Source of the DNA: Thermanaeromonas sp.
Lineage (GTDB): Bacteria > Bacillota > DSM-521 > Neomoorellales > Neomoorellaceae
Assembly (NCBI RefSeq): GCF_021890735.1
Contig: NZ_JAKKUR010000012.1
Location: forward strand, 1-42,728
Length of the DNA: 42,728 nucleotides
Direction of reading: 5' to 3'
Shown: one piece after another, positions 1-42,728 of the stretch
How the letters are laid out: each line of letters starts with the position of its first letter
Numbering within the stretch: position 1 is the stretch's first letter
Notes under the pieces: generated by a model
What the model was told of the DNA's origin: nothing
Databases searched by the model: none
What the model saw: the letters and a program-made list of their open reading frames with translations, nothing else
Program-made: the position numbers and the translations under genes

Positions 1-639
1 GCAGTTTGTTCCAGGCTTTGAGCCGCCCGGTAAACGGGGATCCAGGGCTGGTTTACCTCCACGGAAACAATTTGAGGAGCCCCCTAGCTTAACTCCCAAA
101 GCCTGCGCGACCACTTCTCCTTTCCGCCGGGCATCCTGCACGGCCAGGCTCAAAGCCTCAAGTTCCAATTCACGAGCACTAGATACCAAGAAACGTAAGC
201 CGTGGACTTGATTTGCTCCCGCGGCAAGGGCAGCATCCACCACTTGACCTGCTTTTTGTACTGGCTTTACTGTTACGATCAAACTGCTAGTAGCCCGGTA
301 AGCTACGATCCGGGGCACCTCTTCCTTCTCCGGAGAAGGAGCATATTCTGGAAAAAGGCTTAACTCTCCTGTCTTAAGATCAACATCCTCAATGCCAGCT
401 TCTTTAAGTTTTTGAATTACTGCATGCATGATCCTGCTGTTTTCTTCTTGGGCCTGGCTAGCTGTAAGACCCCGGGTCACCACACCGACGGTGATTTCTG
501 CTATATCAGGCACAGCCCACACCTTTCCAATACCGCTCACCGTTATTCCACTATAGTCAACACCCGCCATTGCCGGGGAAGCAAAGCACAAAATGAATAC
601 CAAAACTAAAAAAACTACTATCAGTTTGCTTGCCTGCAT
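1..639 (-). CDS. SIMPL-domain (DUF541/YggE-like) secreted protein, 3' partial, apparent frameshift
   Basis: Secreted or lipid-anchored SIMPL-family protein of unknown precise role; relatives are periplasmic or outer-surface proteins linked to oxidative stress. The ATG at 639-637 follows a GGAGAGGAG ribosome site and opens a signal peptide (MQASKLIVVFLVLVFILCFA, then SPAMA). The mature part begins with the family-typical VSGIGKVWAVPDIAEITVGV. The reading frame runs off the left edge, so the C-terminus is missing. At the five-C run 80-84 (GGGGG on the coding strand) the frame leaves the family pattern: in the present frame it reads KLGGSSNCFR, whereas one G fewer gives KLGAPQIVSVEVNQPWIPVY, typical of SIMPL proteins. 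The gene is therefore frameshifted by mutation, slippage or a base-call error. No stop is met before the edge in either frame. Confidence 0.75.
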   Translation of the reverse strand, partial: MQASKLIVVFLVLVFILCFASPAMAGVDYSGITVSGIGKVWAVPDIAEITVGVVTRGLTASQAQEENSRIMHAVIQKLKEAGIEDVDLKTGELSLFPEYAPSPEKEEVPRIVAYRATSSLIVTVKPVQKAGQVVDAALAAGANQVHGLRFLVSSARELELEALSLAVQDARRKGEVVAQALGVKLGGSSNCFRGGKPALDPRLPGGSKPGTNC

Positions 640-783
640 GAAATATACACTCCTCTCCCAATTTAAACGTTGCTAAAAACTGGTACCTTCCGAGTTTGCT
701 AGTAAAAGCAAGCTCACGAAGGGCAAGTAGACAATTCTTTCTCGCCCTCAATAATTTCTTCCTCACTTCGCCAAAGGCTTCTT

Positions 784-1539
784 CTATCTAGATTGTCGCA
801 TAGCTTCAAGGATGGCAGAGTTTTCCTTAACCTTCTGAGCTATATCTTGAGCCGATTTTGAAGTGCGCGCAGCCAGCTCACGGACGGACTGCGCTACTAC
901 TGCAAAGGTTCGCCCGTGTTCCCCTGCCCTTGCCGCCTCTATAGAGGCATTTAAGGATAAAATTTTAGTTTGGTCGGCGATATCGCTGATTATAGAAGCC
1001 ACAGCAGCTATCTCTTCATGGAAGTGGGTGAGCTTGTCGAGCTGGTCTACTATGTAGCTCTCAATGGCTAACTGCATATCAAAAATAATACGCTTAACAA
1101 AGGCTTCCATCAAGCGAAGGCATAATTCAGGGTCTTCACGGTTATATTTCCATATAATGCGTTGAATGCTCTGGATATACAGCCGATAAGCCCCTAAGTA
1201 CCATTTGGGATAAAGCCCAATCTCCTGGTGTTTTTTGCCAATCTTTATCCGCCAGCGGATGTAATTGTTGTCGATCTTGTCATCGGTTAAACTTATAAAA
1301 TATTCCTTTTGAGTTTTAGAAAGCCTTTCTACAGTGCTATGCTTATTTATAAGGGAATTAAGGTACGAATACTTCACAAGATAATCATAAAATTCCTTTA
1401 CGACCTGGTCGGCTTCCTGTAGAAAATTTTCCCGTTGGCTATGCATCAACTTCAAATCTTCTTCTGTTATTTGAAGGAAATTCACCTGCTCGTAATAACT
1501 CTCTAGCACTTGCTTATCCTTCCCCACACCAACAGCCAT
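784..1539 (-). CDS. Short globin-coupled sensor with methyl-accepting signalling tip
   Basis: Probable heme-based gas or redox sensor that signals to a chemotaxis-type kinase. Residues about 10-165 are a sensor globin of the HemAT/protoglobin class: the proximal histidine is His104 in [20 protein letters not shown], the usual IG-x2-H-x2-IGL-x2-WYLGAY block. Residues about 175-251 hold the conserved MCP hairpin ([20 protein letters not shown], then [16 protein letters not shown]). The protein is cytoplasmic, has no membrane segment, and at 251 aa is much shorter than HemAT (over 400 aa): the adapting and descending helices after the tip are missing. It could be a truncated gene or a minimal sensor. 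No chemotaxis genes are adjacent. A sigma-H-like promoter lies upstream at 1575-1604. Confidence 0.85.
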
Positions 1540-1574
1540 TGTTCTGCCCTCCTAGACTTCGGTAATATAGGGTA

Positions 1575-1604
1575 TATTTCGCCCTGAAGGTGGACTTTCC
1601 CTTT
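1575..1604 (-). promoter_or_regulatory. Candidate sigma-H-like promoter for the globin-coupled sensor
   Basis: On the minus strand AAAGGGAAA (1604-1596) is followed after 12 bp by GGCGAAATA (1583-1575). Each half has one mismatch to the Bacillus sigma-H consensus RnAGGAwWW-N11-12-RnnGAATww. It lies about 40 bp upstream of the sensor start. It is the weakest of four such sites in the window; the other three carry GCAGGA and an 11-bp spacer. Confidence 0.4.
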
Positions 1605-1683
1605 CGGGAATTTTTTAGAAACCTTGCTCCCGGAAAGGGCATATTTTAATCATGTAAGAAATTCTAAATAGTGGAGAATCCTA

Positions 1684-2541
1684 ATGAGGCGTTTCGGTCT
1701 CGCCCTGGGAGGTGGGGGGCTTAAGGGGGCAGCCCACCTCGGAGTCCTTCAAGTGCTGGTAGAAAACCACCTTTATCCCGACCTGGTTGTGGGTACCAGC
1801 GCCGGCTCCATCGCCGCTGCCCTCTTTTGCAGCGGAAAAATGTCCAATCTTAGGGTCCTCAAAGAGTTGGTTCAATTTGTTATTCCTGGTAAAAACTTTC
1901 TTAAAAGCTGGCCATCGGGACTACTTAACGGAAAATTACTTGAGCAAATATTAAAAGAAACCTTAGGTACCTTAAAGTTTAGCGAGCTAAAGATACCCAT
2001 GGCCGCAGTAGCTTGCGATCTTTATAGCGGTAATACCGTAGTTTATACTTCCTTAATTCCCTCTCGTCCCCTTCCCCCCGGGACAATATTAGGCGGCGAT
2101 ATCGCCGTCTGGCAGGCAGTCAGGGCTAGCATCTCTTTACCGGGTATTTTCTCCCCTGTCCCTGTAGGGCCTTACCTGTTAGTAGACGGAGGTGTAACCT
2201 GTAACGTTCCTGCTGATATCGCGCGCTTTTTGGGTGCCTCCGCTATAATTGCGGTAGACCTCAGTACCCCAAAGGCACCGCGCTCCTTTGACCATCCCGG
2301 AGAAGTTCTATGGCGAAGCTTCGAGATCATGGGCAGCCGCTTAACAACGACAATCCTGTCTCTTTATGCCGACTTGGTTATCTCCCCTTTCCGGGCCTTG
2401 GAGAATCCGCCGGGTTTCTGGGAAGCTCACCGTATTAAAGAATTTGTGGAAGCGGGAAAAGCCTCAACTCAGGCAGCTTTACCCAAAATTAAGGAATTGT
2501 TAGGAAAGTACTCTCTAATAGCCCCAAAAAACGGTGAATGA
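1684..2541 (+). CDS. Patatin-like phospholipase family protein
   Basis: Predicted serine lipid acyl hydrolase of the patatin/RssA type. Visible catalytic elements: the glycine-rich oxyanion loop GGGGLKGAAHLGVL near residues 9-22, the nucleophile elbow GTSAGS (Ser about 39), and the catalytic Asp in VDGG (about residue 164). The length of 285 aa is normal for the bacterial family. The ATG at 1684 has GTGGAG about 8 nt upstream. There is no signal peptide, so it is probably cytoplasmic or membrane-peripheral. It is one of very few plus-strand genes here, and its last 53 bp overlap convergently with the end of the SLH protein gene. The substrate is unknown. Confidence 0.88.
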   Translation: MRRFGLALGGGGLKGAAHLGVLQVLVENHLYPDLVVGTSAGSIAAALFCSGKMSNLRVLKELVQFVIPGKNFLKSWPSGLLNGKLLEQILKETLGTLKFSELKIPMAAVACDLYSGNTVVYTSLIPSRPLPPGTILGGDIAVWQAVRASISLPGIFSPVPVGPYLLVDGGVTCNVPADIARFLGASAIIAVDLSTPKAPRSFDHPGEVLWRSFEIMGSRLTTTILSLYADLVISPFRALENPPGFWEAHRIKEFVEAGKASTQAALPKIKELLGKYSLIAPKNGE

Positions 2542-5500
2542 GGGCTGCAGCCTCTGCACGGGTAAGAAGGGCTTGGGGCTTAAGAAGCCTTCCGGGGTAA
2601 CCGCGGAGCAGGCCCTGGTCTACCGCCCATTGGACACCTTCTGCAGCCCAGAGTGATACAGATGGCCCATCGATAAAGGCTTCTAAACTGTTAATACTGG
2701 CCTGCTCTTCCCCTTGGCCCTCCCCTACAGATACAGAGTTTCCCCTGCCATAAGAGGCCCTAGCATAGGCATCAACTCTTTCTTGCCCTTCAACTTTCTT
2801 TAAGCTCCTAAATAGGACTAGAGCAGCTTCCTCCCGTGTCACCCCGTTTTGAGGCCGAAAAGTACCATCCTGGTATCCGTTCATTATCCCTGCCCATGCA
2901 AGGCGGGCAACCGCTCCTCTATACCAAGCCCGGAAAGGCACATCTGGCCAGTCACCCTTACCCCCTTCCGGAAGCCCCAACACCCTGTCTAGCAATATAG
3001 CAAATTCTGCCCGGGTTATGGGGCTTTCCGGGGCGAAAAGGCCATCTCCCCTGCCATAGATTAAACCTTTATGAAACAAGGCCGTTATAGCTGTATAAGC
3101 CCAGTGGGAGGGAGGGACGTCTTTAAAACTTGCTATTTCACGTGCAGGCTTCTTCCTATCTTCTCTTTCCCGACCGCCATTACCGGTGTTATGGGAGAGT
3201 TCGCTCCCGATATCCCCAGATGAGCCATCATCAGAAAGAAAATCATTACCAGGAAAACCATTACTAGAAGAGTTACCGCTAGAAGATCCCTCACCCCCTT
3301 CAAAACCCTGCTGATCCTCGCTGTCATCACCCCCAGGTCCCGGCTGCTCAATCAACGGCGCGTATACGATGGTGGCCTTGGCTTCGGCCTCCCAGCCAGC
3401 TCCATCGCGGAAAATGACTATAACTCTCCGTTCCCCCGGCGGTCCGGGCAGGAGCTCCCACGCTTTAAATTCTGAAAAAGGCTCCCACGATCCTCTAGGT
3501 CCGCCTTCGTTGGATATAGATACTTCCTTTATACCGGTTGCATCCTCTCCGCGCAATCTCAGTTCCACTGTTAGTTGCGAGGTCTCCATAGCGCCTCCGT
3601 TAATCAATACCTCCAAATTAGAGGGGGGTTCCCGGTCAAGAACCAACCTGTCCTCAACCCTACGAGCATTACCCTTCCCATCCTCGGCTGCAAAGATTAG
3701 CGTATACCAGCCATCGGGTATCTCTGCCGTCTCCCAAACTAAGATCTCCTGTAAATTACGCCCTTCTTCCCCCCACCATATCCTCTCCATTACCTTTTCT
3801 CCAGAAGAACCATAGATAACCAAAGTGGCTTTATCCAGCCAGGTTTCTTCATATACGGCCACCCCTAATGTCAAAGGCTCCCTGGTAAGCCATTTTTCTG
3901 CTGGACAGGTAAGAGTGAGTTCGGGAGGTTTATCATCTAGATAATAACCATGAGGTGCCCAGGGTGAAAAAATCAGCTTCCCGGTTATGTATTCTCCATG
4001 CCCCTCCGGATTAAGTTCCCGGTGGTAAGGCCCGCTGCTGCTGCCCCAAAAGTTTAGGGGAGCAGCGATCTCTATTTCTTCCTGAGCCTTCACTCCCATG
4101 GTATTGTTAAAAATATCGTTACGGGTCAAATCTAATCGAGCTTGAGTTATACCCTGTAGATCTAAACCGGTATTATTAGCGTTAAGAAAGTTATCTTTAA
4201 AAACTCCTTCTATCCCTCCCACCATCCTTACTCCGGTATCATTTTCTTTAAAAGTGGAGTGCGAAAAAAGAAGGCCTGCAATATTCTCAATATGGGCACC
4301 TACGGTGCTCCGGGTAAAAATATTGCCCTCGAGATTTACTTGGGTAGACCCGGAAATCATCAATCCCGTATCATTTTCTTCCCATAAAGAACCAGAAAGG
4401 ATTACATCCCTGCTTCCGCTCAACAACACGCCTATCCCGTTATTGCGGAAACTAGAACTTGTAATATTTACTCCTTCGCCTTCGCTCACTTTAAGACCTA
4501 CAGGCCATCGTTCTGATCTAAGACCTTCTATATCCAAAGCACGGCTCCTCAAGATAAGTATGCCGGGAGCAACGCCACCCGTAAATCCCAACGGCCTCTG
4601 TATCGTATTATTTCTTAAGTTTCCGCCGGAAACAGTCTCCATTACAATACCCTGACTGGTAGATATTACGCTATTCTCTTCGGCTATTATTTTTTGAGCC
4701 CCGCTTATATAGAGGCCCGTGGCAAAACCTTCCAAAATATTGTCTCGCATTATTATATCTCCGGCTGCACTGATGGATAAGCCCAAATCCCCGGGCCCCT
4801 TTATTTCATTATTCTCAAGCTCTAGGAAGGCCGGCGGGCCTCCGCTACGGCTTTTTAGAACTATAGCAGGAATGTTGGGTGAGGGCGAGGTTGTAAAAGC
4901 TCCGCGGCTTAAAAAATTCTCTCTCAACCTTACTGCTTCAGTCTGGATATCTAAGGCTGTTCTATCGCCACGGTGTATAGATAAGCCCTTTATATCTACT
5001 TCGCCATAGGCATTTATTTTAATGATAGATAAACCTTCTCGGCTGGCTTCGATAGACCCGCCCTGGATGCTAACCGAAGTAGTCCCTGCCTCTACCCATA
5101 AGGCAGAACCGGCAAGCGGGTTGTCAGGTCTACCCCACTGGCAGTTCTGGAAGGCAAAATAAGTAGATGGATGATTACTGTTTAAGCCGCTAAAATAAAC
5201 CGCCCCTTTTGTGTGACGTTCAAAGGTAACGGAGGAAAAAACACCGGTAAAATTTTGTACTGCATAAGCCACCCATACACCGTAATTCAACCCCCGGGCC
5301 GCTCCACCGTACCATTCCAGTTCCCCATCACGTTCGAATTTTATAGAGGAACTTCCTTCAATTTCCATGTTCTCCAACCGCAGTTTTAAAGGGTAGTAGG
5401 CCCCATCCCCAGGAGCGTAAATGCCGTTAGCCTTTATGCTGTCCGCTAATAAACTACCATTACGGATAACGGCATGGTAAACTTGGCCTGCTACCGTAAG

Positions 5501-5806
5501 GGCGTCCTGTCCACCCGGGGCCCTAACCCTAGCCCCGTTCAGATCTAATACGACGTCATTAACACGCAACTCCATTCCTTCGTTGAACTCCACCCCTGGC
5601 TCGGTCACCCTAATATAATCTCCTGGCCAAGCATCATCCAGGGCCTCTTGTAAAGTAGTAAAATACCTCCCTTGGGTTTCGTTATAAACTGCATAAGTAA
5701 CGCCAGCAACAGCGTGGGTTCCCGCAGTTCCTGCTATAAAAGATAAACTTCCTCCGACTAAAGCTGCGAAAGTGATAAAGAGTAATTTGAAAAGTGGCTT
5801 CCGCAC
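2489..5806 (-). CDS. Large secreted parallel beta-helix protein with C-terminal SLH domains
   Basis: Cell-surface protein of 1105 aa. An N-terminal signal peptide (MRKPLFKLLFITFAALVGGS and following residues) precedes about 550 residues of NosD/pectate-lyase-like right-handed beta-helix repeats, seen as repeated N-N-x-G/ND-x-G-L turns such as LRNNTIQRPLG and FRNNGIGVLLSGS. Then come a short Ig-like region (about residues 640-810) and a Gly/Ser/Asp/Glu-rich linker (about 815-880). Three SLH domains end the protein (FKDVPPSHWAYTAITAL, WPDVPFRAWYRGAVARLAWA, and WAVDQGLLRGYPG with LLTRAEAAALIHRFL), which should anchor it to secondary cell-wall polymer. The start is GTG 5806 with GAGGTGA upstream. 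Beta-helix domains often bind or cleave polysaccharide, but no catalytic residues can be named here. Confidence 0.9.
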   Translation of the reverse strand: MRKPLFKLLFITFAALVGGSLSFIAGTAGTHAVAGVTYAVYNETQGRYFTTLQEALDDAWPGDYIRVTEPGVEFNEGMELRVNDVVLDLNGARVRAPGGQDALTVAGQVYHAVIRNGSLLADSIKANGIYAPGDGAYYPLKLRLENMEIEGSSSIKFERDGELEWYGGAARGLNYGVWVAYAVQNFTGVFSSVTFERHTKGAVYFSGLNSNHPSTYFAFQNCQWGRPDNPLAGSALWVEAGTTSVSIQGGSIEASREGLSIIKINAYGEVDIKGLSIHRGDRTALDIQTEAVRLRENFLSRGAFTTSPSPNIPAIVLKSRSGGPPAFLELENNEIKGPGDLGLSISAAGDIIMRDNILEGFATGLYISGAQKIIAEENSVISTSQGIVMETVSGGNLRNNTIQRPLGFTGGVAPGILILRSRALDIEGLRSERWPVGLKVSEGEGVNITSSSFRNNGIGVLLSGSRDVILSGSLWEENDTGLMISGSTQVNLEGNIFTRSTVGAHIENIAGLLFSHSTFKENDTGVRMVGGIEGVFKDNFLNANNTGLDLQGITQARLDLTRNDIFNNTMGVKAQEEIEIAAPLNFWGSSSGPYHRELNPEGHGEYITGKLIFSPWAPHGYYLDDKPPELTLTCPAEKWLTREPLTLGVAVYEETWLDKATLVIYGSSGEKVMERIWWGEEGRNLQEILVWETAEIPDGWYTLIFAAEDGKGNARRVEDRLVLDREPPSNLEVLINGGAMETSQLTVELRLRGEDATGIKEVSISNEGGPRGSWEPFSEFKAWELLPGPPGERRVIVIFRDGAGWEAEAKATIVYAPLIEQPGPGGDDSEDQQGFEGGEGSSSGNSSSNGFPGNDFLSDDGSSGDIGSELSHNTGNGGREREDRKKPAREIASFKDVPPSHWAYTAITALFHKGLIYGRGDGLFAPESPITRAEFAILLDRVLGLPEGGKGDWPDVPFRAWYRGAVARLAWAGIMNGYQDGTFRPQNGVTREEAALVLFRSLKKVEGQERVDAYARASYGRGNSVSVGEGQGEEQASINSLEAFIDGPSVSLWAAEGVQWAVDQGLLRGYPGRLLKPQALLTRAEAAALIHRFLGLLESTFLTIP

Positions 5807-5844
5807 TTTCCCGTCACCTCATTGTCTTAATTCGCCCCTTTCCC

Positions 5845-6267
5845 CTATTTTTCCTCCTTTGGAACATTTTTCGACAAAATATGCACCCTTCTTCTAGAAC
5901 CGGGTTCCCAGGGTTGCTCCTCCCAGGGAATAGCTGTTTCGCGGCGTACCGGTCGCAACCAAAAGTAGAGCCAGGCAATTATTTTTTCTCCGGTTTCTAC
6001 TAACACTACTGGCCACAAGCGACGCCGGTAAAGCTTCCCATTGTCTTCCAGCTTATCGATGTCTAGAAGAAGCTCTAAAGATATTTCGTATAATTCCCCC
6101 CGCACCGCTTTGTTCTTTTCGGGGACAGCACCGGGAAAATAAGGGGTTACTGCATACAGCCCTACATCGTAGGCCACAGCTTCCCCTAGGAAACGAGCAT
6201 GTTCCAAGAGCCCATGGTTTCGCCTACCTCTAAGGAGGGAACCGTACACAAAAAGGTTCTCCGGCAT
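5845..6267 (-). CDS. Gamma-glutamylcyclotransferase/AIG2-like family protein
   Basis: A 140-aa protein with the GGCT fold signature: the N-terminal FVYGSLLRG substrate loop, and later RGELYEISLELLLDIDKLEDN, whose acidic residue corresponds to the family's catalytic position. Known relatives release 5-oxoproline from gamma-glutamyl compounds or process side-chain amides, but many bacterial members are uncharacterised, so the substrate is open. The ATG at 6267 follows GGGGAG. It sits alone, in the same direction as the SLH gene. The C-terminal 30 residues are basic and unlike the core. Confidence 0.8.
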   Translation of the reverse strand: MPENLFVYGSLLRGRRNHGLLEHARFLGEAVAYDVGLYAVTPYFPGAVPEKNKAVRGELYEISLELLLDIDKLEDNGKLYRRRLWPVVLVETGEKIIAWLYFWLRPVRRETAIPWEEQPWEPGSRRRVHILSKNVPKEEK

Positions 6268-6397
6268 CCTAAAGCTCCCCTTCGGTCTTTTTATGCTTCC
6301 TTAAGCACGCACATCCCAGGTTTTTCGCAGGAGAAAGCCCAGTCTCAGCTTGGAAGATAAGGGTGGAAAAGGGTATATTGCCCATGCGCTTCTACAG

Positions 6398-6423
6398 CTA
6401 GTATACTAAAAATAGTATACTAG
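6398..6423. repeat. Perfect inverted repeat, candidate operator
   Basis: CTAGTATACT (6398-6407) and AGTATACTAG (6414-6423) form perfect 10-bp arms around the spacer AAAAAT. The repeat ends 36 bp before the ATG of the plus-strand gene at 6460. AT-rich arms and a 6-bp spacer suit binding by a dimeric regulator better than a terminator, since no U-tract follows. Its protein partner is unknown. Confidence 0.55.
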
Positions 6424-6459
6424 AAGGTTAATCAAGATAAATCCGAGGTGAAAACGCTG

Positions 6460-7122
6460 ATGCCAGACGCAGTGCGTATAGCCTGGAGTAGCACCCATCA
6501 GGAATTTTTAATAACGGATAGTTATTATTTCTCTATCCTAGCTAAAGAAAGCCAAAAACAAGGGCTCATCATCGAGGAAATATCCGAGTTCCCTGACCTT
6601 TTCTCATATGATGTAATTGTTTTCAATTACCCGGAGCAACCCTTTACTGAGGAAGAGATTAACCAAATAAAAAGGGCGGTTACCGAGGAACATAAAAGGG
6701 TAATATTTGCCGCCCATTTCCAAAATAAAGACAATGTCGCCTATATATGCTCTCAAGTGGCCCAACATTTCGGAATGCGGGCTTATCCAGGTGAGGTAAT
6801 GGACCGGGAAAATTGTCTTATGGACGATCCTTATATGGTAGTGACCTCCAATGTTCTAGCTTATAATGAAGGCGTACAGAAGGTAGTTTTCCCTTACGCC
6901 GCCCCGATAGAAGTGTGTGGTCCTGCCCGGATCATCCTTAGGGGAATGCCCACTACTTGTACAAAAGAAGGACAAGCCTTTCCAGTCTTAATGGCGGAAA
7001 AAGTTTTAGCTGGAGGGGGAAGCTTTATACTTTCGGGAAGCTGTGTCTTCTGGGATAATTTCTCTATAGTGCAGCTAGATAATCTTAAATTCATACTTAA
7101 CTTACTAAAAGGCCCCTTCTAA
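6460..7122 (+). CDS. Hypothetical protein with a Rossmann/GATase-like look
   Basis: I do not recognise a named family. The 220-aa product starts MPDAVRIAWSSTHQEFLITD. It has alternating hydrophobic strands and helices (SYDVIVFNYPEQPFTEEEI, KRVIFAAHFQNKDNVAYICS, GGSFILSGSCVFWDNFSI) resembling the class-I amidotransferase-like or DUF4350-type folds that sense or bind ligands in place of catalysis. No signal peptide or membrane helix is evident. ATG 6460 is preferred over GTG 6448 because GAGGTGA lies 8 nt before the ATG and overlaps the GTG. A strong inverted repeat lies just upstream. The gene converges on the ClC gene with only 8 bp between their stops. Confidence 0.6.
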   Translation: MPDAVRIAWSSTHQEFLITDSYYFSILAKESQKQGLIIEEISEFPDLFSYDVIVFNYPEQPFTEEEINQIKRAVTEEHKRVIFAAHFQNKDNVAYICSQVAQHFGMRAYPGEVMDRENCLMDDPYMVVTSNVLAYNEGVQKVVFPYAAPIEVCGPARIILRGMPTTCTKEGQAFPVLMAEKVLAGGGSFILSGSCVFWDNFSIVQLDNLKFILNLLKGPF

Positions 7123-7130
7123 GCTTCTTT

Positions 7131-8741
7131 TTATCTCGGCCTTATACGGCAGCGAGTTAGCTTGTCAAATTCTTCTATAACCTTTCCGGCTTTCCCCTCA
7201 GAAACAATAACTTTTAAATGGTCCCCTTCTAGAAGTCTAGTAGAACCACGGGGAATTATCTCTCTGGTACCCCTATTAACAGATACCAAAAGGCACTCGG
7301 GGGGAAGCCTTAGATCTTTTACCCGACATCCGCTGGCAGGAGAGCCGCTTTCCACCACAACTTCTATAACCGTTGTTTTCTCTCCGCAAGGCAACGAAGC
7401 TTCCCCCTCGCTTTTATTTTTCATTAAATCCCTCTCTAAAAGCATCTCATAAACAGGTAAAGTGCCTAAAGCCTCTGCTACTATATAGGCCACTACACAA
7501 GTAAGTAAAAGAGGTAACATGTGCTGGTAGTGACCAGTCATCTCGATTATTAATACAATCCCTGTAAGAGGAGCGCGCACGATAGCCACAAAGTAAGCTG
7601 CCATACTTATTATGGCAAAGCTTGGTGCCATACCTTGGAGATTGGGAAAAAGATAACCGCTGATTTGGCCTAAAAAAGAACCTATCAAGGTTCCTAAAAC
7701 CAAAAGAGGCAAAAAGATGCCCCCTGGTACTCCTGCGCTATAGCTTATAATTGTTAAAAGAAATTTAGCTATAAAGAGGACGGGAATAACCTGTAAGGCT
7801 ACTTTGTTGGCCAACACACTCTCTACCAAAAAGTGCCCGCCTCCCAAAACCTCTGGTAAAAAATAGCCCACTATGCCTGCCAAAACAGCCACTGATGATG
7901 CTCGGAGCCAACGGGGCACTTTTGTTAACTTATCGGCTAAATCCAGGCCTCCTTGTAAGGCGCGGTTAAAGCTTGCTCCTAAGACACCAGTGGCTACTCC
8001 CAAAATTACAAATAAAGGTAACGTAGTTAGGGGCAAGGGCAATAAATTTTTTACCTGGAAAGTAGGGAGCGGCCCCAGGATTTTCTGGGATATAAGATCT
8101 GCAGCAATGCTGGCTGTAAGAGCTCCTCCCAGAACGTAAGGAGAAAAATTACGCCGGAGCTCTTCCAAGACAAAAACTACACCAGCTAAAGGAGCATTAA
8201 AGGCAGCCGCCAGCCCTGCTCCAGCTCCACAGGCTATCAACTGTAGCTCTTCTGCTTTTGTTCGCATAAGACTTTTACTTACCGCCTGGCCTGCAGCAGC
8301 TCCCATCTGTACCGTAGGGCCTTCCCGACCTAAGGATAACCCTGCCCCAATAGCTAAAGCCCCGGCTATAAACTTCACAGGAATTATTCGCCACCAGACC
8401 AGCCTCTGTTGCCTCATCAAGACTGCTTCCACATGGGGAATACCGCTACCAGCAGTTTCCGGAGCAAAACTGGTCAACCAACCGGCAAGCCCTCCGGCTA
8501 AGGCACCCAAAAAAGGCAATATCAGCCATCCCCAAGCAGGTATACTACGCGCCCATATCAAAACATTATTGCGGTATATCTCAACCTCTGTTAATACTAA
8601 GCGAAAGGCTACACCTACTATTCCAGCAACAATTCCTGCTAAGGTCCCCTCCAGTAAAAAGCGGAGGAAAAAGTTATACCTGTTCACCCACGGGATAGCA
8701 GGATTAGAGGGACCTTTAGATAAAACAGCTTCGTTTTTCAC
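7131..8741 (-). CDS. ClC-family chloride channel/transporter with C-terminal TrkA-C domain
   Basis: Integral membrane ClC protein. The three anion-selectivity motifs are present: GSGIPHVEAV, GREGPTVQMGAA (with the gating glutamate in GREGP) and GGIFLPLLVLG. About 85 C-terminal residues (from SEGEASLPCGEKTTVIEVVV) form an RCK_C/TrkA-C ligand-binding domain, so transport is probably regulated by a cytosolic ligand. I choose GTG 8741 (V14 of the longest frame) because AGGAG precedes it and because a TATAAT box at 8787-8792 would place transcription start at about 8780, on top of the upstream GTG 8780 that would add 13 residues. Whether it is a channel or an H+/Cl- exchanger cannot be decided from the motifs alone. 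Confidence 0.85.
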   Translation of the reverse strand: MKNEAVLSKGPSNPAIPWVNRYNFFLRFLLEGTLAGIVAGIVGVAFRLVLTEVEIYRNNVLIWARSIPAWGWLILPFLGALAGGLAGWLTSFAPETAGSGIPHVEAVLMRQQRLVWWRIIPVKFIAGALAIGAGLSLGREGPTVQMGAAAGQAVSKSLMRTKAEELQLIACGAGAGLAAAFNAPLAGVVFVLEELRRNFSPYVLGGALTASIAADLISQKILGPLPTFQVKNLLPLPLTTLPLFVILGVATGVLGASFNRALQGGLDLADKLTKVPRWLRASSVAVLAGIVGYFLPEVLGGGHFLVESVLANKVALQVIPVLFIAKFLLTIISYSAGVPGGIFLPLLVLGTLIGSFLGQISGYLFPNLQGMAPSFAIISMAAYFVAIVRAPLTGIVLIIEMTGHYQHMLPLLLTCVVAYIVAEALGTLPVYEMLLERDLMKNKSEGEASLPCGEKTTVIEVVVESGSPASGCRVKDLRLPPECLLVSVNRGTREIIPRGSTRLLEGDHLKVIVSEGKAGKVIEEFDKLTRCRIRPR

Positions 8742-8786
8742 CGGTTTCCCTGCTCCTAGATATCTTTTTTGAATACTCACTTCCTT

Positions 8787-8815
8787 ATTATAGCATCCCT
8801 CTCTTCCATTGTTAG
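8787..8815 (-). promoter_or_regulatory. Candidate sigma-A promoter for the ClC gene
   Basis: On the minus strand CTAACA (8815-8810), a 17-bp spacer and TATAAT (8792-8787). The -10 box is perfect; the -35 box matches 4 of 6. Its position favours the downstream GTG 8741 as the ClC start. Confidence 0.5.
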
Positions 8816-8918
8816 AAGTGCTTTTTACCCTTCTCCCTGTCTATTACTGCTTCGCCCCAGTAGGTCCAACGAACCTTACGCGCAAGTCCCTTCCCTCCTG
8901 TAATACTATCACCTTGCT

Positions 8919-9851
8919 TCAGCTTTGTTCCTGTTTTACCCGCTCGATGGTGTTTTTAAGGGCCTGGATAAACATGGCCCTGGTCTCGGCTGCTGTACGC
9001 TGGGGCCGGTAACCCAATTCCCGGGCAGCCTTATCCCAGCTTAAATCCCACACCTCATTTAAAAAGGCGGGCCCTTCCCATTGATCACTCGGTATAAGCT
9101 TAACAGAAGATCTCGACCCAGTCAGATCAATGATCATGGCTCCTATTTCTTCCCACGTCAAAAATAAACTGCCTACGTTATAGATTTGACCGGCTGCCCG
9201 GGGATTCCCCATGGCCAGCCGCATGGCTTCAGCCAAGTCAGCCATAGTGACAAAAGTGCCTCCGGCCCCGGATACCATTTCTAAAGGCTGGTTCTCCAGA
9301 GCCCTCTTAATTAAATTGCGCAGGTGCCTGCCGCCTATTTGTTCGCCAAAGGCCCACCAGAAGCGAAAGATGGTGACAGGCAACTTCTGTTCTCTACAAT
9401 ATATAAGACATAACTTCTCCGCCACATATTTACCGAGAGCGTAAAGGGGTTTCCGCGCTTCTTCTATTAGACAAGGATGGTTTTCCGTCACGGGATGGCT
9501 TACAGCCCGGCCGTACACGGTAGCCGTACTGGTATATAAGAAACAAGGGGACCGTAAAGCCTTTGCCTCCTCCAGCAGGTTGATGTGGCCTTGAATATCC
9601 TCGCCAAAAATAGTTTCGGCATCATCTGAAAAACTCCAGGCTAGGTTTATGATTACATTTACTCCTTGCACGGCTTCTTTAACCAGCGCTTTGTCAATTA
9701 AATTCCCCTTAAAATATGTCGAAATAAACTCATCCTGCTTGAATACTTCTTTTACCTTGTCTAGTACTTTTACCTGGTAACCCTGCTGGGAAAAGTATTT
9801 AACCAAATATTTCCCTACATCCCCCGCGCCGCCAGCTATTAAAACTTGCAA
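8919..9851 (-). CDS. NAD-dependent epimerase/dehydratase (extended SDR)
   Basis: A 310-aa extended short-chain dehydrogenase. It has the N-terminal nucleotide-binding loop GGAGDVG in MQVLIAGGAGDVGKYLVKYF, NLAWSFSD following strand beta-4, the TSTATVYG strand, and the catalytic YALGK (Y-x3-K). The layout resembles UDP-glucose 4-epimerase and related nucleotide-sugar enzymes acting in surface polysaccharide synthesis, but no glycosyltransferase neighbours allow the substrate to be fixed. ATG 9851 follows a GGGGGGAA ribosome site. It lies downstream of the oxalate operon, beyond a terminator-like hairpin. Confidence 0.85.
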   Translation of the reverse strand: MQVLIAGGAGDVGKYLVKYFSQQGYQVKVLDKVKEVFKQDEFISTYFKGNLIDKALVKEAVQGVNVIINLAWSFSDDAETIFGEDIQGHINLLEEAKALRSPCFLYTSTATVYGRAVSHPVTENHPCLIEEARKPLYALGKYVAEKLCLIYCREQKLPVTIFRFWWAFGEQIGGRHLRNLIKRALENQPLEMVSGAGGTFVTMADLAEAMRLAMGNPRAAGQIYNVGSLFLTWEEIGAMIIDLTGSRSSVKLIPSDQWEGPAFLNEVWDLSWDKAARELGYRPQRTAAETRAMFIQALKNTIERVKQEQS

Positions 9852-9878
9852 CGACGTTCCCCCCTTTTCCTAAAGTAA

Positions 9879-9919
9879 GGCGGCCGGTAGCAAAAACCAT
9901 TTTATTTGCCACCGCCGCC
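9879..9919 (-). terminator. Long hairpin after the permease/small membrane gene
   Basis: The arms at 9905-9919 and 9879-9894 pair over about 14 bp with one wobble and one bulge, around a loop of about 10 nt. On the minus strand it follows the 62-aa gene and ends in CTTACTTT, a modest U-tract. It probably ends the oxalate operon transcript. Confidence 0.6.
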
Positions 9920-9953
9920 CATAATTGGGTTTTCGATTTTTATCAACATAAAA

Positions 9954-10142
9954 CTAGCTGAAGTAATAAGTGATGACCCCTGCCGCTAATAACACAAGAA
10001 ATCCCGCAACAATTACATAAGCATTATGATTCACTACCCCGCTATAAAGCAGAGGGAAATCCAGCCACATCATTATAAATGCAGCCAATTGTCCCTCAGA
10101 CTTGTATTTTTTTCGAAAAGACTCCTTTTTAACTTCACTCAT
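9954..10142 (-). CDS. Small two-helix membrane protein downstream of the permease
   Basis: A 62-aa protein of unknown family. A charged N-terminus (MSEVKKESFRKKYKSEGQ) is followed by two hydrophobic stretches (AAFIMMWLDFPLLYSG and YVIVAGFLVLLAAGVITYYF). It starts 17 bp after the permease stop with AAGGGGG upstream, so it is co-transcribed. Small membrane proteins paired with secondary transporters often act as accessory subunits; that role is inferred here only from position. Confidence 0.6.
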   Translation of the reverse strand: MSEVKKESFRKKYKSEGQLAAFIMMWLDFPLLYSGVVNHNAYVIVAGFLVLLAAGVITYYFS

Positions 10143-10159
10143 AGGTTAAGGTACCCCCT

Positions 10160-11752
10160 TTATTCGATACCCGGGAAGAACACGTAGAGTATAAACCAAG
10201 CTACGATACCCACCACAAAAGTCTGCACGGTATTATACAAAGCCGTACGTCTTAAAACTTCCCCTTCTCGTCCGCCCTGACCGGTAACCCCCGTGCCCAA
10301 AGCGACGTTCATAGGACAAAACATATTACCGATTGCTCCACCTGTTGTTTGAAGACCTAAAATTACATAAGGACTCAACATAAGAAGTTTAGCTACGTCC
10401 CATTGGAGACCCGTAAATAAGACATTAGAGTTAGTATTGCTTCCCGTCATGAAGGCGCCAAGAACACCTATCCACGGAGAGAAAATAGGATAAAGCACAC
10501 CAGTAGCTGCTAAGCCTTCCGCAATATAGCGCGTCATCCCTGTCTCCATCATAACCACGCCCATCATAGTCATGGTTACCACCGTCATGGTGGCACCCAT
10601 AACTTGTTTAATGAAGCGGCTGACCAGTAACCTTCCGCCCTTTTTAGGCCAGAGCCCCTTCGCTCGGTAATAGAGGTAGCCCAGTAGGGCGGCCGTAAAA
10701 ATCAAAGTCCCGGGTGCTGTAAAGAAAGGAATGGGTTGATACTTACTCACTGCCTTATTCGTAAATCCGAGCAGCGTCTTAGTTTCAGGAAAAGCAAATC
10801 CTATTTGCCAGGCATTTTGCAAGAATTGTTTTAGAGGCGAGATTAAGTAAACTGTAAATACGACGACAATAAGTATATAGTATGCAGCAAAAGCTACATG
10901 AAAGCTATACAGCTCACTGCTTGCCGCAATCTCCGCTTCTAGTGCGGTCTCCTTCGGCTTATATAACCTGGGTACCACAAAACCTCCAACCAGAAGCCCA
11001 GCAGCTCCCGCTACCATAGATGCAACATATGGAGTAACAAAATTTGCGACCAGGAACAGAACTATGGCCATAGTCAAAGACATGGTTAAAATAATCGGCG
11101 AGTATTCCTTCATACTTCTCCAGCCGCCGTACATATGTGCGATGGAATAACCGCACATAACACAAGCAATTCCGAGGAAAATAGAGGCAAAGAAGGCCAG
11201 CCGCCCGGGATCCAAGGTGGTCAGGCGTACTAGAATAGAATAAGAAGAACCCAAGGATCCAAAGGTAACCGCCCAGGAATGCCCGATAAGCGCTGTTGCA
11301 GCCGCAAAAATCGGCTCATACCCTAAACCTACCAATATGGGCGCCGCAGTGGCCACGGGCACTCCGTAACCGCAAACACCCTGGACAAAGCCCGGAAAAG
11401 CCCAGCCCATCACCAACAACTGAAGCACTCTATTACCCCGTGTAAGCCTAGTGAAAGTATCCGAGATAACTTTGAAGCCGCCGACAAGATCCACAACATT
11501 GTATACCGTCATGGCGCCCCAGATAATATACAGCACCCATACCGTAGCCCACAGCCCTTTTAACATCCCCGCAGACAATACGTGCAAATTGCCACCAAAC
11601 CAAAGGTAAGCCACAACAAGGGTCAAAAACCACCCAACTACCCCTGCCTTACCCCCGCTCCAACGGAAAATCATCATTAGGACAAGCACACTAATAATCG
11701 GTAACAGACTTAAAATCCACAACCAAAGTTGAAGATCCGGTAGGCCCCTCAT
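10160..11752 (-). CDS. LctP (L-lactate permease) family transporter, candidate oxalate or 2-hydroxy/2-oxoacid carrier
   Basis: A 530-aa polytopic membrane protein of the LctP/GlcA family (TC 2.A.14). The family blocks VCGYGVPVATAAPILVGLGY and ALIGHSWAVTFGSLGSSYSI are conserved, and MTGSNTNSNVLF lies near the end. The ATG at 11752 follows AGGAGGGGG. Characterised members import L-lactate or glycolate by proton symport. Here the gene lies directly downstream of oxalate oxidoreductase and no lactate dehydrogenase is present in the window, so I infer that it may carry oxalate or glycolate; lactate remains possible. The 361-bp gap and hairpin upstream suggest expression partly independent of the oxidoreductase genes. 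Confidence 0.85.
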   Translation of the reverse strand: MRGLPDLQLWLWILSLLPIISVLVLMMIFRWSGGKAGVVGWFLTLVVAYLWFGGNLHVLSAGMLKGLWATVWVLYIIWGAMTVYNVVDLVGGFKVISDTFTRLTRGNRVLQLLVMGWAFPGFVQGVCGYGVPVATAAPILVGLGYEPIFAAATALIGHSWAVTFGSLGSSYSILVRLTTLDPGRLAFFASIFLGIACVMCGYSIAHMYGGWRSMKEYSPIILTMSLTMAIVLFLVANFVTPYVASMVAGAAGLLVGGFVVPRLYKPKETALEAEIAASSELYSFHVAFAAYYILIVVVFTVYLISPLKQFLQNAWQIGFAFPETKTLLGFTNKAVSKYQPIPFFTAPGTLIFTAALLGYLYYRAKGLWPKKGGRLLVSRFIKQVMGATMTVVTMTMMGVVMMETGMTRYIAEGLAATGVLYPIFSPWIGVLGAFMTGSNTNSNVLFTGLQWDVAKLLMLSPYVILGLQTTGGAIGNMFCPMNVALGTGVTGQGGREGEVLRRTALYNTVQTFVVGIVAWFILYVFFPGIE

Positions 11753-12113
11753 GTTCCCCCTCCTTTAGTTGTTCCGATTCGCCACCTATCCGTATTTTCA
11801 ACCAGCCAGGCTAACTTTCTGAACTTTTTCACCTCCTTCAGACAAAATTTTCTTGATTTTTACCGTATCACTTCTATGCAAAAGCGCAGAACATCCCGAC
11901 TAGCAGGGTAGTGTTTAAAGCCTGCACAACTGCTGCGGAAAAGGGGGCAATGAGAGGCTCAAATAATGTTGCGGCTTTCATCTCGAGGGGACTTGATCAA
12001 AGCACGAAGATAGGTACAATAGTAAAGGCAGACCTAGCAACCTAAAATTAGCACGTCTTTGCTCCGGGAGCAAGACCACCCGGAGCAAAGACGTCACTAC
12101 AACCTACAAATTT
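11753..12113. other. Intergenic region between oxalate oxidoreductase beta and the permease
   Basis: This 361-bp gap holds a 16-bp perfect hairpin (described separately), then a possible 35-codon minus-strand ORF (11874-11981, MKAATLFEPLIAPF then a hydrophobic helix ending FCAFA) without a convincing ribosome site. At about 11829-11837 lies a strong Shine-Dalgarno match AAGGAGGTG with no ATG, GTG or TTG at proper distance behind it; the GTG overlapping it opens a 27-codon frame that ends in the ATGA of the permease start. No clear promoter was identified. The region may be an attenuator or leader for the permease. Confidence 0.4.
12053..12094 (-). terminator. Perfect 16-bp hairpin after oxalate oxidoreductase beta
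   Basis: The arms at 12079-12094 and 12053-12068 (ACGTCTTTGCTCCGGG and its complement) pair perfectly over 16 bp around a 10-nt loop. On the minus strand the tail is GCTAATTTTAGG, which is only weakly U-rich. It may be a partial terminator, or a stabiliser that lets the upstream oxidoreductase mRNA be more abundant than the permease mRNA. Confidence 0.65.
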
Positions 12114-14266
<2,153 letters not shown>

Positions 14267-14286
14267 AATTTTCACCTCCTAAAATT

Positions 14287-15243
14287 TTAGTCTTTGAAAT
14301 CCAATTCTGGCACATTAGTCAGGGCCCCGCTCGGGCATACATCTACACAGATGCCGCATCCCTTGCAATACTTAAGGTTGAATACAGGTCCTTCATCGGT
14401 ACGGGTGATACAAGAATCCGGGCAGTAAATCCAGCAAGTATAGCATTCCGTACACATCTCCCGGTTGATGACCGGCCGCTTCATCCGCCAATTGCCCGTA
14501 ACCATGCCCTCGTTCTCAGATACCGGCGAAGGCACCGTGCCGGCAAAAGGCAATTGTTTAAGCCTCTCTGCCGCCGTAACTGCCACTTCCTCTACTGCTT
14601 CTTTAGCCTCGAGCTTAGTTATCTTCGCTAACTCGTAGCCACGCCGCATAGCATCAGGATTCTTAACTACTTTGGCCAAGTTATCCAAGCTGACAATACC
14701 GGTCGCCTTTACTACTGCACCCACTAAAGGAGCCGAAATACCCCCGCCGATGCCTGTAGCATCAGTGGCACCTTCCGCACCGGACAGGGTAGTTACCGCA
14801 GTAGACAGGCTGGAAGCATCTACAGTAACAAGAGTCTCCAGATTACCCGTATCACCAAGGAAACTTAAAATTTCTTCGGGGCTTCGAGCCGTGTTCACTA
14901 CGAGTACCCCACCACGCCGTAAACCTTTTAGAACGGGCACACCCTTAACCAGGGTCTCCTCTACCAGTACCACAATGTCCGGAGTCTCATTTTCATAAAT
15001 GTACTTGCTTTCGATGGGGTCCGTGCTGATGCGGGCATAAGCCCGTACGGGAACGTATACGCGGTCCGGGAGATCCACATAGTTCTCCCATGCCTGCACA
15101 TACTTACCTTCCCTGGCAGCTGCTTCGGCCAAGGCTACCACAATATCTCGGGCATCCTTGTTCATCACCACGCCCCGGGCCCATACAGTAATCTGCTTTA
15201 GCCCAGGTTCGGCAAACAGATCTTTAGGAACAGAGGTAACAGA
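14287..15243 (-). CDS. Oxalate oxidoreductase, fused gamma-delta subunit with two [4Fe-4S] clusters
   Basis: One chain joins the gamma domain (about residues 10-220; KQITVWARGVVMNKDARDIV opens the oxidoreductase gamma fold) to a ferredoxin-like delta domain with two cluster motifs (CTECYTCWIYCPDSC and CKGCGICVDVCPSGA). This fusion and the three-chain composition are features of oxalate oxidoreductase, unlike four-chain archaeal or one-chain bacterial pyruvate enzymes. I choose TTG 15243 (AAAGGAGG 8 nt upstream), giving 318 aa, close to the known chain. An alternative TTG at 15348 with AGGAG upstream would add 35 residues with an odd cysteine-rich FCKCIKNVCC segment. It follows the AAA ATPase gene by about 130 bp. 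Confidence 0.88.
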   Translation of the reverse strand, partial: SVTSVPKDLFAEPGLKQITVWARGVVMNKDARDIVVALAEAAAREGKYVQAWENYVDLPDRVYVPVRAYARISTDPIESKYIYENETPDIVVLVEETLVKGVPVLKGLRRGGVLVVNTARSPEEILSFLGDTGNLETLVTVDASSLSTAVTTLSGAEGATDATGIGGGISAPLVGAVVKATGIVSLDNLAKVVKNPDAMRRGYELAKITKLEAKEAVEEVAVTAAERLKQLPFAGTVPSPVSENEGMVTGNWRMKRPVINREMCTECYTCWIYCPDSCITRTDEGPVFNLKYCKGCGICVDVCPSGALTNVPELDFKD

Positions 15244-15377
15244 CAATTTAGATGCCTCCTTTCTCTTAAGGTTTGCAACATCTCGACAGCACACATTTTT
15301 AATACATTTACAAAACCCTTGACTTTTCCCGGTAGCTATTCCTTTCAAGATAACTACTCCTCTCCCCTAACTGCCCA

Positions 15378-17582
15378 TCACCTCCCTATCTTACTCCATT
15401 CCCGCCCGCTTCCGGAGGCAGGCCATACCTGGCGCAGGTTGCGCGCTTCCGGTTTACCAGTTTCTTGGCATTTTTCCTCAATTATCTCTTTCAAGGCCTG
15501 CTCCAGATGGCGGCAAGAGATACGCCAGAGTGCCTTGTTTTCTGGCGATACTCTACCACTTGTTACAGCTTCACTTAGGGCCAAGAGCGCGGCTCTCTTA
15601 CAGATAGCCTCAAGTTCTGAACCTGCCAATCCTTCCGTCATGCTAGCCAGCGTCTCTAGGTTCACATCCTCGGCCAGAGGCCTCCTCCTAAGATGAACCT
15701 TAAGTATCTCCAGTCTTTCTTTGGGTCCGGGAAGTGGAAATTCCAGGATAATGTCAAAACGTCCCGGCCGTAAAATAGCAGGATCCACCAAGTCTATTCG
15801 GTTGGTAGCGGCGAGAACAATTACTTCCCGGAGCTCTTCTAGTCCGTCCAGCTCGAGCAAAAACTGACTTACCAGGCGGCTCGCTAAACCGCCTTCGCCT
15901 CCCCTACGTACTGGCGCTAGAGCGTCTATTTCGTCAAAGAAGAGGATACAGGGGGAAGCCTGACGGGCCTTCCTAAAGACCTCATGCAATGTCTTTTCCG
16001 CTTCCCCCCACCAATGGGAAAAGAGGAGGGAACTATTCACGGGTATGAAGTTTACCTGGCTTTCCCGGGCCAAGGCTTTAGCCACCAAGGTTTTGCCCGT
16101 CCCCGGAGGGCCAGAAAGGAGCACACCTTTGGGCGCTTTCAAATCGAAATGCTGGAAAAGTTCGGGATACTTTAGGGGCCACTCTACCAAGGCTTGAAGA
16201 CGAAGCTTAACAGAATCGAGACCTCCTACGTCCTCCCAGGATACACTAGGGATCTCGGTAGCAAATTCCCGTGTAGCCGAGGGCTCAATTTCCGCCAAAG
16301 CATCCAGAAAATCGCGCATAGTTACTTTAAGGTCCAGAGTAGCTGCCGCGTCGTTGCCCAGGGGTACGTCTTTAAGAACCCGGCGCAGCGCATACATACC
16401 GGCTTCACGGCACAGGGCAGCTAAATCCGCACCTACAAACCCGTGAGTCATAGCAGCCAGGCGGGAAATGGATACGTCGGGCGCAAGGGACATTCCCCGG
16501 GTATGTATCCTTAATATTTCTTCCCTTCCCTTCTGGTCAGGCACATTTATAGCTATCTCGCGGTCAAACCGGCCGGGCCGCCGAAGGGCAGGGTCTACTA
16601 AATCAGGAATGTTTGTAGCCCCTATTACTACCACGTTGCCCCGCGACTCTAACCCATCCATCAAGGCTAATAACTGAGCCACTACCCGCTTTTCTACGTC
16701 ACCATGGACGTCAGCCCGCCTGGGGGCGATAGCATCTATTTCGTCCAGAAAGATTATGCTCGGGGCTTTTTTCCTTGCTTCTTCGAAAACCTGCCTGAGC
16801 CTCGCCTCGCTTTCACCGTAATATTTATGCATTATCTCAGGCCCGTTGACGTGAATGAAATGGGCATCTGTCTCGCTGGCTACCGCGCGGGCAATGAGAG
16901 TCTTGCCAGTACCGGGAGGCCCGTACAGAAGTATTCCCTTGGGGGGGTCTACGCCCAACATCTTAAAGAGCTGGGGATACTTCAAAGGAAGCTCTATTAT
17001 CTCACGCACACGCTGGACTTCCTTGGCCAGCCCGCCTATATCCTCATAGGTCACACGTTGTCTTTTGATTTCTCCGGCTTCCCCGCCTTTAAAGTGGACG
17101 GCCGTATCCTTGTTGATAACTACTGGTCCCCGTGGGGTGACTCCCTCTACTATAAACGCCTCTTCCCGGCCGCTAAACAAAGTGACGCTTACCTGGTCTC
17201 CCTGTATTACCGGAAGGCCTATGAGCCGGGTCTTAATGTGAGTTATTTCGTGCTCCCCTTCTAGGGTCCACCCGGGCAGTACGGGTGCGAGAACAACAAT
17301 TTTAGCCCGCTGACATTCGACACGTTCCAAAACCACTTCTTCCCCTAAACCTACCTGAGCATTTTGGCGGATAGTCCCGTCCATCTGGATGGAACCGGAG
17401 GGACACCGGTCTGGAAAAGCGGGCATCACCCGGGCTACCGTGCTACGTTTGCCGGTAATGGCCACGATATCACCCGGATTCAAGGCCAGGCGCTTCATCA
17501 CCTCATTTACTACCCGCACAATCCCCTTTCTTGCATCTTCTACCATGCCTTCAATTACCTTTAAGGTTACCTTATCTTCCAT
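15378..17582 (-). CDS. CDC48/VAT-like double-AAA ATPase
   Basis: A 734-aa cytoplasmic AAA+ unfoldase. It has an N-terminal CDC48-type substrate domain (about residues 5-180, including LNPGDIVAITGKRSTVARVM), then D1 with Walker A GPPGTGKTLIARAVA, Walker B IIFLDEIDAIAPRR and the second-region-of-homology arginines in ALRRPGRFDREI, then D2 with GPPGTGKTLVAKALARE, ILFFDEIDALAPVR and AILRPGRFD. Both sites look intact. Archaeal homologues unfold proteins for the proteasome; bacterial copies are sporadic and their role is unclear. It is the first gene of the oxalate oxidoreductase operon, so a chaperone or repair role for the oxygen-sensitive enzyme is a reasonable inference. ATG 17582 follows GGAGGGC. 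Confidence 0.92.
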   Translation of the reverse strand: MEDKVTLKVIEGMVEDARKGIVRVVNEVMKRLALNPGDIVAITGKRSTVARVMPAFPDRCPSGSIQMDGTIRQNAQVGLGEEVVLERVECQRAKIVVLAPVLPGWTLEGEHEITHIKTRLIGLPVIQGDQVSVTLFSGREEAFIVEGVTPRGPVVINKDTAVHFKGGEAGEIKRQRVTYEDIGGLAKEVQRVREIIELPLKYPQLFKMLGVDPPKGILLYGPPGTGKTLIARAVASETDAHFIHVNGPEIMHKYYGESEARLRQVFEEARKKAPSIIFLDEIDAIAPRRADVHGDVEKRVVAQLLALMDGLESRGNVVVIGATNIPDLVDPALRRPGRFDREIAINVPDQKGREEILRIHTRGMSLAPDVSISRLAAMTHGFVGADLAALCREAGMYALRRVLKDVPLGNDAAATLDLKVTMRDFLDALAEIEPSATREFATEIPSVSWEDVGGLDSVKLRLQALVEWPLKYPELFQHFDLKAPKGVLLSGPPGTGKTLVAKALARESQVNFIPVNSSLLFSHWWGEAEKTLHEVFRKARQASPCILFFDEIDALAPVRRGGEGGLASRLVSQFLLELDGLEELREVIVLAATNRIDLVDPAILRPGRFDIILEFPLPGPKERLEILKVHLRRRPLAEDVNLETLASMTEGLAGSELEAICKRAALLALSEAVTSGRVSPENKALWRISCRHLEQALKEIIEEKCQETGKPEARNLRQVWPASGSGREWSKIGR

Positions 17583-17904
17583 TTTCTGCCCTCCGGCCTC
17601 CTGGATCTGCTCTTGGTGCTATAATTTTGGCGCACGGTATACCAAGAATAGTTATTATTAATTGAATTACAGTTTTCGACAAATTATTTGTTCCCGCTAT
17701 ACTGAAAATATAACGGCTAGATCATTCCCCAAGATTATTTAACCTCAAACAACTGACGTTACCATCCTGGCTGAGCAGGCCAACTTAATTTGTGTACCAT
17801 CTAATATATCCGGTCTAAATTTGGTATACCGAACTTGACGATATAATATTTCGCCATCGAGCTTAAAACTCCTGCTGGTTTTAAAAAAAATTTTTAGCAA
17901 AATT
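17583..17904. promoter_or_regulatory. Control region of the oxalate operon with two GGTATACC palindromes
   Basis: This 322-bp region separates the GntR regulator from the AAA/oxalate operon. GGTATACC occurs at 17636-17643 (within CGGTATACCAAG) and at 17823-17830 (within TTTGGTATACCGAA). A related split form lies in front of the regulator gene itself. The 17823 copy sits just downstream of the sigma-H-like -10 box at 17847-17855, where a bound repressor would block the polymerase. A second, weaker start could be TTGTCG-N17-AATAAT near 17660-17690. The palindromes are seen directly; binding by the neighbouring GntR protein is inferred. Confidence 0.55.
17847..17875 (-). promoter_or_regulatory. 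Sigma-H-like promoter of the AAA/oxalate oxidoreductase operon
   Basis: On the minus strand GCAGGAGTT (17875-17867), 11-bp spacer, GGCGAAATA (17855-17847). The boxes and spacing match the promoters in front of dsr (30043-30071) and yeiH (32020-32048) and fit the Bacillus sigma-H consensus with about one mismatch per box. The leader to the AAA start would be about 260 nt. Confidence 0.6.
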
Positions 17905-18594
17905 TTAGTCGCCACTTTCCTCTTCCAAAGCCAATTGTGCAAAGTAAGCCTGCCGGGAGTTCTCAATATGTTGGCGGGCTAACCTTTCGGCCTTATCCGG
18001 ATCCCCTGCCTTCAACGCCTCTAATATCTCCCTGTGTTCCCTAGTAGCAGCATGGGTACGGCCCGGAACCGCATATCCGACCTTAGTAAAGCCTACTATA
18101 TAATCCACCAAGCTGTTTATCATCTGGTGCAATCGGGGGCTTTCTGCCGCCTGATAGATTAATTCATTATATTCCATGTGCAGTCTTTCAAGCTCCTTAA
18201 GGTCTCGTCTCGCCCGGGCTTCCTCCATGCCTCGGACTAATTCTTCCAATTTTTCCAATTGTTTGGGGGTAATTTTTTCTGCCGCAAGCCTTGCGGCTAA
18301 CCCCTCCAAAACAGCACGAATACTGTAAATCTCCCATGCTTCTCGCTTGGATATACGGGCTACGACTACTCCCCGCCGGGGCACATGCTCCACTAAGCCC
18401 TCTAATTCCAGCTTGCGTATAGCCTCTCTCACTGGCGTACGGCTCACACCTAGTTGGCGGGCAAGGTTCCGTTCCACCATCCTTTGCCCCGGCTGCAGCT
18501 TCCCTGTCAGAATGGCTTCCCGTAAAACCCGGTAAACTTCCCGGCGCACAGGTTGGTAGGTATCCAAGTCTATGGGTTTAAGCAGGCCTTCCAC
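17905..18594 (-). CDS. GntR-family (FadR/FCD-type) transcriptional regulator
   Basis: DNA-binding regulator with an N-terminal winged helix (REVYRVLREAILTGKLQPGQ, then LARQLGVSRTPVREAIRKLE, then GLVEHVPRRGVVV) and an all-helical FCD ligand domain from about residue 85. The metal or acid-binding residues of FCD domains appear as H of LHMEYN, H of TREHREILEAL and H of RQHIENS. FCD regulators usually sense carboxylic acids such as lactate, glycolate or oxalate-like compounds. It lies immediately upstream of the oxalate operon in the same direction and is its likely local regulator. GTG 18594 is preferred over TTG 18618 because AAAGGAG lies 8 nt before it. Confidence 0.88.
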   Translation of the reverse strand: MEGLLKPIDLDTYQPVRREVYRVLREAILTGKLQPGQRMVERNLARQLGVSRTPVREAIRKLELEGLVEHVPRRGVVVARISKREAWEIYSIRAVLEGLAARLAAEKITPKQLEKLEELVRGMEEARARRDLKELERLHMEYNELIYQAAESPRLHQMINSLVDYIVGFTKVGYAVPGRTHAATREHREILEALKAGDPDKAERLARQHIENSRQAYFAQLALEEESGD

Positions 18595-18652
18595 TGTTTT
18601 CACTCCTTTGAGTTTCAAGGCTTCAAGGGCTGGAATCTAAAAACGGAGCTTT

Positions 18653-18667
18653 GGTATTTGGCATACC
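18653..18667. promoter_or_regulatory. GGTAT-N5-ATACC palindrome upstream of the GntR gene
   Basis: GGTAT (18653-18657) and ATACC (18663-18667) are symmetric around 5 bp, about 60 bp upstream of the GntR start. The half sites equal those of the GGTATACC palindromes in the oxalate promoter but are further apart. Autoregulation is a possible reading. Confidence 0.4.
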
Positions 18668-18712
18668 TTAAAATAATTTAGCATACTGCCTATACTCGGG
18701 GCAATACTTTGT

Positions 18713-18883
18713 TCAAATCACCGTCGCCTGAGACCTGCTAAACTCTTTAATGCAATCGGTAACTTGGACTTTTTCTTGCGCCGACGCGTAAAACCCCACC
18801 GAGCGTTCTCCTTGTCTCTCTAGCAAAGCAGCCAGAACTCGGCTCGTCCCGAACAGTTTTGCCCGAAACAAAAACCTGGACAC
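18713..18883 (-). CDS. Possible small protein (56 aa) directly downstream of selD
   Basis: An open frame from GTG 18883 to TGA at 18713-18715 begins 7 bp after the selD stop. The product (VSRFLFRAKLFGTSRVLAALL, then ERQGERSVGFYASAQEKVQ, ending SRSQATVI) has one cysteine and no recognised domain. A Shine-Dalgarno match is poor, and the codon pattern is compatible with the neighbours but not decisive. It could be a chance frame in the selD-GntR gap, or a remnant. Confidence 0.3.
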   Translation of the reverse strand: MSRFLFRAKLFGTSRVLAALLERQGERSVGFYASAQEKVQVTDCIKEFSRSQATVI

Positions 18884-18890
18884 CCTAGTT

Positions 18891-19940
18891 TTAGAACACC
18901 TGAATCTGCCCCTCCCCCTCGGTTACCTCTCCGATGACACGGGCTGCTTCCACGCCCCGCTCGTGCAACCGCTCAAGCAATTCGGTGGCCTTCTCAGAAG
19001 GTACGGAAATTAAAAGCCCTCCCGAGGTCTGGGGGTCAAAAAGAAGGTCCTGCCAAGCCTCACTTACTCCCGGGGCAAACTTTACCTTCCCCTTGGCGTG
19101 CTCCCGGTTTCGGTAGGCACCGGCCGGTATCAGCCCCATGCCCGCAAAATCTAATACTTGGGGGAACACCGGTATTTCCCGAGTATACAATACCACATCC
19201 ACCCGGCTACCCTGCGCTAGCTCCAAACAATGGCCCAAAAGACCAAAACCGGTTATATCAGTACAGGCATTTGCTCCAACTTCTACCATAACCTCCGCCG
19301 CATCCCTGTTAAGCAAGGCCATCCAGTATCCCATAAGCTTTTCCGTCTCTTTCCCTACCAGTTCTGCCTTAAGAGCCGTCGCCAATATTCCTGTTCCCAA
19401 CGGTTTGGTAAGGATAAGTTTATCCCCCGGGCGGGCACCGCAATTGGTTATCACCCTTTCCGGGTGCACGATCCCGGTTACTGCCAGGCCATATTTGGGT
19501 TCCTCATCGTCTATACTATGCCCACCCACGAGGACAGCGCCGGCCTCCGCAAGTTTGTCTGCACCGCCCTTCAGTATCTCCCCCAAAACGGATAAATCCA
19601 GCTTTGCGCTGGGAAAACAAACGATGTTCATGGCTGTCAAGGGTCGGCCACCCATAGCGTAGATATCGCTTAAAGCATTGGCCGCGGCTACCTGGCCGAA
19701 AAGATAAGGATCGTCCACAATGGGGGTAAAGAAGTCCAGCGTCTGGATCAAGGCCAGTTCAGGAGTTAACCGGTAAACCCCGGCATCATCCAAGCTTTGG
19801 ATCCCCACTAAAAGTTCGGGGTGGTGTACGACCTGGGCGGGCAAAAGATCCAAAATACGGTTAAGGGTCCCCGGACCCATCTTAGCAGCTCAGCCGGAGC
19901 TGCAAGAGAGGCGGGTAAGTTTTATCTCTTCCTTGCCCAA
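18891..19940 (-). CDS. selD: Selenide, water dikinase (selenophosphate synthase), selenoprotein with in-frame UGA
   Basis: Makes selenophosphate from selenide and ATP, the selenium donor for selenocysteine tRNA. The conventional frame from ATG 19880 (MGPGTLNRILDLLPAQ) lacks the catalytic N-terminus. Reading upstream through TGA at 19892-19890 as selenocysteine gives LTRLSCSSGUAAKMGPG, the SelD active-site motif. From TTG 19940, which follows AGAGGG at normal spacing, Sec is residue 17 and Lys is residue 20, the same positions as Cys17 and Lys20 of E. coli SelD. Later motifs include DDAGVYRL, DFFTPIVDDPYLFGQVAAAN and GGHSIDDEEPKYG. The total is 349 codons plus stop. A small GC-rich hairpin lies after the UGA. 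selA, selB and selC are not in the window. Confidence 0.9.
19858..19892 (-). promoter_or_regulatory. Sec UGA codon with candidate bacterial SECIS hairpin in selD
   Basis: UGA at 19892-19890 is followed after 11 nt by GGGTCC (19878-19873), GG, and GGACCC (19870-19865) on the minus strand. A G-rich apical hairpin shortly after the UGA is what SelB recognises in bacteria. The exact fold (4 or 6 bp) is uncertain. Confidence 0.6.
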
Positions 19941-20013
19941 AGAGTTCACCCTCTTTTCGCGTTATCCCAGGCCTATTTTAGCACAAAAAGATTAGTTTAA
20001 TTATAACCTTTGG

Positions 20014-20877
20014 TTATCCATGACCGGCCAGAACCCGTGCTAGGTCGACTAATAATTTTCTCTCTCTGCTAGTACACCTTTCTAGGAAGGATAAAAACTC
20101 TTGCTTCTCGTCGTCTCCCAACTCAAGCGGCCGACGGTAACGATTAAGTATCCTGATAAAGGAGGTCAAGCCCCCTATTTCCTCATCCGTCCATGAAGAT
20201 ATAGAATTTACCAACTCCTGCACGGCCGGCCGTTCTAAGCCCGGTGGTAGGGTAGGCTCTTCTTCCTCCATAAGGAAATAGCAGGTGGAGACCCCTAAAG
20301 CCTCAGCCAAGCGGCTTAAAGTGGCCAAAGAAGGCTGTATACGGTCAGTTTCGATCTGGCCGATAAGACTATGAGAGATACCTATCTGGTCGGCCAGTTC
20401 TTTCTGAGTAAGACCCATCTTTTCCCGTAATCGCCTTACCTTGGTGCCCAAAGTCTCACCGCGGTCCTCCTGTAAAAGATAGCTGGTACTGACCTCTAAA
20501 GCCGCAGCCAGTTTCTCCAGTGTCTTCAGGGAGGCTGTGGAGCGCCCCCTTTCAATTTCGCTGATATGAGCTAAGGATACTCCCGAGCGCTGGCTCAGTT
20601 CGTTTAAAGTGAGACCCCGCTGTTCCCGCAAGCGTCGCAGCTTGGCTCCGATGCGTGAAGTCGCCCCCTGAGAAAGCTCGCTATCCTTTTCCTCGAAATA
20701 GCTTATATCCACCCCGAGGATAGAAGCTGCTTCAGCCAAAGTAGCCCGGGAAAGGCGCCGCTTCCCCTCCTCTACTTCCTTCATACAATCCGGGGGGATA
20801 TCCAAGAGATCGGCCAGTGTTTCCAAAGGCATCCCCCGTTCCTCACGTATTTGCCTGAGTCTAGCCCCTACCGACAT
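20014..20877 (-). CDS. Transcriptional regulator with three tandem XRE/Cro HTH domains
   Basis: A 287-aa soluble protein made of three consecutive helix-turn-helix units: residues about 4-60 (ARLRQIREERGMPLETLADL, the most degenerate), 76-133 (AKLRRLREQRGLTLNELSQ, then SGVSLAHISEIERGRSTASL) and 144-200 (TKVRRLREKMGLTQKELADQ, then IGISHSLIGQIETDRIQPSL). A helical tail of about 80 residues follows. Most XRE regulators have one HTH. Three could bind extended or repeated operators without dimerising. The gene overlaps the end of dsrN by 17 bp, so it is the last gene of the sulfite reduction cluster and may regulate it. No ligand domain is recognised. Confidence 0.85.
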   Translation of the reverse strand: MSVGARLRQIREERGMPLETLADLLDIPPDCMKEVEEGKRRLSRATLAEAASILGVDISYFEEKDSELSQGATSRIGAKLRRLREQRGLTLNELSQRSGVSLAHISEIERGRSTASLKTLEKLAAALEVSTSYLLQEDRGETLGTKVRRLREKMGLTQKELADQIGISHSLIGQIETDRIQPSLATLSRLAEALGVSTCYFLMEEEEPTLPPGLERPAVQELVNSISSWTDEEIGGLTSFIRILNRYRRPLELGDDEKQEFLSFLERCTSRERKLLVDLARVLAGHG

Positions 20878-22261
20878 TATGTTCCCCCTTCTGCGAGCCC
20901 GCCACCCAAGCCACTAATCTTTCGGCCCATTCCGGATGGGCAGGAGCAAAAAGATGAGTGTAACCTGCAAGTATATTCCTGTAAAGCAAGCCGTCGAACT
21001 TACCGTCGATTCCCCAACCCCGCACCACTCTGTAGGCAAAGTGAACAGCTTCCTTGTCAAGGTTGATTACACGCGAGTGGTGAAATTCGTGCCCTTTGAC
21101 CCCTGCCTCCTCGTTAAAGAAAGGATTACCGGAACAGGCTTTCAAAAAGGTATATCCATGCCCTTGAGGCTTATTTTCCATCTGTACGTCCAAAGGTAAG
21201 GCCCCCACCATTTCATACCATCGCTCACCATATTTAATACGCCTGGCCAGGTACATAAGTCCTCCACATTCCGCGTAGATAGGCATACCCTCCCTGGCCA
21301 CCCGGCGAATATCCCGTCTTAAAGAGAAGTTTTCTTCCAGGGCCCCTGCGAAAACCTCGGGAAACCCCCCTCCGATATACAGCCCGTCCACAGGTGGCAA
21401 GGCAGCCTCCTTAAAGCTATCGATAAAAACTAGCTCTGCGCCTGCCCGCGCCAAAGCTTCAAGGTTTTCCGGATAATAAAAATGGAAAGCGCGGTCTCGA
21501 AACACTCCCAGACGTACCTTTGCTACAGTAGCAATTTTTCGGTGTATCTTCCCACAAACAATGGGCGGGGCTGTCCGGGCTATATCCAACAAAAGGTCTA
21601 AGTTTACACCAGCCTCTACCGCTCCCCGTGCAGTTTCCAAAGCTACGTGTAACCTTTCGTTTTCAGTTGCAGGAACCAACCCCAGATGCCGGTCGGGTAT
21701 GAGGTATCGGTCGTCTTTAGGTATAGCACCTACCACAGGTATCCCCGTATACTTTTCAATAGCACACCTTAACATCTCTTCATGCCGAGGCCTGGCCACC
21801 CGGTTTAAAAGGATACCTGCTAACCTAACTCGCGGGTCAAAGTTCTTAAAACCTTGGACCAAAGCTGCTGCACTTCTGGTCATCCGGGTAGCATCTAAAA
21901 CCAATACCACCGGCGCCTCCAAAGATAAAGCAATTTCGGCTGTACTACCGGTACCCTCAAGGTCCAACCCGTCAAATAGGCCCATGGCTCCTTCCACTAT
22001 GGCTAGATCTGCTCCCTGACAACCTAAAAGAAAGGAGTTGCGCAACTGATGAGGTGCCATAAAATATAGGTCTAAGTTACGGCAGGGTCTTCCGGAAGCT
22101 AAAGTCAACCAGCTCGGGTCTATATAATCGGGGCCCTTTTTAAAGGGCTGAACTATAAACCCCCTTTTAACTAAAGCAGCAATTAAACCTAAAGTTATAG
22201 TCGTTTTACCGGACCGGCCGTGGGGGGCACCCAAAACAAACCGGGGAATAGTAACGTGCAT
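20861..22261 (-). CDS. dsrN: DsrN, siroheme amidase (cobyrinate a,c-diamide synthase family)
   Basis: Glutamine- and ATP-dependent amidase of the CobB/CbiA family, 466 aa. The N-terminal P-loop-like half (GAPHGRSGKTTITLGLIAAL, FKKGPDYIDPSW, EGAMGLFDG) activates a carboxylate. The C-terminal class-I glutamine amidotransferase half has the nucleophile in YAECGGLMYL and the histidine in GHEFHHSRV. In dsr operons this gene is DsrN, which amidates the siroheme of dissimilatory sulfite reductase. No cobalamin genes lie nearby and it follows dsrB2 by 29 bp, supporting DsrN. A true cobyrinate synthase role cannot be fully excluded. Confidence 0.85.
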   Translation of the reverse strand: MHVTIPRFVLGAPHGRSGKTTITLGLIAALVKRGFIVQPFKKGPDYIDPSWLTLASGRPCRNLDLYFMAPHQLRNSFLLGCQGADLAIVEGAMGLFDGLDLEGTGSTAEIALSLEAPVVLVLDATRMTRSAAALVQGFKNFDPRVRLAGILLNRVARPRHEEMLRCAIEKYTGIPVVGAIPKDDRYLIPDRHLGLVPATENERLHVALETARGAVEAGVNLDLLLDIARTAPPIVCGKIHRKIATVAKVRLGVFRDRAFHFYYPENLEALARAGAELVFIDSFKEAALPPVDGLYIGGGFPEVFAGALEENFSLRRDIRRVAREGMPIYAECGGLMYLARRIKYGERWYEMVGALPLDVQMENKPQGHGYTFLKACSGNPFFNEEAGVKGHEFHHSRVINLDKEAVHFAYRVVRGWGIDGKFDGLLYRNILAGYTHLFAPAHPEWAERLVAWVAGSQKGEHNVGRG

Positions 22262-22290
22262 GACGGCTTTCCCTTCCTGGGATCTCCTAG

Positions 22291-23328
22291 CTAAAATTTA
22301 AGGTAGAGGTTTTGCCTAAAACGAACGTCAGAGCTACCTCCTACGGCTTGAAGGAAGCGACCCCATCCCATTCGCTCAACAAAAGCTCCTAGCCTTTCTC
22401 CGGCCTGCGCCTTTTCTATCCAGACTTCCAAAATGCAACTTATTTTTTCCTTGATTTCCTTATATTCCGGGGGCTTTACAGGTAAAAACGGAAAAACTAC
22501 CCCCGCCAAGGAAGGTGCCGGCCCTCCCCGGCCCCCGACCAAGATGGCCGCGCCCCGTTCCCCCTTTAACTTTATCCCGGCGGCCGCTGCCTGCATACAC
22601 GAGCCGCAGCGCACACAGCGAGCCAAATTTATAGTTACGGAAGTTCCCTTAGGAGTAACTTTAGGCCGGATGGCTTTGGTAGGGCACCAGGAGACGAGCA
22701 ACCCTATATCTTCGTTAGCTTCTACCAAAGCTTCATCGTCTACCTCGGGAAAACCCTGGTACACCCCGATGATGCCGATATCAGCCTCCACTCCGCCTCC
22801 GCACCCGTTGGGGCAACCGCTTATGGAAATTTTAAGCCACGCGGGAAGGCCAAAATCCTGAAAATACCGCCAAAGATGATCTCCCAAAGCTTTAGCCAGG
22901 CTAGGAGCATCCAGGGCTGCATTCTGGCAGTGGACAAAGGAGGTACAACATTTTATCTGGTGGGCTGTCTTACCTGTCCCACCCACCAAAAATCCGGCCT
23001 GGTGTATCTCCTCAAGAAGCATATCCAGCTTGGCAGGGTCTACTCCTACCAGCTCAAAGGATTGGCGGGAGGTACGCCGGCCAACCAACGCGTATTTACG
23101 GATCCAGCTGGCCAGCAGGCGCAAAGAAGGGGCGGCCAGAAGCCCGTTGGGCGGAAGAAGGATTCTTACACTCAAAAGAATGCTCCCGTCTCGGCCTACA
23201 TGTCTGAGAACTCCGGGTTGAACCGTCTCATGCCAGATCCACTTACCCGCCATCTCTTTAAGATATGAAGGTAATTCACGCCGGAAATCGGGCATTATCC
23301 CGGCCGGCATTTCATCCTGTACAGCCAT
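22291..23328 (-). CDS. DsrB-like subunit of a second, divergent sulfite reductase
   Basis: A 345-aa DsrB paralogue with siroheme/[4Fe-4S] and ferredoxin domains. Alignment by eye with the canonical DsrB (27395-28453) shows GWIHC matched by SFVHC (Cys134), but the canonical CC-x3-C becomes GC-x3-C (Gly171, Cys172, Cys176). A new Cys128 appears so that the motif is C-x5-C...C-x3-C, the pattern of DsrA. Four ligands therefore remain, but rearranged. The ferredoxin cysteines are C215, C238, C241 and C244. ATG 23328 follows AAAGGGGG, and the gene overlaps the end of dsrA2 by 17 bp, implying coupled translation of a heteromer. Whether it reduces sulfite, another oxyanion, or acts in siroheme biology is unknown. 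Confidence 0.85.
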   Translation of the reverse strand: MAVQDEMPAGIMPDFRRELPSYLKEMAGKWIWHETVQPGVLRHVGRDGSILLSVRILLPPNGLLAAPSLRLLASWIRKYALVGRRTSRQSFELVGVDPAKLDMLLEEIHQAGFLVGGTGKTAHQIKCCTSFVHCQNAALDAPSLAKALGDHLWRYFQDFGLPAWLKISISGCPNGCGGGVEADIGIIGVYQGFPEVDDEALVEANEDIGLLVSWCPTKAIRPKVTPKGTSVTINLARCVRCGSCMQAAAAGIKLKGERGAAILVGGRGGPAPSLAGVVFPFLPVKPPEYKEIKEKISCILEVWIEKAQAGERLGAFVERMGWGRFLQAVGGSSDVRFRQNLYLKF

Positions 23329-24502
23329 AGAAGGCCCCCTTTATTTCCACCACGGTACCTTTACAAGGGCGAAAAACATTCTTCCTCGGCATCTCTACTA
23401 CCTGGGGCTCCACACTAAGCCCCAACTCGCGCAGTATCCTGCTAGGACCTACGCGGCTTATAAAGTCCCCCACCCTTTCCTTGGGTTTGGCCTGGTCCGC
23501 CCAAAACTCCAAAAAGGCGCCGAAAAGATCGCCCAACGCATCATAATCTTCCGGACCCCTGATAGGGAAAAAGGGTACCATCACATAACCCACCATGGGG
23601 CCCTTCGGACCCCGGTGCCCGTATTTTCCACCCGCTACCCAAGCCACCCCGCGCTCTTTACCGGGGCGGATAGCCGAACATAAGTTTATACAAGTCATGC
23701 AGCGAACACAAGCCTCTGGGTCTACCTTAAGCTTAGAAGACTTACCTTCCACTACAAGGGCCCCTTCTGGGCAGGCCTCTATAAGACCCTGCCAGTCCCC
23801 TCCGCTTTTTACCCACTCCTCCAGCAAAAGTTCATCGATAACGGGCAGGTCCCGGTAAACGCCAATAAAAGAGTGGTCTTTTTGCATCATCGCCCTAATG
23901 CAATCATTGGGGCAGCCCGCCACCCCGCTCTTGCATTTCTGAGGAAAACCCGGATATTGCTGGTCATCTATGAAACGCTGGCCCAAGTAGGTAGCCAGCC
24001 CCGGAGCATCCACCAGGGCCAGATCACACCGCGCAGGCCCGCAACAGGAGGTGATGCAACGTAGGTCATCTCCCGTGGAGCCTACATCGTAACCTAAAGC
24101 ATTAAGCTCGCGCACCAAAGGTACTATATTTTCTCGCGTAGTGTAAATCTCTAGGGTCCCGCCAGTCGTAAAATGTACCAAGCCCTGCCCGTACCGTTCG
24201 GCCAGGTCAGCCAAGGCTTCCAAGGTTTCTGCGCTCATCCACCCGCCTGCCGGACCTAAAATGCGGATGAAGGGAGACTCCGCCCAGACCTCCGGGTAGC
24301 GGCTGAGCCTTAAGGAAGTCCCTGAGGGAAGCTCTGGTATTGAAAGATACCCGCCCGGCCCGAAGGCAGAAGCCCCTTCCTTAAGGCCGGCCTCGTATAT
24401 CTCCAGGGGATAACGGCTTGAAGCCAGTTCCTTTACATGGCTGGGATACGGGCCGTTGAGGAGCCGGGAACAAAAAGATAATTCTTTTTCTTTTTGCTTC
24501 AT
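23312..24502 (-). CDS. DsrA-like subunit of a second, divergent sulfite reductase
   Basis: A 396-aa DsrA paralogue. The siroheme-cluster motifs are kept: TSCCGPARC (C153-x5-C159) and GCPNDC (C197-x3-C201). The inserted ferredoxin has C244, C265, C268 and C271 with an additional C275. Compared with the first DsrA the N-terminus is shorter and the sequence diverges widely outside the motifs, and a C-terminal tail carries two extra cysteines (C380 and C394). I choose ATG 24502 (AAGGAAGGG 5-7 nt upstream) rather than the GTG at 24523, which overlaps the preceding stop. It is transcribed after the dsrC-like gene and before dsrB2. Confidence 0.87.
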   Translation of the reverse strand: MKQKEKELSFCSRLLNGPYPSHVKELASSRYPLEIYEAGLKEGASAFGPGGYLSIPELPSGTSLRLSRYPEVWAESPFIRILGPAGGWMSAETLEALADLAERYGQGLVHFTTGGTLEIYTTRENIVPLVRELNALGYDVGSTGDDLRCITSCCGPARCDLALVDAPGLATYLGQRFIDDQQYPGFPQKCKSGVAGCPNDCIRAMMQKDHSFIGVYRDLPVIDELLLEEWVKSGGDWQGLIEACPEGALVVEGKSSKLKVDPEACVRCMTCINLCSAIRPGKERGVAWVAGGKYGHRGPKGPMVGYVMVPFFPIRGPEDYDALGDLFGAFLEFWADQAKPKERVGDFISRVGPSRILRELGLSVEPQVVEMPRKNVFRPCKGTVVEIKGAFYGCTG

Positions 24503-24516
24503 TCCAGCCCTTCCTT

Positions 24517-24771
24517 TTAGCACTCTTTGGGCATGGGCAGCCCTGTTATCTTGCTTATTTCTCCAACGGGATTCCCCGGGAATAACTTATAAATTTTCTT
24601 CTTTTCCCACCCGCTAAGCTTCATAAGGGTACGCAGGGTACAAATGGTCTTGTGCTTCCGGTAATAATCGTAACTTAACTCTAGAAGATACCAGTGTTCC
24701 TCCCCCAAATCTATACCCCGCTCCCTGGCCCTATCCATAATGGCTTCCCTTTCCGCCTGCGAAAGGCCCAT
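24517..24771 (-). CDS. DsrC/TusE-like protein with only the terminal cysteine
   Basis: An 84-aa relative of DsrC. The family helix-turn core and the C-terminal arm are recognisable (KKIYKLFPGNP, then SKITGLPMPKEC), and the last residue Cys84 equals the penultimate CysA of DsrC. CysB is replaced by Ser73 (DsrC: GACKIAGLPKPTGC; here GEISKITGLPMPKEC), so the intramolecular trisulfide/disulfide cycle of DsrC cannot form. The N-terminal beta hairpin of DsrC is also missing. One more cysteine, C44, is internal. Proteins keeping only CysA are known as TusE or DsrC-like sulfur relays or regulators. It begins the second set of genes, 15 bp before dsrA2, so it is the natural partner of DsrAB2. Confidence 0.82.
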   Translation of the reverse strand: MGLSQAEREAIMDRARERGIDLGEEHWYLLELSYDYYRKHKTICTLRTLMKLSGWEKKKIYKLFPGNPVGEISKITGLPMPKEC

Positions 24772-24826
24772 AGAAGAACCCCCGGGTCTAATTTTAACAT
24801 ATCAACAAAATAAACGAAATAAATGA

Positions 24827-24861
24827 TTGAGGCTAGCCGTGGTTAACCCAGCTAGCCTCAA
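24827..24861 (-). terminator. 11-bp hairpin between dsrC and the second dsr set
   Basis: TTGAGGCTAGC (on the minus strand 24861-24851) and its complement at 24837-24827 enclose a 13-nt loop, followed by ATCATTTATTTC. The perfect stem with a loose U-rich tail could partly terminate transcription after dsrC, reducing expression of the paralogous genes. Confidence 0.6.
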
Positions 24862-24870
24862 TTTGGTAGT

Positions 24871-25188
24871 TTACACACACCCTGTAGGCTTGGGCAGACC
24901 GGCGATCTTACAGGCCCCTTTGGCCGGGCCGCTAGGAAATAGATCGTAGATCTGCTTAAGGCTAAAGCCTGTCTCTTTGCATAATTTCCGTATCATGGGA
25001 GCAATACCAAATTGCTGGTAATACTGCCGCAGGTAGTTGATGACCTTCCAGTGATCTTCCGTAAGCTCCGTTACTCCTTCCGTCTCGGCTAGGGCTTTAG
25101 CTACCTCCTCGTTCCATTTTTCCGGGTCCTGGATGAACCCGTCCTCATCCACTTCAATTTCAATACCCGCCAACACCATTTTCGGCAT
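24871..25188 (-). CDS. dsrC: DsrC, sulfur-carrier co-substrate of dissimilatory sulfite reductase
   Basis: A 105-aa DsrC with both redox cysteines: CysB = C93 in KGACKIAG and CysA = C104, penultimate, in PKPTGCV. DsrAB loads sulfur from sulfite onto DsrC as a trisulfide, which the DsrMK membrane complex then reduces with quinol electrons. The N-terminal strand region (MVLAGIEIEVDEDGFIQDPE) and helices (VINYLRQYYQQFGIAPMIRK) are complete. It lies directly after dsrK, 50 bp downstream, which suits its role as the DsrK substrate. Confidence 0.95.
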   Translation of the reverse strand: MPKMVLAGIEIEVDEDGFIQDPEKWNEEVAKALAETEGVTELTEDHWKVINYLRQYYQQFGIAPMIRKLCKETGFSLKQIYDLFPSGPAKGACKIAGLPKPTGCV

Positions 25189-25238
25189 AAGGCATACCTC
25201 CTTGCTTTAATATTTTTACTAACGCTTTAACCATCCCC

Positions 25239-26615
25239 CTACCTCACCAAAGCGTTAGCCACCAGCTCGCTTATCCCCGCAAACCTAAGGGGAAGTTTGT
25301 AATAGTTTATAATCTCCCGGAACTGGCCCTTACAATTAGAGCAGGCCAAGGCCACTATACTGGCTCCCGTAGCTTTAAGCTGTTCGGCTTTAATTTTACC
25401 ATAAGTCTCCATACGGAATTTAAGAAAATCACCTTTAGTCATTATGGCAAATCCGCTACCGCCCCCGCAGCAGTAGCTCATCTCCCGGTTGGGCTCCATT
25501 TCCCGGAAATCCTTACAGCAGGCTTTAAGGATACGGCGGGGCTCCTCATAAAGCCCGCCTAATCGCCCCAGCTTACACGAGTCATGATAGGTTACGGGCT
25601 CCGGATTCTTCTCGGGGTCTACTTTTATTCTACCCTCCCGGATCCACTCGTCTATAAGTTCCAGAATGCTTTTCACTTCAAAAGGTCTTTCTGAGGGAGG
25701 GATAAGCCTTAACATAAGATATTTAAAAGCCTCAAAGGCATGCCCGCATTCGCCTACCACCAGCGTTTTTACCCCGAGATTAACAATGGTTTTAATTTGC
25801 GCCTTCAGTACCTCGGTAAACTCTATATCGCTGAAAAATACTCCGTAATTCACCGCATCATTGATCCCCGTGTCTGGCGAATTAAGGGTCCAGTCTACTC
25901 CCGCCGCGTGGAATATTTCCGCTGCTCCCATCACTGTTTCGGCAAAGGCCAAGTAATCCCCTGCGTTATGCATGACGAGGTATTCGGCACCCTTTTTATC
26001 TACAGGTATTTTTATCTTATATCCTCTCTGGTCTTCAATTTCCTCCTCTAAAAACTCGATAATATCCAAAAATGCGGCCGTCGGAGTCCCCGTCGCGTTT
26101 CCCATCTCCAGTTGCTTGCGGGTACCCTTTTCCTTTAACTCATCGGGTGCTATACCTATGGCGTCAAAAATTTTTCTGGCTTCCCTTACAATGAGCCCGT
26201 TATCTATGGCTAACGGGCAGACATAGGCGCACCGGCGGCAAACAGTACAGCGGTATATGCTCTCGGCCAAGGCGTCTAACTTATCCTCCGTCAGGTCTTC
26301 CGCCCCTACCAACCCGGGGAAAAGCCTTCCCGGCCAGGTAAAATACCGCCGGTAAACCTTACGGATCAATTCAGATCTCACAGCAGGGTGATATATCTCT
26401 TTGCGCCCGCTGGATATATATACCGGGCATACCTCAGCACAAGTGCCGCATTTCATACAAACATCCAGGGAGAGCACATAGGGCAGCCAAAAGGTCCAAT
26501 TACTACGCCGGTCCAGCGACTTCTTCATCGCATCCAGGAAATGGGGGACGCGGACTTCATTGCTCCTTAGCATTTCATCCGAAAGGGCGCGGTAATCATC
26601 AAAAACTTTCCTCAA
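25239..26615 (-). CDS. dsrK: DsrK, HdrD-like iron-sulfur subunit of the DsrMK membrane complex
   Basis: A 458-aa cytoplasmic subunit. Two ferredoxin clusters (C53/C56/C59/C63 and C123/C126/C129/C133) precede the heterodisulfide-reductase type cysteine-rich repeats: GECGHAFEAF and HDSCKLGRLGG, then SYCCGGGSGF and ACSNCKGQF, the ligands of the special noncubane-type [4Fe-4S] site. It reduces DsrC trisulfide using electrons from DsrM heme. The start overlaps the dsrM stop by ATGA, so the two are translationally coupled. DsrJ, DsrO and DsrP are absent, as is usual for the minimal DsrMK of Gram-positive sulfite reducers. Confidence 0.93.
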   Translation of the reverse strand: MRKVFDDYRALSDEMLRSNEVRVPHFLDAMKKSLDRRSNWTFWLPYVLSLDVCMKCGTCAEVCPVYISSGRKEIYHPAVRSELIRKVYRRYFTWPGRLFPGLVGAEDLTEDKLDALAESIYRCTVCRRCAYVCPLAIDNGLIVREARKIFDAIGIAPDELKEKGTRKQLEMGNATGTPTAAFLDIIEFLEEEIEDQRGYKIKIPVDKKGAEYLVMHNAGDYLAFAETVMGAAEIFHAAGVDWTLNSPDTGINDAVNYGVFFSDIEFTEVLKAQIKTIVNLGVKTLVVGECGHAFEAFKYLMLRLIPPSERPFEVKSILELIDEWIREGRIKVDPEKNPEPVTYHDSCKLGRLGGLYEEPRRILKACCKDFREMEPNREMSYCCGGGSGFAIMTKGDFLKFRMETYGKIKAEQLKATGASIVALACSNCKGQFREIINYYKLPLRFAGISELVANALVR

Positions 26616-27283
26616 TCCGCCTCACCCCACTTTACCCGGTGGTAGCTAAAATACTTAGCTGCAAAGTGGAACATACGGCCAAAAGGTAAATATATCAAAA
26701 ATAGTTCTCCAAGTAAAATTTCCCAAAGGAACAAGGGGTTGGTAGGGACTCTTGGCGAAAATGTTAATATACCTAGTAAGTATTCCCTGACCTCTGCCGT
26801 ACTGCCAAGAAAGCCGGTTATAAGACCTCCAAATGAAAGAAGAAATATAAGGAGGAGATTTAGATATTCCACAGGAGAAGACAGTTGCCTGAGGTCTCCA
26901 CCTGTCCTCCTGAATATGAGCCACAAGGAACCCGCCCCGGCCAAAATACCTCCCAAAGTCCCCAACATACCTGCGAAGCCGGCCGAAAGCAGACCGGTCA
27001 CAAGTACCAGTAACCATAAGGCCAGAAGGTATATCCCCCAATGCATCAAAAGGGAGGGAAGCCATAGCCTGCGGTTATAGGTATACAGACTGCGCAGGGT
27101 GAGGACTTCAACAACCATTTCCTCTAGTTTGCCTGCCGTAGTACGGGGATAGGGAAAAAGCTCCCAGTGTAGATGTTTAGGCGCCCGGGCCCAAAACGAA
27201 ATTTTATAAAGGGAGCCCGCCAAGCAAACCCCAACTGCAGCGTAGGGTAACACTACTCCTATAACATAACCTATCCCCTCCAT
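26612..27283 (-). CDS. dsrM: DsrM, cytochrome b (NarI-like) subunit of the DsrMK complex
   Basis: A 223-aa membrane protein with about five helices. Histidines suited to heme b are in helix-proximal positions (HLHWELFPYPR, LLMHWGIYLLALW and FGRMFHFAAKYFSYH). It oxidises menaquinol and passes electrons to DsrK. It is shorter than DsrM of DsrMKJOP complexes, in keeping with the minimal form. ATG 27283 has GGAGGG upstream. A strong hairpin lies in the 111-bp gap between dsrB and this gene. Confidence 0.88.
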   Translation of the reverse strand: MEGIGYVIGVVLPYAAVGVCLAGSLYKISFWARAPKHLHWELFPYPRTTAGKLEEMVVEVLTLRSLYTYNRRLWLPSLLMHWGIYLLALWLLVLVTGLLSAGFAGMLGTLGGILAGAGSLWLIFRRTGGDLRQLSSPVEYLNLLLIFLLSFGGLITGFLGSTAEVREYLLGILTFSPRVPTNPLFLWEILLGELFLIYLPFGRMFHFAAKYFSYHRVKWGEAD

Positions 27284-27355
27284 CTCTCGCCCTCCCTTCT
27301 CCCCTGGCTACCTCTTAAGTTAGCCCGTCCTTTTTACCTGATTGCATCTAAGCTT

Positions 27356-27387
27356 GCCCGTCCCGGCAAAGCTACACCGGGACGGGC
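27356..27387 (-). terminator. Perfect 11-bp GC hairpin between dsrB and dsrM
   Basis: GCCCGTCCCGG (minus strand 27387-27377) pairs with its complement at 27366-27356 around a 10-nt loop. No U-tract follows (AAGCTTAG), so this is more likely an RNA-stabilising or processing element that keeps dsrAB mRNA abundant than a full terminator. Confidence 0.6.
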
Positions 27388-27394
27388 CTTTATC

Positions 27395-28453
27395 CTACCA
27401 CCGGAACTGGGTGGTGGTTCTAAAGGTAGGTACGCTAAAGATGAAGTCATCGATATGCTTATCAGTGAAGGGAATATCTGCCAGCTTGAAGAAGGTTTCC
27501 CAACCTATCCTCTCGATCCACTCGCCCATTCTTTCACCCTTGCGGGCATGGGTAGCCCAAACCTCCACCAGCTTCTTAACCGCCTCCACTACTTCCGGCC
27601 AGCGCGGTGGATTGTTGGGCAGGTAAGGAATGGCCAACCGGGAGAACATAGGTGCCGTGCGGGCATTGGAAACCTTTCCACCCACCCAGATGGAGACACC
27701 GTCGTTCTCGGGATCCATAATCTGCATAGCCGGCGACATGGTGAAGCAGTTCCCGCAGTACATGCAACGCTCCTCGTTAACCTCTACACTCTTAAGTTTA
27801 GGATTAGGCCGGATGGCGCCCGTGGGGCAACTGGCCACAACGGTGGGGATCTCGCTCACCTTGGCCAAAAGTTCATGATCCACCCGCGGGGGTGTGCGGT
27901 GCACACCCAAGATAGCTATATCTGAGCAGTGGACGGCCCCGCACATGTTAAGACAGCACGCTAGGGAAATGCGCAGTTTGGCCGGTAGCTTCTCCTCCAC
28001 GAAGTATTCGTACAGCTCATCCATTACCGCTTTTACTATACCTGAGGCATCGGTAGCCGGGGTATGACAGTGGATCCAGCCCTGGGTGTGTACCATGTTA
28101 CTCAAGCAATTACCGGTGCCGCCTACCGGCCAACCTTTGGCCTTTACTTCCTGGATGAGCGGTTCGATGTTTTCTTTCTTGGTCACCAGAAATTCAATAT
28201 TATGCCTGCTCGTAAACCGTACGTACCCATCGCAGTATTTATCGGCTAGATCGCACACTTCCCGAATGAAATCGGTGCTCACCAGGCGTGGCGAACCCAC
28301 ACGTATGCTGTATATCTCCTCCCCACTCTCCGCCACATGCTTCAGTACACCGGGTCGCAAGATCTCATGGTACTTCCAACGACCATAATTCCTTTTTATG
28401 ACCGGCGGGAGCATCTCCATATAGTGGGGAGGTCCGAAATCGGTCCTAGGCAT
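27395..28453 (-). CDS. dsrB: Dissimilatory sulfite reductase, beta subunit
   Basis: A 352-aa catalytic beta subunit. It has the canonical DsrB ligand pattern: C129 in [17 protein letters not shown] and the CC-x3-C of LACCLNMCG (C166, C167, C171) for the siroheme-coupled [4Fe-4S] cluster, and ferredoxin ligands C209, C230, C233 and C236. With DsrA it reduces sulfite in the cytoplasm and hands sulfur to DsrC. ATG 28453 overlaps the dsrA end by 8 bp. Domain order and length are standard for reductive-type DsrB. Confidence 0.96.
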
Positions 28454-29639
28454 TTCTCTTCACCTCCTCAGGCCACCAGAAAACATAGGGGTTGGCACGC
28501 GGACGGAATACCATCTGCGGTACCGGAGGCAGTCCTACTGCCTTAAGGAACGTCCGCATCCCAACGCGATAAATTAGTTCGCCTATCCTCTCCCGGTTCT
28601 TACCGTTTTCATCCCACCAATCAAAGATTCTCCTAAGAAGGTCTTTGAGCTCCGTATAAGGAGGTTTAAGCTCCATAAAAGGCACGATAACCCATCCCAG
28701 GAAGGCCGACTTAAGTATGGTGGCCTTTCCACCGACCAGTAAGGTGGCACCCCTTTGTTCTCCGGGACGCAAAGCCTTGGGCATCTTGTTGATACAGTGC
28801 ATACAACGGACGCAGTCTTCCGCCTTAAGTTTAAGCTCCTTCTTTTCACCGTCCCAGGCCAAGGCTCCGGTAGGACACTTTTCCACCACTTCTTCTTGGA
28901 TATTCAATCCGGCATCCGCGTAGTCAGCCACCGCGGCCTGATCTATCTGGATCGCGCCCTTCCAAGTACCAATGATGGCAAAATCAGCCCTGGCTATAGA
29001 TGCTACACAATCGTTAGCGCAACCGGAAACTTTTATTTTAAACTTGTAGGGCCACTGCGGGCGGTGGAGGAAATCCTGGAATTCTAGGGTTAAACTGTGG
29101 CATACATCCAAAGTATCTATGCAGGAGAATTCGCACCTGGCCGGTCCCACGCATGCACTCGGCGTACGCAGGCCGCCACCGGACCCCCCCAGATCGAAGC
29201 CGGCGTCACTCAGCTCATCAAAGCAAGGTTGGAGGTTTCCTGTGGTAGTGCCGAGCAGTATAATATCTCCTGTGGAGCCGTGGAAATTAGTCAACCCGCT
29301 ACCATATTTATCCCAGATATCACACAGCTTACGGAGAGCCTCAGTGGTGTAAAACCAACCGCTGGGCTGGTTTATACGCATGGTATGAAATTCCTTAACA
29401 TGAGGGAACTCCTCGGGTTTATCGGAATAACGGCCAATTACACCGCCACCGTAACCCTTGACGCCGACAATCCCACCATGCTTCCAGTGACCGATTTTCT
29501 CAGCGTATGATAAATCTAGCTGGCGCAAAAGGTCGCCTGCCGATGGATGTTTTTCCGCTGCCCGCTTTATCTCCTTTACGAAGCTGGGCCACGGACCCTT
29601 TTCCAGTTCGTCCACACGTGGTGTTTGGGCATTAGCCAT
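28446..29639 (-). CDS. dsrA: Dissimilatory sulfite reductase, alpha subunit
   Basis: A 397-aa alpha subunit. It has siroheme-cluster motifs SACVGPARC (C163-x5-C169) and GCANDC (C207-x3-C211), with an inserted ferredoxin domain C255, C276, C279 and C282. ATG 29639 follows GGAGGTG. It forms the alpha2beta2 enzyme with DsrB, reducing sulfite with six electrons, partly via the DsrC trisulfide. It follows a small ferredoxin gene and a 15-codon frame. The reductive type is inferred from the presence of DsrMK, a canonical DsrC and dsrN, and the absence of dsrEFH or dsrL in the window. Confidence 0.96.
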
Positions 29640-29671
29640 TTAAAGTTCACCTCCAGGCCTTTCGGATTGAA

Positions 29672-29716
29672 TTAAAAAACTATTGTCTGGATGCCGTCTA
29701 GGTCTACTCCCCTCAA
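29672..29716 (-). CDS. Possible 14-aa leader peptide before dsrA
   Basis: TTG 29716 lies 5 nt after a near-perfect Shine-Dalgarno AAGGAGG and opens a frame of 14 residues (MRGVDLDGIQTIVF) ending in TAA at 29672. It stops about 30 nt before the dsrA start. The ribosome site is stronger than many in the window, so translation is plausible, perhaps to control dsrA or to protect the mRNA. It could equally be a relic. Confidence 0.35.
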   Translation of the reverse strand: MRGVDLDGIQTIVF

Positions 29717-29760
29717 AGCCACCTCCTTGAAAGCTACATTCCGGTTTCATGTACTTCGGG

Positions 29761-29949
29761 CTAGTATTCCTGTACCGTTACAGCTCCAGTAGGACACACA
29801 GAAGTACAACTTTCACATCCCAGGCACTCCACTGGATCTCCTGTGACTTCCGCTTTACCATCCGCCATAGAAAGGATCTGAGCCGGGCAGGCCGCAGCAC
29901 ACTCGCCGCACCCGCTGCATTTTTCTTGGTCTACATTGACTAGAAACAT
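29761..29949 (-). CDS. 2[4Fe-4S] ferredoxin
   Basis: A 62-aa ferredoxin with two cluster motifs (CSGCGECAAACP and CLGCESCTSVCP). ATG 29949 is used because GAGGTGG lies upstream; TTG 29952 is adjacent. It is the first gene after the sigma-H-like promoter and precedes dsrA, so it is a probable electron carrier to DsrAB or between oxalate oxidoreductase and sulfite reduction (the latter inferred). Confidence 0.9.
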   Translation of the reverse strand: MFLVNVDQEKCSGCGECAAACPAQILSMADGKAEVTGDPVECLGCESCTSVCPTGAVTVQEY

Positions 29950-29983
29950 CAAAGTTCCACCTCTTTTGCTCCGTTTCGTTTTC

Positions 29984-30032
29984 GTTATAGCAAGTACGTT
30001 TTTCTTTTTAACTAAAAGTTCCTTGCTATAAC
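29984..30032 (-). promoter_or_regulatory. Inverted repeat in the dsr leader
   Basis: GTTATAGCAAG (29984-29994) and CTTGCTATAAC (30022-30032) form perfect 11-bp arms 27 bp apart, immediately downstream of the -10 box at 30043-30051. It would form the first hairpin of the transcript or two operator half sites straddling the start. No U-tract follows. Confidence 0.5.
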
Positions 30033-30042
30033 AACTAAGATA

Positions 30043-30071
30043 TATTTCGACGTTCGAGCCAAAAATCCTGC
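30043..30071 (-). promoter_or_regulatory. Sigma-H-like promoter of the dsr operon
   Basis: On the minus strand GCAGGATTT (30071-30063), 11-bp spacer, GTCGAAATA (30051-30043). The extended identity with the yeiH promoter covers ATATTTCGAC, 14 bp, then TCCTGCTATGA on the plus strand. It fits RnAGGAwWW-N11-12-RnnGAATww with one mismatch in the -10 box. It lies about 95 bp before the ferredoxin start. Confidence 0.65.
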
Positions 30072-30111
30072 TATGAATAAAAGAAATTACGGTATAATTA
30101 AAAAGCCTATA

Positions 30112-30141
30112 TAAAAAATTGCCCCGGGCATCCCCCGGGGC
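30112..30141 (-). terminator. Rho-independent terminator after the yeiH operon
   Basis: On the minus strand GCCCCGGG, loop GGATG, CCCGGGGC, then AATTTTTTAT. The 8-bp GC stem with a clear U-tract lies 12 bp after the stop of the small membrane gene. Confidence 0.85.
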
Positions 30142-30153
30142 TGTACACCCGCC

Positions 30154-30294
30154 TTATAGTGCCGTATGGCTCACCCAGACTAATAAAACAAGCAATACTA
30201 GCCCTAACCCCAAACTATAACTTATAAGTCTCTTTTCTACAGGAAGAAGGTCAAACCATTGTTCTTGCTCGGGTAAGGGTTTCCCCTGCGCCAT
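30154..30294 (-). CDS. Small single-helix membrane protein downstream of YeiH-type transporter
   Basis: A 46-aa protein (MAQGKPLPEQEQWFDLLPVE, then a helix SLGLGLVLLVLLVWV). The start at 30294 has GGGGG 7 nt upstream and begins 14 bp after the transporter stop. No family is recognised. Its co-transcription with the transporter parallels the 62-aa protein beside the permease. Confidence 0.55.
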   Translation of the reverse strand: MAQGKPLPEQEQWFDLLPVEKRLISYSLGLGLVLLVLLVWVSHTAL

Positions 30295-30308
30295 AAACCG
30301 ACCCCCCA

Positions 30309-31773
30309 TTATGCCGCCGAAGGCGGAGTTATTCCGTGGAAGAACAACCAGGAAATTATAAGCCCTATCCAAATAATGAACCCGAACAGACATACAAGGT
30401 ACACTAAAGCTAGCCGTCCCATGCCCTCTTCCCTAAGCTTCTTAAAGTTGGACATCAAACCGATAGTAAAGAAGGTCAGGGCAAAGAAAATCCCCCGGAA
30501 AGTATCCGCTTGACCTACTCCAGCACTGAGTAGCTTTAGAGTATCTTTACTCGCACTAGAGCCAATAAGCAGCACCAGTAGGAAAAGGGCTGCATAACCT
30601 AGCACGAATTTGGGGAAGCGCACCCAGATGTCCGCAGCAGAAACCTTTTCCCCTTCGCGCCCCTCTATCTTCCAGGCCCAGATAATGGCCAGAATGAAAG
30701 CCCATATAGCGATAAAGATATCGATAAACACCTTTACTGTAGTGGTGGCCATGAGCATCCAGCCTTCTTGCCACTTGATCCCTAAAGCCGTAGCTGCTTT
30801 AGCCCGGATTAAAGCATCTACCATCGCTCCGCTGGCAGCCGCAGCACCATCAGTCTTAACCGCCAGCCCCATCCAGGCCCCCGCCACCATGGGCTCCTTA
30901 TAAAGCCAGGCCTGCGCCACAAAGGGGAGTATCAAAAGTTCCACTACTGCAAAGATAATGACTAGCGACGATACTATCACAGGTACTATCGGGCGGGCCT
31001 TGATGGCCGCACCGGTGGCAATAGCCGCTGAAACACCGCAGATGGAGATACCCGAGGCCAATGGTGCTGCCCATTCCGGAGTAAACTTGAAGTACCTACG
31101 GGCGATGAAATACACCAAAGGCCAATAAATAAGATAGGCTTCGATAATGGCGCATAAGCCTCGGAATACTACTTGAGCGGCTAAACCTGTAGATTGAAGG
31201 GCATACATACCCACTTTGGCGCCCAAGATGACAATGGCCGTCTTTACAAACCATTCCGGTTTAGTGGCCTCCTGAAGATACCTGGCCAACCCGGGCCAGA
31301 AGTTACCAATAAGGAGACCTATGATGAGGGCTATGATAAATCCGGCCTCTCCTGTAAGCCTTAAGGACCAATTAATATTGTATTTGGCATATTGGTCGGG
31401 GGTAACTGCGATGAAGGCGTAATGCCCTAGCATCCAGCAAAAATAGGTGATCCAAAAGATAATAGTAAATCCAGCGATAAAGCGGCCTACATTACCACCC
31501 ATGGCAGCGACGCCGATGCTCAATAACACTGTAATGAAAACATAGGTCAAAATGAGGGAGACAATCCCAGGTAACCCCTTATACACATCTGAGACTGGCG
31601 ATAAGGCCTTGGCTATATCTAGCCATATATTAGTTTTTACTACCCAGCCAATGATATCGAGGCCCGCCACTTTAAGCAAGCCCAAAAGAAAGATAAAACC
31701 ACCTATCCATACTGCCCACCAGTCTTCGGTTTTAAGTAACGGTGATCTGGCCCCCTTGGCCTCCCTGCGTCAT
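30309..31773 (-). CDS. YeiH-family putative sulfur-oxyanion transporter, apparent frameshift near the start
   Basis: A polytopic membrane protein of the YeiH/putative sulfate exporter family; typical segments are AIVILGAKVGMYALQSTG, GISICGVSAAIATGAAIKA and AVKTDGAAAASGAMVDALIRA. Members are linked by context to export or import of sulfur oxyanions, though biochemical proof is thin. The open frame alone would start at TTG 31685 inside the first helix. A perfect start (ATG 31773 after AAGGAGGAGGGGG) is one base out of frame. Removing one G from the G5 run (C5 at 31751-31755) joins them, giving MTQGGQGARSPLLKTEDWW, then AVWIGGFIFLLG, a sensible N-terminus. The 458 codons downstream are intact. 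It lies next to dsr and shares its promoter type. Confidence 0.75.
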
Positions 31774-31990
31774 ATACTCCCCCTCCTCCTTAGTTTAAAA
31801 TGCCTTGCTGAGCACCTAATTTTTAAGCCCCAAATGCAATATTTTATTTATCTCCCTCCTTTCTTCGGCCTTATGCCTCATAGGGCTTTGCTCTATAGGT
31901 TCTCTTCGGTATAATTTTATTTTGTTTTGGTGTAGATTAATGAAAGGGAAAACAGATACGTAAGTTATAGAGACAACGGTTTTATTTAGC

Positions 31991-32008
31991 TTGTGTCTAC
32001 AATCACAA
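31991..32008. promoter_or_regulatory. CRP/FNR-type palindrome at the yeiH promoter
   Basis: On the minus strand the site reads TTGTGATTGTAGACACAA, one mismatch from TTGTGA-N6-TCACAA, the box of CRP/FNR-family regulators (the HcpR subgroup uses such boxes at sulfur-metabolism genes in some sulfate reducers). It sits just downstream of the predicted transcription start, a repressing position. Confidence 0.45.
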
Positions 32009-32019
32009 TGCCTATATTA

Positions 32020-32048
32020 TATTTCGACATATATAAGGAAATTCCTGC
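32020..32048 (-). promoter_or_regulatory. Sigma-H-like promoter of the yeiH operon
   Basis: On the minus strand GCAGGAATT (32048-32040), 11-bp spacer, GTCGAAATA (32028-32020). Box sequences and spacing are the same as in the dsr promoter, with flanking identity (TCATAGCAGGA), which points to shared regulation of sulfite reduction and transport. Confidence 0.62.
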
Positions 32049-32156
32049 TATGATTAAAAAATAATTTAAAAAAATTGTGGTCCCTATAAAATCAATTAAT
32101 GACAGGACAAAATAAATTAGAACTCCTCACAGGCAAAGTTATTTAATAAGGAAAAA

Positions 32157-33206
32157 TTATTTTTGGGACTGGTAGCGGCTGATAGCTGCATTATGTTCTT
32201 CCAGGGTGCGGCTAAACTCATGGGAGCCATCAGGGCGGGCCACAAAATAAAGATAATCAGTGGGAGCCGGATTAAGGGCCGCAAGCAAGGAAGCTCTACC
32301 TGGAGAAGCAATAGGTCCTGGGGGCAGACCGAACACCCGGTATGTATTATAGGGCGAGTCAATCTCTAGATCCTGATAAGTCAATACCGGCTTGGGTTCT
32401 TCTAGCAAGTATTCAACTGTAGCGCAGGATTCTAGCTTCATTCCTTTTTTAAGCCTATTCAAGAAAACCCCGGCAATAAGGGGGCGTTCCGCATCAAGCT
32501 TAGCTTCTTTTTCCACCAAAGAGGCCAAGGTCACCACCTGAAGAGTGTTAAGTTCTAACCCTGGAGCCCGGTGGCGGCTAACTTCACTATATACCTCCTG
32601 AAAACGATCTAACATCTTGCGTATTATATTCTCGGGCTTGTCCCCTACAGCTACCCGATAAGTATCTGGAAACAGAAAGCCCTCTAAGTATTTAGGACCA
32701 GGGGATATACCAGCTAAGAATTCATAGTCATAAGGCTTAGATACGGCTTGCCAGAACTCCTCCTGGGTCATCAAGCCTTTAGCTTCCAGTAGCTGGGCGA
32801 TCTGTTTTAAAGTATACCCTTCTGGGATAGTAAACTCCTCTTCCCAAACCTTCCCGGCCACCAATTGGTCAAGAAGGTACTTTAAATTAGCACCGGGTTG
32901 CAACTGGTACACTCCGGGTTTTAGCTGCTGATCTACCCCGTACCATAGGGCAGACAAACGAAAAGCTAGGGCGCTCTTTATCACTCCACGAGACTCAAGG
33001 ATCTCGCCAACTTCACGGGCCGTAGCACCGGGCGGGATGGTAACCTTGACCAAGGTGGTCCCTCGGTGTACCGAAGTAGCAAAACTGGCCTGCCACCAAC
33101 CGGAAACAAGGAGAACCAAAACTATAACCAAGCTAAGGAGGCTTATTTCAGGCCGCAGCGTCTTAACACCGGACAGCTTTCTCCCGAATTCTGGAAATTG
33201 CTCCAT
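32157..33206 (-). CDS. mltG: MltG, endolytic murein transglycosylase
   Basis: A 349-aa inner-membrane enzyme that cuts nascent glycan strands to end peptidoglycan chains. One N-terminal membrane helix (LLSLVIVLVLLVSGWW) is followed by a LysM-like region and the YceG domain with the catalytic glutamate in LASLVEKEAKLDAERPLIAG, plus the typical EGFLFPDTYRV and DSPYNTYRVFGLPPGPIASPG. ATG 33206 follows GAGGAG. It lies downstream of the VanW-like gene. Confidence 0.93.
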   Translation of the reverse strand: MEQFPEFGRKLSGVKTLRPEISLLSLVIVLVLLVSGWWQASFATSVHRGTTLVKVTIPPGATAREVGEILESRGVIKSALAFRLSALWYGVDQQLKPGVYQLQPGANLKYLLDQLVAGKVWEEEFTIPEGYTLKQIAQLLEAKGLMTQEEFWQAVSKPYDYEFLAGISPGPKYLEGFLFPDTYRVAVGDKPENIIRKMLDRFQEVYSEVSRHRAPGLELNTLQVVTLASLVEKEAKLDAERPLIAGVFLNRLKKGMKLESCATVEYLLEEPKPVLTYQDLEIDSPYNTYRVFGLPPGPIASPGRASLLAALNPAPTDYLYFVARPDGSHEFSRTLEEHNAAISRYQSQK

Positions 33207-33284
33207 GGGGTATCTCCTCTTTCCACCCCCATTATAGCAGGAGGGGAAGAGGCTTGCCAGCTTTTTTACCTTTTTCCCTTAAGG

Positions 33285-34676
33285 CTAGCCAGACTGCTTA
33301 AGCTTTTCCTCCGGTTGCCCTGTCCCCAGGCGAACTACTTTAGGTAAAGGAGGATAATAATCCTGGGATACAACTTCTTCCCATACCTTTCCTCCTTCCC
33401 GCCAACGGCGCTTAACACGCACGCTAAAACCCGGCTGACCCTCTTTTTCTATTATCATGCGCCCCAAGGGAAGACGAGCATCTTTTATAACTTTACAAGG
33501 AGTAGGGATCTCCTTAAGTACTTCAGCCGTCACTTCTATAGAAGGAGCTTGTTGAGGTCCATAAAAGGTAAAGGCCAGGTTATCCTCTAAAGCCTCGGCC
33601 TTAAGCCAAAACCAATAGGGAGTATCGTTACGAAGCTTAAGATCGATAAGCCCATAGGCTACGGTGGCGTCTAAACCTGGAGGGACATAACTTACGCTTA
33701 GACCATGGGGTTGCCGTTCTACCACCGTAAGCCCGGCCCGGAGGGCTGCATTGTAGAGGGTAGTGGATACTTGGCAAACCCCACCACCTATGCCAGGAGC
33801 GAATTCCAAGGATTCGATAACCAGGGCTTCCACGTAACCCCGTTCCGGGGTTCTGGGCCCTACTATCTCGTTAAAGGATATTTCTGCCCCTGGGGCTACC
33901 CATATACCATCCAGGGCCTGAGCAGCCAGCCGTATATTATGGGCCCGGTTCTCCTCGGCCGGGTTAAAAAAGGTACGGTAACTGGCCACCGGCCTGGTTA
34001 TCCCCCGCCGAACTATCTCCTCAGTAGTAACCGCCGGCATTAGCCTTACTACTGGTATCTTTATAGCTTCCCCGGAATACCAGGTCCCGGATGTCTTTAA
34101 CGCGGCCCATAGTTCTTCAATATCTACCATCCACCCCTCATGGGCTGGGACCACCTGGATTTTCCCTTGAGAGTCTACCTCTAAACTGGCATCCTGCGGA
34201 TTTTGGCGTAGGGCCCCTACCAAATGTTCAAGCTCTATAAGACCTTTATCTTTATCGTATCTATACACCACCTCTACTTCATGCCTTCTACCAAGCCAGA
34301 GGAAACCCAATCCCTGCCACCAAGACCCTGACCGGCCCACTGCCCAGGCTTGGGCCAGGGTAGCCTCCACATCCAGGGTCACCCCCAAGGCTCCGTAGGT
34401 AGTAATGAGCACCCGGTCCCCCCATATCAATTTTACAGGCCGGGTGGCCTCCTCAAGGGCTTCCCTGATCAGGGCCCGACGCCCCTCCTCCAGGGAAAAG
34501 CCACCTAAATACAGGCTCCCGGCATATACTCCTGGGTAAATCCTGCCTGTTAGCCACGGTAAACCGAAAAGACCAAAACCCAAAGCACCTAAGGTGAAAA
34601 CACCTAAAATGATCTTTAAAACCCTTATTCTGCCAATAGTCTGGCCGTTTGTTTTCAAGCCCATCCCTGCCTTCAC
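33285..34676 (-). CDS. VanW-family protein with peptidoglycan-binding-like N-terminal domain
   Basis: A 463-aa membrane-anchored envelope protein. An N-terminal helix (VLKIILGVFTLGALGFGLFG) is followed by a YoaR-type PG-binding-4 region and a VanW domain (FFNPAEENRAHNIRLAAQAL, ISFNEIVGPRTPERGY and GGGVCQVSTTLYNAALRAGL). VanW proteins occur near glycopeptide-resistance or cell-wall genes, with no proven activity. The start is GTG 34676 or ATG 34664, 12 bp inside. It is followed by mltG in the same direction. Confidence 0.85.
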   Translation of the reverse strand: MKAGMGLKTNGQTIGRIRVLKIILGVFTLGALGFGLFGLPWLTGRIYPGVYAGSLYLGGFSLEEGRRALIREALEEATRPVKLIWGDRVLITTYGALGVTLDVEATLAQAWAVGRSGSWWQGLGFLWLGRRHEVEVVYRYDKDKGLIELEHLVGALRQNPQDASLEVDSQGKIQVVPAHEGWMVDIEELWAALKTSGTWYSGEAIKIPVVRLMPAVTTEEIVRRGITRPVASYRTFFNPAEENRAHNIRLAAQALDGIWVAPGAEISFNEIVGPRTPERGYVEALVIESLEFAPGIGGGVCQVSTTLYNAALRAGLTVVERQPHGLSVSYVPPGLDATVAYGLIDLKLRNDTPYWFWLKAEALEDNLAFTFYGPQQAPSIEVTAEVLKEIPTPCKVIKDARLPLGRMIIEKEGQPGFSVRVKRRWREGGKVWEEVVSQDYYPPLPKVVRLGTGQPEEKLKQSG

Positions 34677-34746
34677 GGGGTCCTTTTCTCATAATTATTC
34701 CCCCGTTAACCGGCAGGATACCAGCGAATGTTCCGGATACCGTATT

Positions 34747-34986
34747 CTAATCAAAGAAATCGAAATCAAAGATTTCTTCCAGGAAGTTCCGGCGCTTCTT
34801 ATGGTGATGGTACTGCTGCGGTGGGGGATTTTCCACGTGATCAGGGTTTGTAGCCAAGAGCTTTTCTAGCTCGCCCCGGTCCAGCCATACACCCCGGCAC
34901 TCAGGGCAAACATCAATCAAGACCCCCCGCCGTTCCACTTCCTTCATGGGTACATCACAAAAGGGACAGCGCATTTTATCAGTCAA
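34747..34986 (-). CDS. TFIIB-type zinc-ribbon protein
   Basis: A 79-aa protein with one zinc ribbon (CPFC near residue 7 and CPEC near 28, followed by RGVWLDRGELEKLL, the zf-TFIIB family signature). The tail has a His/Gln-rich stretch and a basic then acidic end (FLEEIFDFDFFD). Function is unknown. It is the first gene after a structured leader and heads the vanW-mltG group. Confidence 0.82.
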   Translation of the reverse strand: MTDKMRCPFCDVPMKEVERRGVLIDVCPECRGVWLDRGELEKLLATNPDHVENPPPQQYHHHKKRRNFLEEIFDFDFFD

Positions 34987-35042
34987 GCCGGCCCCCAGAC
35001 CAGGCCTTCCCCTCCTTTCTAGGTTTAATTTGCCTTGGGACA

Positions 35043-35103
35043 GGGCGACAGGGGGCCTAAATACTTACCTGCATAAAGCAGGAGAGGGAATATTTAGTCG
35101 CCC
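35043..35103 (-). ncRNA. Three-stem structured 5' leader, unrecognised
   Basis: Nested pairs: GGGCGAC (35043-35049) with GTCGCCC (35097-35103); CTAAATA (35057-35063) with TATTTAG (35091-35097); CCTGC (35068-35072) with GCAGG (35078-35082). On the minus strand it begins shortly after a weak promoter (TTGTTA-N17-TACACT, near 35110-35145) and ends 57 bp before the zinc-ribbon gene. It matches no riboswitch that I know. The symmetry makes the strand uncertain. Confidence 0.45.
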
Positions 35104-35210
35104 AGTATATAGTGTAACAAATCAATTAACTGCTAACAACCGGGCAAAGGGGTTGCTTCGTAACCTTCAAGCGACCTGAAGCCCAGGTTAAATGGCTCAT
35201 AGCAACTCAA

Positions 35211-35642
35211 CTAAAACCTTTGTACTAAAAACACACCGAGAACAATTAAACCTGCTCCGATCCCCCGCATTAGGGTGATTTTTTCGCCGAGCAGTAAAGC
35301 GGCCAGGAGCAGGGCCAGCACAGGGTAGGAGGCTACTATCGGAGCTACCGAGGAAACCTTGCCTGCCTGCAGGGCCTTAAAATAAGCGAAATGCCCGATC
35401 ACGGACGCGGCTAGCCCTTCCGCTATGAGCAACGCCCAGGTGCGCGCGTCAAAGGTTTTAAGATTTCCCAACCCGGCCGTGGCCGCCCCCCATAAGACAA
35501 GCACAACGAATACCCCCAGAGTACGCGCTAACAAGGCACTGAAAGGATCGCTCTTCACCAATCCTAGCTTGGCGAAGATAGGCCCCAATCCCCAGCATAT
35601 CATGGCTAACAAAGCCCAGAACACCCAACTTATAGCTGCCAC
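35211..35642 (-). CDS. EamA-family membrane transporter (half-size)
   Basis: A 143-aa protein with about five hydrophobic helices, one EamA repeat (SWVFWALLAMICWGLGPIFA at the start, APIVASYPVLALLLAALLLGEKIT near the end). Half-size members work as dimers and may export metabolites. GTG 35642 overlaps closely with AAAGGGG, so the start is uncertain. No partner gene is adjacent. Confidence 0.8.
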   Translation of the reverse strand: MAAISWVFWALLAMICWGLGPIFAKLGLVKSDPFSALLARTLGVFVVLVLWGAATAGLGNLKTFDARTWALLIAEGLAASVIGHFAYFKALQAGKVSSVAPIVASYPVLALLLAALLLGEKITLMRGIGAGLIVLGVFLVQRF

Positions 35643-35772
35643 CCCCTTTTTAAAATATTATTTCAATATTCATATTCAAACCTCTCGCTTACATTTAGTG
35701 TCTTTAGTTACCCTCAGTTACCAATACCTTTGTTTATTAGACTATAGTGCTTACTATTGAAGGGGTAAGAAG

Positions 35773-36168
35773 CTATAAAATCTTCAAGGGCTCCTCCCTA
35801 ACGTCACCATCTACAATCCAAAAAGCCCGTAGTACAGGTTGTAATGGATCTCGAAGGGAAAGGATAAAGTAGAGGGCTTCGGGATAAAAAGCGAGACGTA
35901 CATCAGTAGGTGATGGGTAGGCTTCGGTAACAGGGTGGGAATGAAATATTCCCATTATTTCCCAACCCTTACTTTCCACTTCCCGGAATATGCGGAAAAG
36001 TTCTTGGGGATCTATAGTATACCGGGTAGGACTATGTTCAGCATTTGTCGCCGGGTAAAAGGCTAAAATCTCTCCCCCTGTGCCGGCCAGTATACCGCAG
36101 GCCTCATTAGGTAGGTTATTTTGGGCATGGGCGATCATTTCTTCTACTAATTCCCGCCGCAGTTTCAT
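35773..36168 (-). CDS. JAMM/MPN+ metalloprotease of the cysteine-carrier pathway (Mec-like)
   Basis: A 131-aa zinc protease with the complete JAMM motif: Glu22 (PNEACGIL), H76-S-H78-P and Ser86/Asp89 (HSHP-x6-S-x2-D). In Mycobacterium the homologue Mec releases newly formed cysteine from the C-terminus of the carrier CysO by cutting after Gly-Gly. Here it is the last gene of the operon and its start overlaps the cysteine synthase stop by ATGA. It probably releases cysteine and may also cut the ThiS-ThiF fusion after its internal Gly-Gly (inference). Confidence 0.87.
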
Positions 36169-37103
36169 GTTCCATACCTCCTGGGCTCAGGAACATCCAT
36201 TAAACTTAGGTAGCGTTCTCCAGTGTCTGGAAAAACCGTAACCACTGTTTTACCTGGACCTAGCTCACGGGCCACCTTTATAGCTGCATAAGCTGCGGCA
36301 CCGGAAGAAAAGCCAGCCAGTATCCCTTCTTCACGGGCCAGCCTCCGAGCCATATCGTAGGCCTCCTCGTCTCCTACGGTGATCACCCGGTCAATAATGC
36401 CTCTGTTCAACACCCCAGGAATAAAGCCAGCGCCCAGCCCTTGTATGCGGGTAATTCCTGGCCGCCCGCCCGACAAGACTGGAGACTTTGCAGGTTCAAC
36501 AGCTATAATTTGGACGCCGGGCACCCTCTCCTTTAGTACTTCACCTACCCCTGTCAGGGTACCCCCTGTTCCCACCCCAGCAACAAAAGCATCTACCTTG
36601 TTACCTACCACATCCAAGATTTCCTGGGCTGTGGTAAGCCGGTGGATGGCGGGGTTGGCGGGGTTAGTGAATTGACGCAACAAATAATAACCCTTAGTGC
36701 GCGCCAGTTCTTCCGCCGCGAAAACAGCGCCAGACATTCCTTCTATGGCCGGTGTAAGGATCACCTCTGCCCCCAGCCAGGTAAAAAGTTTCCGCCTCTC
36801 CAGGGACATGTTTTCAGGCATAGTTAACACCAGCCGATATCCTTTGGCCGCTGCTACTACTGCCAACCCTATCCCTGTGTTACCGCTAGTAGCCTCCACC
36901 AGAGTATCCCCAGGCCGCAGCAACCCCCTTCTTTCGGCATCTTCTACCATGGCTAAGGCGATCCGGTCTTTAACACTGCCACCGGGGTTAAAGGCCTCAA
37001 TCTTGGCCAGAATTTGTGCCGCCTCTGGCCCGGGGAGCCTGTTTAGGCGCACCAGGGGGGTCTGGCCTATGGTTTCCAAGATGCTTAAGGCTACTTTGCC
37101 CAC
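36165..37103 (-). CDS. Cysteine synthase (CysK/CysM family)
   Basis: A 312-aa PLP enzyme. The cofactor lysine is K45 in [11 protein letters not shown], the phosphate loop is [10 protein letters not shown], and the second glycine-rich loop is [15 protein letters not shown]. Standard members replace the acetyl or phosphate group of O-activated serine with sulfide. Beside a ThiS-type carrier and JAMM protease, it may instead use carrier thiocarboxylate as sulfur donor, as CysM of Mycobacterium does. The C-terminus is short ([10 protein letters not shown]), close to bacterial CysK length. GTG 37103 has AAAGGGGG upstream. Confidence 0.9.
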
Positions 37104-37200
37104 CCAAAATCCCCCTTTAGTACAACTTCACCCCCGGGAGAATATAGCCAGATACTCTCTAAGGGAGCCAGTTTGCGAGGCACAAAGGGTTATGGAGATC

Positions 37201-38337
37201 TCACATAGACGCTTGGGAAAAGGCTTCGGGAAGATTCCTCGCTCCCTCCTCCCCTGCCCCGGGCCTCCCCAAGCAGTACTCTTCTCCATAATCCCTTAAC
37301 TCCTTTATTTCCGGATTATCCCCGCAAGCGGGACAGGAAGGGTTGCGGGCTATACGGAACTGCCGGAAAGTCATGGTAAGGGCATCCACGAAAAGAAGTT
37401 TTCCAGCCAGGGAAGAACCCAAGTCAAGAAGGATTTTTAAAGCTTCCGTAGCTTGAATAACCCCTATGAGCCCGGGAAGAACCCCTAAAACCCCTGCTTC
37501 AGCGCAGGAAGGGACACTTCCAGGCGGTGGCGGGGCAGGATAAAGGCAACGGTAACACCCTTGGCCGGGTAAAAATACCGTAACCTGGCCTTCAAAACGA
37601 AAGATACTCCCATCCACGAGGGGCTTCTGCAAAAGAACACAGGCGTCGCTTAGTAGGTAGCGGGTGGAGAAATTATCACAACCGTTTATCACTAAATCAT
37701 AGGGCTGAATAACCTCTAAAGCGTTGGCTGCACTTAAAGCGAAAGGATAGGTTACAACCTTCACCTCTGGATTTATATCGAACAAGGCCTCGCGGGCGGA
37801 ATCCACCTTCAGACGACCCACATCGTGGCCATGATGTAGTATCTGCCGCTGTAAGTTGGAAAGGTCTACCCGGTCAAAATCCACCAGCCCCAGAGTCCCC
37901 ACGCCGGCAGCCGCCAGGTATAAAGCTGCGGGCGATCCTAACCCGCCCGCACCGACGATAAGCACCTTGGAATTCAATAACTTTTCCTGCCCTTTTCCAC
38001 CCACCTCAGGAAGAAGGATATGTCGGCTATAACGTTCAACTTGTTCAGGGGTTAAGTTGCTACCTCCAGCCATAGCAGGGATTATAGCTACTTGGTCCCC
38101 TTCCTTTAAGGGAGTAGATTTCCCCTGTAGACTGCGAATCTCTTCCTCGTTCACGAACACGTTTAGGTGTTCGTGTATATCTCCTTGAGGATTAAATATC
38201 CTTTCTTGGAGTTCCGGAAAAAGCTCAATAAGTTTGGTCAGTACTTCGTCCACTGTATGCGCATCCACCACTACGTTAGCTCGGCCACCGGTTAAGCTCC
38301 GATAAGGAGTAGGAATATATACGGAAACAGAAGGCAT
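37201..38337 (-). CDS. ThiS/MoaD-like sulfur carrier fused to ThiF/MoeB-type adenylyltransferase
   Basis: A 378-aa fusion. Residues 1-92 are a ubiquitin-like carrier (PSVSVYIPTPYRSLTGGRAN and on to IIPAMAGG, with Gly91-Gly92). The chain continues without a break into an E1-like domain (LTPEQVERYSRHILLPEVGG, ATP loop GAGGLGSPA at 129-137, DFDRVDLSNLQRQ, thiol-rich SCAEAGVLG, zinc cysteines CYRC and CPAC). A carrier must end in free Gly-Gly to be adenylated and thiolated, so the fusion needs cleavage, probably by the neighbouring JAMM protease. The C-terminal 40 residues are poorly conserved. ATG 38337 follows GGAGGGG. Confidence 0.88.
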   Translation of the reverse strand: MPSVSVYIPTPYRSLTGGRANVVVDAHTVDEVLTKLIELFPELQERIFNPQGDIHEHLNVFVNEEEIRSLQGKSTPLKEGDQVAIIPAMAGGSNLTPEQVERYSRHILLPEVGGKGQEKLLNSKVLIVGAGGLGSPAALYLAAAGVGTLGLVDFDRVDLSNLQRQILHHGHDVGRLKVDSAREALFDINPEVKVVTYPFALSAANALEVIQPYDLVINGCDNFSTRYLLSDACVLLQKPLVDGSIFRFEGQVTVFLPGQGCYRCLYPAPPPPGSVPSCAEAGVLGVLPGLIGVIQATEALKILLDLGSSLAGKLLFVDALTMTFRQFRIARNPSCPACGDNPEIKELRDYGEEYCLGRPGAGEEGARNLPEAFSQASM

Positions 38338-38367
38338 AATTCCACCCCTCCTTAATTACTTTGGGGT

Positions 38368-38607
38368 TCACTCACCCACCTTTTCTATAAGCAACCGGAA
38401 AGCCCCGCCCAGGTTCTCCACAGATAAAACGCGATGCCCTTCCTCCTTTACGCTACGAGGAATGTTGCGAACCGGATCTCCGGGATCCAGTAAAAGTTCC
38501 AGCACCTGCCCGGCCTCCAAATCTTCTAAGGCCAGTTTAGTACGTACAAAATTCATAGGACAGGGGGTTCCCCGCAGGTCTAAAGAAATACTCGGTGCAG
38601 GAAGCAT
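38368..38607 (-). CDS. TusA-like sulfur carrier protein
   Basis: A 79-aa protein of the TusA/SirA family with the conserved N-terminal DLRGTPCPMNFVRTKLAL and active Cys16. TusA proteins carry persulfide sulfur to partner enzymes. It lies between the sulfite reductase and the ThiS-ThiF fusion, so it may deliver sulfur for thiocarboxylate formation. The start ATG 38607 has AGGTGA upstream. Confidence 0.9.
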   Translation of the reverse strand: MLPAPSISLDLRGTPCPMNFVRTKLALEDLEAGQVLELLLDPGDPVRNIPRSVKEEGHRVLSVENLGGAFRLLIEKVGE

Positions 38608-38649
38608 CTCTTCTCACCTGCCTAAAATGAAATTTCCATTAATGGCATT

Positions 38650-39597
38650 TTAATCTTCATAAGCAGGGAAGGTAGCTGCTACCCCGCGGTAAAAGACACT
38701 CTGCCACCTTGGCTTTTCTAGGTCAACGTGGGAGAGCAGATACTGTCCAATGACTGGTTTAAGGGCGCGGCGTAAAATATTGATCCCCACCCGGTCTATA
38801 GTATCGCCTATCCTCTCTCCAGGCTGACCATGCTCCCGATACCAATGGATTACCGTTTCGATCACCGGGAATATTAATTCATCAGGAACGAGGGAGGCTA
38901 TAGGATAGGCCACGTGGGGGTGTCGGCCGTGCTTTCCACCCACATACACAGCATGACCACACCTACCGACTGTAAGGGCATCCGTAGGGCAGCTATGAAG
39001 ACAGTCGCCACAACCTAAGCAACGACCAGGATCCCGCCAAGGCAGATTATCCTTTAGATAAAGGGCTCCCTCCTGACACACCTCTACACATAATCCGCAG
39101 CCATTGCATTTATTGGGGTCTAGGGCCGGCTCTACTTCTCCTTGAAAACCTAGATCGTTTTCCCGGGACCGCATACAATCAGTTGGACAGCCGGAGAAAG
39201 AAATCTTAAACTTGTGGGGGAGATCCCAGCCGAAGTAACGCTCGTTTACTTCTTGGGCCAATCTTTGGGTATCTACCAGGCCATTGGGGTTATATTCGCA
39301 TCCACCACAGGCAGTGGGTACCCGCACCCGTTTTCCACAGGAAGCCAACCTTTGTCCAGCAGCCGCCAGTTCCCGAGTAACAGCTTCTACATCTTCTAGT
39401 TTCACATATAAAATCTCAGGCGACATGCGCACGGAAAGATGCACTATCCCTCGGCCGTACTTATCGGCCACATCAGCTATGGCCCGTAGCCTTTGAGAAG
39501 TAAGTCGTCCGCCAGGAGCCATACACCGGATGGTCACCATCCTTTTTTGCCGCTGGGGGATAAGCCCGCCAGCCTTGAGTTCTTCAGGAGACCTCAT
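38650..39597 (-). CDS. Siroheme sulfite/nitrite reductase-like protein with two ferredoxin clusters
   Basis: A 315-aa single-chain relative of DsrA/DsrB and AsrC. The siroheme-cluster half has TACGGCEYNPNG (C97 and C100) and GCPTDC (C137-x3-C141). The first pair is spaced C-x2-C rather than the usual C-x5-C; C87 is another candidate. Two [4Fe-4S] motifs follow (C164/C167/C170/C174 and C193/C196/C199/C203). It is the first gene of the cysteine operon behind a strong sigma-A-like promoter, so an assimilatory role supplying sulfide is likely. Nitrite as a substrate is not excluded. Confidence 0.85.
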   Translation of the reverse strand: MRSPEELKAGGLIPQRQKRMVTIRCMAPGGRLTSQRLRAIADVADKYGRGIVHLSVRMSPEILYVKLEDVEAVTRELAAAGQRLASCGKRVRVPTACGGCEYNPNGLVDTQRLAQEVNERYFGWDLPHKFKISFSGCPTDCMRSRENDLGFQGEVEPALDPNKCNGCGLCVEVCQEGALYLKDNLPWRDPGRCLGCGDCLHSCPTDALTVGRCGHAVYVGGKHGRHPHVAYPIASLVPDELIFPVIETVIHWYREHGQPGERIGDTIDRVGINILRRALKPVIGQYLLSHVDLEKPRWQSVFYRGVAATFPAYED

Positions 39598-39680
39598 CGA
39601 GCTTGCCTCCCTAAAGTTTTCTATATGTTAGAATGAATAAAATGGGTAAATTGAGTAATTTAATTGATTTACTGGGATTT

Positions 39681-39709
39681 ATATTAGGATATTACACAAG
39701 ACTTGTCAA
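39681..39709 (-). promoter_or_regulatory. Sigma-A promoter of the cysteine operon
   Basis: On the minus strand TTGACA (39709-39704), 17-bp spacer, TAATAT (39686-39681). A perfect -35 box and 5 of 6 at -10. It lies 84 bp before the sulfite reductase start. No riboswitch or T-box structure is seen in the leader. Confidence 0.8.
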
Positions 39710-39725
39710 GCCTAACCACAATAAA

Positions 39726-39755
39726 AAGACCCGCTCTTTAAGAGTAGCGGGTCTT
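39726..39755 (-). terminator. Terminator after the DUF1292 gene
   Basis: On the minus strand AAGACCCGCT, a 10-nt inner loop with further pairing, AGCGGGTCTT, then TTTATTG. A 10-bp stem with U-tract, placed between the DUF1292 stop and the cysteine promoter. Confidence 0.85.
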
Positions 39756-39792
39756 ATTTCCCTTCGTCAGTTTTTTGCCAAACTATCTTTCC

Positions 39793-40065
39793 CTAAATAT
39801 CTTCCCAAATATTTTCTCCTTCTTGAAGCTTTCTCCAGGCTTCTGCTACCCTCTCCCATTCCTCCTCGCTTTCTATTTCGTACAACACTTCCTTACCTTC
39901 CTCATCCCACCCAACCTTCAACACTAAAGCCTCGTCTCCCATCTCCTCTACCGGAAGAAGGATCACGTACTGTTCTCCGTCTAACTCCAAAATGTCTACC
40001 ACTAGGAACTCGTGCTCCTGCCCTTCCTCATCTTCCAATAAAATGGTAGTTTCTTGATCAGCCAT
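39793..40065 (-). CDS. DUF1292 family protein
   Basis: A 90-aa highly acidic soluble protein (TTILLEDEEGQEHEFLVVDI, then LDGEQYVILLPVEEMGDEAL) of the DUF1292 family, which is found in most Firmicutes next to ruvX and ireB. Function is unknown. It is the last gene of the alaS-ireB-ruvX run and is followed by a terminator. Confidence 0.92.
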   Translation of the reverse strand: MADQETTILLEDEEGQEHEFLVVDILELDGEQYVILLPVEEMGDEALVLKVGWDEEGKEVLYEIESEEEWERVAEAWRKLQEGENIWEDI

Positions 40066-40098
40066 ATCCTCACCTCAAATTTTTTAGGGTTGGCCTTA

Positions 40099-40524
40099 TC
40101 ATAACCTATTCTGCTGCTGGCAGTCAAGATAACTCTGAAGGATCAATACTGCCGCCAGACGGTCGATGACGCTCTTCCTGCGCCGCCGGGAAAGGTCGGC
40201 TGTAATAAGCACTCTTTCGGCAGCCGAAGTAGTAAGGCGCTCATCCCAGGGCACCACCGGTAGTTGTAACCGTTCCTCTAAAGCCTCAATGAACTCCAAT
40301 ACCTTCCTGGCCTGGGGGCCCAAACTCCCGTTCATATTGCGCGGAAGTCCTACCACTACACGCTCCACACGATATTCTTTGGCTAACCTCAGAATTGCTT
40401 CAAGATCTTCCTCCAGCTTGCCCCGTCTTCTAATGGTGGTAACACCTTGGGCCGTCCATCCCAAGGGGTCGCTTACTGCCACACCTATGTTTTTTTCGCC
40501 CACATCTAAACCCATTATACGCAA
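40099..40524 (-). CDS. ruvX: RuvX/YqgF, putative Holliday junction resolvase and pre-16S rRNA nuclease
   Basis: A 141-aa RNase H-fold nuclease. The family opening MRIMGLDVGEKNIGVAVSD is intact, with the first catalytic Asp in GLDVG, then VVGLPRNMNGSLG and the VVPWDERLTTSAAERVL block, and the last acidic residue in KSVIDRLAAVLILQSYL. The start is TTG 40524, judged from family conservation of MRI-x-GLD despite the rare codon. Confidence 0.92.
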   Translation of the reverse strand: MRIMGLDVGEKNIGVAVSDPLGWTAQGVTTIRRRGKLEEDLEAILRLAKEYRVERVVVGLPRNMNGSLGPQARKVLEFIEALEERLQLPVVPWDERLTTSAAERVLITADLSRRRRKSVIDRLAAVLILQSYLDCQQQNRL

Positions 40525-40529
40525 AGCCT

Positions 40530-41477
40530 TTAAACCACCTTAAGACAAAAATCCCGGCAAGAACTGGCACAATACCCGCAAAGTATGCACAGGTCCTCGT
40601 CCACTACCACTCTGCCCTTCTCTAATTTTAAAGCACCCTGGGGGCACCGCTCAACGCAGGAGCCGCACCCCCGGCACCATTCTTCTATATGCAGCCTCCG
40701 CTTTTTATTTTTTATTTTTCTTAAGACTTCAGGCGGTACCTCTTCACCAAGGGTCCAGGCCACGTTTGCTATAACCTCTTCCACGGACTGCACACCCACG
40801 GCTACGGAATGGACAAAAGGTAAATTTAACACAAAGGTCAAAGCCTCCTGAGCTCTACCCGCCAGATGACCCCCGCCTAAAGCCTTCATGGCATATATGC
40901 CTTTCCCGGCTAAAAAAGCTTCTTTTACAGCCGCCAGCATTTCCTCCCGCGTACCATCTAATATCCCTAATCCTTCCATGTTAATCAAGGGATGAACAAC
41001 GTCGATCTCCTTCACCTTAAGACTTGCCCGAACGGCAGCTACCGCATGGGTAGAAATTCCTACTGCTCTGATCAAACCTTTGGCCTTAGCCTCTAACAAA
41101 AAATCTAGGGCTTCCCGATGACCAGCCAAGGTTTGTTCTGATTCTTGCTCGTGCAGAAGGAAAATATCTATAACCTCCCGGTCCAAGGCCCGGCGGGCTT
41201 CTTCCAAGCTTTCCCTCATCCCCTCCCGGGTATAATCATAAGACTTAGTGGCCAAGACCACAGGCCCAGGCCATCCCTTAAGTGCCTCTCGTATATAAGG
41301 GTAGGTTCCATAGATTTTAGCAGTGTCTAAGAAATTGATGCCTAATTCCAGGGCTGCCCGTATAACCCGGGCTCCAGCTTTAACATCAAGGTGCGCTTGA
41401 AGGGGTCCCAAAGGTAAAGTGCCTAAGCAGAGACGCGAAACCTTTATCCCTGTCCTCCCTAGTTCCACATACTTCAA
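40530..41477 (-). CDS. Aldo/keto reductase fused to a 2[4Fe-4S] ferredoxin domain
   Basis: A 315-aa protein. An aldo/keto reductase barrel (VELGRTGIKVSRLCLGTLPL, DTAKIYGTYPYIREAL, LATKSYDYT, FLLHEQES, IRAVGISTHAV) is joined at about residue 265 to a ferredoxin (CRGCGSCVERCPQGA and CILCGYCASSC). The tetrad Asp/Tyr appear in DTAKIYG and Lys in TKS; the usual His becomes LLHEQE. The fusion suggests ferredoxin-linked reduction. TTG 41477 is chosen because AGAAGGTG is 7 nt upstream and because a longer frame would run into the preceding terminator. Confidence 0.87.
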   Translation of the reverse strand: MKYVELGRTGIKVSRLCLGTLPLGPLQAHLDVKAGARVIRAALELGINFLDTAKIYGTYPYIREALKGWPGPVVLATKSYDYTREGMRESLEEARRALDREVIDIFLLHEQESEQTLAGHREALDFLLEAKAKGLIRAVGISTHAVAAVRASLKVKEIDVVHPLINMEGLGILDGTREEMLAAVKEAFLAGKGIYAMKALGGGHLAGRAQEALTFVLNLPFVHSVAVGVQSVEEVIANVAWTLGEEVPPEVLRKIKNKKRRLHIEEWCRGCGSCVERCPQGALKLEKGRVVVDEDLCILCGYCASSCRDFCLKVV

Positions 41478-41502
41478 GGAAAAACACCTTCTTAAAGCCA
41501 AC

Positions 41503-41531
41503 AAAAAAAGCCCGAGCATCAGCACCAGGCT
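41503..41531 (-). terminator. Terminator after the 100-aa hypothetical gene
   Basis: On the minus strand AAGCCTGG pairs with CTCGGGCTT (two G-U wobbles) around a short loop, followed by TTTTTTTG. It begins at the stop codon of the gene at 41532. Confidence 0.7.
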
Positions 41532-41834
41532 TTAAGAACCAATAAGCTCAGCCAGCTTCTTTTCCCAATAAGCCAGGCGGTCTTCCGCTTTAGAAAGCAT
41601 CTTGCTGTCTACTTCTGTAAAATAACCCCCTTCCGCTCTGGCCCTGGTCTCCTCCAAATGCGCCCGGAGGATGTTAAGTCCCCTTTGGTAAAGTTCCGTG
41701 GCATAGCCGGCGCGCCGACGTTCATGGTCCCAGGGGGAATTTTGCCAGTCACGGATGGCGGCCTTTAGGAGGTCGAAAAACTGTTCGCCCTCGGTATAAA
41801 GATTTATAATCAGCTCTGAATCTGAGAGGGCCAT
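41532..41834 (-). CDS. Hypothetical helical protein between ireB and the aldo/keto reductase
   Basis: A 100-aa soluble, mostly helical protein (LIINLYTEGEQFFDLLKAAI, RLAYWEKKLAELIGS). I do not recognise the family. It follows ireB by 4 bp, so it is co-transcribed with alaS and ireB, and it is followed directly by a terminator. Confidence 0.7.
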   Translation of the reverse strand: MALSDSELIINLYTEGEQFFDLLKAAIRDWQNSPWDHERRRAGYATELYQRGLNILRAHLEETRARAEGGYFTEVDSKMLSKAEDRLAYWEKKLAELIGS

Positions 41835-41838
41835 AAAG

Positions 41839-42087
41839 TTATTTATCCTCCTTTAAATAGTTCTTGAGTAATTCCTCCAAAATCTCATCTCTTTCTACCC
41901 GGCGGATAAGGTTACGAGCTCCTTTATGGCTCGTAATATAAGCCGGGTCCCCGGAAAGAAGATACCCCACAAGCTGATTAATAGGGTTATACCCCTTCTC
42001 TTCCAGAGCTGCCTTGACCTCTTGTAATACTTCCCTCACCCGTATTTTTTCCTCTTTTTCCATTTCAAACATCATGGTTTCCTGCAT
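41839..42087 (-). CDS. ireB: IreB family regulatory phosphoprotein (UPF0297/DUF965)
   Basis: An 82-aa protein with the family core [20 protein letters not shown] and [20 protein letters not shown]. In Enterococcus IreB is a target of the IreK kinase and influences cephalosporin resistance. In Firmicutes the gene lies between alaS and ruvX, as here. It is 2 bp after the alaS stop. Confidence 0.93.
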
Positions 42088-42089
42088 GG

Positions 42090-42728
42090 TTACCTGCCCC
42101 TTTCCGCGCCAGAGGCCCCAAGCTGCTCTGCTATTACTTGTAACACGTGGGCCAGGGCCTGATCTAGCTTAGCCGGATCCTTTCCGCCAGCTTGAGCCAT
42201 GTCCGGCCGCCCTCCTCCGCCCCCAGCTGCGATGCGAGCTACTTCGCGCAACAAATTACCCGCATGTATACCCTTAGCCACTACATCTTTAGTCGCCATG
42301 GCTACAAAATTTACCCGCCCGTTGCTGGTAGAACCCAGAACCACTACACCTGAACCGAGTTTGTCCCGTACGAGATCTGCCATTTCCCGCAAGGCCTCTA
42401 TATCGGCCACCTGGACCTTGGCCGGAAGCACCCGCACCCCGGCAACTTCTTTAACCTGGGCCAACAATCTATCTACCTCATAGGAAGCAACCCTGTGACG
42501 TAAGGAAGCTATCTCCCTTTCCATTTCCTTAAGCTGCCCTAGTAAGGCTTCCAAACGCCGGGCTACCTCCCCAGGAGGTACCTTTAGCAAGCCCGCTACT
42601 TCCTCCAGCTCTGCCCGTTCACGTCCTACTAATTGCAGGGCAGCCCGGCCAGTTACCGCCTCTATTCTCCTTAAGCCTGAGCCTATCCCGCTTTCGCTGG
42701 TAAGCCGGAAAAGACCTATCTCACTGGT
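42090..42728 (-). CDS. alaS: Alanyl-tRNA synthetase, C-terminal part (5' end outside window)
   Basis: The frame continues to the right edge, so only the last 212 codons are present. The visible part begins in the editing-domain end ([20 protein letters not shown], then [10 protein letters not shown]), then a coiled coil and the DHHA1 C-Ala domain ([39 protein letters not shown]). It charges tRNA-Ala and mediates editing. It heads the alaS-ireB-ruvX run. Confidence 0.95.

Follow-up and report, generated by a model that had tools for sequence, protein, structure and literature searches.

In sulfite reductases, the siroheme and the sulfite are anchored by one subunit and the cluster is bound by the partner subunit (PMC10229431). 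Two features were described by Jespersen and colleagues as dividing the assimilatory-type enzymes (SiR and Fsr) from DsrAB, these were the cluster motif, CX5CXnCX3C as opposed to CXnCCX3C, and a residue which is Arg388 in Fsr and Thr in DsrA; six-electron chemistry was argued for Fsr, which has the CX5CXnCX3C motif, and two-electron chemistry for DsrAB (PMC10229431). The second dsrAB copy of Moorella is described as the earliest branch in DsrAB trees, located near dsrC and dsrN (PMC10504309 and PMC7174415). PMC10504309 also places it before the archaeal reductive type and reports that both dsrAB copies were detected in the proteome of M. thermoacetica. The Moorella second copy serves to root DsrAB trees.

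Gene content and distribution of the second dsr module

The sequence analysed here (the window) was a stretch of 42 728 nucleotides from contig NZ_JAKKUR010000012.1 of a thermophilic Thermanaeromonas. The sulfite-reduction genes form a run on the minus strand in the order ferredoxin-dsrA-dsrB-dsrM-dsrK-dsrC-dsrC2-dsrA2-dsrB2-dsrN-triple-HTH regulator (Table 1). An initial annotation, made from the sequence alone, had described a complete dsrAB-MK-C-N operon accompanied by a second DsrA and DsrB pair and a DsrC-like gene. The second pair and the DsrC-like gene are present as described, on the minus strand at 22291-24771, and they belong to a second module, dsrC2-dsrA2-dsrB2-dsrN-xre, which extends on the minus strand from 24771 to 20014, downstream of dsrAB-MK-C. 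The dsrAB-MK-C part of the operon was confirmed; dsrN was misplaced, as it follows the second pair, to which it is linked in all relatives. The start of dsrA2 was assigned to an ATG with a Shine-Dalgarno sequence, an alternative start being the GTG at 24523.

Table 1. Positions in the window of the genes and the RNA hairpin of the dsr region.
Feature	Position	Strand	Remarks
PF03601 membrane protein, distant YeiH relative	30309..31685	-	putative sulfite/sulfate exporter
small 2x[4Fe-4S] ferredoxin	29761..29952	-	directly upstream of canonical dsrA
canonical dsrA	28446..29639	-	581 bits on NCBIfam equivalog
canonical dsrB	27395..28453	-	CXnCCX3C; 536 bits on NCBIfam equivalog
dsrM, short form	26612..27283	-	dsrJOP absent from its neighbourhood
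dsrK, HdrD-like	25239..26615	-	CCG domain
dsrC, canonical	24871..25188	-	both C-terminal cysteines (CKIAGLPKPTGCV)
GC-rich RNA hairpin between dsrC and dsrC2	24817..24862	-	z -4.3
dsrC2, 84 aa, DsrC-like carrier	24517..24771	-	CysA replaced by Ser, CysB last, conserved Cys44
dsrA2, 396 aa	23312..24502	-	TIGR02064 251 bits, cut-off 393; CX5C...CX3C
dsrB2, 345 aa	22291..23328	-	TIGR02066 248 bits, cut-off 341.5; ligands C128, C134, C172, C176; Gly171
dsrN, siroheme amidation, CobB/CfbB family	20861..22261	-	linked to dsrA2B2 at all orthologous loci
regulator with three HTH_3/XRE domains	20014..20877	-	kept as part of the module

The hairpin between dsrC and dsrC2, which may be a processing or attenuation point, has comparable counterparts at three further loci (L038, L041 and L048). 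Scans for promoters and terminators performed no better on the sequence than on shuffles. The gene for the PF03601 protein borders the operon here and adjoins dsrMK in many Moorella-type loci, and YeiH confers sulfite resistance in Salmonella (PMC12880088).

Of the 22 Moorellales genomes, 14 carry orthologs of DsrA2 and DsrB2, as do two (G053 and G094) of the three genomes from a further small class within the phylum. No ortholog was found in the 83 genomes from the class of G024, nor elsewhere among 399 evenly sampled genomes from the phylum, and a search of plasmids returned matches to AsrC and NirB only. An alignment-based contig scan yielded five named loci, the named carriers including Moorella mulderi, M. 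stamsii and M. sulfitireducens (L054-L056, E values 3e-129 to 8e-134). Orthology with these loci identifies the module pair as the published Moorella second copy, as had been proposed, and the gene pair itself is already known under that description.

The order dsrC-dsrC2-dsrA2-dsrB2-dsrN-xre is fixed in intact Moorellales loci, where it is usually preceded by dsrMK and followed by selD; in G053 and G094 the block is arranged as dsrA2-dsrB2-dsrN-xre-dsrC2. Canonical DsrB was detected in 15 of the 16 genomes carrying DsrB2, the exception (G008) being an 84% complete genome, and was absent from all eight Moorellales without DsrB2, counts whose weight is limited by shared ancestry. All 15 well-covered carriers possess canonical DsrAB and this belongs to two different lineages. 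Within Moorella the canonical pair is of a Desulfovibrio-like lineage and is located behind selD or farther off, and in the present genus, G018 and G001 it is of a different lineage and is located upstream of dsrK. The second copy is therefore the stable partner in Moorellales, and the canonical pair is variable and movable. This exchange of lineages argues for a functional tie between the canonical pair and the second copy.

Cluster ligands, sulfite pocket and ancestry of DsrA2 and DsrB2

The cluster ligands were assigned from a joint alignment of DsrB2, DsrA2 and canonical sequences with Fsr and the PDB sequences of DsrAB from Archaeoglobus and Desulfovibrio. The ligands of DsrB2 are Cys128, Cys134, Cys172 and Cys176, which form a CX5C...CX3C pattern identical to that of DsrA, Fsr and assimilatory reductases. 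The column of Cys128 is Cys in all 16 DsrB2 sequences and Thr in all 24 canonical DsrB sequences (Thr145 in Desulfovibrio), while the column of Gly171 is invariably Gly in DsrB2 and is the first Cys of the CC in canonical DsrB (Cys188 in Desulfovibrio). The canonical motif CXnCCX3C was found in none of the 16 DsrB2 orthologs. The Cys128 and Gly171 substitutions reported initially are thus genuine (16/16 orthologs compared with 0/24 canonical DsrB) and the pattern can be attributed neither to chance nor to sequencing error; an assembly error was equally ruled out by the agreement of the 16 orthologs. The joint alignment also bore out the suggestion that the ligands of DsrB2 follow the DsrA type, a difference that may alter catalysis. 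In DsrA and Fsr the residue aligned with Cys128 is a known cluster ligand, and DsrA2 has all four sulfite-binding residues, so neither ground for refutation named in the initial annotation (Cys128 distant from the siroheme, or siroheme-binding residues missing) was borne out. The ferredoxin-domain cysteines are complete in both DsrA2 and DsrB2. The AlphaFold monomer of DsrB2 was poor in the cluster loops, and its nearest folds were, in order, DsrB, DsrA and Fsr.

The four residues which contact sulfite in MjFsr (Arg355, Arg423, Lys460 and Lys462) align with identical residues in every DsrA2, the pocket of which is complete. DsrB2 has equivalents of Arg355 and Lys462 only, and the other two pocket positions are not conserved, as is the case in canonical DsrB. 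The full Arg/Arg/Lys/Lys pocket in DsrA2 and not in DsrB2 indicates that each heterodimer has kept one catalytic site and one structural site, and as this asymmetry matches that of canonical DsrAB, the site that combines the cluster of DsrB2 with the siroheme pocket of DsrA2 is plausibly the catalytic one. The differing ligand pattern is situated at this putative catalytic site; DsrA2 also has a CX5C...CX3C siroheme-cluster site. The column of Fsr Arg388 is occupied in DsrA2 by Thr, Ser, Ala or Asn, or by Gly under a one-residue shift of the alignment, and adjoins an invariant Gly-Gly; as it is not Arg, the resemblance to assimilatory enzymes is incomplete.

The values of dN/dS for dsrA2, dsrB2 and dsrC2 were ∼0.08 in comparison with the congener G017, which signifies purifying selection and, together with the lack of stop codons, excludes a pseudogene. 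The corresponding values for canonical dsrA and dsrB were 0.022 and 0.005, so that the second set is under weaker constraint, with a dN/dS ∼4 to 17 times as high. Two features of DsrA2 described in the initial annotation required revision. The supposedly shorter N-terminus reflects a small deletion that lies close to the N-terminal end but within the sequence, as judged against canonical DsrA, the proteins being 396 and, for DsrA1 of the same genome, 397 amino acids in length. The extra C-terminal cysteines (CKGTVVEIKGAFYGCTG) are present in this genome only, being absent in G017 and the other orthologs, and this lack of conservation rules out functional importance.

Phylogenetic trees placed DsrA2 as the sister of DsrA (support 100/98) and DsrB2 as the sister of DsrB (91/45, rising to 99/92 under stricter columns), both branching outside the canonical proteins. 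Late duplication of the local canonical pair was ruled out as their origin by these trees, and neither protein grouped with Fsr or AsrC. A clade of DsrB2 with DsrA2 was rejected (p-AU 9e-7); placement of DsrB2 with DsrA gave p-AU values of 0.26 and 0.08, and the grouping with canonical DsrB is only moderately supported against it. The ligand columns were left in the tree and would be expected to pull DsrB2 away from DsrB, hence this grouping is, if anything, conservative.

CX5C is ancestral under either placement of DsrB2. As CX5C is common to Fsr, the AsrC-like protein of L053, DsrA, DsrA2 and DsrB2, one change on the stem of canonical DsrB is sufficient, and CX5C in DsrB2 would most simply be a retained ancestral state and the CC of canonical DsrB derived, on a tree and alignment built without the deep archaeal DsrB sequences that bear on whether the CC is truly derived. 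The transfer of ligands between subunits that had been envisaged requires more steps than a single stem change, given the position of DsrB2 beside canonical DsrB, and a return to an ancestral form likewise requires more steps than retention. A broader proposal, which we advance only tentatively and consider unlikely, is that the module preserves a pre-canonical stage of Dsr, a two-subunit DsrAB with its catalytic cluster bound as in SiR and Fsr (six-electron reduction to sulfide) and a DsrC whose one-cysteine arm would carry persulfide instead of trisulfide. The CXnCCX3C of DsrB and the CysA of DsrC would then be later inventions, through which the energy-conserving route by two-electron steps and the DsrC trisulfide became possible.

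DsrC2 and the proposed function of the module

DsrC2 exceeded the cut-off of Pfam PF04358 (56.7 bits, cut-off 24.9) and fell below that of TIGR03342. Its predicted fold is that of DsrC (mean pLDDT 90), the best Foldseek matches all being members of the DsrC family with a probability of 1.0. The protein is without the N-terminal part of DsrC and retains the conserved GLPxPxxC C-terminal arm, the part of DsrC that extends to the siroheme. The chain ends with CysB. Ser takes the place of CysA in 14 of 15 sequences (13 from Moorellales, and G053), with Cys in G094 only. Cys44 is conserved in all 15, for which reason a description of DsrC2 as a single-Cys protein was abandoned. The replacement of CysA by Ser means that DsrC2 cannot make the usual CysA-CysB trisulfide, and a persulfide on the C-terminal Cys would be its simplest chemistry. 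TusE also has CysB alone, and its partner is TusBCD. The genome contains only two genes of the DsrC family, dsrC and dsrC2, and a search for the DsrE family gave one strong match, beside another sulfite reductase (on C113), and two weak ones, with no clear TusBCD set. These data and the Dsr-locked context make tRNA thiolation by DsrC2, and with it a TusE role, unlikely.

The genome is 99.6% complete; ATP sulfurylase was not found in it and no AprA scored above the cut-off. The sulfite is consequently not derived from sulfate and the organism is unlikely to be a sulfate reducer. The likeliest substrate of DsrA2B2 would be sulfite, either external or released from thiosulfate. M. sulfitireducens, a carrier of the module, uses H2 with sulfite as acceptor (PMC11328732); it also possesses canonical DsrAB, so that its growth on sulfite cannot be credited to DsrA2B2 in particular. 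Neither sulfite nor thiosulfate is reported to be used by M. carbonis.

Our preferred reading, to which we assign a probability of about one half, is that dsrC2-dsrA2-dsrB2-dsrN-xre is a long-kept Moorellales module that would encode an early-branching DsrAB-type sulfite reductase with an assimilatory-type site and its own divergent sulfur carrier, alongside canonical DsrAB. An A2B2 heterotetramer would reduce sulfite, external or from thiosulfate, at the DsrB2-cluster/DsrA2-siroheme centre, with the cluster coordinated as in assimilatory SiR and Fsr. The sulfur may then leave as sulfide. Alternatively, it may form a persulfide on the C-terminal Cys of DsrC2, which would pass it on to the two-cysteine DsrC and the membrane complex DsrMK. 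As the carriers have both pairs, the module most likely works beside canonical DsrAB and would not replace it, possibly in low-sulfite scavenging, detoxification or sulfur relay.

The arrangement of the genes could accommodate an ordinary respiratory DsrAB, which would load the two-cysteine DsrC with a trisulfide for reduction by DsrMK, the ligands and DsrC2 mattering little. Most Moorella-type genomes have dsrMK-dsrC-dsrC2-dsrA2B2-dsrN as a single run with no other dsrAB inside it, canonical DsrC and DsrMK thus sit with DsrA2B2, and the four sulfite residues are all retained. We consider this rather unlikely, however, as a published structural comparison associates CXnCCX3C with the chemistry of DsrAB and CX5CXnCX3C with that of the assimilatory enzymes and Fsr (PMC10229431), the pair is accompanied by a DsrC2 that has no CysA, and a canonical pair is kept in every well-covered carrier. 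The same strict accompaniment by canonical DsrAB would suit a helper of the canonical enzyme without turnover of its own, serving as a platform for loading siroheme or DsrC, or as a partner of the triple-HTH regulator in sulfite sensing; the fixed linkage to dsrN and the XRE regulator and the dN/dS values, ∼4 to 17 times those of canonical dsrA and dsrB, point in the same direction. Such a role appears improbable, since the catalytic site keeps all of its cofactor and substrate residues, and the detection of both copies in the M. thermoacetica proteome (PMC10504309) fits an enzyme at least equally.

A different substrate for DsrA2B2C2, such as thiosulfate or trithionate (which usually serve the family as sulfur acceptors), nitrite or organosulfonates, is doubtful. 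Thiosulfate reduction is described for both Thermanaeromonas and Moorella, the genes for sulfate activation are absent, and siroheme reductases with CX5C accept nitrite well, as does Fsr (PMC10229431), all of which would be compatible with such an activity. Against this, the sulfite-binding Arg/Arg/Lys/Lys set is complete, and thiosulfate is no substrate for Fsr, whose cluster has the same pattern (PMC10229431).

If the preferred reading is correct, with an assimilatory-bound cluster and a carrier without CysA, one cultivable genus holds both chemistries side by side. The C128/G171 pattern and the one carrier cysteine would then bear on the choice between six-electron reduction and the DsrC trisulfide, the latter being the basis of sulfate respiration, and the assimilatory-like iron-sulfur centre of this second version makes an evolutionary question on sulfite reductases testable. 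Surveys and models of dsrB that rest on the canonical motif will misjudge the second-copy lineage.

Comparison with described systems

DsrA2B2 shares with Fsr and assimilatory SiR the CX5CXnCX3C motif at the catalytic-site cluster and the four sulfite residues. It differs from them in having two different subunits, no F420 oxidase domain and no Arg at the position of Fsr 388, and DsrA2 and DsrB2 group instead with DsrA and DsrB in trees. The features in common with canonical DsrAB of Archaeoglobus and Desulfovibrio are the two subunits, the inserted ferredoxin domain, the asymmetric catalytic and structural siroheme sites and the sulfite residues of DsrA. The differences from this enzyme are the CX5C...CX3C of DsrB2, with Gly for the first Cys of the CC, and scores below the TIGR02064 and TIGR02066 cut-offs; DsrB2 is 37% identical to canonical DsrB of the same genome.

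The Moorella second copies are direct orthologs (55-86% identity in DsrB2) and share the company of dsrC and dsrN, whereas in the present genome dsrMK is preceded by a canonical dsrAB that belongs to another lineage. The available parts of PMC10504309 and PMC7174415 give no description of the active site, and mention neither the cluster motif of DsrB nor DsrC2. As far as the accessible portions of the published descriptions extend, the new elements are the assimilatory-type ligands at the catalytic site of DsrB, the partner DsrC2 without CysA and the constant presence of canonical pairs that are interchangeable. DsrC2 has the fold and the GLPxPxxC arm in common with DsrC and TusE, and is set apart from them by Ser in place of CysA, the terminal position of CysB, the missing N-terminal part and Cys44.

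Canonical dsrAB and the surroundings of the dsr module

The loci and the tree showed that the canonical dsrAB genes of the compared Moorellales loci (L038–L052) fall into two lineages at two distinct places, which implies that the pair was replaced or acquired separately. In nearly all Moorellales loci selD was found behind the dsr module.

The hairpin between dsrC and dsrC2 has counterparts of differing sequence in L038, L041 and L048, and may set the level of dsrC higher than that of the downstream genes. Among the DsrC2 found, only that of G094, a genome of another class, carried Cys at the CysA position (CQLTGLPKPEEC).

Features located in the window and in L090, the locus of G094
Feature	Position	Strand
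selD (selenophosphate synthase)	18891–19880	
Stable RNA hairpin, dsrC/dsrC2 intergenic	24817–24862	minus
JAB peptidase, cysteine synthase (PALP), ThiS-ThiF/MoeB fusion and Fsr/AsrC-like siroheme reductase (single run)	35773–39597	minus
AsrC/Fsr-like reductase, part of this run	38650–39597	minus
DsrC2 of G094	L090 9476–9856	

A putative cysteine synthesis run

The JAB/PALP run looks like a unit for carrier-protein cysteine synthesis. Its ThiS domain is fused to ThiF/MoeB, with the Gly-Gly internal to the fusion, and the JAB enzyme would release the Gly-Gly end. In the joint alignment the first cluster motif of the reductase was TACGGCEYNPNG, that is C-x2-C, whereas in other members the position of its Asn is occupied by the second Cys of CX5C.
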